From NCBI RefSeq assembly GCF_027921745.1, contig NC_079238.1, positions 930,001 to 994,000 on the forward strand: 64,000 nucleotides of DNA, in the 5' to 3' direction. The notes under the pieces are model-generated. The model did not search any database. It was not told the origin of the DNA and saw nothing but the letters and a program-made list of their open reading frames with translations. Position 1 is the stretch's first letter, and each line of letters begins with the position of its first letter. The translations under genes and the position numbers were made by a program. Positions 1-64,000 of this stretch are shown piece by piece. The stretch is from Schizosaccharomyces osmophilus. Lineage: Eukaryota > Ascomycota > Schizosaccharomycetes > Schizosaccharomycetales > Schizosaccharomycetaceae.

Positions 1-174
1 TGAACGTCTCCATCCACTTGAATCTTTAACTAGTGAAGAGACGAAGAGATAAACCAAAGGCTAGCTGTAACATAAATTAGCCTGTTTCGATTCATTATTG
101 TTCATTCATCTATAGCTCTTCGTTCTTACTTACCTCAGACCAAACACCAAGTGAACCAAATTTGGTGAAACAGG

Positions 175-3100
175 ATGAATACATCAGGGAACTTGGAGCA
201 TGGAGATTCAAACATGGAAATGGATACAGCGATGGTTTCAGAATCGAAACCTTCCCTTGTTTCTGAATTACTCGAATTCACACTTCAACATCCTTACAAC
301 TATGAAGGGCACGTGAAACTCGTAGAAGAACTCAAACAACATGGACTAAAAGATGATTTGCATGCCGCAAGAAAACGATTTCAAAGCCTATTTCCTCTCT
401 CAGAAGGTAAGTTGGATAAATGTGAACGTACCAGTTGGTGTTCTGAGTCTTACTTTTTTGTGATCTTGTTACAGGAACACTCTCCGTTCAATCCTGGAAA
501 TGATCGAAGCCATTCACTAATCACTTATGTTTAGATATATGGATTGAATACTTGGAAGACGAAAAGGCAGTGTGCAATACCCTAGAAGACTACGAACGAA
601 TTGTCGGTTTGTTTGAAAGTGCAGTGACAGACTATCTTTCGATTCGTCTTTGGCAACTATATTTAGAGTTTTTATTAACACTCGTCGACCCAAGCACATT
701 TTCTTCTGAAAATGCCGAGCTGCAAGACGTGGTTTCTCTGCAAGATGTCTACACCTTATTTAAGAGAGCATATGAAATATGCAAATACCATTTTAATCAG
801 GTAAGTGAGAAGATGGACTTTGGTCATTTTGCTAATGTCGTTTTTATCTAGAGCCAAAAAATTTGGGAACAATTTTTGGAGTTTCTTGAAGAAACTGGTG
901 AAAACCTATTTGAATCCGGCCAAACAATAACGTTGCGAGATAGAATGTACGAATTTTATATTGAAAGATTAGAAATACCCCACAGTCAGATCGAGGAAAC
1001 ATTCTCATCATTTTCGTCTTTCGTTACCAAAAATTGGTCACAAGAAGAATACGAAGTCATTATGTCGAACACGAATAAAATATATGAGACGAACCTGTCG
1101 AAACATAAGAAAATATATGATAACGAATTGCAATTGAGTGCTTCTAATCATTCCTTAGAATGCTACATGGACCTCCTTAATTCTGAATCTAGACGAAGCA
1201 CCTCTATTCATCAATATGTTGCTACACTTTATGAAAGAGCTATAAGCTTCTACCCTCTTGTAGGTGATCTATGGCTTGAGTACTTGGCTTGGGTGAGCAA
1301 ACCTGACTTTCCTCCTCAGGCTTATGCTATTGCAGAGCGTTCTGTTCGAAATTGCCCTTTTGTAGGGAAATTATGGGCCATAAAGCTTCTATACATGATT
1401 GTTGCTGGATTGTCTAATAGTGCAATTCACCAAGAGAAAGAAACATGTTTACAGATGGATTTGTTTTCTGGATTTGATGAATACTGTGCCTTTTTCTCTG
1501 AATATCTTAAACTTTGTATATATATTTCCTCTAATGAACTAGACCCTACGCTTTATATCAAAAATGAGATTGAAGCCATCGAGAACTTCATGCACCATCA
1601 TTTTCCCGGGCTTCGAGATCATAATATGCGGATAGAAAGTGCCAAAATTAATTTACTTATTTCTCTAAATGATTATGAGAGTGTCGAAGCTAGTTGGATT
1701 AGACTTCAGAAAGATTTCCATAAGAGCGCAAAGTTTTGGATTCTTAGATATGCAGCTACATTACGATACAACCCAGAGCTAGCCATTGACACTTTGAGAA
1801 AAGGTCTGTATAAGGATCTCGACAATCCCATGCTATTGTTTCAATTTTATGAATCGGTTGTAACACTTAATCATGATTGTTTTACCTCAATTTCTCAGTT
1901 CTATGATTTTACGCAAGCGAAAAGTTTATATGTCAAGAGGAGCCTTACTTCTCATTTACAAAACCAAGAACTGACATTCTCAACGGAAGTTCAAGAAAAG
2001 GCAGTTAGTTCACCTGATCGTGCCAAGAAGCGGAAGCCTGAGGATGACGAAAGTTTGTTGAAAAAATCAAGATTACCAGAAAAACATCGGAACAGAGAAG
2101 AATTCACTATTTTAGTTAGTAATCTTCCAGATGATATTAGCGAGAAGGATTTGCAGCAATTTTTTAGAGACTGCGGCAAGATTTTACAGATATTTATCTA
2201 TGATGACAAAGATGGGAAAAAGTTAGCACAGGTTGAGTTTTCCGAAACCAGTGAGGTTCTTGCTGCTAAGACTAAAGATATCAAACAGATCAAAGGACAT
2301 GAAATTTCTGTTCAAGTTCATGTTGATACCACCCTTTATGTTACAAATTTTCCGCCTACGTTCGATGAAAATAAAATGACGGATCTTTTCACGAAGTACG
2401 GCCGTGTTGTACAAATTCGGTTTCCAAGTTTAAAATACGACACAAACCGGCGTTTCTGCTATATTCAAATGAGCACACCGGAAGAAGCCTACCATGCATT
2501 ACAATTACACTCAAAAGTGTTCGAAAATCGTTACGAGTTGAAGGTTTTTATTTCAGACCCCAACAAAAGCGGAGCTAGAAGTGGGGCTGTGTACGAAAAA
2601 AGAGAGCTTTATTTGACCAACGTCGACTTTAGTGTTAATGAAAGTCAAGTCCTTGAGTTTTTCCTAAACTATGGCACCGTTGAAAGTGTTCGATTACCTT
2701 CAAAAGCTTCCACAAAAGGCCACATGGGGTTCGGCTATGTGATCATGTCTTCTAGTTCCGAAGCCGAGAATGCTTTAAATGCTGCCGGAAAGGTCCTAGG
2801 AAAGAGAGTTTTGAACGTTGTAATTTCCCAGCCCAAGAAAGCTATCAGCAAAGAAAAATCTACTAAAGATAAGCGACCAGCGTTTACTAAAATGCTTAAT
2901 AAGGATGCAACCGATAGTACTAGTCCACCGATGTCACTTAATCAGGTTCATAGTAAAAGCCTAGGAATAGTTAACGTCGATCAAACGGTCAATGAAGCAA
3001 GATTGAGGTCGGTATTCGAGCCACATGGAGAAATTTTTAGAGTCGTTCTACATCCTGAGCACGAAGGTGCAATTGTTGAATACGTTGACATACATAATGC

Positions 3101-3386
3101 TGGTAAAGCGGCACTTGCCGTGGAGGGTATGAAATTGAGTGGTCGAGAATTACACGTAACAACGGTGAACGAAATGATGCATAACAGTCCGGAATATAAC
3201 CAAACATTCGTCCCTAAACTACGTCCACGGAAGGCTGGCGCTAGATTAGGCATTCAAAAATTCCAGAATTCAGCAAATCAAGCTGACACTCAAAAAGAGT
3301 CAAAGAATGACGAAGACGACACTATGCAGATTGATCCTCCTAAGACCAATGATGATTTTCGACGATTTCTATTTAAAGGCACGTGA
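175..3386 (+). CDS. prp24: Prp24/SART3-type U4/U6 snRNP annealing factor, 3 exons
   Basis: Exons 175-406, 535-800 and 852-3386 join in frame to about 1010 aa. Both introns have GTAAGT donors, and CTAAT sits shortly before each AG. The N-terminal half (residues about 20-560) is helical and rich in spaced W/Y/F residues, as in HAT repeats (for example 'DIWIEYLEDE' across the first junction). The C-terminal half holds four RRMs beginning near residues 583 ('FTILVSNLPDD'), 660 ('TLYVTNFPP'), 752 ('ELYLTNVDF') and 871 ('LGIVNVDQT'). The protein ends in 'FRRFLFKGT', like the Lsm-binding tail of Prp24. Proteins of this family anneal U6 to U4 snRNA when the spliceosomal di-snRNP is re-formed. The gene converges on mak10, as at the S. 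pombe SPBC1861 locus (from memory). A competing AG inside intron 1 leads to a stop and was not used. Confidence 0.9.
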
Positions 3387-3432
3387 AGCTAAACACTGCT
3401 AAGTGATATTGTTATTTATAAAGTCTATGGTG

Positions 3433-5625
3433 CTAATGCATAACTAAGTTTGGCAGAGTTTTACCATAAGTGTTAACAATTTTAGCTTTCTTTTGCGAAT
3501 TTTGATGAAGATCTTGCAGCGTAGCGATATTTGCTATACAGCAACACATTAAACCTTTTAGATAGTTTGTTTGTAAATCATAGGATAAATCATGTTGACA
3601 ACTCTCCATCGGTAATTTCAGTACCTTTAATAAGGATTTCTTCGATTCTTCAAAAGATTGTAATGTTCCTTCCAAAAGTCTTTCTTTTGGTAAAGACTGA
3701 TGGTATTCAATATTTATATGCAATCGAGACAAGGATATCAATTTCATTTCGCTTAGGTTTGCAAACGGATTGTAGTGAGCTTTGAAGTGGGATAAGATTA
3801 CTTTCTCTTCCTTAAAGAATGACGGACAGGAGAAAATTCCATATTTCAATAACGTCAATGATAACTGTTTGTTAGTTTCAAGTCAATTAAAATTAGAACT
3901 TACAAAAAAATATCCAAAATAAACGCTCTTTTTTGCTTCCAGTTCATCTATCAAGTAGCTTATATAATTGTAATTGAATTCGCCAGGCTTTGCTCGGCTT
4001 ATAACTTGTTGAAGATGTTGTAAGTGCATTTCAAAAACCGAATTTAAGTAAGAAAATAAATACGGCCATTCATGAGGTTTATGAAGGTCTTGCTCAAAAG
4101 AGGTGGTGAGGATTAACTCCACAATAACGAATTTTAGGTGAAGAGCAAAATCAGAGAATTTACCGATCATGGCTTCGTCCAGCGAAGCGAGTGCACCTAA
4201 CTTTCCGTCTATACTGTTTGCTTGTAAGTGGCCTATTACGCAGTCGGGAAGTAAGTTGATTAAATTTCGGCGAAATCGGCATGGGTTATGTGTGGTAATC
4301 CTCAAAAGATCTAATAGAAAGCCAGCAAAATGACTCACAAAGCTCTCAAGCTCGGACTGAATTTCTATATTTAAATGTCCGGACACTAGGCACATGGATT
4401 CAGGGTCATAAAATGAAGAGGGAAGGCAAGAAAATTGATGGACGCAAGACAAAAAGAAAGTTATAGGGTTGTAAATCATACAGACGCTACCACTAGCCAA
4501 AAGAAATGTTTGCAATGATGAACGGACATATGGTTCAGACACTCTATTTGAATGTGTAGTATCGATGCAAAATGACAAGATAGAAATTGGGGAGGTTGGC
4601 GACTGAGTTCGTAGAGTAATTTTCATGTCATTAGCAAAGTACTGTAATCGTTTGTATGCATCCATTACATTACAAGAAGGAACATGACGAGGAGGAGCAG
4701 TGACAATAAGCTGTGCTTGTATTCGACTATCCCAGAATTGCTTCATAGTATTTTCCCGAACAGTCTCCGCAACCAGTTGTGACTCATTCAGTGATTCGGG
4801 AACATAGTGACTTATATTTTCTAAATTTTCATAAATATCTTTTATAGAATTTCTTTCATAGACGTGTAAAATCGAAACGCGCAGTTGAAGTCGCGTCCGA
4901 ATATTCATGAATAAGTCACGAGTACTAGAGTCCTTCCTGATTTCGCTATCGAGATACTGAATCCCTTCAGACAAAAGGTCATAAATTTTTTCGACAGGAT
5001 AAGTTTCTAGAAGGGATAGTTGATAGGAAAAGGAGCTCATATCTTCCTCGTCATACATATTACCAGTCAAAAATTCTCTTCGCACATAATCACAACTTTT
5101 AATAACCCCCAGGACGTATGGAAAGAGGACTAGATCTGTTAATGTATCTAACTTTTTTCTGGAAAATCCCATATCCTTAACTCTGGAGGTGGGAGTTTTG
5201 CAGATATCAAAAACATGCTTACTGCAGAGTATACTTTCTGACATTGGAATACCATAATGCCAATCACTTTCAGCTGTAAAGATACCGTCCATTATTACAA
5301 GAGTTTCAACAGGATTAAGAGCTTTAGCGACATCAACATTCTTTTCAGAGTAATCGATTCCACTATCCATTTTCGGATCCATGATCTCGAATGCACTGAT
5401 AGAATCCAGTAAGGTAAAACTAGGATGATAAACAAGTTCCTCTTCTTTTAAAGTATGAACAGCGTTGAAATAACTGGAGGTACAGTCCATATATCCATCT
5501 TTGTCAGCATATTTGTCATTATCCTGACCAGCAGGAGCTCTTAAGAACTGATTTTGAGTATCCCCACCATAAAATAAAGAAGAAAAACTAAAATCAGGCA
5601 TAATTTCAATGGAACGTCCTTCCAT
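3433..5625 (-). CDS. mak10: NatC N-acetyltransferase auxiliary subunit Mak10 (Naa35), 2 exons
   Basis: Exon 1 is 5625-3904 and exon 2 is 3864-3433. The 38-nt intron has a GTAAGT donor and ACTAAC ten bases before the CAG. They join in phase 0 to about 717 aa, near the length of S. pombe Mak10. The start is the ATG at 5625 ('MEGRSIEIMPDF'); the codon before it is TTG. The N-terminal signature 'SAFEIMDPKMDSGID' is the most conserved stretch of the Mak10/Naa35 family. Known role: Mak10 anchors the NatC complex (Mak3 catalytic, Mak31) to ribosomes, where it acetylates nascent proteins starting Met-hydrophobic. Reading exon 1 into the intron would end the protein with a false tail, so the intron is needed. 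The gene is transcribed the same way as abp2 upstream and converges with prp24. Confidence 0.9.
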
Positions 5626-5855
5626 CAATTAACTACGAAGTGTTGTAGTAGCTGATGAGTTTCAGTAGATTAAGGTGTTCTTCGTTGTGTACACCGAAAA
5701 GCAAGTAGTTAAATTTATAATGTAAGATTCATTTTTAAAATAATAGCTAGTTGATAGAATCAAATCTAGATAAATACCAAACAAAAAACGGTAATATTGT
5801 AAGGACTTCCAGATTTCATTAGAGGTATACGGATTACAAAAAATAAAGGAAGGAT

Positions 5856-7433
5856 CTAATTAAAAATAGCATTCATAACTTTCCGTTTCAGGTTTTCGAT
5901 TTCATTGTTTTTTTGGCGTAACTCGGCATTCAATTTTGCGATTTCCAGCTTCAATGTTGATACCGAATCCAGGGATCCTAATGTATTTACAGCAGAGTTT
6001 GTCCTTTGAGTGGCAGCATCTTTTAAGATAGTAGGCTCTACCAAGGCTTGTAAATTTGGAGCTTTTTCGGCGTTGAAAGTATGGCATACGGTCGCACTAA
6101 GGGGTCCCTGGTGAACAGACCATATAAGTCTATCATTATTAGCTTCAATAATTTCAAGCTGTGAGGAAACGAGAGCTAGCATAGTATGAGAAATGTTCCT
6201 CATGCTGTTAACCCTTGAGGATGGAACACATGTGGGTATGTAAGTAGAAATTTCATCTGTATAGCTATTGAGTAAGTAATTAACCTTTTCCGTTGGTAAA
6301 TGAGCTGCGTGTGAGAATGCAGCCCGTAGCATAGTATTTTGAGCATGCATTAATTTGTCAAACCGTTCGTACCAGTTGGTATCTATGTTTACTGGAATTG
6401 ATACTTCGGATTGCAATTGTTTTAATTTGTTCCTAGCGCCTGGAGGACGCCCTCGTTTTCGTGGAAGCCCTCTTTCTTGCTCAAGATTATCAGCATCAAC
6501 ATTTGCAGACCGAGACCAAGAGTCACTTAGGGTGTCGCTTTCTTTTGGAGAAGCAACGTTTCGCAACTCGTCTGGCCATTGCTGCCAACTGTTGGTGGGG
6601 TCTATTGAGTCGGCAACGGATACTGATTCTGAATCGCGGAAAGAGTTTTCATGTCTGCTGGAATGAGTTGTCGCCCTTGGCAGTTGTGCTGCTTCATTTG
6701 ATGAATCAAATACATTCGTACTTTGCTGAAGTGACGAACTGGGAATATTTGAAGGATGGTTTCGATTATGTTCGACGGGATCCACCGCCATGTTTTGTGA
6801 GGTAGGCATTAAAAGCGAATGAGGAGTCGGGCAATTGTCAGTATCATCATGAACGAATCCCAGGCTTTGGCCATCGGTTTCTAAATTGTGATCCGCCGAA
6901 GGCATCCAGTGGGACGGAGAACCTGAAGCGTGCAGTACATTGATCGAATTGCTATGGTGAGAAACCACACCAACACGCAACGCTTTAATAACCAAGTCAT
7001 CATTTATATTAACATTACATCGTAATTGAGGTTGGCTTTCCGGAATTTCTAAATAATATGCATTGGGTCGGCTCAGAAGATAATCAAAGAAGGCGTCCAC
7101 ATGCATTTGATTCATCCATCGCTTCAAACGAACAACATACTGCTGAATTTTTTGAGTGGATTGCTCATCCTTTCTTTCAACACCCAAGAAACCAACCAGT
7201 TTAGACCAGGAGCTGATCACTTTCTGATGGTATTGCCGAATTAACAGAAACAAGACCCAGATATCAAACTTTTGGCCCTCGGATTTTGGAATAGAGTTGA
7301 ATGCGGTTGCTAGTTGTCTTGTATCGGCTCCTGCATACCAGGGATTGCAGCATAAACAGAACTGGCAAAATTTTTCCGTTATGTTGTCCGCATTGATATC
7401 GAGCTTAGAAGGTAAAAGAGTATAGAAATTCAT
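5856..7433 (-). CDS. abp2: ARS-binding protein Abp2-like, AT-hook protein
   Basis: Single exon, 525 aa. An N-terminal region of about 150 residues ('RQYHQKVISSWSKLVGFLG') looks like a folded DNA-binding module, and an AT-hook 'RKRGRPPGARNK' lies near residue 328. The middle is low-complexity and Ser/Asn-rich. The last 35 residues form a short coiled coil ('LKLEIAKLNAELRQKNNEIE'). S. pombe Abp2 is known to bind AT-rich replication-origin DNA and has about the same length. The assignment rests on the AT-hook, the length and the position between mak10 and cnp3, since I cannot align the sequences here. The gene is divergent from cnp3 across a 1.7-kb AT-rich spacer. A minor-groove binder of this kind fits the AT-rich origins of fission yeast. 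Confidence 0.8.
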   Translation of the reverse strand: MNFYTLLPSKLDINADNITEKFCQFCLCCNPWYAGADTRQLATAFNSIPKSEGQKFDIWVLFLLIRQYHQKVISSWSKLVGFLGVERKDEQSTQKIQQYVVRLKRWMNQMHVDAFFDYLLSRPNAYYLEIPESQPQLRCNVNINDDLVIKALRVGVVSHHSNSINVLHASGSPSHWMPSADHNLETDGQSLGFVHDDTDNCPTPHSLLMPTSQNMAVDPVEHNRNHPSNIPSSSLQQSTNVFDSSNEAAQLPRATTHSSRHENSFRDSESVSVADSIDPTNSWQQWPDELRNVASPKESDTLSDSWSRSANVDADNLEQERGLPRKRGRPPGARNKLKQLQSEVSIPVNIDTNWYERFDKLMHAQNTMLRAAFSHAAHLPTEKVNYLLNSYTDEISTYIPTCVPSSRVNSMRNISHTMLALVSSQLEIIEANNDRLIWSVHQGPLSATVCHTFNAEKAPNLQALVEPTILKDAATQRTNSAVNTLGSLDSVSTLKLEIAKLNAELRQKNNEIENLKRKVMNAIFN

Positions 7434-9125
7434 ATTTCTTCTGTATATTACAATTTCTAAGTGTGCTATAATGCCCGATTATGAAACGAAACGATTTAGA
7501 AAGTATGTAATCGCAGAGATCAATTACTCTAGAAAATAAGAAGAGAAATCCCCTCAGAAAGATAAAATCTATGAATTTGTAACTTTATCCGTACCTTGAA
7601 TTGTTTCCCGGCAGACCAGCTGAAGATTTTTGGAACAGGATGCTTGAAGAAAACATAAGAGCTTTATGGAAGTAGCAGCGAGACCTGTTTCTACAAATAC
7701 TTCAAGTCTGTTTCCTTATTAGACAATTTAAACAGCCATGTATCTATTTGCCAAGCTTCATTAGCCAAATTTCGTATATCACAATTTCGCCAAAATTAGG
7801 CTCAAAGATTATACTGAATATGGTACAAAGCAAAAACCCAAGTCAGCCTTTATGAATTCAAGGAATACAAAAAGGATCAGGAGGATGGAAAATGGTAAAC
7901 AAAAGAAATGCTAGTCAAAACGTATAAAATACTCGCATTTTGTTACTTGTATAATGTCACTTGTAAAGTACCATGAGAAAACAAGGAGTTATTAGTTTTT
8001 ACGTTTCTACGTTTCTACTTTGAAGAAAAAAAAAAAAAAAAAAAACAATTATATATTTAAACCAATTTTAATATAGTAGCTGTTCTATGTTGAACGGAAT
8101 GGCAAAGATATATTTGGGGTTCAAATCAATTTCGAGATATTCGTTTCTGTATATTTTCGGCAAGGTCTCATATTTGTGAGCTTCTAGAGTAATTAACTTT
8201 TTTTTATTCATGATAAAGATATTACATTAATAAAAGAATAAAATATTATTGGTGGTAAAGGCCAGAGTCGAAGAAGGCATCTGCTTTGTTTTTGCTTTTT
8301 TTTTGGCAAATTTTTTGCGATCGGTATGCTTCACCAATATTTATTTACAATTCGTGTAAATTTTTTGGATATTTTTTCTTTAAATTACTCTTTTTCTTAG
8401 ACAGGCAGGAGGACAGGTAAAGCTAGTTATCCTTGTCGATGATTGTAAACAATTGGGTTTTGAAAACAAGTATTGACAAATCCTAGAGCGGTTTCTTCAT
8501 ATTAAACTTGTTGAAAAAATACAGATTAAAATTCTAATTTGAAATACACGGAAGCATGGATTTAATATATTTTTTATTTTTCAAACACGAAAATCATTTT
8601 CTGTATTCACATCAAAACGAAGCTACAGATTTCCAAGAGTTCATCTATAATTAAGATTTTTATAATGAATTATATCCATTACACAAAGTGTGGAAGATTC
8701 TGTTTGCTGTTCTAATTGTCGATTCTATGTTTATATCGTTCCATGTAATCTCTATATCACGGGCTATGTTTTCTTATTTACATTTTTTGTAGTTGCTCTT
8801 CTTCAGTTTATTAATTTATTTCTAAATCCATCTTTACGTTTTGCTGTATATATATTGTACTCGAAATCCAACATACAAAATGTTCAGAAAATCCTAAACA
8901 AGCTTAATGAAGGCTATTAAAAATATATATACTAATTTTTATATAGTTAGGAATCTGTAGTGAAAAAGTACTGAAAGTAGCCCATCCCATTCTAAATCAT
9001 GTAGACCCCAAGTCGCGTTCCTACTACACGTAAATAAGAAATAGAGGAATCATTAAGCAATTCACTTTTTTTTTATGAAATAAACGATTAAATTCGTTTC
9101 GGATGTAATTATTTAAAAGAATACA
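7434..9125. other. 1.7-kb AT-rich divergent intergenic region (abp2 / cnp3)
   Basis: No convincing coding ORF: the longest reading frames lack conserved features. The stretch is strongly AT-rich, with a run of about 20 A at 8026-8044 and further A/T tracts near 8200 and 8300. It holds the promoters of both flanking genes. Long AT-rich intergenes with A-tracts are typical places for fission yeast replication origins, so origin activity is possible, but that is inference only. Confidence 0.5.
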
Positions 9126-11212
9126 ATGAATGAAGGGTCCAGTGTCCCAGTAAAACACAGAGAAAACCAATTTTTTGAAATTGGCGTTGTGGGCAGGTAT
9201 GCTAAATGCAACAAAGTTTCTCATATATATCAATGTTATGAGAAATCCTTTCTTTAAAGTTCATATTAAGAGGTGTTTATTAACATGGGATAGAAAAACT
9301 GGATTCACTGTTCCTCAAAATGTCAAAAAAGGAGCTGATGGTTTTGACGACATGGACGCGTATTTCTTGTCGGATGGGTCAATTCATTTGGAAGATGAAC
9401 AAGATGAGCCATCCAATCAAGAAATTGTCCCACAAAACACTGCACCGCTTGTTTCTCCTGGTGTTAATGAACAAAATCATGATTCACCTGTTAATCCTCT
9501 TTCTGATTTGTCTCAAGAACGAGAAAATGAACCTCCGTCTTCACCTTTACTGATGAACTCTAAAGCCTTACGAGCTAGTCGTGAATTTTCTGCGCCATTG
9601 ATGGGTAAGTACTTTGCTTTCGTATTTTGGTTCTGTTCATGCTTCTCAGGAAACAAAAAAAAGTTGAGAACTATTTACTAATGTCCGTATAGCTTCAAAA
9701 TCGCTCACTCGTTCTTCTCACCTATTTGATGAACCTAATGATCTTACATATAACCATACTGACCTATCCTACCAAAAGAAAAACAATAAAGTAGTAGATT
9801 TTTCAAGGATGAAGCTATCACCCGATAAAAACAACTTTGAACCTAGAAGAAGTTCAGAGTTTCCGAACAAATCAGCTCCTTCGAATAGCAATCCATCTTC
9901 ATCAGAGTTTTCCTTCAAAGAAAAACTACCTGTTAGCAAACAAATTCAAGAACTAAAAAGGTCAAAAGCCTGGAACTCTCCAAAGAAAGGTTCCGAAGTG
10001 GATGAAATCCGCATTCGACCTACACATAAAGCGCTACCATCAATTTCACCTTCGAAACCCCAAGTACAGACGGCGCGTACCCAGACAATCAATGATATAA
10101 TCAAGGAAGCAACTCCCTTAGCTTCACCTCAACCTGAATCAGATTCTTCAGATGTACCAATCTCGCAAATACCCCGGTCTTCACAAAAAGTTACCGAAGT
10201 TGATCAAGAGAATATACAACCTGAAGGAACTCGTACAGAAAAAATAATGAAAAGGCGAGGGCGACCACGAAAACAAAAAATTGAAGCAGAAAAGGAAATT
10301 GATAGACCAAGTATTGAAGAAAAAGTCGAAAAGGGAATACAAGAAGAGAAGAAACGACGAAGAGGAAGACCAAGAAAGAAAGATTTATCACCTTCACCTG
10401 ATAAAGAAAATGTTCAAGAAGATGCGCAAGATATGTCTGATGAGGAACCTCGGAATGAAAAGCATGAAAATATTGCTGAGGGTTTGCGGCGATCCAATCG
10501 TACCAGGATAGCTCCATTAGCCTTTTGGAAAAACGAACGCGTTGTTTATGAGCTTCAAAAAAATAAAACAGAAACTCCAGCTTTACCTGAAGTAAAAAAT
10601 GTCATCCGCATCGAAGATCCTGCCTCGCAACGGAGGAAAAGGAAAAAAATTCGATCCGAAGGGCGCAAACAAGGAACAAAAGAGCCATCACCTACAGTGC
10701 CACTGGAAGAAGATGGCAATGAGCTAGCCCCGTTTGAAGAAGAAGTGAATTGTCCGGTATTGTCTTGGAACCAAAAAAACCAGAAAGTTTCAGAAGCAAG
10801 GACAATTGGATATGCCTTGCCGTCGGTTAAATTATATCAAATTCGGAATCAACAAACTAAGTTTGCGAGTTTATTCAGCGACCCAAACTTTTTTGGGGCA
10901 GGGATCCTGGAACTTCCTATGGGCGCAGAAAAACCCGTAAAACCATCCAAACATAACCTTATGTCCTTTTGTATTCTACAAGGGTACTTAGAAATTATGG
11001 TTAATACGACAACATTCAGAATGAGAAGGGAAGGAGTATTTATTGTTCCTAGAGGTAAGTTTTCTACCTTTTTTCAAGTTGAAGCTAACTTTTCAGGGAA
11101 TTATTATAGCATAAAAAATATCGGTCATGATGTTGCTCGTTTATATTATACACAAGCAGCCGACACGCTGGACGACGAAAGACGGTATAACAAAGAAACA
11201 GCTGTTAAATAA
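9126..11212 (+). CDS. cnp3: Inner kinetochore protein CENP-C (Cnp3), 4 exons
   Basis: Exons 9126-9196, 9294-9604, 9693-11054 and 11097-11212 join to about 619 aa. The N-terminus 'ENQFFEIGVVGRKTGFTVP' spans the first junction and matches the conserved Cnp3 start. Two AT-hooks ('RRGRPRKQK' near residue 314, 'RRGRPRKKD' near 348) precede a CENP-C motif 'GLRRSNRTRIAPLAFWKNER' at about 391-410, the segment that in this family contacts the CENP-A nucleosome. The last 120 residues form the cupin dimerisation domain. CENP-C bridges centromeric chromatin to the outer kinetochore. The last intron is only 42 nt and contains no in-frame stop, so an unspliced mRNA would add 14 residues after 'FIVPRG' inside the cupin fold. 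Splicing restores 'VPRGNYYSIKN', which fits the fold. Confidence 0.92.
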
Positions 11213-11346
11213 TCTCCTGGGGTAATCTTGTATATAATGTATATATATTATCATCTAATTAGACATTTGTTTGCAATCGTCGCATGCTTCCTTCGCTGTA
11301 ACTTGAAACGCCTCAATATCAATATTGAATTGAAACCAAGAGTAAT

Positions 11347-11702
11347 TTACTTTTGAATCATGTCTTTAAACTTCAGCGTTCTACTATAACTATCGATCAT
11401 GTCGCTGAGTCTGTCGACATTGATCTTTGAGGAGTCAATAGACATTTTTTTACCATCCTCTATAAAAATGGTTAGAAATTCAAATGAATTAAAGCAAGGT
11501 GTCTGCACTTACTATATAGAACTTCTATAGTTGGATTGACAGTAGAACCTTTAGGCGCGACACTGCTTGTTAAAAACATGCCGTAATTCGACCTCGCACT
11601 GTCTTTGTTTGCTAAAGCTAAAAGAAGTCTTGCGGAACGGCTTGCCTTTGAGAAAGGATTTAAGTTCGTTATGGATAGTTTGTTTATGAAGCCAAAAATC
11701 AT
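11347..11702 (-). CDS. mrpl44: Mitochondrial large-subunit ribosomal protein mL53 (Mrpl44 family), 2 exons
   Basis: Exon 1 is 11702-11513 and exon 2 is 11459-11347. The 53-nt intron has a GTAAGT donor and CTAAC before ATAG. The product is 100 aa. The start is the ATG at 11702 ('MIFGFINKLSI'). The features recalled for yeast Mrpl44/mL53 are present: 'LNPFSKASRSARLLLA' near the N-terminus, then across the junction 'EVLYKDGKKMSID' and a C-terminal 'KFKDMIQK'. The role is structural, in the mitochondrial 54S subunit. There is no clear presequence beyond the basic, amphipathic first 25 residues, which is usual for this family. The gene is divergent from pof12 and convergent with cnp3. Confidence 0.82.
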
Positions 11703-12029
11703 GTTCAACAGCAATTTTCTGAGTGGAGAGTCTTAAATTGTCCTTATAAATTCAAAAAAGCAAATCTTCTCTATTTTTTGATCGTAGAAGCCTATATCAT
11801 GGATATTCTGCTCTGGTGTTCTGGGTAAGCTAAGCTTAGACTGGAAGGCAATACGTTCCTCTCAAATATTTTCACTCATCGAATCTCAACTACTTCATTT
11901 TATTTATTGTAATTACTTTTCTGAAATTTTACTAAGCTTACGTTTATATTCAGAACCAATTTTTTTGAAGAAAGCTACTTGTTTAAATTCCAACAGAACG
12001 TGGAATTGTGTTGGAAAACAGCTTTTATC
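11703..12029. other. Divergent promoter region between mL53 and pof12
   Basis: A spacer of 327 bp with no ORF of interest and no recognised motif. It must hold both 5' leaders. Confidence 0.5.
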
Positions 12030-13404
12030 ATGAGTTTGAGAGCCAAAACGAAAAATCCAGCAAGTATTTTTAGTCATGAAACACTTCTTCACATTTTTGA
12101 AAGCCTATCGTCTCGCGATATCGTTGCATTAGAAAGAGTATCCAAAAATTGGAAATCAATCGCTCAAACCTCATCTGTAAGCAATTTTCTGGAGGTATAT
12201 CTTTATTAACTGTAATTAGGTATGGCATAATCTTTTTCTTTCAGAATTTGGAAAAAGTCGTATTCGACGCAGAGCTCGTGTTAAGAAAACCCGTAAAAAC
12301 TGGAAGAATGAATTCAAGAGTGAGAGCAATTGGGATTCTGGAAACTGTAGGAAAGAGGTTTTTTCTCTTTTTAAGAATCGAAACAGCGTTCAGACAGATA
12401 AATCGAAGTTGGATATTACCCTGCTCCATAAAGGGCGCGTGTACACATGTAGTACAACGATGTTATATGAATGGTCTTTCCATGAAAACAAAATGACATG
12501 TTTGAATGCCTTACCGTTCCCTGAGAAATACAAACTTGATTCTCCTACTGCTATGTGTGTTGATGGTAAAAACTTCTATATAGCGTTGGAGTCTGGAGCC
12601 GTACTTCAAGCAACGCTTACTCAAAATGGGTTCAGTAACTTAAACAGTATTTTAGAAATTGATACCCCATTTATATCTCTTTCTATACGACACAATTTGC
12701 TCTGTGGATTGACGAAAGATGAGTCGTTTTATATGTTTAGGAACAAAAACTTGTCTACAGCTACTTTTCAGTTGCTTGGAAAGTTTTCTGTTTCTGGCGT
12801 GAAGGTTCCCATTTCAATCCACATAGAAACTGATTTTTCTAATTCACATAAAGTACTCATTGTACAACTGACCTATAGCGAATATATGATTGCCCATGGG
12901 TGGACCATTGGATCACAGGAGTTTTGGATTACGGACTCAAGGATTGTAAAAAACCGAGTCGGGCAACGTCAAGCTTCTGATATTGCTTTTTCTTCACAAC
13001 CCGCCTCAGGCGTTTATCAACAAGGTCCTTATGTCTTGAGTTCTCATGCAGATAATACATTAATGCTACACTATATCTCTTCAGGCCTCGATTCTACTTG
13101 CATTCAATGGGGTGTCCAGCTTCAAGGACATGTTTGTGGCGTGGAAAAGTCTAAACTGTTTGACTGTGGAAAAATTGTATCTGTTTCCAGAAATTGTACT
13201 GAGATTTGTTTATGGGACCTTCAAAACTATAGAGAAGCAAAAGAATTTCAGCCATTTATGATTGAGTCAAAACGGATTTTTAGTCAGTATATCCGAGATT
13301 ATGAACAAAACAAGACTCAAGTGCAGGACATTGAGTTATTTGACGATACAGTAATGATTACACTTTCAGATGGAAATGTTATGGCATTCCTTTTTTATGC
13401 TTAA
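12030..13404 (+). CDS. pof12: F-box protein Pof12-like, 2 exons
   Basis: Exon 1 is 12030-12176 and exon 2 is 12220-13404. The intron is 43 nt with a GTAAGC donor and a TTAAC branch, and the product is 443 aa. The F-box ('SHETLLHIFESLSSRDIVAL...VSKNWKSIA') lies at residues about 12-48 and is completed across the junction by 'SSVWHNLFLSEFG'. Right after it comes a basic stretch rich in Arg/Lys. The rest is beta-rich, with 'TEICLWDLQNY' near the end resembling a WD/propeller blade. F-box proteins bring substrates to SCF ubiquitin ligases through Skp1. The substrate is unknown. A later AG (12244) gives a frame without the F-box ending and was rejected. Name by domain plus position upstream of rpl19. 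Confidence 0.82.
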
Positions 13405-13704
13405 CGCGATTTCAACCGTGGACTAATTTCATTTCCTATGTTATTTATGGTATTTAAGTTACACCAACAATCATTTTGATAAACAAATACAAACATGGTG
13501 GTTATCTGTAACAGCATATATTGATAGATTTTTTTTTCAGCAAGCTAGTTTAGACGTGTTTATTCAAACTAAAATGGACTAGGTTTTTTTTTGGTAAGAG
13601 ACGTGATTTTCCACATCCTCTTTTCTTATGTTTTATAATTTACGTTTCGTTTTTGCTTTCTACTTGATTTTATATATTTTGTTAGGCTGTTTTATTTGAA
13701 CCGA

Positions 13705-13716
13705 ACCCTACCCTAA
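13705..13716 (+). promoter_or_regulatory. HomolE box of the L19 promoter
   Basis: ACCCTACCCTAA, the HomolE element of fission yeast ribosomal protein promoters, lies about 90 bp before the rpl19 ATG and just upstream of the HomolD box. Confidence 0.88.
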
Positions 13717-13717
13717 A

Positions 13718-13725
13718 CGTGACTG
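13718..13725 (-). promoter_or_regulatory. HomolD box of the L19 promoter
   Basis: The minus strand reads CAGTCACG, one base from the CAGTCACA consensus. In S. pombe this TATA-like element directs ribosomal protein transcription. The HomolE-HomolD pair in this order and spacing is characteristic. Confidence 0.85.
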
Positions 13726-13800
13726 TCCGCATACATCAAAAGAATTGGGCAAGAGTACAACTGGAAGGACCGTCCGTCCACCAAAAAACAGCGAGAAAAA

Positions 13801-14382
13801 ATGGCCAACCTCAGTACGCAGAAGCGCCTTGCTTCTTCCGTTTTAAAATGCGGCAAACGTAAAGTTTGGATGGATCCCAACGAACTTAGCGAAATCAGCA
13901 ATGCTAACAGCCGTCAAAACATCCGTAAGTTGGTTAAGGACGGTTTGCTCATCCGCAAGCCTAACTTAATGCACTCTCGCTTCCGTATCCGCAAGACCCA
14001 TGCTGCTAAGCGTCTTGGTCGTCACACTGGTTATGGTAAGCGTAAGGGTACTGCTGAGGCTCGTATGCCCTCTGCTGTTGTCTGGATGCGCCGCCAACGT
14101 GTCTTGCGCCGTCTTCTCCGTAAGTACCGTGAAACTGGCAAGATTGATAAGCACCTTTACCACAGCCTTTACTTGGCTGCTAAGGGTAACACCTTTAAGC
14201 ACAAGCGTGCTTTGATTGAACACATCCAACGTGCTAAGGCTGAAGCCAACCGTACTAAGTTACTTCAAGAGCAACAGGATGCTCGTCGTACTCGTTCCAA
14301 GGCCGCTCGTCTCCGTAGAGCTAAGGTTGTCGGAGAAAAGCGTGAACAAGCTTACACCGCTGCTGAGCAAATTGAGGAGTAA
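13801..14382 (+). CDS. rpl1901: 60S ribosomal protein eL19
   Basis: Intronless, 193 aa, very basic. It opens '[19 protein letters not shown]' and has the eL19 core '[20 protein letters not shown]', '[20 protein letters not shown]' and the long basic C-terminal helix ('[20 protein letters not shown]'). Codon use is strongly biased (CGT, AAG, CTT, GCT), as expected for a highly expressed gene and unlike its neighbours. eL19 sits near the polypeptide exit and forms a bridge to the small subunit. HomolE and HomolD boxes about 80-95 bp upstream support co-regulation with other ribosomal protein genes. S. pombe has two L19 paralogues; the symbol is given by synteny. Confidence 0.97.
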
Positions 14383-14791
14383 ATGAGTGTACCAAATCTT
14401 TCCCTATAAAATAAGTTTTGCTGCATAATTTATTACGATATCAAACTGTCTTAAACGATTGTGATGACATGTAACGTAAAATACTTCAAATGTGATGAGT
14501 AGAGACAGTAGTATTTCACGCGATGAGTAAATTATGGTGGAGTTTTTCTTTATATTGTAGGGCAAAATATTAAATTCGTGAACGTGAAACCGAAATTCTT
14601 ATGGGTGTAAATGCCAAGTTGGCATTTCGCGTAGTTGACGAGGGCACTTTAGGTCTGTTTGTCGATATCCCTTTGTCCTACACCACCATATTAGAACAAT
14701 TTATATGTTATAGAAAATCTAATAGAAGCTACTAGTCATTAATAAGAGAATTAACTTGCTTATTAGATTATTAATTTTAAACAATTAAAAA
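14383..14791. other. Intergenic region rpl19 / arp10
   Basis: A spacer of 409 bp: the 3' region of rpl19 and the promoter of arp10. No RNA gene or repeat recognised. Confidence 0.5.
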
Positions 14792-15970
14792 ATGTCGACG
14801 CTTCTAATTCAAATTGATGAAACATTGATGTTTTTGGGCATTCCTGAAGAAGAAAGCCCTCGAATACGGCATTTGCACAATAGCAATAACATTGCTAAAA
14901 ATCTTGCAGACCAGTTGATGTATTCAATTATACGTCTTTGTTCCACACTGCCCGGAATAGTATTGCAAAATACTTGTGTCGTTTTAGTCGTTGATCTTTT
15001 CTTGAGCAAGAAGGAGAGAGAATCTATTTGCGAAGTATTATTCTTAAACCTAAAAGTGAAAGCAATACTGTGGATGTATTCAACTCTTACAATGACATTG
15101 AGTGCCGAATCCAAAGATGCACTTATCATTGACATAGGGTGGTACGAAACGAAAATCATCCCCATTGCCGATTTAAAAATCCTTAGCAACTTAATCCGTA
15201 TATCTGACAAAAGTACTATGTCAGTGATGAAGCACATGCACAATTGCTTAGCAGCAGTTCGTGCAGCCCCGAATCCGACAAATGCTTCTCAGCGTGAACT
15301 AGTACCTTTCTCGTTCCAAGGCCTTCTTTCATCTCTTCTTAACTCTACAGTTTATCCTTATGCAGACCAAGATGTTCCTTGCGCAATGAATGCCGAAGAA
15401 ATCGTCCGTATTTTTCATAATTCCCCGAGGAGCTTAATGACCTTCGCTCCGAAGCCGTCTCATCATGCTTATCAAGAGGAACTTCTCTTCTTTGATAACT
15501 GCAAAAATGACCAAATTAAATTACCACTTTGGATACCGGCTGCTTGCTTAGAATCACTTTTCCATGGTACAGATTCTATGCATTTAGACCTTGTAGAACA
15601 AGCCTTACCAAATCTTCTGCAACAGGTCATTCAATCTCTTCCCCTTGATCTGAAAAGGCCTTTAGCAAGCAAAGTTTTACTCGCAGGACCTTTAGCTTCT
15701 ATTCCGGGTATGCTAGAGCGTTGGAGGCATGAGATGATTGCTCGAGGGATCACTATCCAATGCCTTCAATCACATATTCAAACCCCGTTTCCTGCCTGGT
15801 ATGGAGCCACTATTTCCTGCAAATCGCAAATGGGGGATATCAATGAAAACAATTCTTCAGCCTCTGTTGAATGTGCCAATCAAAAATTCCCTCCGTCTCC
15901 TATGCTCTTCTCCAATTCCCAGTATTCCCATGGATTACCCTTACCGGAATGGTGGTTTCCCCAAACTTAA
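14792..15970 (+). CDS. arp10: Actin-related protein Arp10 (dynactin pointed-end)
   Basis: Single exon, 392 aa. The actin fold is recognisable but divergent: 'ALIIDIGWYETKIIPI' matches the phosphate-2 loop region of actins, and 'KVLLAGPLASIPGMLERW' matches the C-terminal nucleotide-cleft segment. The usual N-terminal 'DNGSG' phosphate-1 loop is absent, which suggests weak or no ATP hydrolysis, as is typical of Arp10/Arp11. In other fungi Arp10 caps the pointed end of the Arp1 filament in dynactin, the adaptor that links dynein to cargo. Arp1 itself is encoded 33 kb to the right in this window. The gene lies between rpl19 and utp20, the order I recall from S. pombe SPBC56F2. Confidence 0.8.
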   Translation: MSTLLIQIDETLMFLGIPEEESPRIRHLHNSNNIAKNLADQLMYSIIRLCSTLPGIVLQNTCVVLVVDLFLSKKERESICEVLFLNLKVKAILWMYSTLTMTLSAESKDALIIDIGWYETKIIPIADLKILSNLIRISDKSTMSVMKHMHNCLAAVRAAPNPTNASQRELVPFSFQGLLSSLLNSTVYPYADQDVPCAMNAEEIVRIFHNSPRSLMTFAPKPSHHAYQEELLFFDNCKNDQIKLPLWIPAACLESLFHGTDSMHLDLVEQALPNLLQQVIQSLPLDLKRPLASKVLLAGPLASIPGMLERWRHEMIARGITIQCLQSHIQTPFPAWYGATISCKSQMGDINENNSSASVECANQKFPPSPMLFSNSQYSHGLPLPEWWFPQT

Positions 15971-16160
15971 GACAGTAAACCGTCTCAGTAAACATATAAT
16001 AACGAGGATGGGGTTTCTGTTCTTTATAATACATTAAACGAGTTAGTGAGCTTATGCCGCCACAGTATAATAGTGCTTGGCAGTCTTGTTTGCAATTTCT
16101 ACGTGCAGAAAGCAAAATCCATTCATTGTGGTGAATTGCTTAAAAAATCTCGCAGGAGAC

Positions 16161-19100
16161 ATGAAAGCTGCTGCGCAGAATAATAGTACGAAAAATTATG
16201 TGGTACGTACTCAATGGGAACCTAATTATATCCGGAAGATAGCTAATCAGAGTTTGTTAGTTTTTACCGTTTTCCAAACGAGTAGACAATTTGAAAATCG
16301 ATGTTGCCCATAAAGTACGCCGGGCAGCTGATTTAGAAGATGAAAATGTAAGTATTCGAAGGTGTTTTGGAATTGAAAAAAAAAAATTTAAAACTGACAA
16401 GTTCTAACAACGAATAGCTTGAGTCGTACTTTATCTCTTGTTTAAATAAATGGGTAGAATTGAATCTTTCGACTCATTTTAATAATTTTTTCCGAGATAT
16501 TTCTCCTTATACGCAATCGCTTCCTCAGTTAATTTTTCACCAAGAGACTGTTTTCTCCATCCTCGAAAAATATGCTAGTGAAGGTAATTCGCTTTCTTTA
16601 CAGCCATTGTTGGAGTTGGTCACCCAGTTTGCTCGCGATTTAACAACTGAGTTTGCTGTGTATGTGGATCGTACATTATTGTTACTATCCAAACTTGTGC
16701 GTAGTACCGAGCTAGAAGTTGTCGACTGGTCTTTTCACGCAGTTGCATACCTTTTTAAATATTTGAGAAAGATTCTAGTTCCTCAATTAAGCCATATTTA
16801 TGATGTTCTGTCTCCATTATTAGGTAAACAAAAAGAAAAGGCTCATGTCATCCGGTTTACCTCGGAAGCTCTGTCCTTTTTGTGCCGCTTATGCAAAGAA
16901 GAAAATGCTTATCCATTTGTTCATCATATTTTGAATGACTTAAATGAAAACTACTCGACTCAGTATTTGGAGGGTATTGTTATCCTTTTTTCCCGCATTA
17001 TCGAAGGCGTTGGTTCTAGTGTTCATTCGAAAGGTATCACTTTCTTAAGAATCCTTATGGATCCTTCTATTTATGCATTACCCAAAGCTACACCTGTTTG
17101 TATCCCCGTTTTGATTTCCATCATTCATCATTCCACTGTAGAGTCTTTTGTGGAAGTTCAGGATGTACTTATTCAAAAGATTAGGGAGAATCCTTTTCTT
17201 TATATAAAATCATTTGTTACCGTTGTCGCTACCCGAAAGGGTGGCAGACTTTCAAACTCTTCGACTTTCCTTGAAGTTTACAAAAAACTGTTAGAGACAA
17301 TTGATTGGGAATCTGCAGAATATTCTAATTTAACAATAGTATACCAATTGGGAGCATATCTTATTACGTATCCCGAGGTTCCTGCTGTTATTCCTCACAG
17401 CACGCATATTTTAAGCTTCCTACAGCAAGGCCCTCCCTCATTGTTTTTATCGTTTGCTGACTTTGTTCAAAAGTTAAATCATCAAAGATACGTTTCTTTT
17501 GTTAAGCCTGTATTGTCCAAATATGTATCCTCGCATCCTGATTTGGATATGATTCACATGGCTGTTATGGAAATAATATTCGACAAAGAAGTTTCTTTAA
17601 CTCCCAACATACTTAATATGGTTAGTGAAAGTTTGTCTAAAGTATCTTTCCTGACCGAAAGTGGGGAGCCTTTGACTGAAAATGAATTGGCTTCCGTATG
17701 GTCTCAATTAATTCTAATATCTTGTTCCAGTATGGATGGAGATCAACTGTATGATTGTTGTTTGCGGCTTTTAGAAAAAACGGAAAGTTTATCTTCACCC
17801 TCTTTGCTTTTTGGAAATTTGGTGGGCTTAATTTTAGGAATTCTCAACGAAAAGTTAAGTAAAAATTTAAAGAACAACTCATCACGCGTACACAAGCTAA
17901 TGAATGTGGTGCTGCCTAAGTTTGAACTGTATTCCTCAAGCAAGTATTTCTTGGAAAATTTGATACCATTTGCAGCAATGAAAGCTGGTTCTGTTGAGAA
18001 ATTTATGGATCCCATAATTAACTCCTTGCTAAAAAATCTGGTAAGCGGTGCTGCTGGCCTTAGGGGCGTTTCAATAAATTTAGTTCTCACTATAATTGAA
18101 CGCGTCAACGGACAGTGTTCGGCCCCTTTGCTACATATCAGGGATTTAATTCAAATGCCACTTAGCCCTTCAACGAGCCGTGATGCAGTTGTACTTGCTC
18201 GGAACATTGTCAGCAAAATAAATCTACTTTCAGCACAAGATCGGAAAATCGCTTTATATTCTTTACTTGGATGTATCATAGTTAGGTTTACTCCTGTCTG
18301 GAAGGATTTCGCAAAGGCGATAACAAACTTGGTCAATAAAGAATTAGAGGGAGAGTTCATGAGTATAATGTTTACTTGGCTATCTTCTCCCAATCCCCCG
18401 GCAAATTTGCTTACTGAAGAGCAACAGTCAACGCTTCGTTTTGAGCCTTCTGAAGTCAATTATCTTTCTTCATTAGACAGATACGAGTTTACTTGTCCTT
18501 CTTTTGCAGCTTCTGAAGAAACATTTAGCACTTGCCTGTTCAATTTTGAGGAACCTAGGGTGCAGAGCATAAAAAATTTGTTAAAGCCGTTGGAAGACGA
18601 TTATTCGAATCTTCCTTCGTATCGTTCTCAAAGCTTACGTATCTTGAATGAATCCTCTGATTTGGTTTATAGCCATATCGGTCAAATCGATGAGTATCTC
18701 TTTAGTCTTCAACATGGATTCGAATTAAATACGGATTGGTCTCGGCAAGATGTGTATATGCTCTTAGGCCTTTATTCACGTCTTCAAGGACAAGAACACA
18801 CCAAAAATGCAAGTAAACGAAAGGAGTTGTTTCTGTGGGGGCTTAGTGTTAGTGACTCCAAGGTGCAATCTTCTGCACTGGATGCATTGTTATGCTACAA
18901 AGACGAGAGCTTAAATGTCTACGAAGGAAATTTAAAGAACTTGCTTGATGACAAAAAATTCAGAGATGAACTGACAACTTTCCTTTTTGTTAATCCGGAG
19001 GACAGTATAATTCAGGAACCTCATCGTTTAAATCTTATGCCTGTTGTCATTGGAATCTTGTATGGGAAAATGACCTCCGCAGCCTATGGCGGTCAAAAAA

Positions 19101-22100
19101 ATCAAAATGCTCGACGATCCACTGTTTTATCTACCCTTGGAAATATGAGGATTTCGGATCTAGAATTATTGATAGGTTTGATGCTCAGGCCCTATGAAAA
19201 TTTGCCTCGTTATTTTGTTGATGAAACAGATCCACTTGGTCTTGTGAAATCATTACCTGCGATATCTCAAAGACGTCAAATTGGTTTCCTCTCAATGGTT
19301 GAAGAACTTCTTAAGCAAATCGCTTCGAAGTTAACACCTGTGGCACCCTCGATTCTCAATGCTGTTTTGTACAGTTTGTTGTTTGTAGATCACTTGCTTG
19401 GTTCCAATAACGACTCGGCCTCCCCTGAAGTCAAACTCGCCCACACTATTCGCCATAACTCATTAAAAGTATATTTGTCGTTTTTGACCTCCTGCCCTGA
19501 AGTCGATTTTGGTCCGTATAATGTGTTCTTATTTAAATACTTCGTTTATCCTAAACTTCCTAAGTTTGCGACTGAGAATACTCAAAGCGTTTCTACGCTT
19601 ATGCAAATTTTCAGAGTATGGTTTGATAGTACTACATATTTGTCCTCAATCTTAGAGTTTGGCAGTTCCGTAGTGGAGGTTTTGCTAGATGTTATCTGTC
19701 AATCTACTGTTAAGGTACCTGTTATTCTCTTTGTTTTTGAGGTTCTTAATAGTGTCGTCTTGCACGCGCAATCTGAAGATACGGAGGAAAAATTTAGACA
19801 AAATGTTGCTTCATTAGTGATACTCCCCAACGTAAATTTAATTTTTCAAAATCTGTCCGATGTACTTGGAAAGCCGGCTTTTGCGGACAACAGTCGAGTT
19901 TTAGATGGATTAGTCGTGGTACTAACCAATATCTCTGAGTTCATCTCTAGCGAACTCGATTCGTCGCATTTACTTGACTTACTCGTTCAATTTTTGAAGA
20001 AGCCAAAAAGACTGGTGCCAAACCCTGTAAAAGCAAATATACTGGAGCTGTTCGCCCGTTTTCTTCCCAACAATAAACCATGGGTGCAAGCTTCATTAGT
20101 GGAGTCCACAAAATTTGAAGCATTGATGCAAATGTACGCTCACATTGAGGAACCTTCATCTCGCAAATCTTTGAACGGCATATTAAGAGCTTTCAGCGAT
20201 GTTAATACCGATATTGCATTTGGTTCTGTCTTTGCAGAAGAGGTTAACTCATTTTCTCAAAAGCGACTTGATGAACCTGATTTTGAACGTCGACTGTCAG
20301 CTTTTACTTCACTTAACGAAAAACATTATGCCGATATCACTAATTTAACTTGGTTACCCGTACTCTATAACTGTTTTTTCTTTATTCGAGATGAAGATGA
20401 ATTGTCTATTAGGAGCAGTGCGACACTTGGAATCAAGCGCTTCATTGATACGATATCTTTGGAAGATGAGATTAGTGCTTTCAAAGCATCGTTATTTCAA
20501 AATTCTATCCTTCCTAACATAAAAACAAACATGAGGCATAAAAATGAATTTATTAGACAGGAATTCGTATCTTTGCTTAATTATTCGATTACGAATCTCC
20601 CTACATTTGAAAGTATTTCTGACATGCACGCCTTGATTTTTGATGGAGATGAAGAAGCCAACTTCTTTAATAATATTCTTCATATTCAATTACATAGAAG
20701 ACGACGTGCAATGAGGAGATTGGCAACTATATGTGATACAGGAATTATTAAAAGTTCAAACATCTCACATATATTTTTACCTCTGTTAGAACATTATTGT
20801 TTTTCCATAAATATTCCTCAGGCGTTGATTGATGATACTGTACTAACTATTGGCGATATTGCTAAATGGTTGCAATGGAACCAATATCAGGCAATTTTGA
20901 AACGCTATATTGGATTGCTAAAAAATGTGTCTATGGATCAGAAGATCGTTATCCGTTTGATAAATGCTTTAGTAACTGCCTTAAGACCATTAGAGGTTGC
21001 TGTCGCATCTTATAACAAACCAGATGAGATGGACATGGAAGTAGACAAACCAGATGAAATGGACATGGAAGTAGACAATAATGATAAGTTGACATACAGG
21101 AATGCTCTTACCGATAGCTTGCCAGAAAAGTCGAAGTTGACTGCTTGTTTCGATCATCAAATTCTTCCTCCCTTGCTTCTTTACCTTCATATAAGAGAGG
21201 AATCAACAGTCATGCTTCGTGTTTCAATTGCTTTGTCAATAGTACAGTTAATTGCTTTGCTTTCGGATGAGCAGATCGCGTTACGCTTACCTTCTGTACT
21301 AATCGACATTTGCCATATCCTTCGAAGTCGAGCCCAAGATTCACGAGATGCTACTCGAAAAACTCTATCCTCTATTGCGAAAGTTTTAGGGCCCAAGTAT
21401 TTCTCGTTTATCCTTAATCAACTGAGAATCTCTTTGCAAAGAGGTTACCAATTGCATGTTCTTGGGTATACTGTGCATTCACTCCTGGTCACGGTTGAAG
21501 AGGTATATCCTTATGGTTCTCTTGACTACTGTTTGGATAACCTCTCCACTATATTTGTTCATGAAATATTTGGTGAAGTAGGATTAGAGAAAGACGCAGA
21601 AGAATACAAGTCCAACGTTAAAGAGATTAAAGGGAATAAGAGCTTTGATTCCTATGAAATTGTTGCTCGTATGTCTGGTATCGAAAGCCTTGGTATACTT
21701 TTACGTCCTGTGAAGAATGTTTTATCTGAAACGACATACCCTAGATCCTTAAGAAAAGTGGATGAATTGTCTCGAAGATTGTCTATGGGTGTTATGGCTA
21801 ATAAGCAAAGCGCAACTCAAAAGGCTTTGATTTTTTGCTATAATGTTTTTGATTACGTGGCGAAACAGAATGCTATTATCTCTGCGAACGATAATCATGA
21901 AGGACAGCAGAGGAAACCCAACCATTTCGCCAAGAATTCGAAAAAGCTTGTTAGATTTGCATTGGATGCTCTTCGTGGGATTATTACAAGACATAAGGAG
22001 CTACTTACCTCTCAAAATATGGCTGGATTTGTTCCCATTATCGGTGATGCATTGTTAAGCGATTCTGAAGAGCTAAATATATCTGCTCTACGTATTATAG

Positions 22101-23812
22101 TTGTTTTACTCCCATTGAAAATGTCACAGCTTTTTTCAGGAAGTTCTGTTTTCATTTCCCAGGCTATTAAGTTGATACAGAACTCTCCGACTACGAACTC
22201 TGATTTGTGCCAAGCTAGTCTTAAATTCATTGCTAGTATTTTGCCTTACGAAGGTGTTGAAATTAAAGAATCTGCTTTAAGCTATCTTTTGGAAAGGATA
22301 AGCAGTGACATAGAAGAGCCTGATCGCCAGGGTGTTATGTTTTCTTTAGTTAGAGCTAGCATTGTTCGAAAAGCTATGTCAGCGGAACTTTATAAACTAA
22401 TGGATAAAATCCGTGATATGATGGTTACTAACCATACGAAATCAACCCGCCAAACTTGTCGTCATTTGTACTATGGTTTCCTTTTGGATTTCCCACAAGG
22501 GAAAACAAGGTTTGCGAAGCAAATGTCCTTTATCTTAAAAAACCTTGAATATGAATTTGCACCCGGCAGAGAATCAATAATGGAATTATTGCATGCTATT
22601 CTAAATAATTTTAGTAACACTCTCCTGAGAGAGTATCTTCATGGAATATTTCTTGCTCTGGTAATGGTTTTGGTCAATGACCCTGAACCACATTGTCGGG
22701 AGATGTCTGCTGAACTTATAAGAATGGTTTTCCAGCGAGTAGACGAAGAAAGTTATACCTTAATTAGACAACTTTTGTTTACTTGGATTTCAAACAAGTC
22801 TAATACTGGTAAGAATTTAAGCCGAGTTGGAATGCAACTGTTTGGGCTGCTATTTGAGATTTATGGATTTGAAAAAACTCAAGAAGTTAAAGTTTTCACT
22901 GGAGTATTGATTGATGTTGTTCAAACGGCAATAGACAAAGCTGATGATGCCCTAGATGAGTGGGAAATGCTTTATTTCGGTCTTCAGTCATGGCTTAAAC
23001 TTGTTATTGCTAATCCAGAAAAGGCTTGTAGTCGTGATTATGAACAAATTTGGACTCGCCTTCGTTATGTTCTTCTTTTTAAGCATTCGTGGGTTCGACT
23101 TTCTGTTTCACGCCTTTACGGTTACTTCTTTGCGATAGCTGGCAACTCGAGTTTCAATCAAGTGAACTTAAAAGCGTCTGAAGTAGAATTTGAACTGGAT
23201 TTCGTTTTGCAAATTTCAAATGCAATGCAGGCTCAATTACGCAGTTCTTCCCTTACTGAGGAATTGGGAACACAAGTTGTTAAAAACTTGGTATTCTTAA
23301 CTCGCTGGTTTAACAGTATCCGAAATGCAAACTCTGAACCCTTTTTGGAGATTTTTGGACGTATGTATAAGAGCTTAAGGAAACAAAGGGTTGAGAGCAT
23401 GGATCTCAGCAAGAAATACATGATTCAATTCTTCGTGATTATTATTCGAATCTTTTCAACTGATGAATTACTACCTGTTATAAAGGATATTTTAAGCGCT
23501 TTGTATAGATATACTGAGTTGAATGAGGCGGAAAAAAACTTACAACAAGAACTTGTAGATACTGTGATTGAGTCTCTTGATGTCCTTCAGTCCAAGGTTG
23601 GAACAACTGAATATATCAATGCATATCAAGAAGTTCGTCAAGCTAGTCTAGATGTTAGACGCGAACGACGTGAGAAACGAGCTATCGAGCATGTTGTTGA
23701 TCCAGGGACTGCTGCTAAGAAAAAGCTACGTAAATATGAGAAGAAGCACGATGTTCGCAAAGGAAAAACACAGCATCAAAAGATGTTGAATGCTGTCTTT
23801 AAAAAAAGGTAA
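16161..23812 (+). CDS. utp20: U3 snoRNP/SSU processome HEAT-repeat protein Utp20, 3 exons
   Basis: Exons 16161-16202 (14 codons), 16261-16347 and 16418-23812 join to about 2507 aa, close to the S. pombe length. The small 5' exons restore the family N-terminus ('STKNYVFLPFSKRVDNLKID'); donors are GTACGT and GTAAGT, with CTAAT/CTAAC branch sites. Almost the whole chain is helical HEAT/ARM-like repeats, which is why it is so long. The C-terminus is a basic nucleolar-type tail ('KKKLRKYEKKHDVRKGKTQH'). Utp20 acts in 18S rRNA processing at the late 90S / pre-40S stage. An acidic stretch near position 21,020 carries a 30-bp in-frame tandem duplication encoding 'KPDEMDMEVD' twice. The start is fixed by the first ATG of the spliced frame; the long third-exon frame alone has no ATG at its head. 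Confidence 0.92.
21017..21076 (+). repeat. 30-bp in-frame tandem duplication in utp20
   Basis: Two 30-bp units (21017-21046 and 21047-21076) that differ by one silent base. Each encodes KPDEMDMEVD. The one-base difference suggests a recent duplication. Confidence 0.92.
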
Positions 23813-24067
23813 AAAAGGGAATACACGGTAGAATATTAGGATAATGACTTAATAATATGGATTTTGGTAAAATAGAGTCATCAGATATATATTAATCTAC
23901 ACTAATTAAGAAATATAGAGGTGGAATATGAAGAGGTCAAAAAAGCAAGTAAAAGCGACAGTAGTAATGTAATATTGGGTTTTCATATAGATAAATAATG
24001 TATGACTTGATATAAATATGCAATGAAGGATGGACGCAATATAAAGTTACGGAAAACGGAAGATGCA

Positions 24068-25312
24068 TCAGTTTCTTGTTTTTGGTCTACCGCGGCCACG
24101 ACCTTTTGATTTTCGTCCGCCTACGTTTGACGGTTCATCATCACTTACACATTCATCTAGATTAAGACCAGCATCACGGCATCTTCCACAGGGTCTTTGA
24201 CGATCACACCCCTTCTTTGAACGCCGACAGCGGGAACAGCGACTTTTTGAGAATGAAGAAGAATCAAAGTAAGTTGGAAACGAGCCTGTGTTGATGTGGG
24301 AATTTGAGAGGTTTTCCGATCCTTGATTCGTTGAAAGTTCTTTATTATCTTCACTGTTGTTTGAAGTAAGTTGTTGAAAACTTGAAATTGTCTGACTAGA
24401 CGAATGCCTCAAACTATTATTTGAACGGCGTCGCTTAGAAAAAGAGTGTAAAGATTCGCAGATTGATGAGTCACTCTGATGAGGATCTACCAAAGGATGA
24501 GTTTTGGACATGATAGGCAATTTCCCGGAATTGGGGTTTTCAGACTTAGTATGTGTAGACGAGGTTTTGGAAGTAGAATCAGAATTTCGGTGATCAGAGG
24601 AAGAAGTATTGCCCAGTCGAATAAGTTGCCAAGCAACATCTTCGTCGGAAAGGGAACGTTTTTTTGTAAATTCCCTGGGATGCTGATCTATGGAAGAAGT
24701 GACTGACGGAGGAGAGGCAGGCAAAGATGGATTTGAGTATGCGGAATACGAATTGGATGTTTTCATCGGAGAGCGATTGGTTGGGTTCAAAATGGGGGAA
24801 ATTGAGCTTTTTTGTTCTCCTTTAGAACTTGAAGCGGAAGAAGCACGAGTCTGTGGAGGTTGGTCAAAAGGAAAAGCGGATCCAGGTGGAGAATGGTGAA
24901 CCAGGTTAGAGATCTTAGAAACGGGGTGCCGAGCAGCAGCTGAGGCCGAGGAAGAATCAAGGACACCAGGAGCATGATGAGAGCTAGGAAAAGGGTTTGG
25001 ACCCGAGTTGGAGGATGTATGGTAAGTGGCACTGAGGGGAGTAAGAGGATGGCTAGGTTCAGGGGAAGAAATCAAGAAAGATATGTGTGGTGGAGGATGA
25101 GAGGAGGAATGCAGGGTTGTGGTAGAGGCGGGACGTGAAGAAGCAGACTTGAAAGCAGGCCGCACAGGAGCTGAAGTGGTATTGGCTGAAGAATTGGAAG
25201 AATTTATACAGGCGACAGCAGAGGAAGGAGCCATGGAGGTAGGAATCGAGGAAGGAGGAGCGGCAGAGAAAATGGGACCCGTCATGGGTTGTAAAATGCT
25301 TTGTAAATCCAT
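24068..25312 (-). CDS. Zn2Cys6 fungal transcription factor with C-terminal zinc cluster and AT-hook
   Basis: 414 aa from the ATG at 25312 ('MDLQSILQPMTGP'). The open frame runs further upstream but has no ATG there and is a low-complexity artefact. The first 300 residues are Ser/Pro/Thr-rich and look disordered. The zinc cluster is at the far C-terminus: CxxC-x6-C-x5-CxxC-x9-C within 'RCSRCRRSKKGCDRQRPCGRC' and the residues that follow. It is trailed by an AT-hook-like 'GRGRGRPKTRN'. Gal4-type clusters normally sit at the N-terminus. The position matches the S. pombe gene recalled as SPBC56F2.05c, a predicted transcription factor. Targets are unknown. The mRNA leader is probably long and pyrimidine-rich. 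Confidence 0.85.
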   Translation of the reverse strand: MDLQSILQPMTGPIFSAAPPSSIPTSMAPSSAVACINSSNSSANTTSAPVRPAFKSASSRPASTTTLHSSSHPPPHISFLISSPEPSHPLTPLSATYHTSSNSGPNPFPSSHHAPGVLDSSSASAAARHPVSKISNLVHHSPPGSAFPFDQPPQTRASSASSSKGEQKSSISPILNPTNRSPMKTSNSYSAYSNPSLPASPPSVTSSIDQHPREFTKKRSLSDEDVAWQLIRLGNTSSSDHRNSDSTSKTSSTHTKSENPNSGKLPIMSKTHPLVDPHQSDSSICESLHSFSKRRRSNNSLRHSSSQTISSFQQLTSNNSEDNKELSTNQGSENLSNSHINTGSFPTYFDSSSFSKSRCSRCRRSKKGCDRQRPCGRCRDAGLNLDECVSDDEPSNVGGRKSKGRGRGRPKTRN

Positions 25313-25482
25313 TGGGAGAGAAGTGAAAAGTATGTGAAAAGTGGAAAAAATAAGAGAACAGAAACAGCTAGAATCCGATGAGAGAAAGAAAGACAAGAGT
25401 GGAATCGTTGAATTGTAGAAGCAAAGGTAGAAAAAGAGAGACACAGGAATGAAGGAAGAAACAATGAAAGAAATAAAAAGGA

Positions 25483-25486
<4 letters not shown>

Positions 25487-25518
<32 letters not shown>
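25487..25518 (+). repeat. (GA)n microsatellite
   Basis: About 15 GA units in a row on the plus strand, inside the likely 5' leader of the zinc-cluster gene, where the mRNA would read (TC)n. Confidence 0.9.
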
Positions 25519-25521
<3 letters not shown>

Positions 25522-26515
25522 AGGAAAGAAAAGAAAAAGAGAAACCGTTCAATAAATAAACTAGGGGCTAAGGAATAAATAAACGAGAAGAAAAGGAAAG
25601 TGAGAGGAAAAAAAGTGGATGAAAAAGATTCGCAGTTGAAAAGAAACCGGAAGTTTTAAGAAAAGGGAAATATCTACCAGAAACGAATTGGGGAATTTGA
25701 AAACACAATATACAAGAGGGGAAAGGAAAAAGGAATGAAACCAACGACGACAAGTTCCTATTCAGTGTCTACAAGACAAGAGAGAGTGATGGAAAAAATA
25801 GAAAAGGAAAAAAAGTGTCAGTTGGGAAGCAGCGGGAAAGAAGCCGACAAAACAAGAGCGAGGGCAAGGGAGCCAATTGGAAGGGAATCGAAACGACAAA
25901 ATAGCAAAGTTGCTACAGGAGGAAAGAGAAGATGGGTGAGTGAATGGGAAAGCCAAGAAAAGAGCGACGATGAAAGGGTTGCAAAAAAGCGAGCAAGGAG
26001 GATCGTTTATGTCGCAGTAAATAAAACCAAAAAAAGGAAGATAGGAAAGCTAGAAAAGGTTGCGAAAAGAAAAGAAGAAGGAAAAGGACAACGAAAAAGC
26101 AAAGTAGGAGAGGAATCAGAGACGAACAAACAAAGCAAAGAGAGAAAAAGAAAAAGTGTCGGGCAGTCGGGACGTCCGTCCTGCGAGGAAGAGGAAAAAG
26201 ATGAGCAGAGAGCTTCGATAGAAAACGCAAAAAAGAGCCAAATAGACTGGCGAAAACAAAAAGCAAACACTTGAAAAAAGATAGAAAGAAGGGGAGGGAA
26301 AGTGGAAAGTAGAAGATGAAATTGCGGAAGTAGAAAGTATGGGGATCCAAGTTGACGATCCTCGGTTATGACACATTACCAGTGGAATTAGCAAGTTCGC
26401 TATAATATTACTAAATGGTACGAAGCGAAATGAAGGGGAAGGCTAACCGAAAAGAAATTTTCGCGAAACATTTGAGGCGGTTTGTTTTGCACAAGAAGGA
26501 GCGCTTTATAAGAAA

Positions 26516-26558
26516 ACAAATTAATAGAAAACAATGAAAGTGTTTTCTATTAATTTGT
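26516..26558. repeat. Perfect 18-bp inverted repeat (hairpin) with a 7-nt loop
   Basis: The left arm 26516-26533 (ACAAATTAATAGAAAACA) is the exact reverse complement of the right arm 26541-26558. The loop is ATGAAAG. A T-rich run follows about 4 bases after the right arm. No ORF or transposon end was found around it. Confidence 0.9.
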
Positions 26559-27620
26559 ATTCTTTTTTGGTGTAGATTCTTTGGAACGATCCCTTTGGGA
26601 AAAGGTTGTGAGCTAGGTATGTGAAGCGACGGGAAGGCGGGATTTTCAGGGGAAAATTTTTTAAGAATATTGTTAGGCGAAGGATGATATCATGTTGGTG
26701 AGAAAAGAAAGAAAACAAGAGAGAAAACAAGGATATTACCATTTGTGGTAATCGTTTGTATTTTTTAAAGTAATTTAAGAGTGTTTAAGAGATATTTCTT
26801 TGGTAATACGTTTCTCTTTTTGGTGAAGCTGAAGCTGACAGGAAACCCTCAAGAGTTTGTTGCGAGTAAGCAAGATGAATCTCTTTTCAGACAATAATAC
26901 AATAGAAAAGAAAACCTTTAATTAGAAATTCAACAAGAATGCTTGGTTTCCGTAACGATCAACTTTATCTTTCTGGCTTAGAAATCCTAGAAAAAGAAGA
27001 AAGACGTAAACAATGTTGTAGAACCGTCAGAGGTGATATTTGTTGGATGATAGAAATTGAATTGGGGGAAATGGGATAGAGAAGAAAAGAAAGTACCTTT
27101 TTCCTTTTTCCTTTTCCACAACTTTATGACTTTACGACTTTATGAATGCTTGTAAAATCGCTTTTCAATCGCAAAAAGACAAATTCCACCCACTAAACAT
27201 TGCCACTTCCTTTTCTCTATTGTTTCCCTTGGTGTTCAAAGAAGCATTCATCAAGCAAATGGTCCGGTCCTCCTTGGGATTTTTCAAAACAATAACAGAA
27301 TGCAATTCAATATAGCGTCATTCTTGCCATACAAAAAGAAATAAAAAGGAATCAATTGAAGTATCTACTGTGTCTGTTTTATGCTTTCGTCCATCTAGAA
27401 ATCCTCTTCTTTCATCTTTTATCTTTCATCCTTATTGCTACTGAATACCTTGGCACTGTTATTCTGTCTACAAGGATGCTACAAAGGTTGCTCCTACAGG
27501 TTCTAGGAAACCACGAAATAAGCAACAACAGGAAAAAAAATAAAAAAAATAAAGTAAAGAATAAAAAGCAAAAACAAAAACAAAATCAAAAAATTGAGAG
27601 CGAAAACATAATAAAAAAGA

Positions 27621-27692
27621 TTCCGTCAGGGGGAATCGAACCCCCGCCGCATCGGTGAGAGCGATGAATCCTAGCCACTGGACCATGACGGA
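27621..27692 (-). tRNA. tRNA-Glu (anticodon CTC)
   Basis: 72 nt and intronless. The acceptor arms TCCGTCA and TGACGGA pair perfectly. There is a B box with GGTTCGATTCC, and the anticodon stem CATCG/CGATG encloses the loop CTCTCAC, giving anticodon CTC. CCA is not encoded. A T6 run downstream on the minus strand (plus-strand A-run at about 27613-27618) serves as the Pol III terminator. It stands alone between two protein genes. Confidence 0.96.
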
Positions 27693-28357
27693 TTTCTCTT
27701 ATACAAAAGAAAACGAAAACCTACTAGTTCATCTTTGACGAAATGGTATCGCTGGCGAACAGGCTAATGAAGGTTTGAAAGACTTCTTGTTTTGCTACAA
27801 GTATTCATATTTATTTTTATATCTATTTATATTTATTCTTTTCCTTTCAATTGCACAATTGCTTACTACAAGAACCACGACCACGCTCGTCTGTAAGTGC
27901 CATTCATCTCAACGTCATGTTCCTTTTGCTTGCCTTTGCCATTGTAAGATTCGGTGAATCAATCTGTATCTCAAATTTGTTGCCCATCCTTGACATCATT
28001 GCCTGCTGAATCGAGGCTTGGTGTGATCGAAAATCTACTTTTATACCACTTCAGGTACTCCTGTTCGCTTTAATCTTTGCCATTCCCATTCAACAACTCA
28101 TACTTTCATCTTCCTCTTCCCCCATCGAATTCACTCTCTCCCTCTTCATTTCCAAGTGAAATCTTTTGTTTTCCAACCTTTCTCTAATTGATTTGCTTTT
28201 CACAAGGTTTTTCTCTTTACTTTACTCTACTCTGCTATTTAATTTTTGATTTTTTGATTTTTTGACTTTCTGATTTTCTGAGTTTTATTTTCAATTTCAA
28301 TTTCAATTGCTCTATTTGTACTTCCTTTCAAGCTTTCTGCTTTTCTTCCAGCCAGCT
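27693..28357. other. Leader/promoter region of the mug147-position gene
   Basis: A pyrimidine-rich plus strand with repeated TTTTTGATT and TTTCAA units at 28240-28305, likely the 5' untranslated leader. No gene seen. Confidence 0.5.
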
Positions 28358-29794
28358 ATGCTCTCCACGACGCCCATCATCACCCCTACTGAAGACGACA
28401 GTACGGAGCAAGATTTAATCTCCAATATACCAGGTGCATACACTGAATTCACCCAGCAGCACAAACCAAAATCTCTTGCTACCGCCGCCAACTTTCAAAC
28501 TCTTCCTAAACTTCACCATGAAACTCCTTTTCAGTCTCATACTGCTTTGCCCCCTCCCGGCAATGACTATGATTATGACTATGATATTGACGACGACGAT
28601 TTCGACCGCTCCTCCTCGTACAGTCACTTGACCGACGAGTACCACGGTGATCGCGATCCCAGAGACTATTACGGCGATCTCGCCATGTACGCTTCTCTCC
28701 ACCACCATGGTGACATGCAGGACATCCCACGGTTTCACGACAAACCATCTGCTTCCCGAAAAGGAAATCAGGCGAAAAGCCCTATTACTGCTTATCCCCA
28801 TGCAGATCCCCACGACAGTAATCTCAATTACGAAATGGGCGACTCTCAAACTCTCCCAATGACCGAAAGCTTTGCTGATTTACTGGACCCTCACGCCCAT
28901 TCTTCTGATCACAGCCATGAAGACGCTTTTGGCAACTCACACACAGACCGCGGCTTTACTTATCCCCCCAATATGCCCGCTTTTAATTTCTCCACCATCA
29001 ACCATTCCTCCTCTGGCTTCAATTCTTCTTCCTCTAATGTCCAGATGAATTTCGTCAATGGTGAACCGGTGTTTCCTCGCGCCACCTCCAGTACGTACAA
29101 TCCCGAAGCGGACGCTGTCTCTAACCTCTCCTCAAAGTCCTTTGTAAATCAAGAGTATGTCATGGGTGGAAACCAACACAAGGGCAATCAAGCGCAACCT
29201 CAGTATGATGCCGTTTACGGCCCCCAAGTGAATCCAAAGTCGATTTCTGACCAACTCCTCGATGTTTTTCCTAAACCTTTCCGTCAAACCGAGGCATCCT
29301 CTTCATCGCCATCAACTTCAGATACCATGGAAGGCCAGCACGAGCAGGCCGAGGATCCAACTCAACCCGCGTCTCGTAACACTCAATCCAACTCTTACCC
29401 TCAAAGGAGGGGATTCCGACTTTCTCACGAAACCGATATCCTCTACAATGACGCTTCAGTTCGGCCTGTCCACACGTCTGTTGATAGCGGACCCAGGCGC
29501 TTTTCAAGCACAAAACGCACGCAGCAATCTGAGCCCAAGCGTTCCTCCGATGCAGCGCCCATTGAGGCCGCCCACCGATCGTTCATCCTGAACAATGACG
29601 ATGTCGATCCTACGCCTAGCATAGATTCTACCAGTCAGGAATCGCAAGATCCCACCGTCAATACACAATCCTCTAGCCCTTCCTACTGTCATAATGGAAG
29701 GCGCGTTCACAATAACACTTTGACACCTTATCCCTCTGTTTCCGACACTACTTCGATGGATGTGTCCTCGATAACGAGTTATGATCTTCGATAA
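28358..29794 (+). CDS. mug147: Ser/Asp-rich disordered protein at the mug147 position
   Basis: 478 aa from the ATG at 28358 ('MLSTTPIITPTEDD'). The upstream frame has no ATG. I recognise no folded domain. The protein is rich in Ser, Asp, His and Pro, with an acidic repeat 'DYDYDYDIDDDD' near residue 70 and no membrane segment or signal peptide. The name comes only from gene order: in S. pombe the gene between the zinc-cluster factor and the AAA ATPase is recalled as mug147, a meiotically upregulated gene of unknown function. Coding is supported by the long open frame and by normal codon use compared with the simple-sequence frames to its left. Confidence 0.6.
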   Translation: MLSTTPIITPTEDDSTEQDLISNIPGAYTEFTQQHKPKSLATAANFQTLPKLHHETPFQSHTALPPPGNDYDYDYDIDDDDFDRSSSYSHLTDEYHGDRDPRDYYGDLAMYASLHHHGDMQDIPRFHDKPSASRKGNQAKSPITAYPHADPHDSNLNYEMGDSQTLPMTESFADLLDPHAHSSDHSHEDAFGNSHTDRGFTYPPNMPAFNFSTINHSSSGFNSSSSNVQMNFVNGEPVFPRATSSTYNPEADAVSNLSSKSFVNQEYVMGGNQHKGNQAQPQYDAVYGPQVNPKSISDQLLDVFPKPFRQTEASSSSPSTSDTMEGQHEQAEDPTQPASRNTQSNSYPQRRGFRLSHETDILYNDASVRPVHTSVDSGPRRFSSTKRTQQSEPKRSSDAAPIEAAHRSFILNNDDVDPTPSIDSTSQESQDPTVNTQSSSPSYCHNGRRVHNNTLTPYPSVSDTTSMDVSSITSYDLR

Positions 29795-30359
29795 CCAGAA
29801 TAAGTTCCTTTTGTTTTTTGTGCGTGTTTTTACGAATATCATTTATGAATCTCTTTCTTGTTGGTACCCGATTGGTGGTTTCTTCGTTCTTGAGATACCA
29901 TGTATTGTTTTGTTCATTTATGTATTTCATGATTTCTTTACGACGTTTGATGTTATTGAGTTAGGCTAGAGTTATTGGCTTACAATTTACTTTCATTTGT
30001 TTTGTAATCAATGAACTTTTTATTTGTTTTTTCCCGTTTCAAACCAAGTCAAGTGAAAGTTATTTAAACCTCCAAACTTATACTACCTATAGCTTGAGAT
30101 TCCCATATCATCGTCGTCGTTTCCGATCAAGTGGGTTTATTTTATTTATTTATATTTATATTTATTTTTATTTTTGTCTGATCGCAGTGTTTAACAACAT
30201 TCTTGTGGGCAAAGCCAGTGATGTCAAGGGACTCATCATATTAAATCATCTTTGTTCATGATGTCAAAGAAATAATACCTGGATTTTCTGGTATAAATAC
30301 TTGAATGCCTCGACATGTCTAACATCCTTCTATATTTAGATTTCTACTATCACTCTAAC
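29795..30359. other. Intergenic region mug147 / small conserved gene
   Basis: Contains T-rich stretches such as TTTATATTTATATTTATTTT near 30150, and presumably a terminator and a promoter. No further gene seen. Confidence 0.45.
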
Positions 30360-30650
30360 ATGCAAAATTTAATGAACCTTGGAGGCCCTAAAGCCGGCTC
30401 TGGCGGCGGTGGAATTGCTGATGATCCTATGGGCTTCGCATCCCATGCCAACTCTGATTTGAAGCAAGCACAAACTATGAAGAAAATCAACGATGTGATC
30501 CCAGGAGACACGAAGCAAAAGATGGCTATTATGAACAAAATTAATGATGCTACCGGTGGTAATGCCATGAAGGTAATTATGCAAATCAAAGAGAGCTCTT
30601 CCTCTCCTCAAGAAGCTTTCAGCAAAATCCAGAGTCAATTCAAATTATAA
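30360..30650 (+). CDS. Small conserved protein, unknown function
   Basis: 96 aa from the ATG at 30360 ('MQNLMNLGGPKAG'). An in-frame ATG at 30315 would add 15 hydrophobic residues and is less likely, because the later start leads straight into the structured-looking part. It has a Gly-rich start ('AGSGGGG'), then 'DDPMGFASHANSDLKQAQTM', then two helical, charged stretches up to 'SKIQSQFKL'. No domain recognised. The S. pombe counterpart may be one of the small genes added late to the SPBC56F2 cosmid (possibly tam13), but I cannot confirm that. Codon use and the compact, non-repetitive composition argue that it is real. Confidence 0.6.
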   Translation: MQNLMNLGGPKAGSGGGGIADDPMGFASHANSDLKQAQTMKKINDVIPGDTKQKMAIMNKINDATGGNAMKVIMQIKESSSSPQEAFSKIQSQFKL

Positions 30651-31020
30651 ACATAAATTCATGCATCATCGCATCCTTTCGACCTTTTTCATATTTATAT
30701 AAATCCAAACATTTTCATGATTTGGTCCGTTATAACAACCTTGGTTGTTCTCTGACATATGTTATGATAGTTGCTTAGAAATCAAATGATGAATTCGTAA
30801 CCAACTTAGACTTGTTTTTTGTGAACGGATAAGTATTTCATACCAGTATTAGATCTATCTGATTTGTACTACTTGTCTACAATGCGTAGTAGTCGCTTCT
30901 ATCTTCTATCAAAATACATACATTATAATATTCCTAAAGCCATGTAAACCAGAAACCCAAAAAAACAAAATTTCACGTCCATCTATCTATCTTTCAATTT
31001 CTTACAGGAATTCGAGCAAT
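30651..31020. other. Convergent 3' region (small gene / AAA ATPase gene)
   Basis: A spacer of 370 bp between two convergent genes, AT-rich and with no feature recognised. Confidence 0.45.
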
Positions 31021-33369
31021 TTAACCACTCGATACCTTAGTGGAAACACCTTCAGCAAATTGATTGTAAAAGTCCAACATGCCTTGGTTAATTCCCTTTC
31101 TGAGTGCAAGCAACGCTTTTTCAAAATGTGCTTGTGTAATTTCCGTTGCTTCAACATTCTCGTGCATAGCAACTAACCCAGCATCTTGGCACAGAGCAAC
31201 TATTTCTGCTCCTGAACAACCCTCCGTGCGTAGCGCGATATCCTCCAAGTCGATGCCTTCAGTAAACTTCATCTGTCTGGTTTGAATCAGAAGAATCTGT
31301 CGACGTGCTTCAAAATTTGGTGGCCCAACATAAAATAGTCGATCCAATCTTCCAGGTCTCATCAAAGCCGGATCAATCACGTCCGGTCGATTCGTTGCTG
31401 CAAGAACAAGTACATTCTTCAACGCCTCTATACCATCCATCTCATTTAGTAATGCCGTAACAACTCGATCTCCACTGTGATCCCCACCTCTGCTGCCGGT
31501 CAGGGCGTCAATTTCGTCAAAAAAGATGACAGATGGACTCGCTTGCCGAGCTTTTTGGAAAAGCTGACGAACAGCTCGCTCACTTTCACCGATGTATTTG
31601 TTAAACAACTCAGGGCCCTTGACAGAAATAAAGTTCAATCCCGTTTCAGTCGCTATCGCCTTCGCAGTTAACGTCTTCGAACATCCAGGTGGACCGTACA
31701 GCAAGATTCCCTTAGGGGGACGCACGCCTAACCTAGAAAAAGTTTCTGGGTGCGTCAAAGGCCATTCGACTGATTCTTTTAATTTTTGCTTGACATCTTC
31801 CTGGCCTCCTATTTGTGACCACTTCACATTGGGTGACTCGATGATAAATTCCCGCATCGCACTTTGTCGCACCGAGGTCAACGCTAGTTCTACATCATCT
31901 AGCTCTACAGCCCCCGGGGTTTCCTTCGTAGTAGCGTCACCGGCCTCATTTCGTATTCTTAAAGCTCTCTTGATTGCGCGTAAAGCAGCCTCGCGAACAA
32001 CAGCGGTTAAATCAGCACCCACATAGGCATGAGTGCGACCAGCCAAATCTTCCATTTCTTCAGGGCTAAGTGTATTTGGAACATTTTCAAAAAGAAGCTT
32101 TAATATGTCCAAACGAGCATTCTTATCTGGTATTCCAACCTCAATCTCTTTCTCCAGCCGTCCTGGTCGTCGAAGAGCTTCATCTATAAAGTTTGGACGA
32201 TTCGTGGCCGCAAATACGGCCACCTTACCAGCACTTGACATGCCATCAAGCAAAGTTAGTAAACTTGCAACAGCTCTGCTTTCTGCTTCGCTAATATCAG
32301 CAGTTCGCTTAGGCGCAATTGCATCAACCTCATCAATAAATATAATAGATGGCTGCTGGGAGCGAGCATCATCAAAAATCTTTTTGAGTCTAGCTTCTGT
32401 TTCACCCATGTATTTGCCAACCACAGATGGACCATCAATCCGGAACACACGCGCATTTGTTTCAGCTGCTATTGCCCGTAAAATCATGGTTTTACCAGTT
32501 CCAGGAGGTCCATAAAGTAGAATACCTCGAGGAGGAGAAATGTGAAAATATTCAAATAATTCGGGACTTTGAAAAGGAAGTTCGATGACATCTCGAACTT
32601 GTTGTATCTGATGATCTAAACCTCCAATAGAGGAGAATGTTACAGGTGGAGATGAAGTCTCCTGCTGATTCTGAGATATTTCGACCACAGATGAGGAAAG
32701 TGAAGTTTGTGATTGAAACATTTCAGATTGAAAAGCACCTTCGACATCCATCTCGGAAGATGCAGTAAACCGATAAAGACGAGGTTCCTCCAAAGAAAGA
32801 TCAGATATTGCTTCCAACAGGTTGCTGGGAGAACGGACGTGAATTTCATCAACTTTAATGCAGCCCGGTGGGAAACTATCACCATCATGTTGTAAATGGT
32901 TACTGATTGATGGAGGGACTGAACCAGGTATTAATGATTTTGTTGTGTTTGAGCTTTGTGCTGAATAAAGCATGCCCAGATGCACATAACGCATTTCCAG
33001 TAGGGTCTTCTTGATCTCAGATTCCGAAAAAGGGGTTCCTTCTGAATTTGGACCACAGGTTATCTTTAAACTTTCTACATCCTTCAATGGATGAGCGTAT
33101 TTAACGGCGTTTACTCGCTGACCAACTTTTACATTTGCCCATTCCGCGAACTGCGAGCTGATCCCTACTTCAAAGGGACCCAAATTGACTCCTCGTGGGA
33201 CTTGGACAATACCAATTGACGAACCATCATAATGTTTTACAGAAACGAGCTGTTTCTGAACGAATCCCAGTCGTTTTAAAGCTGCAGGAGAAAAATACAC
33301 ATATCGAAGATCCCTCCAAGAACCATCTCCTTCTATCAACTTTACCGATAGTTTAATGGGAACAGACAT
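31021..33369 (-). CDS. AAA-family ATPase, Afg2/Drg1 type (60S biogenesis factor recycling)
   Basis: 782 aa, ATG at 33369. An N-terminal Cdc48-like substrate domain (about 1-240) is followed by two AAA modules. D1 has Walker A 'GPPGTGKT' near residue 286 and Walker B 'IIFIDEVDAIAP'. D2 has Walker A 'GPPGCSKT' near 555 and Walker B 'VIFFDEIDALTGSRGG'. The 'CSK' form of the D2 P-loop is the one I recall from yeast Afg2/Drg1 rather than Cdc48 (CGK) or Rix7. Drg1 strips Rlp24 and other shuttling factors from pre-60S particles in the cytoplasm. Position and strand fit the S. pombe gene recalled as SPBC56F2.07c. All catalytic residues are intact. Confidence 0.88.
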   Translation of the reverse strand: MSVPIKLSVKLIEGDGSWRDLRYVYFSPAALKRLGFVQKQLVSVKHYDGSSIGIVQVPRGVNLGPFEVGISSQFAEWANVKVGQRVNAVKYAHPLKDVESLKITCGPNSEGTPFSESEIKKTLLEMRYVHLGMLYSAQSSNTTKSLIPGSVPPSISNHLQHDGDSFPPGCIKVDEIHVRSPSNLLEAISDLSLEEPRLYRFTASSEMDVEGAFQSEMFQSQTSLSSSVVEISQNQQETSSPPVTFSSIGGLDHQIQQVRDVIELPFQSPELFEYFHISPPRGILLYGPPGTGKTMILRAIAAETNARVFRIDGPSVVGKYMGETEARLKKIFDDARSQQPSIIFIDEVDAIAPKRTADISEAESRAVASLLTLLDGMSSAGKVAVFAATNRPNFIDEALRRPGRLEKEIEVGIPDKNARLDILKLLFENVPNTLSPEEMEDLAGRTHAYVGADLTAVVREAALRAIKRALRIRNEAGDATTKETPGAVELDDVELALTSVRQSAMREFIIESPNVKWSQIGGQEDVKQKLKESVEWPLTHPETFSRLGVRPPKGILLYGPPGCSKTLTAKAIATETGLNFISVKGPELFNKYIGESERAVRQLFQKARQASPSVIFFDEIDALTGSRGGDHSGDRVVTALLNEMDGIEALKNVLVLAATNRPDVIDPALMRPGRLDRLFYVGPPNFEARRQILLIQTRQMKFTEGIDLEDIALRTEGCSGAEIVALCQDAGLVAMHENVEATEITQAHFEKALLALRKGINQGMLDFYNQFAEGVSTKVSSG

Positions 33370-34643
33370 CCCAATATGAACTGTTAAACCTTCTGCCTTG
33401 GTTTATGGCTGATGACAAAAGTATTTCTTGGTATACGGAAGCACACTCAACCTCTTAAAATAGTAAACATTGAAAGATTCACAAATTCATTCAAAGTCTT
33501 CGTTTTCAGGTGTTTACGAGATACAAATCCAAATGAAGCTTTAAAAAATTAAAAACAATTCATCTAATTTATAAGGAACTAAATTGAAGGATACTTACTG
33601 AACGGAGTTATTTATTAACAGTAGTAAGGTATTTTTTAAGATATAACCAGTAAGAAATCCAGAATTACAAAACATGCGTTAACAAGAACACACACTTTTC
33701 TTTATATATCTGTCGGCTCTATTTAAGTTTCTAAAATTGAAATTGAAACGAAAGACGACAAAATACATCTTTAGCTACAAAATGAATAGATTCCAAATAT
33801 ACCATAGTCATGTTATCGAAGATATTATGGGTAATAAAACGAAAATAAACAGGCACGAAAGAACAGTAAAGATTATATAAGATAATAAACAATTTAATAT
33901 GAACATATCAAATACCAGCATTGCACTGTAACAAAAGAAGTATAATACAACCCAGGGTATTTGACAAGAAACAAAAATAATGGTCCACAATAAAGACTTC
34001 ATACTTTCCAAACATTCCAAGATGCAAAAGAAATAAAGGTATTAGGGTATTAACAATAATAGGAAAAGTAACAACGCCCACAAACAAGAAAAACAATAAA
34101 CGACAGTTTGTATGTATATATTTATAACGCTTGATTTTTTTTTGTAAACCATCTGCCTTCAGGGCAAAATTGTGCTAGAAACCAAAAAAAATATAATCCT
34201 CAATCACCAGCATTTCAATAACCCAGACTCCAGACGATTTGACAGTTTTATATAAGAAAAAGACATAACACCAAAACTCCTTCATAGCAAAACATACATG
34301 AATTGCAACCTAAACAAACCACAATCCTAACAACACTTGAAAAAAAAGACAGCTTAATAATAGTAGGATTGATTGAACAATTGTGAACGAAAAATCACAC
34401 CTGCTCATATTAAGCATCGTAAATAACTCTAGCACAGCATAACTCCAAAACCATCCTCAAAAATAAAAAGAATTAAAGAAATTAATTTAGTCTCCTTCCT
34501 TTGAAATCCCACAAGTAAACTTTTAACAATATTAGATAATAAAGAATGATGCTTGGTTTATTATATAAAGAAAGGTAAAACGAAGAGACCATAACATGTT
34601 CGTATTTACACAAAAACGTAAGAGGCAATTGTCAAACGAAAGA
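33370..34643. other. 1.27-kb AT-rich region, AAA promoter and PUF-gene 3' region
   Basis: Only short frames without conserved features. It should hold the promoter of the AAA gene (33.4-33.7 kb) and a long 3' untranslated region of the RRM-PUF gene. No RNA gene recognised. Confidence 0.45.
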
Positions 34644-36650
34644 CTAATTAAAACGAAGCTCACCTTGTCTAGGCAATAATGACTGCTGGAGGCGAGGGTA
34701 TGTTCCCGGAAAAACTTTCGGGAGCTTTGCTGAAACTCTGGGTAATCCATAATCAGTACCAATAGCAGGATTCATGATTTGAGAAGCATATGGATAAGCA
34801 GGCATTGTAAGCTTTCCGGTAGGAGCCTCACGGCGCAGCAGAGGGGAAACAGGGTTCAACAAGGAACCACCGCTAAGACTCGCAGACTTCGCCAAAGTAG
34901 GGTTCACTAAAGAGGACGTGTCTAAACCGGATGAACCAGACTTTGCGTTCTCATTACGAGGGGTTTGAAGAAGCAAGTTGGACTTACGGCTTGCTGCACC
35001 ATTGCTATTACCAAGTCCCGCTGTTGGGGCAGCAGCGGGTTGATAAGCTGAGTAAGCAGGTGTTGCATCAATAGAAGGAGGAACGCCATTCAAAAGACCA
35101 TTTGAGGGAGATAAAGTAAGCGAGCCAAAATCCCGAGTCAATCTTGAAGAAGCACTATCCAACGAAGGTGCAGTCATAGAAATACCACTCAAAGCAGGCG
35201 ATAAACTTTTGCTTGTCATTCCAACTTCTTCCATCAATCTGTAGTAAAGAGGGGTAGGTTGCACATGCAAATTATTAAGAACGCGCTTGATCACCATATG
35301 AAATTGAGTCAAGTATTCATGGCCGATTGATGGATAAGTAATGACTTTGTGAACAAAAGAGGGACCCACTGCCTGATCTTGCAATATATATGTAAGGACG
35401 CTATCATTTTCAGAGAAAAAGATATTCTTGAGCAAGAGATTCCGAGACTCGGGTTCCTGCTTGTTGTTGATTAACTTGAAAATGAGGGTAGAAGCAAGTT
35501 TGTGAGTGCACGTTGTATGTAAATGAGCTGCAAGGTGAATGGCTAAAAGACGATGTCTATTCTTAAAGAAAGAGTTGTCTAAAAGCCAAGTTAGGAGAAG
35601 CATGCCATTGGTATTAATGGCAAGTAAGTGAGAGTTGATAATGATAGCAGCAACAACAAGAGCTTGCTGCTCAAAAGTAGCATGCTCATTCTCCAAACAA
35701 GCACGAATAGCTCTAGCACCAAAGCGGCTTTGCCCAATTTCGCAACAATGCCTGGCCATGGTTTCGAAAAGAAAGCAGTTATTAGGGTATCTGAAATGCA
35801 AGCAGCATTGTGCCACATAATTGCCAAATTGATCGAAATATAGTAATGCAGCATAAGGGCGAAGATGTGCAACGATCAGCTCCATTTGAAAATCGGTAGA
35901 TGCGACATCAATGATCTTTTGCGCAGCCCATGTGCCGTTCTTGTGAATACCTATGGCAGCAAGGTATGGAGCGATACGCTCAAGCATAGCCTCCTTGACA
36001 GGATCAGAACAGTATTCGAAAAATTTTTGTATAACTGTGTTACCAAGATAATCACTTGATAGTTCAGCTACATCGTCTAGCATGCTAGTAGCAATAACTT
36101 CAATTTCCTCTTGTGTATAAAACCCACTGTCGATATTCTTTCGGATTTCACGAAGTTTTGACGCCTCGAATTGTCTCGACCGTAAAGTTTCAAGAGAAGG
36201 ACGAATTTCCGTAGCAACCTGACTTTTTTCAATGGCGCTGGCAATCATTGATTCAACCGTCTCTAAATTAATTTTCATTTCAAATTGCTTGGCAATTTCT
36301 AATAAATCAAGACGATTTTTTAAAAGAAAGTTAGCGGCTGCAGTGGAATGCGACCGGAGCACTGGCTCTTTGGGTTGAGCAAAAGAGACTGTCGAAGAAG
36401 CAGGACTGCTGTTCTCAAAGCTAGACGTTGGCCTAGCAAGGATAACTTGAATAGGACCATGATTCTCAAAAACAGCGCGATTATGTAAAGCATCCCTAGC
36501 AATTATTGCTGACCCCAAGGACTCATAGCTTACAATGGCCGAATTATCTGGCGACAGCATCCATACATCTTTTACTTTACCGTAGGACGAAAAAAGTGCA
36601 TGCATAGCACCACTAGAGGTCCCTACGGGTAATTTCGACACATACAGCAT
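34644..36650 (-). CDS. RRM plus PUF-repeat RNA-binding protein (Jsn1/Puf2-like)
   Basis: 668 aa from the ATG at 36650 ('MLYVSKLPVGTSSGAMHALF'). The frame extends 10 codons further without an ATG. Residues 1-70 form an RRM ('LYVSKL' RNP2-like). Residues about 170-480 hold PUF repeats ('LSSDYLGNTVIQKFFEYC', 'IGIHKNGTWAAQKIIDVA', 'YFDQFGNYVAQCCLHF'). The C-terminus is Ser/Pro/Asn-rich and disordered. RRM followed by PUF is the layout of budding yeast Jsn1/Puf1 and Puf2, which bind 3' UTRs of specific mRNAs. The S. pombe counterpart is recalled as SPBC56F2.08c. A perfect GACGCGTC lies about 180 bp upstream. Confidence 0.85.
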   Translation of the reverse strand: MLYVSKLPVGTSSGAMHALFSSYGKVKDVWMLSPDNSAIVSYESLGSAIIARDALHNRAVFENHGPIQVILARPTSSFENSSPASSTVSFAQPKEPVLRSHSTAAANFLLKNRLDLLEIAKQFEMKINLETVESMIASAIEKSQVATEIRPSLETLRSRQFEASKLREIRKNIDSGFYTQEEIEVIATSMLDDVAELSSDYLGNTVIQKFFEYCSDPVKEAMLERIAPYLAAIGIHKNGTWAAQKIIDVASTDFQMELIVAHLRPYAALLYFDQFGNYVAQCCLHFRYPNNCFLFETMARHCCEIGQSRFGARAIRACLENEHATFEQQALVVAAIIINSHLLAINTNGMLLLTWLLDNSFFKNRHRLLAIHLAAHLHTTCTHKLASTLIFKLINNKQEPESRNLLLKNIFFSENDSVLTYILQDQAVGPSFVHKVITYPSIGHEYLTQFHMVIKRVLNNLHVQPTPLYYRLMEEVGMTSKSLSPALSGISMTAPSLDSASSRLTRDFGSLTLSPSNGLLNGVPPSIDATPAYSAYQPAAAPTAGLGNSNGAASRKSNLLLQTPRNENAKSGSSGLDTSSLVNPTLAKSASLSGGSLLNPVSPLLRREAPTGKLTMPAYPYASQIMNPAIGTDYGLPRVSAKLPKVFPGTYPRLQQSLLPRQGELRFN

Positions 36651-37995
36651 TGTGGTTGTGCTGAAGAAAAAAATGCGCAAAAATCCTTGACAATATACAA
36701 AAATTCTCGTTTACCCTATAATGCTGTGCACTATTGTGGATAACGATCTCTAAGGTACCTACGGTAATTTCTGTAGGAAAGAGAACGGTTCGAGAAAAAA
36801 AGCGAAAAAAGCAAGGAATTGAAAAGATTGACGCGTCTCTAAGGTTTGTTGTCTAATAATTAATCTGTTCGACCTCCTTTTAAGCTTCTTTGTACGGTCC
36901 AAGAGAGCTAAAAAGCAAATCTCACAAGCTCGAGCTTTTTTAGCTGCTGAGCAGAGGTAAAAGAAAAGGAAGCTCTTCTTTTTTCAGTAATACAATGAAT
37001 TCGTTAAAAACCGCGCAAAAAACCTCTAAATGTTGTGTTTCCCCTCTGTTTCCCAGTATAGGTGGTGAACAACTGCGTACTCGTATATACACAAAATGGC
37101 AAACCAAACTGTTTTCTAAATGCTAGCAACTTGGCATATTCGGTATATAACTACCATATCCGTTAAATCGTTTAAAGACGTCTCCTTTGGCTGGCTTACA
37201 AAACAACAACGAAACAGAATTATAAGTTTATGTAGCATTAAAAAATGCAGGTTGTTTATGGCGTGAAGATGGTTTTATTCTATTCTATTAATTTAAAGAA
37301 CTTCTTGTTCAATCGTTCATAATGGAGTAAAGCTTCTGAAAAACACAAATGTCAAGGGACTATGGTTCATATCTATGAGTTAGGAACATCTTTCTCGAAA
37401 AAGATCCATGAATCGGTCAACTTTTTTTTTATTTTAATAAAATTTACTTAGTTTTTATTTTTTTGCCCAGTTCTACCGTTCAGGAAGAGACATTTCTGAA
37501 AACATATTTATATTCATATAGTCGACATATAGGAATATGCTTTGAATACACGGCACCAGAAGCATATACCCTTACAAATATCATGAACAAATATGAATGG
37601 AATAGAGTATCATGGAGGAGAATAAAACACTCAATTCTGTATATATATACTCAGAAGGAAGACTGTCGTATACTACTTTTCTACTCTTTCCATTCTTTCA
37701 TGTATACATACACATCGTTCTATACTGACGCATAGTACAACAAATTCGATCTAACATATGTATTTATTCAAAATAGTTTAAAGAAACAGCATCAACAAAA
37801 AAAAACCAAAAATTCCATAGAAACGCTCCGAGGTGTTTGAATATTACAGGACATTAGCAAACCCTCATTGACCAAAACTGTTTCGTAGAAAGTCTAAAAG
37901 AAACAACGAATCCAAGGTTAATGTTACTTGACAAAAAACAACACCAACAACAACTAAAAGCACCTCACAAAAAATAAAATCACTACAGAACAGAT
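36651..37995. other. 1.3-kb intergenic region, PUF-gene promoter and arg5 3' region
   Basis: Holds the PUF-gene promoter with an MCB-type motif, then AT-rich DNA. A 90-codon frame at 37463-37735 has no ATG and is not believed. Confidence 0.5.
36830..36837. promoter_or_regulatory. MCB-type motif (GACGCGTC)
   Basis: A palindrome matching the core of the MBF (Cdc10-Res) site, about 180 bp before the PUF-gene ATG. The match is exact; function is inferred. Confidence 0.45.
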
Positions 37996-39255
37996 TTAAG
38001 GCAAACGTGATTTCTGGTATTTAACCGCCTCTTGCATATAGTTATCAAAGAGGTAGTGGGTATCCATAGGACCACCACGAGCTTCAGGATGGAATTGAAC
38101 AGAAGAAATAGGGCGAGTAGTATGGGAAATACCTTCATTAGATTGGTCATTTAAATTAACCCATGTAGACTTCCAATCTGCAGGAAGGGATGCGATATCA
38201 ACGGCATAACCATGGTTTTGGGAAGTAATGTGGCAGTTACCACTAGCAATATCGAAAGCAGGAATGTTATGACCACGGTTTCCGTACTTGAGCTTAATAG
38301 TCTTAGCACCAGCGGCCAATGCAAGGACTTGGTGACCCATGCAAATACCCATAATAGGTCCATTGTAGGTGTTCATTAATTGACGAAGATTGCTGACAGT
38401 CTTGGTAAGGTGAGTAGGGTCACCAGGGCCATTGGTTAAGAAAACACCATCGTAGTTGCTAGCAATGTTTTGGATAGGGTAATCATAGGGGAAAACGGTA
38501 ACACTAGCACCACGACTGACAAGGGAACGGAGAATGTTTTCCTTGACACCACAGTCAATAACGGCAACATTCAACATTCCGTCACCACCGCTAATGAAGA
38601 AAGGCTCACGAGTAGAAACTTGACTAACCAAATTGACGGCACTGGGATCAGCGAAAGCTTCATCGTCATTAGCATCGTATTCTTCACCGATGCTGATTTT
38701 AGCAAGACTACTACCTTGTTCACGCAAGAAAGTAACGATAGCACGGGTATCTACGCCAGAAATGGCAGCAACACCTTCACGGGCACACCATTCACCAAGA
38801 GATTCAACAGCAGTCCAGTGAGAGTACTTGGTAGCATAGTCGTTTACAACTACACCAGCACATTGAATGTGTGGAGATTCAAAGTGGCGAAGAAGACCGT
38901 GTTCATCACGCTTCGAACCACTTGGAACACCATAATTGCCAATCAATGGTTGAGTAAAGACCAAAATCTGTTGTTTGTAGGAAGGATCGGTCATAGATTC
39001 GACATATCCGACAGGAGAAGTGGTAAAGACAGCTTCACCAGAGATGTTACGGTTGGCACCAAAAGAAGTTCCATGGAAAATGGGACCGTTACGGATAGTA
39101 AGGGTAGCAATGTCGTTCGTAGTTTGTGGTGTAGGAAAGGGAGTTTGCTTGGGTAAAATACGTTCATAGTTGGTAACAGGAGGGAGCTTGGAATAGAAGC
39201 GTTGCCCACATCGGAGAGAAGTATTCAAAATAGAAGGCTTCAAATAACGAAACAT
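37996..39255 (-). CDS. arg5: Arginine-specific carbamoyl-phosphate synthase, small (glutaminase) subunit
   Basis: 419 aa from the ATG at 39255 ('[20 protein letters not shown]'), which gives a basic, Ser/Arg-rich mitochondrial presequence. The longer open frame upstream has no ATG. The N-terminal CPSase domain ('[21 protein letters not shown]') is followed by a class I glutamine amidotransferase domain. Its Cys nucleophile is in '[14 protein letters not shown]', and the His/Glu pair is in 'SVQFHPEA'. The enzyme releases ammonia from glutamine for carbamoyl phosphate made by the large subunit in the arginine pathway. Codon use is moderately biased toward optimal codons. No upstream ATG is present on this strand for about 285 bases, so no arginine attenuator peptide reading frame is visible there. 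Confidence 0.93.
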
Positions 39256-40320
39256 TTTCGACAACAAAGGTTTCGTAACACCAGACGATACGGAGAGAAA
39301 ATAATTAAACAAAGTAATTCTAATAGACAAAAAAAAATCAAATAGTTTCCTTGATCCCTTTTTCTCCAACTTTCAAGCACCGCGTGTTGTGATAAAACGA
39401 AGCTGAAAGCTAAAGTATTCTTTATACGAGAAATATCCTCTATAAAAAAATGCGACTCCAAAAAATCAAGAATAGTCGCTAATTAAACGAAAGAAAAGCC
39501 TCAATCCCTATAATATCCAGAATTGACCTGTCAAGGGAAAATGGTGGTAGTAAAGGCGAAGTTTGTGATTGATGGTATATTTACATGTTGGCAAATACTG
39601 ATCTGCATGGCGATCTAACGATCCTAATTAGATTGCCAAGATAAAAATGCCTCCCATACAGAAACAATTTTTTTTTTAAATTAACGGTATTATATAGTAA
39701 TATAATTATAAGTATAGTTTAATAAAATCAGTATATAACTATCTGAGGCAATTCCCCTAGCAATCGGCTTCTTCATAGGCCAGCAGGTTTTACGAATGCC
39801 TTTTCTAGTTCTTAAAATTAGAATATGAACAAAAGAGAACTACACGGGAACTCATTATCAAGCTAGCTTCATTTCACGAGATCGAGTTTGAAGCAGCTGT
39901 TGGAAAAAATAAAATAAAATAAAATAAAGCATTTTTTATATGCAATGGTCATAACACTGATGATACAGTGTCAGCGATTACTTTTGTCCACTTGTAAAAC
40001 CAAGAACCAAGCGAACCTGTAATATATTATGTAAGGAACCAAGAAAACAAACATGAAAAACGAGAGACGATACATTTGCGGGGAAACCATGCAAGATAAT
40101 TAACTATAATAGATCTTTCTAAATCATTCTCTTGCGTAGTAGAAACGAAGAATTAGTAAAAGTGAGAGAGAAGGAGCGATTCTCATTCAGGGTTCTCAAA
40201 TTTTGGTTCTTTGGTACAACCTATTTCATTTCAATAAACACAATGCACCAAACGTACCACTAAGAAAAAGAGCAGTGCACGTTCACACAAAACCAGCAAC
40301 CATGAATGGATTGAAAATCA
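39256..40320. other. 1.07-kb intergenic region, arg5 promoter and alg5 3' region
   Basis: AT-rich; includes a run of AAAAT units at about 39905-39927. No gene or RNA recognised. Confidence 0.45.
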
Positions 40321-41325
40321 TTAGGCGGACTTTGGCTTTGGTTGTTGCCAAATGCCAAAGGAATAATTCAATCGGATGACTAGTAGATCGATGGCCATAC
40401 GAATACTATCTTTTAATAAAGTCATTTTGCTACCACCGACTTCATGCCAAGTAATGGGAATTTCGTAAATTGGCAATCGAAGAAAACGAGCAAGAGTTAA
40501 AACTTCAATGTCAAAAATCCAACCTTCAACATGCATTCGAGAATATATGTTTCGATACGCAAAGCGTGAAAACAATTTGAAGCCACATTGTGTATCGCCG
40601 ATTTCACGAACTCCCAGAACTTGCAACAGCTTGTGAAAAGAATGCATCAAAAAATTACGTATAAATGAACGCTTAACAACTGCTTCTGTGTTTACCATGT
40701 GAGCACGAGAGCCAATGACAACACCCCCAGTAGCATTTTTGGGCATGTGTTCAAATAGGAGTTCAATATCAGAAAACTTGGATGCACCATCAGCGTCTGC
40801 AAATATAGCATACTGTCCACGAGCATGAAGCATACCCCAAGTAACTGCACCTCCTTTTCCTCGATTTTTCTTCAAGGAACAAACACGGACATGATCTCCC
40901 AAATTAAGGGAACCAGAGAACTGTAACACTGAATCCACGGTTGAGTCCGTACTTTCATCATCAACTACAAGAACCTCCCATAGACGCTTTCCTCGATTCC
41001 CAAAAGTTCGATAGCGTTTCTCCAAATGATCTACCGTTTCTTTCAGCATATCAACTATTCTATCCGATTCATTGTATGCAGGGACAACCACAGTAAGTCG
41101 TATTTGCTCATCATCACAGTTCTTCTTCAATGTTTTGTATTCTTTACGACCATCCTCTATATATACACAGCGATTCTCACCCTCGATTTGCTTTCTTGGG
41201 GAATGTGATCGAGTTAAATAGGTGTAAATCTAACACATATGTTAACAAATTATAACTGAAATCAACAAAGAGAAAGCTGAGATGGAAGTCCACTGGATAT
41301 TTTTAAGGACTTCGTAAGCAATCAT
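40321..41325 (-). CDS. alg5: Dolichyl-phosphate beta-glucosyltransferase Alg5, probably 2 exons
   Basis: The main exon 41229-40321 encodes a GT2 domain: '[14 protein letters not shown]', '[12 protein letters not shown]', '[13 protein letters not shown]' (DxD-type), '[14 protein letters not shown]', 'DTQCGFKLF' and '[14 protein letters not shown]', all diagnostic of Alg5. It moves glucose from UDP-glucose to dolichyl phosphate on the ER membrane, for N-glycan assembly. The family has an N-terminal membrane anchor. The anchor is visible upstream in the same frame, starting at the ATG at 41325 ('[18 protein letters not shown]'), but two stop codons lie between. They vanish if 41256-41230 is a 27-nt intron (donor GTTATA, branch TTAAC, acceptor TTAG), which yields about 325 aa, near the S. 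pombe length. The donor is weak, so the exon 1 boundary is uncertain; the rest is secure. Confidence 0.85.
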
Positions 41326-42180
41326 TTTCACGCATTATACGCAAAAGCTTTCAATATACTGTATTAAATCTTACAAAAATTCCAAAAATGAGCCCCAAAA
41401 GACAAGAACTGAGCGCAATTGAAATAAACATGTTGGTGGGACCTTCTTTAAAGAAGGGCTTTGATATTTTAAAAGAAAGCATTAATGACACCCATGTACA
41501 AACTAATAAATATTATAAACGTATAAGGAATGCTTGAAAATGACACCACTGTTGGTACAGCATGCACTTTCTAGGAAGGGTGTTTGGTTCTGGAGAAGTA
41601 AGTCGTTATGTCATGATTTTGGGCATTTCATTCTTCATCAACGATCCATTTAGATACATTAAAATGGAAACATATAATCAAAATTAGCTTTCTAATGATT
41701 CAATTAAAAGCATTACACGAGATGCTTATAAGTATAATATTGTATAGTACTAACGAGGTTTATTATGAGGCAATCAATATAAACTGAGTCCATTACATTC
41801 TCACTTTTACCATAAACTACTAAAGAGTAGAATTGCGCATTCTGTGATTTAGGATACTTTAAGTGAAGTATTGGCAAGATAGTTTCTTATTGCCAATTGA
41901 TCTAAAAAACCTAAAATTATATTGCCTCCTAGTAGACGCACATTTTGGTTTTTTTTCGTAAGAACATCAGATACGTTTTTACGATTTTTTGTTTTTTCCC
42001 ATTTCTTTTTTATCGACTTTAGTTTTTTTTCTTTTTATCCTCTACTCTAAAAGGGAAAGGTATTAAAAAGGATAAAAAAATTCTAGATAAAAATTTGATT
42101 GGGAACTCTGATAGTAGAGCAAAAAACCTCTGTTTAAACATATTTAAGGCTTTCGATTCTTGCTGTGTCTATAGAAGTTC
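41326..42180. other. Divergent promoter region alg5 / met6
   Basis: An 855-bp spacer, AT-rich, with long T runs at 41950-42060 just before met6. No gene seen. Confidence 0.5.
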
Positions 42181-43638
42181 ATGATGGACTCTCGATCGTT
42201 AGTTGACTCCATTTATTTTGTGGATTCCACTCACCCATCTCAACAAGAAAACAAATTTATTGGTTTCATTCCAGATCAAAGGATTGCAATAGTTCCAGAG
42301 TTTACCTTAGAGTGTGGAGAAGTTTTATACGATGTACCTGTGGCTTTCAAAACATGGGGAGCATTGAATAAAGACAGGAACAATTGCCTTCTTCTCTGTC
42401 ATGCTCTCAGTGGCTCTGCTGACGCAGCAGATTGGTGGGGTCCTATGCTTGGCCCAGGCCGTGCTTTTGACCCTACCCACTTCTTCATCGTCTGTCTCAA
42501 TTCTCTAGGAAGTCCTTACGGAAGTGCTTCTCCAGTCACCTGGAATTCTGAAACCAAGTCAATTTATGGCCCCGAATTTCCTTTGACAACCGTCCGCGAT
42601 GACGTTGCTCTCCATAAGCTGGTATTGCAGCGTCTTGGCATTGAGCAAGTTGCCATGGCGGTTGGTGGGTCTATGGGGGGTATGCTAGTTTTGGAATGGG
42701 CCTTTGATACCAACTATGTTCGCTCTATTGTTCCTATTTCAACGTCATTGAGACATTCAGCTTGGTGTATTAGCTGGTCAGAAGCTCAACGCCAAAGTAT
42801 TTATTCTGATCCGAAATTTAATGACGGATTTTATGATTTGGATGACCAGCCATTGAGTGGCCTAGGTGCTGCGCGTATGTCTGCGTTGCTAACCTATCGT
42901 TCAAAGTGTTCGTTTGAACGTCGTTTCGCTCGTAAGTTACCAGACTGTAATCGTCATCCTTATCCTGATCGTGTCCCTACTCCGATGACTCCTGGAGATG
43001 CTAACTGGGTTGTTCACAACGAGGGTAATTGTAATCGTCGTGAGCGTCCATCTAAATCTGGGGGATCTTCCCCTGAATCATTGAATAACGGAGTTTATAA
43101 GGTGCCTTCTACTCCATCGTTGTCTCAGAGTACAGAAAGTGTTTCAGGTACGCAAAGTCCTTCATTGCGTCGTCCCGCGAACACCTACTTTTCTGCTCAA
43201 TCTTACCTGCGGTATCAAGCAAAGAAGTTTGTGGGTAGATTCGATGCCAATTGCTATATTGCGATTACAAAGAAGCTTGATACTCATGACGTTAGTCGGG
43301 ACCGTGGATCAGAAGATCCCATGGAAGTTATGAAACACCTTACGTTACCCGTTTTGGTGTTGGGAATTGAAAGCGATGGACTGTTCACTTATGATGAACA
43401 AGTAGAGATTGCTTCCTGTTTTCCGAATGGCAGTTTAGAAACAATCATTTCAGCCGAGGGCCACGATGGTTTTTTACTTGAGTTTACACAAGTCAACTCT
43501 TATATTCAAAAGTTTCAAGCAGAACATCTCGCTGACATTATGTCACAGAAAAACGCTTCAGCTGAGTTGGAAATGGAGTCTCTTAATGCCCAACGCGAAA
43601 GTGTTTTTGGTGAAATGGAAGATATTACTTCCTGGTAA
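42181..43638 (+). CDS. met6: Homoserine O-acetyltransferase Met6
   Basis: 485 aa (ATG at 42181; a second ATG follows directly). Alpha/beta-hydrolase fold of the MetX family: oxyanion and substrate region 'LLCHALSGSADAADWWGPML', nucleophile Ser near residue 164 in 'AVGGSMGGMLVLEW', a C-terminal Asp region 'VLVLGIESDGLFTYDEQ' and the catalytic His in 'SAEGHDGFLLEF'. A Ser/Pro-rich insertion of about 80 residues (around 255-335) interrupts the lid, as in other fungal MetX proteins. The enzyme acetylates L-homoserine with acetyl-CoA, the committed step toward methionine and cysteine. Downstream, ilv5 is in the same direction. Order and strand agree with the recalled S. pombe locus. Confidence 0.95.
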   Translation: MMDSRSLVDSIYFVDSTHPSQQENKFIGFIPDQRIAIVPEFTLECGEVLYDVPVAFKTWGALNKDRNNCLLLCHALSGSADAADWWGPMLGPGRAFDPTHFFIVCLNSLGSPYGSASPVTWNSETKSIYGPEFPLTTVRDDVALHKLVLQRLGIEQVAMAVGGSMGGMLVLEWAFDTNYVRSIVPISTSLRHSAWCISWSEAQRQSIYSDPKFNDGFYDLDDQPLSGLGAARMSALLTYRSKCSFERRFARKLPDCNRHPYPDRVPTPMTPGDANWVVHNEGNCNRRERPSKSGGSSPESLNNGVYKVPSTPSLSQSTESVSGTQSPSLRRPANTYFSAQSYLRYQAKKFVGRFDANCYIAITKKLDTHDVSRDRGSEDPMEVMKHLTLPVLVLGIESDGLFTYDEQVEIASCFPNGSLETIISAEGHDGFLLEFTQVNSYIQKFQAEHLADIMSQKNASAELEMESLNAQRESVFGEMEDITSW

Positions 43639-44836
43639 AAAATCAATATGGCCTACTAAAAACTTATGGCTGGAAAGTCGCAGTCGAAATTTATGACTTA
43701 TCTATTAGATGAGTTTCATCTGAGACAGTTTCGTCTATATACCATTGATATATATCATAAAAAAAGAAAAAGCAGAAAAAATAATTTAGAAAAAGATCAT
43801 GTTCTTAGTTTAGTCAACTGGGGGATTCAACTCCTCTTGAACATATGAACAATGATACAAAAAGTTTGTGTGATGATTTGCATGTTTATTTTATGACTAT
43901 TTTAATTATGATGTCGGTTTCACTATGAGGTATATTGTTATTCTCCGTTTTATTCGTTTTCTGCTGTTGTCTTGTTAATAATAGGAGGTATACCTCGATA
44001 TCTAAGCAAGGTTTCTAGCAATTATTGCACAAAGGTAATTCTCGAAAGAAGGATAATTGATTTTTTTTGTGATGACCTCGTTTCTGTTTTGAAGCTGGCT
44101 ACTCACCCCTCCAACATGGGGATTCATATACCAAAAATGTATAGCATTGATTGATTCGGATGAGTGTTTTCTTTCATTTTTTGTTTAGGTTGTTTAAAAA
44201 TAAAAAACTTGTCTGTTTCTTATATGGAACAGAAATGTTTCTATATTTTACCTTTTGTCTGAGAGTTTGGTTGAATGGTGTATTGCATCTTGACGATATT
44301 ATATGAAGATGTAGATGGTAGCCATGAACATTGTAAAGCGCTTCTTTAAAAATAATCATGTTATTAGACACATGCCTATAACAACGCTAGCGTTGTGTGC
44401 TGTGAGTATTCTTGTACAAGCAATCATGAAAGATAAAAGCCCATAATTGGTAATTTCAGTTGTGAATCATGAGAATCGAGTTTTGCAAGGAAAGAAAAGC
44501 AAGCAAACGAAACAACAGCGAGCTTCTTTAGCAATTCATTTCCCTAAACCGTCTCACACTTTGTAACATATAAAGAACGCTCATGCGCCCATTCATGAAC
44601 AGACGATCCGATACTACCGATCATCACAAGACCCTTTATATTACTTTACCTGTTTACGGTTAGCGCTTTGACGTTTTGTTTACATGAAGATAGCGCGAAA
44701 TATCGCGAGCTTGGTATCTGGGAAATCTGAGCTTCAGTTCTTATCATAAGAAATCGAAGCAGTCACGGTTCAACTACAACGTACAACAATAAATATAGAA
44801 TAAGCCCTACCAAATTGGAAAATCTTTTGGATCAAA
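43639..44836. other. 1.2-kb intergenic region met6 / ilv5
   Basis: AT-rich 3' region of met6, then the ilv5 promoter with a TATAAAG at about 44569-44575. The short frames here lack supporting features. Confidence 0.45.
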
Positions 44837-46051
44837 ATGTCTTTCCGTAACTCATCTAGAATGGCCATGAAGGCCCTCCGTACTATCGGAAGCCGTCGTC
44901 TGGCTACTCGCAACATCTCTGTTATGTCCCGTAACATTGCTGCCTCTACCACCCGTTTTGCACCTCGCATGACTGCCCCTATGGTTCAAACCCGTGGTAT
45001 GCGTGTTATGGATTTTGCTGGCACTAAGGAAAACGTCTGGGAGCGTAATGACTGGCCTCGTGAAAAATTGGTCGACTACTTCAAGAACGACACCCTTGCA
45101 ATCATCGGTTACGGTTCTCAAGGACACGGTCAAGGTTTGAACGCCCGTGACCAAGGCTTAAATGTTGTGGTTGGTGTTCGTAAGGATGGTGCTTCTTGGA
45201 AGCAAGCCATCGAGGACGGTTGGGTTCCTGGTAAGACTTTGTTCCCCGTCGAAGAAGCTATTTCCAAGGGTACTATCATCATGAACCTTTTGTCTGATGC
45301 CGCCCAAACGGAAACCTGGCCCAAGATTGCCCCTCACATCACCAAGGGCAAGACTTTGTACTTCTCTCACGGTTTCTCCGTCATCTTCAAGGACCAAACA
45401 AACATCCACCCTCCCAAGGATGTTGATGTTATCCTTGTCGCCCCCAAGGGATCTGGCCGTACCGTCCGTACCCTCTTCAAGGAAGGTCGTGGTATCAACT
45501 CTTCCTTCGCCGTTTACCAGGATGTCACTGGTAAGGCTCAAGAAAAGGCCATTGGTTTGGCCGTTGCCGTTGGTTCTGGCTTCATCTACCAAACTACCTT
45601 CAAGAAGGAAGTCGTTTCCGATTTGGTCGGTGAACGCGGTTGCCTTATGGGTGGTATCAACGGTCTCTTCTTGGCTCAATACCAAGTTTTGCGTGAACGT
45701 GGTCACTCTCCTGCCGAAGCCTTCAACGAGACCGTTGAAGAGGCTACCCAATCTCTTTACCCCTTGATTGGTAAGTACGGTCTTGACTACATGTTCGCTG
45801 CCTGCTCCACCACTGCTCGTCGTGGTGCCATCGACTGGACCAGCCGCTTCCGTGACGCCAACAAGCAGGTTCTTAACGATTTGTATGACAATGTCGAGAA
45901 CGGTAACGAAGCTAAGCGTTCTTTGGCTTACAACTCTGCTCCCAACTACCGTGAACTTTACGACAAGGAGCTTGAAGAAATCCGCAACTTGGAAATCTGG
46001 AGAGCTGGTGAGACCGTTCGTTCTCTCCGTCCTGAAGTCAACAAGCATTAA
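44837..46051 (+). CDS. ilv5: Acetohydroxyacid reductoisomerase Ilv5 (mitochondrial)
   Basis: 404 aa. Residues 1-60 form an Arg/Ser/Met-rich presequence ('MSFRNSSRMAMKALRTIGSR'). The Rossmann motif 'LAIIGYGSQGHGQGLNARD' starts near residue 91, and the KARI C-domain includes 'GERGCLMGGINGLFLAQY' and 'NETVEEATQSLYPLIGKYG'. The sequence is nearly identical to remembered S. pombe Ilv5. It makes 2,3-dihydroxy-isovalerate or -methylvalerate with NADPH in valine, leucine and isoleucine synthesis. Codon bias is extreme (GGT, GCC, AAG, CGT), a sign of high expression, and it generates long spurious frames in the other reading frames. Confidence 0.98.
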   Translation: MSFRNSSRMAMKALRTIGSRRLATRNISVMSRNIAASTTRFAPRMTAPMVQTRGMRVMDFAGTKENVWERNDWPREKLVDYFKNDTLAIIGYGSQGHGQGLNARDQGLNVVVGVRKDGASWKQAIEDGWVPGKTLFPVEEAISKGTIIMNLLSDAAQTETWPKIAPHITKGKTLYFSHGFSVIFKDQTNIHPPKDVDVILVAPKGSGRTVRTLFKEGRGINSSFAVYQDVTGKAQEKAIGLAVAVGSGFIYQTTFKKEVVSDLVGERGCLMGGINGLFLAQYQVLRERGHSPAEAFNETVEEATQSLYPLIGKYGLDYMFAACSTTARRGAIDWTSRFRDANKQVLNDLYDNVENGNEAKRSLAYNSAPNYRELYDKELEEIRNLEIWRAGETVRSLRPEVNKH

Positions 46052-46388
46052 ACCCCATTATAATGTTGATTTGTAGCAATGTTAGAAGCATCCGTATAAT
46101 AATCTTTTATTACTTACTTTATTATAGCATCTGTGCCCCCAATCACAAGTTTTTGGTTTAACTTTATTTTGAAAGATAGCTTTTGTACTGTTTAATAGTG
46201 TTTTATTTTTTATTTCGTTCCTTCTAATCTGTAATTTGTGAAAATCTCGTATTTCAAGTGTATTCCACTTTGTGTAAATCGAGAGTGTTTTTGATTGTAC
46301 AAAAGACTCATTATCAACTAGTTTTTACTTTTTTAGCTCGTATATAAATGTTGCTAGTAACTGTGAACCAAACTTTATAATAATTGGG
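46052..46388. other. Intergenic region ilv5 / mrm1
   Basis: A spacer of 337 bp, AT-rich; 3' region of ilv5 and promoter of mrm1. Nothing else recognised. Confidence 0.45.
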
Positions 46389-47510
46389 ATGTCAATGTCC
46401 ATTTGCCAGTTGGGTACTTTCACAAAGACCTTAAAACACTCGTCTTTTCTTTTGCAGCCTCATGTTTTCTTTTTGAGAAGTAAGTCTACTTTCCAAAGAC
46501 CTATTGTACATGATTATATATATGGTGATCATCCGGTAAAGAATGCTCTTCAGGCCGGAAAACGAAGCTTTGATTGTTTATTTGCTCAATCCTCGAAGCA
46601 GCTAAGTGAATACCAAATGCTATTGAATGCATTAAAGCTGAATGTTCCTTGTCGCCTTTCCAACAAACATGAACTGAATGAATTGACGGATTCACGTCCT
46701 CACAACGTGTGTACTTATTCTGCTTTTTGAGTTTAAATCCTCTGTATTGGTAATCCTCAACTAACTGTTTTTACAGGGCATCGTTTTAAAGGCTTCAACG
46801 TTGGAACCTCCAATCATATCTGAGATCGACAATGTAGCACAGGCACATCTTTTGAGTTCATCCGCTGAAAAGGAAGTTCCTTCACTTGATGCAACCTTAC
46901 AGCCATCTCCTCCTTTGTATATTTATTGTGACGGTATATCAGACCCACAAAATTTGGGTGCCATAATTCGAAGTTCTGTAAGCTATTTCTTCTCGTTACG
47001 TTAAAGCTAACAAGTATCAGTATTTTCTAGGTGTCCAGGGAATTCTTTTGTCGAAAAAGCACAACTCAGTTTTATCACCGGTCGTCAGTAAAGCATCTGC
47101 TGGTGCGCTAGAGTTGATGAATATCTACCGGATTCAAAATCCTATTCAGTTTTTAAAAGACTGTAGTCTAAAAAATTGGAAAGTGTTTGCTACTGCCCCA
47201 ATGGGAAGCATGTCAAATGCAAATCAAACTTCCCTGCTTACTATGCCTGAGAGCCTGGCAGCGAAGCCAAAGATCGTTGTTTTTGGAGGAGAACGTATGT
47301 CTTTCATTGATTTCTATGAATAAATGCTAATGAAACTTTTTAGATGGATTAAGGACAAATATGATTAGACAATGCGAATACGTTATAACACTGCCATATG
47401 GAGATCAATATGTAGACTCGTTGAACGTTTCTGTCGCTGCAGGGATCATTTTACATTCTCTGAAAGATTACTCCTTAAAAATTACAGAAAACAATGAATC
47501 GAAACTTTAA
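46389..47510 (+). CDS. mrm1: Mitochondrial large rRNA 2'-O-ribose methyltransferase (SpoU), 4 exons
   Basis: Exons 46389-46706, 46777-46977, 47021-47294 and 47344-47510 join in frame to 319 aa. Joining them rebuilds the three SpoU motifs: motif 1 'DPQNLGAIIRSSYFLGVQGI', motif 2 'IVVFGGEHGLRTNMIR' and motif 3 'LPYGDQYVDSLNVSVAAGII'. The N-terminal substrate-binding domain contains 'VHDYIYGDHPVKNAL', and the first 35 residues are presequence-like. In yeast, Mrm1 methylates a guanosine in the peptidyl-transferase region of the mitochondrial large rRNA. For intron 2, the TATCAG acceptor is chosen over the next TTCTAG because only the former keeps 'YFLGVQGILLS' in frame. It ends about 140 bp from the convergent arp1. 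Confidence 0.88.
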
Positions 47511-47652
47511 CGGGCATTTGATTGGAACCTGACAGAAAAATAGACGAAAATGTTAAGATTAAGATTATTTAAATAAGATGTATAATATGTAAAGACCGAA
47601 TGTTTAATCCATTTTATGTAGTTCATAGTTTTAAGTCGTTGTAATATGGAAG

Positions 47653-48968
47653 TTATTTAAATATACAATAGGGATCTGATTTATATGTTTCAGATGTGAC
47701 TTGTATGTTTGAGAACGTGCTTAAGCTTGCCAAGATGGACGCACCTGTCCATGCTGCGTATCTTCGCTCTTGTGGAGTGTATATTTTGACGCAATTACGA
47801 ACATCTCCAGACCCTTGGAGTTCTTTCAAAAGTCTGTCTCCGAAGCCATTCAGCAATGTACATCCACCAGAGAGCACAATGTTATTGAGAAGGTCTTTAC
47901 GTAAATCAAGATCACTTCGCATAACGGCTTGTACAATTTGATGCTGAATACCGCCGTTTTCATAGCCAATGAGTTCGGGACGAAACAGCAATTCAGGAGC
48001 ACGAAAACATTCGGAACCTAGTTTTAGAGTTTGACCATCAGGAAGTGTAAACTGCCGTAGCTTTGTATTAAAGGAAGAGTTTGTTTTTTCCTCTGTTTGA
48101 AAGTTTGGCGAAATATAACAGCAAGCTTCCTTGATTTCACGAACGATTTCTGTTTCGGCAGATGTTACAAAGCGATAGCCTAGTTGTCGAAGCTGAAGCT
48201 GTAAGTAGTCGGTGATATCTTTACCGCCATAGTCATCGCGCTGGGCACTCGAGAGAACAAAGCCATCGAAGACCGGGACGGTATGTGTTAAGCCTTCTCC
48301 TACTTCTACCACTAGACCCGTCGTACGTGCGGTTGCGTATAAAGCGAGAACAGGCTGCAGGGAAAAGTTGAGTGCTGGGACGTTAAAAGTTTCAAAAAAA
48401 ATCTCAGCCATTCTCTCTTTATTTTTTGCATTATTGAACGGGGGTTCTGCTAATAGCACTGGATGATCTTCGGGTAGAGTTTGAAGTTCATTTGAATAAA
48501 CCCAAGACCAAATTTTTTCCATATCACACCAGTTTTTTACGAGACCACGCTGAACAGGGTATTCAAGTTTTAACAATCCTCGAAGCTCCTGCACTTTGGA
48601 ACCAATATACGTATCTTGCTGGAGGTGACTAGGCATTACACGCGTATGCTTTGTCCTTCCGATGCTGCAATTGCATGTTAGAAGGCAACATGACCTAAAA
48701 AAAAAAATAAATAAAAATAAAAATAAAAAAAAAAGACGTACACGTTAGAAAAAAGGCATTGGGGAACGTCGTCTCCCGAAAATCCTGCTTTGAGGAATCC
48801 TGATCCCTATAATGAATTGTTAATACGACGTTCGTTAGATATTGCTTGTTGGAAATCCAATGTTCCATACATTGTCAATGCAAACTGTCTGATTGGTAAG
48901 TCTATGTCGTTGTTAGCATGCAATTGTGAAAAAGCTTTAAGTCGTTTGGTAACGTACGCTTCTTCCAT
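47653..48968 (-). CDS. arp1: Actin-related protein Arp1 (centractin, dynactin filament), 4 exons
   Basis: Exons 48968-48958 (11 nt), 48901-48871 (31 nt), 48806-48742 (65 nt) and 48664-47653 join to 372 aa: 'MEEALTNQTVCIDNGSG' followed by 'FLKAGFSGDDVPQCLFSNV' and 'IGRTKHTRVMPSHLQQD'. This restores the actin phosphate-1 loop 'DNGSG', which the long exon alone lacks. Introns carry CTAAC or TTAAC branch sites before AG, and donors are GTACGT, GTATGG and GTACGT. The phosphate-2 loop region ('LVVEVGEGLTHTVPVFDGF') and the adenosine loop ('IVLSGGCTLLNGFGDRL') are present. Arp1 polymerises into the short filament of dynactin, which tethers dynein. Intron 3 contains a long A/T homopolymer tract. Two MCB-type motifs lie upstream. 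Confidence 0.92.
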
Positions 48969-50107
48969 CTTGTCTTCTTTTTTTACGTATGGAAATGGGT
49001 AAGAAAAGACGCGTCAAACGGTATATTCGATAGAAATGTGACAAACGTTTCACTTGACAAGGCGAAGAGAAACAAAAGTCTTACCAAAGGGAATTGGCGC
49101 GTTTGATTTCCAAGTTAGAAACCAGAACGTTATTTTTGTGCGAAAAGGAAAAGAAAAACGCGTGTTTCGTTGGAAGAACGTCGAGTCGTTGTGAAGCAAT
49201 TGGGTAGAGGGAGTAGGTAAGAAAAGCAAAAAGGAAGAGTAAGGAATCAGTGCACATCGACTAAAAAGAAAGGTTTCATGAGAGAATTCCAGCACTTCTT
49301 GTACAATAAGGAATTTACGAAAAGAAACGGGTACGGTGGAACTATACAATTCGAATTTTAATATTTTACACTCTGAATGAACTTGAATGAAATTAGGAAG
49401 GAAATAGATAAATTAAAAAGTATCAAATTACAAAACAAAGATGAATTTCATGATGGACAATAAAAGTTCTTCAAACCATCTACTGCAACTTTGCAATGGA
49501 ATGGTCATGCTTTCAGAAGCGAAACAAGAAAAGCCAGGTTAGAGAGTGTAACCGTAAAAAAAAAACATTTTATGAGCCAGAATGGGCACTCGTAGATGGA
49601 AGTAGGTCCGCGACCATACGATATCAAATCATAGGATTATTACTTTTCATAAACAAAATGTCAAAAGAATACTGTAACCAAAAGTGAAAAAATAAAAAAA
49701 AAAAAAATGAAAAAGAAAGAGGTTATACGACCGACTATGTGATCAACACAAATATTTGATATGCGAAATGTTAGCCTCCAATCCAGGCAAATAAGAAAGA
49801 ACAACACGCAAAAGTAGAAAAGATGCTTTTTTTGTATGTTTCTAATTTCATAGCACCACGAATAATACTAAAGAAAATTCCTCCTTGTGTACAAACGCAT
49901 GTACATGGTTTTTTGTTTTATAAGGTCCTCATTCTCGTTTGCTCATTTTCTTCAACAGTACATAAAAGCGATATTCACAGAGACTGTCTGTGTCTCCGAG
50001 GGATTGTACAACGTTCTAGTTGAGCCTTGGTTTCTGAGTTCCCTTTGCTAACAGAAAAGGGAGGGGTGGGAAATCAACAGACATCTCAATTTTGAAGAGA
50101 AATCATT
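48969..50107. other. 1.1-kb intergenic region, arp1 promoter and sro1 3' region
   Basis: Holds two ACGCGT motifs near arp1. The remaining short frames lack features. A-rich stretches occur at 49556-49566 and 49685-49710. Confidence 0.45.
49008..49015. promoter_or_regulatory. MCB-type motif (GACGCGTC) before arp1
   Basis: An exact palindromic MBF-like core 40 bp before the arp1 ATG; a second ACGCGT lies at 49158-49163. Matches are exact; use in the cell cycle is inferred. Confidence 0.4.
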
Positions 50108-50404
50108 TTATGCTTGCCATTCTGCAGAGTCATTTTTGATTTGCTCGGAACCCCAATTGGGGCTGTTGAGATCATCACGAGCGTCTTGAACGTACATGGC
50201 ATATTCAGTGGGTTGTTCCAAATTGGAAATGGCCGATTCGGACTCGTATCGTTTCTCAGTTGCTACGGAAGGATCCATACGTTGAGCAGTTTGAGTTGAG
50301 AAAAGACATTGGCGTTGGAATCCTATGGCAGGTTTCACAGAGTAACGGCGCATAGAAGCACCAACGTTTCGAGTAAGAATTCTTGCAACGTTGTTATAGT
50401 TCAT
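50108..50404 (-). CDS. sro1: Small, probably mitochondrial protein at the sro1 position
   Basis: 98 aa, ATG at 50404. The N-terminus 'NNVARILTRNVGASMRRYSV' is Arg-rich, lacks acidic residues and would form an amphipathic helix, as in a mitochondrial targeting sequence. The rest is acidic ('MYVQDARDDLNSPNWGSEQI') with no domain recognised. The place between arp1 and cdc23, and the strand, match the S. pombe stress-responsive orphan gene recalled as sro1 (SPBC1347.11). The symbol is therefore by synteny only. A TTACGTAA palindrome about 640 bp upstream is a possible bZIP site. Confidence 0.65.
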   Translation of the reverse strand: MNYNNVARILTRNVGASMRRYSVKPAIGFQRQCLFSTQTAQRMDPSVATEKRYESESAISNLEQPTEYAMYVQDARDDLNSPNWGSEQIKNDSAEWQA

Positions 50405-51043
50405 TAGATAACAAATGGTCCTTAATAGAATTCAAGAGTCGATAGAAAATAAAAATAAAAATAAAAATAAAAAGTATTAAAAAATTCCAATCAACGAACC
50501 TGGCTGGTTTGAAGGTTTTGCAAACTTTTTCCCTCTTATATATAGCAAAATATAAAATAAAATTTAAAACCGAGACTTAAGAATAATAACAAAATAGGGT
50601 GAAAAATCACTCGATATCCTGGACGATGAGATTCGGTTTTCGAGAAATCAGTGATAATCTTTATGATTGTTTGTTAATCAACACAGAAAACAGATAATCC
50701 AAGGAAGGTGTGTTCAACTCAAAATCCTTAAAATCCTTTGAAGTTCTTTCTTTCTTTCCTTAGAACAAGAAAAGGAACTTGCGCAAGTCCTGAAAAGTGC
50801 TTAAAAGATAATTTAATGTTCAATTCGTATACCTTTTCAACATAGCTGCCGAGAGCCATATATATATGTGAATATTCCATCAATATCGCATGTTCAAATC
50901 AACACAACAGTGACGCCAATGCTGACAAGTCTGATGACCGATAAAAATTAGCCGCCTTCTCTTCTCTATTTTTTTTCCAAAAAAATGCGCCGACTAACGT
51001 AAAGCACTTTGCTCATTAAGCGAAGCGTCGGAAGGCGAAAATT

Positions 51044-51051
51044 TTACGTAA
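51044..51051. promoter_or_regulatory. TTACGTAA palindrome, Pap1/bZIP-like site
   Basis: An exact 8-bp palindrome of the kind bound by the fission yeast oxidative-stress factor Pap1. It lies upstream of the sro1-position gene. Single 8-mers occur by chance, so confidence is low. Confidence 0.3.
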
Positions 51052-51213
51052 ACGTAACACTGATATTTAAGTGAAAGAAAGCGATTTGGAAAAAATACTT
51101 CTTTACCACTCATGAGAGAAATTCGGACTTTGAACTTTTGTTTTAGAAACTTTTTTCAAATTAAACTCCGGTGATTTGGTCTAGCGAAAGAAATTTAGAC
51201 CCAGCCATATGAA

Positions 51214-51226
51214 GTAAACAAACAAT
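51214..51226 (+). promoter_or_regulatory. FLEX/Mei4-type motif, full match
   Basis: GTAAACAAACAAT matches the forkhead (Mei4) FLEX consensus GTAAACAAACA. It lies in the sro1-cdc23 spacer. Confidence 0.45.
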
Positions 51227-51391
51227 GTAATAATGTCAATGTATGTCAATATATGCCAATGAAATAAAAAAGAAAAAGAAAATAAACATCAAAACAACGA
51301 ACCCTATTATGAAAACAATGCTGTCTTCGTGACACTGGGAATCGATCGGAATGGGAAATGGCTGGAACAAGCTGCAACTGATTCACACCCG

Positions 51392-53293
51392 TTAAGTGAC
51401 AATCTCCAAATCATCGTCTTCATCACTTTCGGTAAATTCGTACCGAAATTGGGTGTTTTTCAAATCCAAGGTGCGTGTAGAAGAGCCTTGGGTCTTGGAA
51501 TCGACGTTGTTTGGCAAGGTAGGATCAAACCCAATTCTTCGTAAACTTCGAGGGGAAAAAATTCTTTGTGCCATTGCATGCGATGAACTAGTTGGATTTG
51601 GAATTGGATTTCCTTGCTCCGATTGTTTCGGATCTCTTTTCTCTCTCGGCAAATTCCATGTCTTCAATCCCTCTCGTTCCGATTTCGACGTTTCAAACGA
51701 CGGAAGCTGCATCTTGGGATTCGACTTGACCGAAAGGTCTCTCCAGTCTTTCTGCTTGCTCTTTCCCGTATCGTCTTGGCCTCCCTTCACGAGGAGGCGG
51801 TGCCGACCCGCAGGCGTGGACGATCCATGGATAGCAGATAATTGCGAGGGTTCGAAAGAATTCGTTGCTGAATTCCTTGCTTGTAGTTTCAAATACTGAT
51901 GTCCCAAAGTGAGAGCAGGCGTATAGGCCGTATCGTTACTCCTAGAGGAATGCGAGGTAGACGAGGAGGATGCATCCGGCAAGGAGGATCGTTTCATAGT
52001 CAATCGTTGTAAAACCTCTCGTTCCAGCTCTGCTTTTGCTTGTTGTTTTTTGTATCGCTCTTTTCGATCCCTTTCCTGTTGAACTGCGTCTTCCGCATCG
52101 TAAAGACCTATTGCCAAGTTGGGTACCGCAGAATATTTTTCTCCCGCATAATATCCTTGGAATCCTTGACCACGAAGACGCTTTTCACGTCGTGCTCGTG
52201 GCTCATGCATGACCGTCGTGGTCGAACCAAATTCTGTTCGTCGCGACATCGTCCTTTGCACCGTCATGTCCACATGAAATTCACACACTTCTGACGATCG
52301 ATTGTCTAACCAATGCTTGCAAAGCTCTCCATTTTTCTTGCGGCTTTGACAATAGCCCAAATGCTTTGATTTCCCAATTTCCAATAGCACGTCGTAATCC
52401 GAATCCAGTTTTAACGAAAACTTTCCAGTGTCTGGGTTTTTCGGCTTAAGTATATCTGGACACAGCAAGGCAACAACCGTCCCCGGCTGTACTTTCCAGT
52501 ACCGCTCAAACGCTTTGCCAAACAGAAAGACCTCCATCTGCCACTTCAAATCCGTAAGCGTAAGCATGCAGTATTTACTTTTGTGAACAGTTTCTCGTGT
52601 GCCTGTATTGTAAGCCACAATCCCCATTACTACAAAGCTATCAACATCCGGTTGTTCAAATTTAGGAGGTACTATGAGTTTTAACAGTTGACGAATAAGA
52701 TATACATAACATCCTTGCAAGTTCTCCTTAACGTCTCCATCACTCATGTAGCGTACCATAATGACTTGGCGAGAATATGGCTCAATTTCGTTGCAAGGCA
52801 TCGGATACTTTGGTTCTTTGGAACTCTTTGTTTCCAAAATATTTGCCTTCCGCTGGAACGAAGTTTTTCTATTTTTTGCTGCTTGTTTCTTTCTCTCGTC
52901 CTTTTTCTTGTCACCATCTCGAGCTTCTGCTAGCCGCGCATGAAAAGGTTTGACAGCTGTTTCACCTTGCTTTCTTCCCAAGGAAATATCTTTCCCTGTC
53001 TTTCCTTTATCAATTCCCAACAAAAGTCGTTTCGGGCTCTTCATTTTGGACGGTGAGCTCACTGTAAGAACCCGAACAGGCTCAGGGGAACGAGGCACTT
53101 GAACCGCTACTTGTTTTCCTTCCTCATCAGTAGCTACTTTTCGCTTTTTTTGTCTTAGCTCTTCCATTCTTTTCTGGACCTCTAATAATTGAACTTGCAA
53201 TTGTTTTTCCTCCTCTGTCAACTCTTCCTTTCCTGAACTACCGTTCATATCGTCCAACCTAGAGTGCTCTGGTTTTTGATTTGATTCCGACAT
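51392..53293 (-). CDS. cdc23: Replication initiation factor Mcm10 (Cdc23)
   Basis: 633 aa from the ATG at 53293 ('MSESNQKPEH'); two upstream codons lack an ATG. An N-terminal coiled coil ('EEKQLQVQLLEVQKRMEELR') precedes the Mcm10 core at about residues 170-360. The core is an OB-fold ('VVMGIVAYNTGTRET', 'TLTDLKWQMEVFLFGKAF') followed by a zinc finger in 'LGYCQSRKKNGELCKHWLD' with the later Cys/His in 'SEVCEFHVD' (CCCH). The C-terminal half is basic and disordered, and acidic at the very end. Mcm10 activates the loaded MCM2-7 helicase and helps recruit Pol alpha. It is the last gene of the conserved block in this window. Confidence 0.93.
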   Translation of the reverse strand: MSESNQKPEHSRLDDMNGSSGKEELTEEEKQLQVQLLEVQKRMEELRQKKRKVATDEEGKQVAVQVPRSPEPVRVLTVSSPSKMKSPKRLLLGIDKGKTGKDISLGRKQGETAVKPFHARLAEARDGDKKKDERKKQAAKNRKTSFQRKANILETKSSKEPKYPMPCNEIEPYSRQVIMVRYMSDGDVKENLQGCYVYLIRQLLKLIVPPKFEQPDVDSFVVMGIVAYNTGTRETVHKSKYCMLTLTDLKWQMEVFLFGKAFERYWKVQPGTVVALLCPDILKPKNPDTGKFSLKLDSDYDVLLEIGKSKHLGYCQSRKKNGELCKHWLDNRSSEVCEFHVDMTVQRTMSRRTEFGSTTTVMHEPRARREKRLRGQGFQGYYAGEKYSAVPNLAIGLYDAEDAVQQERDRKERYKKQQAKAELEREVLQRLTMKRSSLPDASSSSTSHSSRSNDTAYTPALTLGHQYLKLQARNSATNSFEPSQLSAIHGSSTPAGRHRLLVKGGQDDTGKSKQKDWRDLSVKSNPKMQLPSFETSKSEREGLKTWNLPREKRDPKQSEQGNPIPNPTSSSHAMAQRIFSPRSLRRIGFDPTLPNNVDSKTQGSSTRTLDLKNTQFRYEFTESDEDDDLEIVT

Positions 53294-53752
53294 ATCCAAG
53301 AAAATTAAATGAACACTTGGTAAAGAAGTTTATAAATAATAGAAAGTCGTATTCAATAATAGCTTGTCTTTTTATAAACCGAATGAAATCTTCAAAACTT
53401 GCATCAAAACATAAGCATCCTTCTCTATATTTAGTTTTCCTTTCCAACAAGCAGATTCACGGTAAAAGATACTTTGGTTCAATTTCACCTTGTAAATCCA
53501 CCTATTTACGCTTCGTTTATGATCACCGACAAACACGCTCAAGAGAAGGAATACAGACCTATTATTCTCAGAAACACGTTTCCTGGTTAAGTGTAAATTT
53601 TAAACAGCATAAAATGCTAAACTTTTCGCTTTTTTTAGTGTATATTCGATGTAAACAAAGGGTATAGCCAGACCTTGTAGAAAGGATAACGAGATGAAGT
53701 GGATGCTTGTTGATATTGCTAACAACAAATGGTAAGCCAATTTCGTTAAAAT

Positions 53753-53763
53753 GTAAACAAACG
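53753..53763 (+). promoter_or_regulatory. FLEX-like motif 1
   Basis: GTAAACAAACG, preceded by AAAAT: 10 of 11 bases of the Mei4 FLEX consensus. The same 16-base context recurs at 54366-54381. Confidence 0.4.
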
Positions 53764-54370
53764 GTTGAGATTGTCGTAGCTTTTAACAATGCTGGATATT
53801 CTTCCGTTCTCTTTTCATGAAGAGGCTAGCAATATTGTTTTCTAAAAAGGATGTCAGAAATGATGTTGCATTTGCAAACTTATGTATCAAAGGATGATGA
53901 TGTATGAAAGAAACCACTAGAAATGATTGCTAGTCGTTGAGCGTTCGCGATTACATTGAAATCTTGTTTCCTAATGAGTAAAGCTGTTCATTACTGTGAC
54001 TACCAAGGTTTTCCAAAAAGATCATTACAAACAAATGAAAAGTGCTAATTTTTTTTCATTGCAATCAAACCGTGGCTTTCACATTTTTCATTAGCAAAGT
54101 AGGCCACAAAGCAAGAAAAAAAAATATTTTTCTCTATCAATAATTCAATCAACTCTCTTACCTCTGAAGAGAATTGTAATTTCAATTATTTGTTTGGCAG
54201 TTTTAATTAAGGCATTTCAATAAAGCCAGTCATGAGGGAACAACGAATTTTCGCTCAGGAATCCAGGTTTTTTAGTAAATTGAATTTTTTTATGTGAAAT
54301 GCTAAAAAAAGCTCCTATTTTCTCATAGGAGAAGTCTCATAAGAAGAGAATCTGCTTTGTTTATAAAAAT

Positions 54371-54381
54371 GTAAACAAACG
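54371..54381 (+). promoter_or_regulatory. FLEX-like motif 2
   Basis: GTAAACAAACG again in an AAAAT context, about 620 bp from the first copy. Meiotic forkhead binding is inferred from the motif only. Confidence 0.4.
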
Positions 54382-55597
54382 CAAATATACTAAGGTGTTA
54401 CTTATCATTGTGACTCAACACTGCGTAAGCGATGCGAAATATATTGCAGAAACAAACTTCTTCTTTCTTCATTTCTAGCAGTCGGATGGGATTTATCTTG
54501 CTTTTGGAGGAGTTGTAAAATGGATTGACTTGTAGTCGAATCCTATTTCAATTGATATTCGCATTTCATCGTCATTTGGGAGGTTTGCGTATAGAAGAAA
54601 ACTAGAATCGTTCAATTCTTTCGCTCTTGAAACTATACAAGTCCTGTTGGAATGTAAAAAAGAGACAAGTTGGGCTTTACGTACAGCAGTTCCAACGTTT
54701 CCTATGCTGATCTCGAGAAGGGACTTTCTTTATGCACGCCAGAGGCATAAAACAAGCAGCCCAATTCAGGTTCTTTTAAGCAGCAAAGAGAAACGATGTT
54801 TTTCCGTATAATTTCCTTGCAGTATTTATTCAGTTTTCTTTCGAGTGGTCTTGGAAAGTTATTCAGCGGTACTGGAAAAGGGGTAGAATTATTAGTTTAT
54901 AGAGTTGGTTTACTTATTGCGATTGGAATTTAAAATTATTTTTGATGTATGGTATTGCTTCCTTTTTATCCTTTATCCTTCTTAGTTTAATAGCTGTGAG
55001 CTCACCTGAAAACACGTATTAATGGCATACTTCCGAGCTATCAGCAAAACGACAATGCATTGGATCTTGCACCGCCTACTACGAACGAAGGAATAGAGAC
55101 GCAAGCAATAATACTAGTCAAACTTGGTTCCGCTCATTTGTCTTCTGTTCTCTAGTTTGTTTGGACTCTTTCGCTAATGCTGATCGCAATCGATATGGAT
55201 TGCTTTAATAAACCATCATTTATATTCCTTTTTTTATCTATTTCAAATCCAGTCGGAAATAGCTTGAAACTAAGAAACAACTTTGTATTAATATGAATTG
55301 ATGACTGCAATCGAAAGGCATGCGTTTTAATTTCTCATTTTTAAGGCATTGAGTTGGTATGACCGCGGAAATCGAAAACGAAAGACTTACTGCAGCTAAT
55401 CTATTAGTTATTATAAATATTGTTGCTGAAATGTTTACCAAAAAATTGTAATTTCATTACATTCACATTAGGTCCCTTTTTTTTGCTTCCTGTTACTTGT
55501 CGAGGAACGTCTCACAAAAAGGGAAATGAGAAAAGCATTTCCAAGCATGAATTTACGTTCAACATATCAAAAAATAAATAAAGAGAAAAAAAATGAA

Positions 55598-55728
55598 AAG
55601 CCTACAGCACCCTGGATTCCCATGTTGTCTCCAATCGTAGTACTAACGAGGCGAGGCCCTCAGACGTTTTCACTTAACTGCAGTGATCGGACGGGAACTG
55701 GTGTTTTCACCTAGGTGTGGCCGTAGAC
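55598..55728 (-). rRNA. 5S rRNA-like copy with two small insertions
   Basis: The minus strand begins GTCTACGGCCACACCTAGG and ends GCTGTAGGCTT, matching fission yeast 5S rRNA over its length. It is 131 nt instead of about 120. Compared with the copy at 60158-60277 it has a 6-nt insertion after CAGTTAAG and a tandem duplication of CCTCG. Both lie in the middle of the gene, in or beside the internal promoter, so this copy may be a pseudogene. A T-rich tract follows the 3' end. Its 5' flank resembles that of the second copy. Confidence 0.85.
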
Positions 55729-55965
55729 ATTGATTCGCTTTGTAAAAGCAATAAGAGCAATTCGTCTTGTTGTAGTTGATGGTCTTTAGCGTTGTGTGTT
55801 GGCCTGATGTCCTTTAAAATCCAATTCTACTCAGCTCTACCTTTGGTTATTTTTCAGGGCTGAATGAAAAATGCTTTGTTCAATTACAAAATTGATAAAG
55901 TGCAACACTTGGGATGAAAACAAACTGTTTTTCCCTTCTCTATTGATTCACGTTGTGCTAGGCCA
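55729..55965. repeat. Duplicated 5S upstream flank, copy 1
   Basis: Shares patches in the same order with 60278-60470: a 'GATCCAATTC..CTCAG'-like block, an 'AATGCTTT' block, and TCTATTGATTCAC followed by TTGTG. The similarity fades beyond about 240 bp. It marks an old duplication that carried the 5S gene with its flank. Confidence 0.6.
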
Positions 55966-56399
55966 CCACCACCTAGGAAAGCTGGACTAATAAAGTTGGA
56001 ATATGCGAGAACACTCGTTACTCTTTATCATACAAAAGAGGAATAAATGATTTTTCTAGAGATATCGAGAATGACGAGTGAAGCTGTAGTAAACAAAAGA
56101 ATTCAAGGAATAAAAAAGCAGAAAATGGCATTTTCTTATTCAGATTGAAAAGAAAGAACTAAAACATGACGTGAGAGATGAATAAACTACACGGAACTTC
56201 GAGGAATCCCCAAGTGGTGGCAAGCTGGCCATGCCAGCAGCATCTAGAAAGTACTAGGGCTCTTAAGAAATGTTTGACCCATCGTTGTGTTCAGGTATAA
56301 ATAGGAGTGAAGTAGGGTCGATTCGACAACATTGACAAAAGAAGAACAAGAGTTAATTTTATAGTTTATTTTCAAGTGTGAAAACAAGCGCTATTTACA
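55966..56399. other. hsp16 promoter region
   Basis: TATAAATA at 56296-56303 lies about 100 bp before the ATG. A TGACGT core (Atf1/Pcr1 half-site) is at 56167-56172. CTAGAAA at 56244 is a partial heat-shock unit; no complete three-unit heat-shock element was identified by eye. Confidence 0.5.
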
Positions 56400-56831
56400 A
56401 TGTCTCTTCAACCTTTCTTCGAGTTGCATCCTTTCCAAGACGTCTTTTCTGACTTTTTGAGTTATTCTCCTCGTGTCCAACGCCAAAATCGTGTTGGCGA
56501 TTTGTCACCGGCAATTGATGTTCACGAAGGAAAAGATACCGTCGAAGTGGATGTAGAACTTCCTGGTGTCAAAAAGCAAGACGTACAAGTTCATTATGAT
56601 GAAGGAAAATTGACGATTTCTGGTGAATCTGTGAACGAGCGCAAGAGCGAAGGCGACAAGGGAAACCAAAGATGGTCGGAACGTCGCTTTGGTTCCTTTT
56701 CTCGAACAATCGCCATTCCAAACAAGGTAGATGCCGATCGTATTGAAGCTCAATTCAACCACGGTATTTTAAGCGTTGTCTTGCCCAAGATTGAGGAATC
56801 TCGCTCCAAGAAGCAAATCGCCATTAATTAA
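56400..56831 (+). CDS. hsp16: Small heat shock protein Hsp16
   Basis: 143 aa with an alpha-crystallin domain at about 38-135: 'IDVHEGKDTVEVDVELPGVK', then 'KLTISGES', 'RRFGSFSRTIAIPNKVDADR' and the closing 'NHGILSVVLPK'. The C-terminal 'KKQIAIN' carries the I-x-I motif that docks into neighbouring subunits. The start 'MSLQPFFELHPF' and most of the chain match remembered S. pombe Hsp16. It is an oligomeric holdase that binds unfolding proteins under heat or other stress. In S. pombe hsp16 is not, as I recall, beside cdc23, so the locus has been rearranged. TATA and TGACGT elements lie upstream. Optimal codons fit strong inducible expression. Confidence 0.95.
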   Translation: MSLQPFFELHPFQDVFSDFLSYSPRVQRQNRVGDLSPAIDVHEGKDTVEVDVELPGVKKQDVQVHYDEGKLTISGESVNERKSEGDKGNQRWSERRFGSFSRTIAIPNKVDADRIEAQFNHGILSVVLPKIEESRSKKQIAIN

Positions 56832-57965
56832 GCTAAAGGGCTTCTAGCGGTAAATGAGTTTATGATGATATGAATATAATGAGAATTTTTAATGGCCTTT
56901 TTTAATAAAATAATGTTTAAATGAAAATTTATCAAAATTACAAAGGTACTCAGTTCAATATTGTTTATATTAAGTAGCACGGCGATAAAAACAATGTAAG
57001 TTTACAAGTCTCCAATCTAAGTATTTTAGTCGTTGCATGCTTTTCCAACGTAGTTTAATTCTCGGTCTATGAACATATATCGAATGGAAATTGATAACTG
57101 AAAACTGCAAAGCTGTTTAACTGTTTTACTGACCATGTTATTTTCGAGGACTACGTGTATATATGCTAATGTATTGGAAGATGTCGTTTAATAAAATAAA
57201 AAAGTCAAAACTGCTTTATTGAATCACACCAGTCGAATCTTCGAATTTGAAGACTTTAGCTACGGAATCATAGAATATCTAGCTTTTTTTCTCAGACTAA
57301 CCAACGTATATGATATCTTTAAACATGGATATGAGAATGAAACTTTTGAGTTAAATTTAGAAATCATAGTAGACCTATTCCTTGAAATTATTCAAGGACA
57401 AAATGGTTTCTATTTCAATAGTACGCTATTGTTTTTAAATGGCTTGAATTGTTTCTTGCACCGCCTTATTAACGCCGTTTCTTGTAGAGTAAAACACTAT
57501 ACGCCGTTTATTTTGTCTTTCAGAAAGCTAATATCTTTACTACATCTTTTCAATATTCTGCAAATAAAATGGTAATCAATTAATAATACGAATTAAATTT
57601 CTTATAAAATATTAGGAAAAATCTATTCGAAGCATCGTCCGGCATATTACTGACGAGGACATTATAAAACGAATGTATTAGTTCAAACAGCAGAATCTTC
57701 ACTTCGGAAGACGATAAATGGGAACGTTTTTAGCAATATAAAGAATAACTCAATTTAGATATAAGAAAGAAAAAACTCGCAGGTTCAAATTATCCAAGAG
57801 TAGTTGATCGATCTTATACGTTCATTGTTCATGTAGGCGATAAAATAAAAAAGCTTTTCATGCCAGAAAAAGAAAGGAAAAATTAAGAAACCATAAAGTA
57901 AACATTATGCTAATAAACAGTCATTTCAAAAGATGACTCAATATGCTTGAAAAGCGCCTTCAAAG
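56832..57965. other. 1.1-kb AT-rich region without a supported gene
   Basis: Contains a 118-codon frame at 57219-57575 that opens with TTG and has no recognised features. Otherwise low-complexity AT-rich DNA. Confidence 0.45.
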
Positions 57966-58832
57966 TCAACGAAACCCAGATAAAAGAAACTCGTTATCTC
58001 CCAAGGACTCTAATCCGACGGCATTACGAAGACGCTCCTTTAACTTTATCGTCTCATTTGGCCCATACTGAATTCCATAGCCGTCAAGATAACGAGTACA
58101 TTGATCTTTTGTCAAGTTCTCGATATCCTCAATTGAATGAATCTGGGGCAGATCAAAGTCTGGTTCTTGGCCATTTACAAATGGAACGACATCAATAGAC
58201 TTCCCCAAGGATCTCAACTGTATGTTGTGCAATCTATAGTATCGATACTCCTGCTTGCTCAGTTTCTGATCGATACTACGTAGGCTTTCTTCTATTACGT
58301 CCGACCGTTGATTTTGCCGGACTTCCAGGGCTTCCAGTCGTTGTATTTGACGGGTTTCCAGGGCTTCCAGTCGTTGAATTTGACGGGTTTCCAGGGCTTC
58401 CAGTCGTTGAATTTGACGGGTTTCCAGGGATACCATCTCCCTTTTAAGAGCAAGAAATCCGACATTAGGATCATTAAAAAAGTTAATAAACCATTGTGGA
58501 GGTTGACTATTATTAGACTCCTCTAAACTTTTGTAATGATTCAGACGTCTCTCAACTAGGTTTATCTGTTCAAGCGCGCGTAAATTACTATAAAGATAAT
58601 CCTTTTCAAAATTCATTTCCCTGGTTCGTAAAGTAATTCGTTCGAAACCTTGTTCTAACTCATGCCTTTGAAATAGATAGCTTTTTTCATTGACTGCACC
58701 TCTTAAGTCAATTAAATAGCGACTTAACTCTGTAATGTTTTCCTGTCTTGGAGGAGGAATACCTAATTCATTCGTATATAAATTCTCGTTGTTGGTTGAC
58801 AAATCTTCTTGTAAGTGTGAATCCATATTCAT
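57966..58832 (-). CDS. Schizosaccharomyces-specific Mug135-like protein, probable wag (wtf-associated) gene
   Basis: Single exon, 288 aa. The N-terminal 120 residues are helical and charged. A coiled coil follows with three full 11-residue repeats ('LETRQIQRLEA') plus degenerate neighbours, encoded by 33-bp tandem repeats. The C-terminal 75 residues ('SIDVVPFVNGQEPDFDLP', 'SIEDIENLTKDQCTRYLDGY', 'NETIKLKERLRNAVG') resemble, as I remember it, the C-terminal domain of S. pombe Mug135 (DUF1773). Reports on the S. octosporus group describe genes of this kind lying next to wtf drivers and 5S genes under the name wag; that link is from memory. No membrane segment or signal peptide. Function unknown; the position beside a 5S gene and two wtf-type genes supports the call. 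Confidence 0.65.
   Translation of the reverse strand: MNMDSHLQEDLSTNNENLYTNELGIPPPRQENITELSRYLIDLRGAVNEKSYLFQRHELEQGFERITLRTREMNFEKDYLYSNLRALEQINLVERRLNHYKSLEESNNSQPPQWFINFFNDPNVGFLALKREMVSLETRQIQRLEALETRQIQRLEALETRQIQRLEALEVRQNQRSDVIEESLRSIDQKLSKQEYRYYRLHNIQLRSLGKSIDVVPFVNGQEPDFDLPQIHSIEDIENLTKDQCTRYLDGYGIQYGPNETIKLKERLRNAVGLESLGDNEFLLSGFR
58322..58429 (-). repeat. 33-bp tandem repeats in the wag-like gene
   Basis: Three full 33-bp units (58322-58354, 58355-58387, 58388-58420) and a partial one. They differ by only one to two bases, and each encodes an 11-residue coiled-coil step. Near identity suggests recent expansion. Confidence 0.92.
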
Positions 58833-60157
58833 TTTCTTTCATAAAATCAAGTAAAAGATCAATTCAATAATTAACTTTATATTGTTATTGCAATGGTTGT
58901 GGTTGTGGTTGTGGTTGTGGTGATGGAAGCAGTTTAAAGATACTAATTAACGAAGCGATAGCTATATACTCGAGGTAGTTCGATCAGTACAATTATGTAC
59001 GATTGTATAATATAGCCAAAAAAGTTTACTCAAGTTTAACAATGGCTTGCTTTTTCACAAAATCTAGAAAAATTCACAGAAATATTACTGTTTAGTTGAC
59101 TTTAATGAAAGATATCTCAATTCACCGAAAACAAAGTATACCTAGTAATCACTCAACAAAAACATTCAACATAAGAACTCGTGTCATCATCAGTCAAATT
59201 TGTTTACAGTCTTTTAATTTATAAGTTTTTAGAAAGCTAATGGTATAAACTTTAGGTTGAAAAGGTTTCAGCGGTCCATTTGTTCTGTCTTTTCATAATG
59301 TAAACAGAAAAATTTTGGGGAATAACAAAAAATCCATGTTGCTTCCTAAGCAGAACCAGATAAAAGTAATATTGAATTTGAAGTAGAACTTGAACAATGT
59401 AAAACCCAAGAAAAGGCAAAGTTTGTTGTTGCACAATTATAGACAAGGAAATTGCTGTTTCATATGAGGATGCCTATACTGCTTTGGTGCCATTCTATGC
59501 TTCACTTGTGTTCGTCAAAAACTAATCGATATCATGCTTTCTCTTTCTTTTTCTTAAAATGGAAAGTTAATTACAAAACTGAGAACCTTGCAAGATGGTT
59601 GGTGTAAACGAAACGTAATTGTTGCTGAGAATCGATGTCAATAAACAAATGCTCTCTTGTGTAAAAGCTTGGCGAAAACTTTTTTTATTCAAATAAAACA
59701 AGAATGAGATTCAAGTAGAGCCAATAAAAAAGAGGAAATTATCTTTGAAGTCACTACTTTTATATCAATCTACCGGCGGCGGTTTTGCATGGAAATATTA
59801 AATTTGTAACCAAAACTTTTATTATTGCAACATTCGCGCGTACTCTGTTACAACAGAAATCTCACAGAATATGGGAATGTTTACCTAGCGAAAACAAACA
59901 ACGAGGACAAATCTAAAATTGTCTAATTAGTCGAGCATTTTTAATACGATGTGAGAATAGTAAGAAAGTGAGCTGTATTTTTTTTTTTTTTTTTTTTTTT
60001 TTTCAATGTTTGTATGCATTTATAGCATTTTGAACCCATGGAAGAAAAGTAAAAGTCGGATTCAAGTGACTCTACTATAGTATCGATTTAAAGAAGGGTC
60101 TTTGCTTGTATAGACCAACAAAACCGGATTGTTTAAAAAAGGAAACCAAAAAGTGAA
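58833..60157. other. 1.3-kb region between the wag-like gene and the 5S gene
   Basis: AT-rich, no supported gene. Holds a GGTTGT microsatellite and a T run of about 25 at 59978-60003. Confidence 0.5.
58895..58920 (+). repeat. (GGTTGT)4 microsatellite
   Basis: Four perfect hexamer units plus GG, about 65 bp upstream of the wag-like start codon. Confidence 0.9.
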
Positions 60158-60277
60158 AAGCCTACAGCATCCCGGATTCCCATGTTGTCTCCAACCATAG
60201 TACTAACGAGACCCTCAGACGCTTAACTGCAGTGATCGGACGGGAACTGGTGTTTTCGCCTAGGTGTGGCCGTAGAC
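60158..60277 (-). rRNA. 5S rRNA gene
   Basis: 120 nt from GTCTACGGCCACACCTAGG to GCTGTAGGCTT on the minus strand, with the conserved internal block CGATCACTGCAGTTAAGCG. It matches remembered S. pombe 5S rRNA at nearly every position; the visible changes are ACACC for ATACC, GGGTCTCG for GGGCCTCG, and GGGATGC for GGGGTGC. The 3' end runs into CACTTTTTGG, a Pol III terminator. It is a dispersed single copy, as in fission yeasts generally, and lies about 660 bp from the 3' end of the wtf gene. Confidence 0.93.
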
Positions 60278-60470
60278 GTTTGTTGTGGTCTGTAAAAAAA
60301 TTTAATCCAATATTGATCCAGTCTTTTTGGCTTGATGAACTACAAGATCCAATTCGGCTCAGTTTTATCTGGTAAATTATCACGGTTGAACGGAGAATGC
60401 TTTCATATTGTAAGAATAAGATTTGAAAACACACAGTTTTCTCTTTTCTATTGATTCACATTGTGGTCGC
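60278..60470. repeat. Duplicated 5S upstream flank, copy 2
   Basis: Partner of 55729-55965; shares GATCCAATTC, CTCAG, AATGCTTT and TCTATTGATTCAC blocks in the same order. Confidence 0.6.
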
Positions 60471-60937
60471 AGGAGCATCAAATTGAGTGTATGAGTTTAT
60501 GGGTTGAAAATGTTACTTAATATAAATTGGGTTCTACTTGAAATTTTTCATGGTCCGTCGACTTGACTCCCAAAGTAAACGGTAATTCAATGTTTTAAAC
60601 TATATCAATCGATTCTTCCAATCTGAAGATTTATACTTTCTATGCTGTGAACGAATTTTACCTCTGGCGGTAATCACTTTCGTTCTTACAATTAATGAAA
60701 GACACGACACAGTGTTGAGTAAAAAACTAGTTAATTACGATGGTATTTTCCTCAGAATAATTAAAAATCATTAAAAAGGGTGTCTACTCATGAAGAAAAT
60801 GAACGATGCCGTGAAACGAATAAGAAGATTCATGAGAGAGAAATGAGAAAAGCAATCAAAGTCTGCTGGACTGCAATTGACATCGATGTTTCCAAAGAAG
60901 GAGCGAATGTAAAGAACGAAAGCGGCTTCGGTAGAAC
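60471..60937. other. 3' region of the wtf gene
   Basis: AT-rich, with no further gene supported. A 63-codon plus-strand frame at 60780-60971 is the antisense shadow of the last wtf exon. Confidence 0.45.
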
Positions 60938-62122
60938 TCAAACTTCAGCCCTTTGCTCAGCAAGAGGTTGAAGTTCGATTTCTTCGTTACGAGGTGCTTC
61001 ATCTCCTCGATTTGTTCCTTTTGAATTGGTTAATAACGCCTTGTGATAGGAAGCATTTACCAAGTGTACATACCGAACATATGAACCACAGCATTTCCCA
61101 AGCCGTGTCCCAAGCCATTTATTCCGTTTCCTAAGCCATTTATGCCGTTTCCTAAGCCATTTATGCCGTTTCCTAAGCCACTCATGCCGTTTCCCATATC
61201 GACGACTACTAATCTAAGTCGTTCACGCGCATTTGCATTCACTATAACTGTTAGAACATTTCGCGGGTGTATGACATACTCGTCAAATAAAGAAACAAGA
61301 CAAAGTTAACAAAACAAACAGCATAGAAAAAATTGTTGTTTATCTTTTCAAATCCTGTGAACTTCTTTGCAGCATAATACGCGGTGAAACCGAGGACATC
61401 GAGAAAACACACACATAATACTGAGATACACATAGCTGACAATACGTTTTTGGTTAATCTTCCAGTTTGCCTGTACCATTCCGGATATGTTACAAGAATC
61501 GCTAAAAATAAGTCAGTTGTTCGAAGACAAGAAATTGTTGACTTACTGAATAGGAAAATAAAAATGGATCCAATAGAACCGCCAGCAAGCCCGTAAAAAA
61601 CATTCGTATACGGAGAAACCTTGTAACCAAAAACTATGGCTAGAAAAACAGTATTATATAAAATAGCTATAATAGTCATTATGCCTACGAAAAAGTTTTT
61701 CCACCACTCTTTATTCGTTAAAGGGTCCGACCTGATGTTATTAACAGTATCTTGGGCGGAATTTTGAGCGGATCCATCAGCCATTTCTAGATCAACATTT
61801 TTTTTTGAGACTAATGGATGTATTAGTAACTGTTTTTTCGTGGTTTACGAAAGGATAGAGGTGTTTGTCGCGCTTGCTGACAGTTATCGACCAGGTGATT
61901 GAATTCAAACCCAACAATCAAATAAACAAGCATGATTCTTCCATCATGAGCCGTTCAAACAAGAACACAAAGAATAAACCTTTCCGTTCTATTTCAACTA
62001 ATCTTACCTGAATACGGAGGAGGCGTACCATCTGAAGGAGACGACCGACTATCTGCCTTTTCATCATTGAGCGTTTTGGAAGAGTCATCAGAATCTGAAA
62101 TAGGAGAGTACTTGTTTTTCAT
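60938..62122 (-). CDS. wtf: wtf-family meiotic driver gene (poison/antidote architecture), 5 exons, looks whole
   Basis: Exons 62122-62008, 61786-61547, 61501-61280, 61241-61074 and 61017-60938 join in frame to 274 aa. Donors are GTAAGA, GTAAGT, GTATGT and GTATGT; CTGAC or CTAAC precedes the AG in introns 2 and 3. Exon 1 encodes 'MKNKYSPISDSDDSSKTLND' and ends in 'DGTPPPYS', the basic-acidic start and PPxY motif typical of wtf antidotes. A second ATG sits two bases into exon 2 ('MADGSAQNSAQD'), where the family's poison form starts; that shorter form would be 235 aa. Four to five hydrophobic segments follow, then 7-residue 'NGINGLG' repeats and a hydrophilic tail. In fission yeasts wtf genes kill spores that do not inherit them, by alternative transcripts. 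The family call is strong; driving activity is inferred. Confidence 0.88.
61112..61195 (-). repeat. 21-bp tandem repeats in wtf exon 4
   Basis: Four 21-bp units (61112-61132, 61133-61153, 61154-61174, 61175-61195), nearly identical, each encoding a 7-residue Gly/Asn step. Variable 21-bp C-terminal repeats are a known wtf feature in S. pombe. Confidence 0.92.
61842..61848 (-). promoter_or_regulatory. Partial FLEX core in wtf intron 1
   Basis: GTAAACC on the coding strand, about 55 bp before exon 2. wtf genes carry a Mei4 FLEX motif in intron 1 that drives the poison transcript. Here only the GTAAAC core is kept. Confidence 0.35.
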
Positions 62123-63043
62123 ATTTACAATGGCAAGTAGAGCTCAAAATAGCGCCGATATTTACACTCCAAATGAAATCAACTAGAATCGCCAAGAAAA
62201 GTCCGTAGGAACTGGTTCCGCTCTTCACAGATCTGTCAGAAAAAGGAATTGGACCTTGCTTAAAAAGCAAACTAATCTTACAACACGAGTGTTCCCTTAA
62301 AACCAAAGATGCGAGTTTGAAAAAATCTTGGTAATGGCTTTTCGCATGTCTCAATTCATAAAAGCAGCGACATTATGTCACTGACTGGTCACAGTCCTCG
62401 TTACGATTATTCAACGTTGGTTTTTCATTGCGATTTTTCGTAATAGTATAATCCAAAAGAGTCGTCGTTTATTACAAAAAGTAAACAAAGGAACATTTGG
62501 CAAAACAACCATGCTGTTTGCTTAAATTATAAAAACAGGATTAGAAATGCATATCTTTGTATTGGAAGTTTCCGTGATTTTGGCTTAATGAATTCCAGGG
62601 AAAAGGATTGAACACTCTAGATTTTCGTAGCCTTACTTTCAGCATTCGTAAATCCATCGGAAGCCTGGAAAAGCAACGTTCAAACTATCACGAACGATGT
62701 TTGTAGTGACAAGTACATCTTTCTTTTATTTAATTTATTTTGATTACACGATAGAAACAAACAAAAGCGATTTCGGACAGTTCATTCATTGTAAATATAT
62801 ATAGAATAGCGTACGCTTACTAGCTATCGGTATGTGTGTCAGAGAGGGTGGATGACAGCTTCACCTCTGCAAAACTCTAGCCATTGCCATTGTGGACTCG
62901 ATTCATGTAGTTTGGAGTTGTTACAAAGTAGATTTATATTAAGCTTATTAGTCGGATCAGATGTGTGCTACTGTTCTGAAAGTTCTGACATGAATTTGGA
63001 TGTTTACTGCCTATTTGAGTAGGTTTTGAAGGAATTTCAGAAA
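62123..63043. other. Shared head-to-head promoter region of the two wtf-type genes
   Basis: A spacer of 921 bp with a FLEX-like GTAAACAAAG at 62481-62490 (+) and TGTTTAC at 63001-63007, i.e. GTAAACA on the minus strand. A minus-strand frame at 62088-62354 with a hydrophobic stretch may be an old wtf fragment. Confidence 0.5.
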
Positions 63044-63929
63044 ATGATTGAAAAAAACAAATACAAATACAAATACAAAAAGCTAAAAGATGCTGATTCA
63101 GCTGACGTTCCTCGCTTGGGCACTCTTGCAACGTTTGACGGTGAACTGCCACGGTACAATGAAATCTTTAATTCTCATCTAGACGACTTGGAAAAAGGTC
63201 ATGCACCTCCGTACTCAGAAAACAGACATCAAGAAGCGTCTACCAACATGGCACAAGGAAGCGGATTCTTTATTCTTTTACGAAATGTCTTGACGGCATT
63301 ATTGTGGTTGATTTTCTGGCCGGCAGAAATTGCGAGAATTCCTGAAGCACAACGAAGACAAGAGAATGAAGCTCTTCGGCTTGGTTGGTGCTTTATTGGT
63401 TCAATCGTATTGGACTTTTTCTTTTCTTACTTTTTCCTTGTCCCCTTTATAAAGGAACCGATGAAAGAATCTGTATGGACATGGTTTCAAGCTACTGTGG
63501 CAGCTGTTCTTGTCGTCATGACTTTCTATATGTTCTTATTTGTTTTTTCACGTAAGTGGAATGGTGGGATTTTAATTTGATATGTTTACTAATGGGGTAC
63601 TTTTAGTGTTGGTGGATTCAATCGTTATATTGATTCCTCTAGTTTTTTCTGGGATTTCCTCGTTTTTCTTTGGGATTTTTTCTGGAATTTTTTCTGTGAT
63701 TACTAGTGCTCTAGGCTTCAGGATGTCATCGGATAGAAACGACTTGACGGATGATAATAGTATCCCATTAAACAGCTTGCCACCAGAGCCTGAAAACCAG
63801 TTCAACGATCGTAGTGATGATACTTTTAAACAACCGTTCTCTGAACATACCTCTGAACATACTGAGCAATCTCCAGGGTTACGCCAGGAACCGGGTCAGT
63901 CTAGGGATGTTGAAAGCGGTGGGAATTGA
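63044..63929 (+). CDS. wtf-like multi-span membrane protein, 2 exons
   Basis: Exons 63044-63551 and 63607-63929 join to 276 aa. The 55-nt intron has a GTAAGT donor and ACTAAT before TTTTAG. The start 'MIEKNKYKYKYKKLKDADSA' parallels the 'MKNKY' start of the neighbouring wtf gene. Both 'LPRYNE' and 'APPYSE' (L/PPxY-type, the latter after 'LEKG') lie in the cytosolic N-terminal 70 residues, as in wtf antidotes. Four hydrophobic segments follow (about 73-95, 115-138, 145-170, 172-205), with a Gly-Ile-Phe-Ser repeat ('FFFGIFSGIFSVI') in the last. The tail is acidic and Ser/Pro-rich. No intron separates the PPxY region from the first membrane span, so the usual exon 1 / exon 2 layout is absent. 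It may be an antidote-type or diverged member. It is divergent from the wtf gene at 60938-62122. Confidence 0.65.
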
Positions 63930-64000
63930 TTTATACGGAAAGTAAAGCATTGTTTTTTATAATGTCCGGTCTTTTCGATTTTTCTCCAGCATGCTTTTGC

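What the first reader, a model, noticed from the sequence alone, without database searches (positions are those of the whole stretch)
60938..62122. A complete wtf-type spore-killer (meiotic driver) gene
Five exons splice in frame with good donor sites and CTAAC/CTGAC branch sites in introns 2 and 3. The product has every hallmark of the wtf family: an MKNKY start, PPPY motif, several membrane spans, C-terminal 7-residue repeats, and a second ATG two bases inside exon 2 where the poison form would begin. It looks whole, so it is a candidate active selfish gene. It also lies outside S. pombe, where the family was first found.
Basis: partly seen in the sequence, partly recalled or inferred. Interest (0 to 1): 0.92.

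Follow-up and report, generated by a model that had tools for sequence, protein, structure and literature searches.

The report
Known-type fission yeast spore-killer gene
This is an intact-looking gene of a selfish family already described in several fission yeasts, which can make both a poison and its antidote so that spores lacking the gene die; whether this copy really kills is not known from sequence alone.

Summary
On the minus strand, 62122-60938, five exons splice in frame to a 274-aa multi-span membrane protein with an MKNKY start, PPPY in exon 1, an ATG two bases into exon 2, and a 7-residue xGNGxxG array in exon 4. The array begins at base 505 of the poison frame, the position published for the proven driver S. 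octosporus wtf25. A 5S rRNA gene lies in tandem downstream; a divergent membrane-protein gene, probably "wag", lies upstream. The window is a non-pombe fission yeast. The family there is not new: De Carvalho et al. 2022 (PMC9562144) listed 48, 31 and 2 intact genes in three such species and showed drive in one. Caveats: no Pfam wtf match; no relative fetched; intron 1 holds only a two-mismatch FLEX site, no better than chance, so poison expression is uncertain; intron 1 has a second in-frame acceptor. An antidote-like look of the wag tail is weak. Verdict: a member of a known kind, perhaps already catalogued.

The parts
62008..62122 (-). exon 1 (antidote-only tail: MKNKY start, PPPY)
   Evidence: in-frame model, GTAAGA donor
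61787..62007 (-). intron 1; presumed place of the poison promoter; alternative in-frame acceptor gives exon 2 from 61810
   Evidence: best FLEX-like site 61922-61932 with 2 mismatches
61547..61786 (-). exon 2; poison start ATG at 61784-61782; first hydrophobic regions
61280..61501 (-). exon 3; hydrophobic regions
61074..61241 (-). exon 4; contains the 21-bp heptad array
61102..61194 (-). 21-bp tandem repeat, 4.4 copies (MGNGMSG, 3 x LGNGING, LGHGLGN)
60938..61017 (-). exon 5 and stop
60159..60277 (-). 5S rRNA gene in tandem downstream of the wtf gene
   Evidence: Rfam RF00001, 103.8 bits
63044..63929 (+). divergent upstream two-exon membrane-protein gene (276 aa), probable wag gene; exons 63044-63551 and 63607-63929
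   Evidence: called wag by position and orientation only

Best explanation
An intact wtf gene of a non-pombe Schizosaccharomyces. Inferred working by homology: a long transcript from upstream of exon 1 makes the antidote (274 aa), whose PPPY motif would bind Rsp5/NEDD4-type ubiquitin ligases and route it to the endosome and vacuole; a short transcript from within intron 1 would make the poison (235 aa, exons 2-5), a membrane protein that kills spores unless they also hold the antidote. The heptad array would help match poison to its own antidote. Shown here: gene structure, motifs, repeat array, genomic context. Inferred: both transcripts, toxicity, rescue and drive. The confidence given is for the gene being an intact wtf gene; that it makes enough poison to drive I put at about even.
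For: Five-exon frame and exon-2 ATG; PPPY at 34-37; six lysines in the first 68 residues, a residue type ubiquitinated in the S. pombe Cw9a tail (PMC10721834); heptads of the form xGNGxxG, array start at poison base 505, as published for wtf25 (bases 505-534); tandem 5S gene and divergent neighbour, the layout described in PMC9562144. Fission yeast: the best solved relative of the window's NatC subunit is 7l1k chain B (E 5.4e-163; next chain 5e-14; that 7l1k is S. pombe is recalled), with many differences, so not S. pombe itself.
Against: No Pfam wtf match at E up to 10; no significant PDB match (best E 0.35); no direct alignment with any known Wtf protein was possible. No FLEX site better than 2 mismatches in intron 1, and 20% of the window's 221-nt stretches have one as good or better. 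No transcripts seen. S. osmophilus wtf19, an intact gene, had a non-toxic poison product in budding yeast, so intact does not mean active.
Confidence: 0.93

Rival explanations
1. Within the wtf family (so not exclusive with the best explanation): a gene that makes only or mainly antidote. The poison reading frame is intact but the short transcript is absent or weak, so it acts as a silent copy or a suppressor of related drivers.
For: No confident FLEX site in intron 1. In S. octosporus, 14 of the 28 intact genes without confident FLEX had a detectable short transcript, against 17 of 20 with it, and drive followed poison expression (PMC9562144).
Against: 0 of 31 intact S. osmophilus genes has confident FLEX, yet the paper leaves poison expression there possible, and wtf41 of that species has a toxic poison product when expressed in budding yeast.
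Confidence: 0.45
2. A multi-span membrane protein gene unrelated to wtf that resembles it by chance or convergence.
For: No Pfam wtf match and no fetched relatives (these collections hold viruses and prokaryotes).
Against: The joint occurrence of exon plan, exon-2 ATG, PY motif, heptad form and position, tandem 5S gene and divergent neighbour fits the published description of wtf genes.
Confidence: 0.04

Closest known systems
S. octosporus wtf25 (proven poison-antidote driver, PMC9562144)
   Same: Exon 1-5 antidote and exon 2-5 poison plan; 7-residue GN-containing repeats in exon 4 beginning at base 505 of the poison frame; 5S rRNA association.
   Different: wtf25 has 10 residues in its repeat region and its antidote is 135 nt longer than its poison; here about five heptads and 117 nt (141 nt with the other intron 1 acceptor). 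wtf25 is flanked by 5S genes on both sides; here a divergent gene lies upstream. wtf25 drives; this gene is untested.
wag-associated wtf genes of S. octosporus, S. osmophilus and S. cryophilus (PMC9562144)
   Same: Divergent neighbour gene upstream and 5S rRNA gene nearby.
   Different: Sequence relationship not testable here; the neighbour is called wag by position only.
S. pombe wtf4 and other S. pombe drivers
   Same: Alternative starts for poison and antidote, PY motif in exon 1, C-terminal heptads (the wtf4 region reads IGNIGRAFRG, from letters printed in PMC11892871).
   Different: All verified S. pombe drivers have the FLEX site in intron 1; wtf4 has six exons; most S. pombe antidotes have two PY motifs in the antidote-only part; the genes lie by LTRs rather than 5S genes.

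Membership tests
wtf (non-pombe Schizosaccharomyces) | five-exon gene with in-frame GT-AG introns | tested here: met
   junctions not confirmed by RNA
wtf (non-pombe Schizosaccharomyces) | in-frame ATG near the start of exon 2 | tested here: met
   ATG 2 nt into exon 2 (26 nt with the other acceptor)
wtf (non-pombe Schizosaccharomyces) | single PY motif in the antidote's N-terminal tail | tested here: met
   PPPY 34-37; feature stated in PMC10721834
wtf (non-pombe Schizosaccharomyces) | several transmembrane spans | tested here: met
   four hydrophobic regions, Kyte-Doolittle only, on the 276-aa version
wtf (non-pombe Schizosaccharomyces) | 7-residue repeats in exon 4 (many, not all members) | tested here: met
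   published form and place
wtf (non-pombe Schizosaccharomyces) | association with a dispersed 5S rRNA gene (72 of 83, 33 of 42, 2 of 5 genes in the three species) | tested here: met
   60159-60277; figures
wtf (non-pombe Schizosaccharomyces) | sequence match to a Wtf profile | tested here: inconclusive
   no Pfam wtf match at E up to 10; no positive control for that model, and no non-pombe Wtf sequence was at hand
wtf driver | confident FLEX site in intron 1 (all verified S. pombe drivers; 20 of 48 intact S. octosporus, 1 of 2 S. cryophilus, 0 of 31 S. osmophilus genes) | tested here: not met
   best site 2 mismatches; not required outside S. pombe
wtf driver | two transcripts, toxicity, rescue and biased transmission | not testable with these tools
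   needs RNA and crosses

The most novel reading that the evidence does not exclude
The upstream divergent gene (probable wag, 63044-63929) is a distant relative or functional partner of wtf: its product also begins with a KNKY-like stretch, carries a PY motif (LPRY) at residues 35-38, where the wtf product has PPPY at 34-37, and is a multi-span membrane protein. It could be an antidote-only or trafficking helper that travels with the driver, which would give the uncharacterised wag family a role.
Probability: 0.15. Interest if true: 0.65.

Novelty: new member of a known kind. Interest (0 to 1): 0.3.

Why it matters
It adds, or re-finds, one intact-looking wtf gene outside S. pombe in the 5S/wag setting, without a good FLEX site; such genes are the ones for which poison expression is unsettled. 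The likeness of the neighbouring wag tail to antidote tails is a small testable lead on a family of unknown function.

Tried and rejected
Search of the window's own genome: none held. Pfam for the product, PDB sequences (13 chains listed at E up to 10, best 0.35), plasmid records, viral contigs (79 pattern matches, none confirmed) and prokaryote genomes (59 pattern matches, none confirmed): no significant relative, as expected for a fission-yeast gene in collections not made for fungi. The neighbour's spliced protein has no Pfam match above a curated cut-off; its best was a viral fusion glycoprotein model at E 0.007, 14.8 bits against a cut-off of 27.

A second, decayed wtf copy near the other 5S gene (55599-55728): tblastn of the product over the window found nothing beyond the gene itself with E under 2. 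The two 5S places share the 5S gene (144 bp, 87%) and about 160 bp of 5' flank (67%); other shared pieces were short with E of 0.02 or more.

A firm tie between the wag and wtf proteins: local alignment score 50 is reached by 5 of 1000, 2 of 1000 and 10 of 2000 shuffles. In one search wag ranks first by z-score of 35 compared (z 4.0; next 3.1 and 3.0); those 35 are wag and those of 38 ATG frames of 100 aa or more that are not over 1500 aa and not frames of the wtf and wag genes; some are antisense frames, and long ones were cut at 400 aa. The tails alone reach their score in 39 of 1000 shuffles and the membrane parts in 531 of 1000. Without the first 13 residues, which come from an AAATAC repeat, 64 of 2000 shuffles reach the score; the part from residue 70 on gives 267 of 2000. 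BLASTP gave no meaningful match in the part of its output that I printed. So not claimed.

Species: not settled. Published facts make S. cryophilus less likely (two intact wtf genes, one without a poison start; one of the two has a confident FLEX site, which one is not said in what I read; heptads are reported for S. octosporus and S. osmophilus). S. osmophilus, S. octosporus and S. lindneri remain. Structure prediction was not run, because the spliced protein is not a letter-for-letter translation of the window.

Full report
What is there. On the minus strand between 62122 and 60938, five exons (62122-62008, 61786-61547, 61501-61280, 61241-61074, 61017-60938) join in frame to 274 residues. 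Introns are 221, 45, 38 and 56 nt, all GT..AG, with branch-like CTGAC, CTAAC and TTAAC beginning 15, 13 and 16 nt before the ends of introns 2, 3 and 4. A 177-aa open frame spans exons 2 and 3 and the stop-free intron between them; none of 300 dinucleotide shuffles of 60300-62600 gave an ATG frame as long (longest 157). The product starts MKNKY, has PPPY at 34-37, four hydrophobic regions (five Kyte-Doolittle segments, two overlapping, on the 276-aa version) and a C-terminal array MGNGMSG, three LGNGING, LGHGLGN, encoded by a 21-bp tandem repeat.

Its 274-aa model is the better one for intron 3; my first pass gave 276 aa. For intron 1 it missed a second acceptor, 24 nt upstream and in frame (exon 2 from 61810, 282 aa), which sits 16 nt after the start of the CTAAT site. 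Either choice keeps the exon-2 ATG. A short out-of-frame ATG (four codons with its stop) lies just before the poison ATG (sequence); whether it matters is unknown.

Context. A 5S rRNA gene lies at 60159-60277 on the same strand, downstream (Rfam). Upstream and divergent lies a two-exon gene, 63044-63929, for a 276-aa membrane protein. De Carvalho et al. 2022 (PMC9562144; [quoted passage not shown] octosporus table legend). The 5S gene expected beyond the wag gene would lie outside the window. Neighbouring genes fit a fission yeast: Abp2, a Mug135-like protein, CENP-C, Mcm10, ketol-acid reductoisomerase (Pfam), and a NatC subunit whose best solved relative is 7l1k chain B (that this entry is S. 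pombe is recalled).

Family membership. The gene has the published features of non-pombe wtf genes: five exons, poison ATG near the start of exon 2, one PY motif in the antidote tail (PMC10721834, passages), heptads in exon 4 of the GNxxxG form, 5S association. The array begins at base 505 of the poison frame, the place given for wtf25 (bases 505-534; PMC11892871, passages). The published wtf25 repeat is printed with 28 letters although called 30 bp; its ends read IGNGA and GIGN. Against: Pfam gave no wtf match at E up to 10, and I could not align the product with any known Wtf protein. The most similar S. pombe-S. octosporus wtf pair shares 16% identity, so a Pfam miss is not decisive, but I had no positive control for that model.

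Does it drive? Not shown. Intron 1 has no FLEX site better than two mismatches (61922-61932), and 20% of 221-nt stretches of this window have one as good or better. In the paper, 20 of 48 intact S. octosporus genes, 1 of 2 in S. cryophilus and 0 of 31 in S. osmophilus had a confident site; of the 28 S. octosporus genes without one, 14 still had a detectable short transcript. Of seven S. octosporus genes deleted, chosen for poison expression, three were active drivers and two more perhaps weak ones. Of five genes from the three species tested in budding yeast, four had a toxic poison product. So the chance that this gene makes poison is roughly even by analogy, which is an inference.

How it would work. 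By homology with studied members, the antidote's PY motif recruits Rsp5/NEDD4-type ligases, and ubiquitination diverts antidote and bound poison from the trans-Golgi to the endosome (PMC10721834, passages); heptad number and sequence help fit poison to antidote (PMC11892871, passages). All of this is inferred for the present gene.

Novelty. The family outside S. pombe was described in 2022, with 48, 31 and 2 intact genes in S. octosporus, S. osmophilus and S. cryophilus; S. lindneri also has wtf genes. The gene may already be in those lists; I could not open the supplements, and the species is not settled. Two searches of the paper library, which lacks most subscription papers, listed only PMC9562144 as a fission-yeast paper naming wag genes; it calls the family uncharacterised. 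I also saw passages of PMC10085805 and PMC11497594. The neighbour's tail looks somewhat like an antidote tail, but the signal weakens to 64 of 2000 shuffles when a simple repeat is left out, so it is a lead only.

Noticed in passing
63044-63929 (+): Two-exon gene (276 aa, multi-span membrane protein, LPRY motif at 35-38, KNKY-like start from an AAATAC repeat), divergent from the wtf gene; probable wag gene with a weak antidote-like tail.
   Followed up: partly
55588-55957 and 60148-60465: Two 5S rRNA genes on the minus strand (144 bp at 87%) also share about 160 bp of 5' flank at 67%; the first has no detectable wtf gene beside it.
   Followed up: partly
57966-58832 (-): Gene with a Mug135-like C-terminal domain (Pfam PF08593) holding a 33-bp tandem repeat (58306-58429).
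   Followed up: no
61787-61810 (-): Between the two possible intron 1 acceptors lies a short out-of-frame ATG with its stop two bases before the poison ATG, a possible upstream reading frame on the poison transcript.
   Followed up: no
60933-60983: Imperfect palindrome (51 bp, 78% self-complementary) across the end of exon 5 and the stop codon.
   Followed up: no
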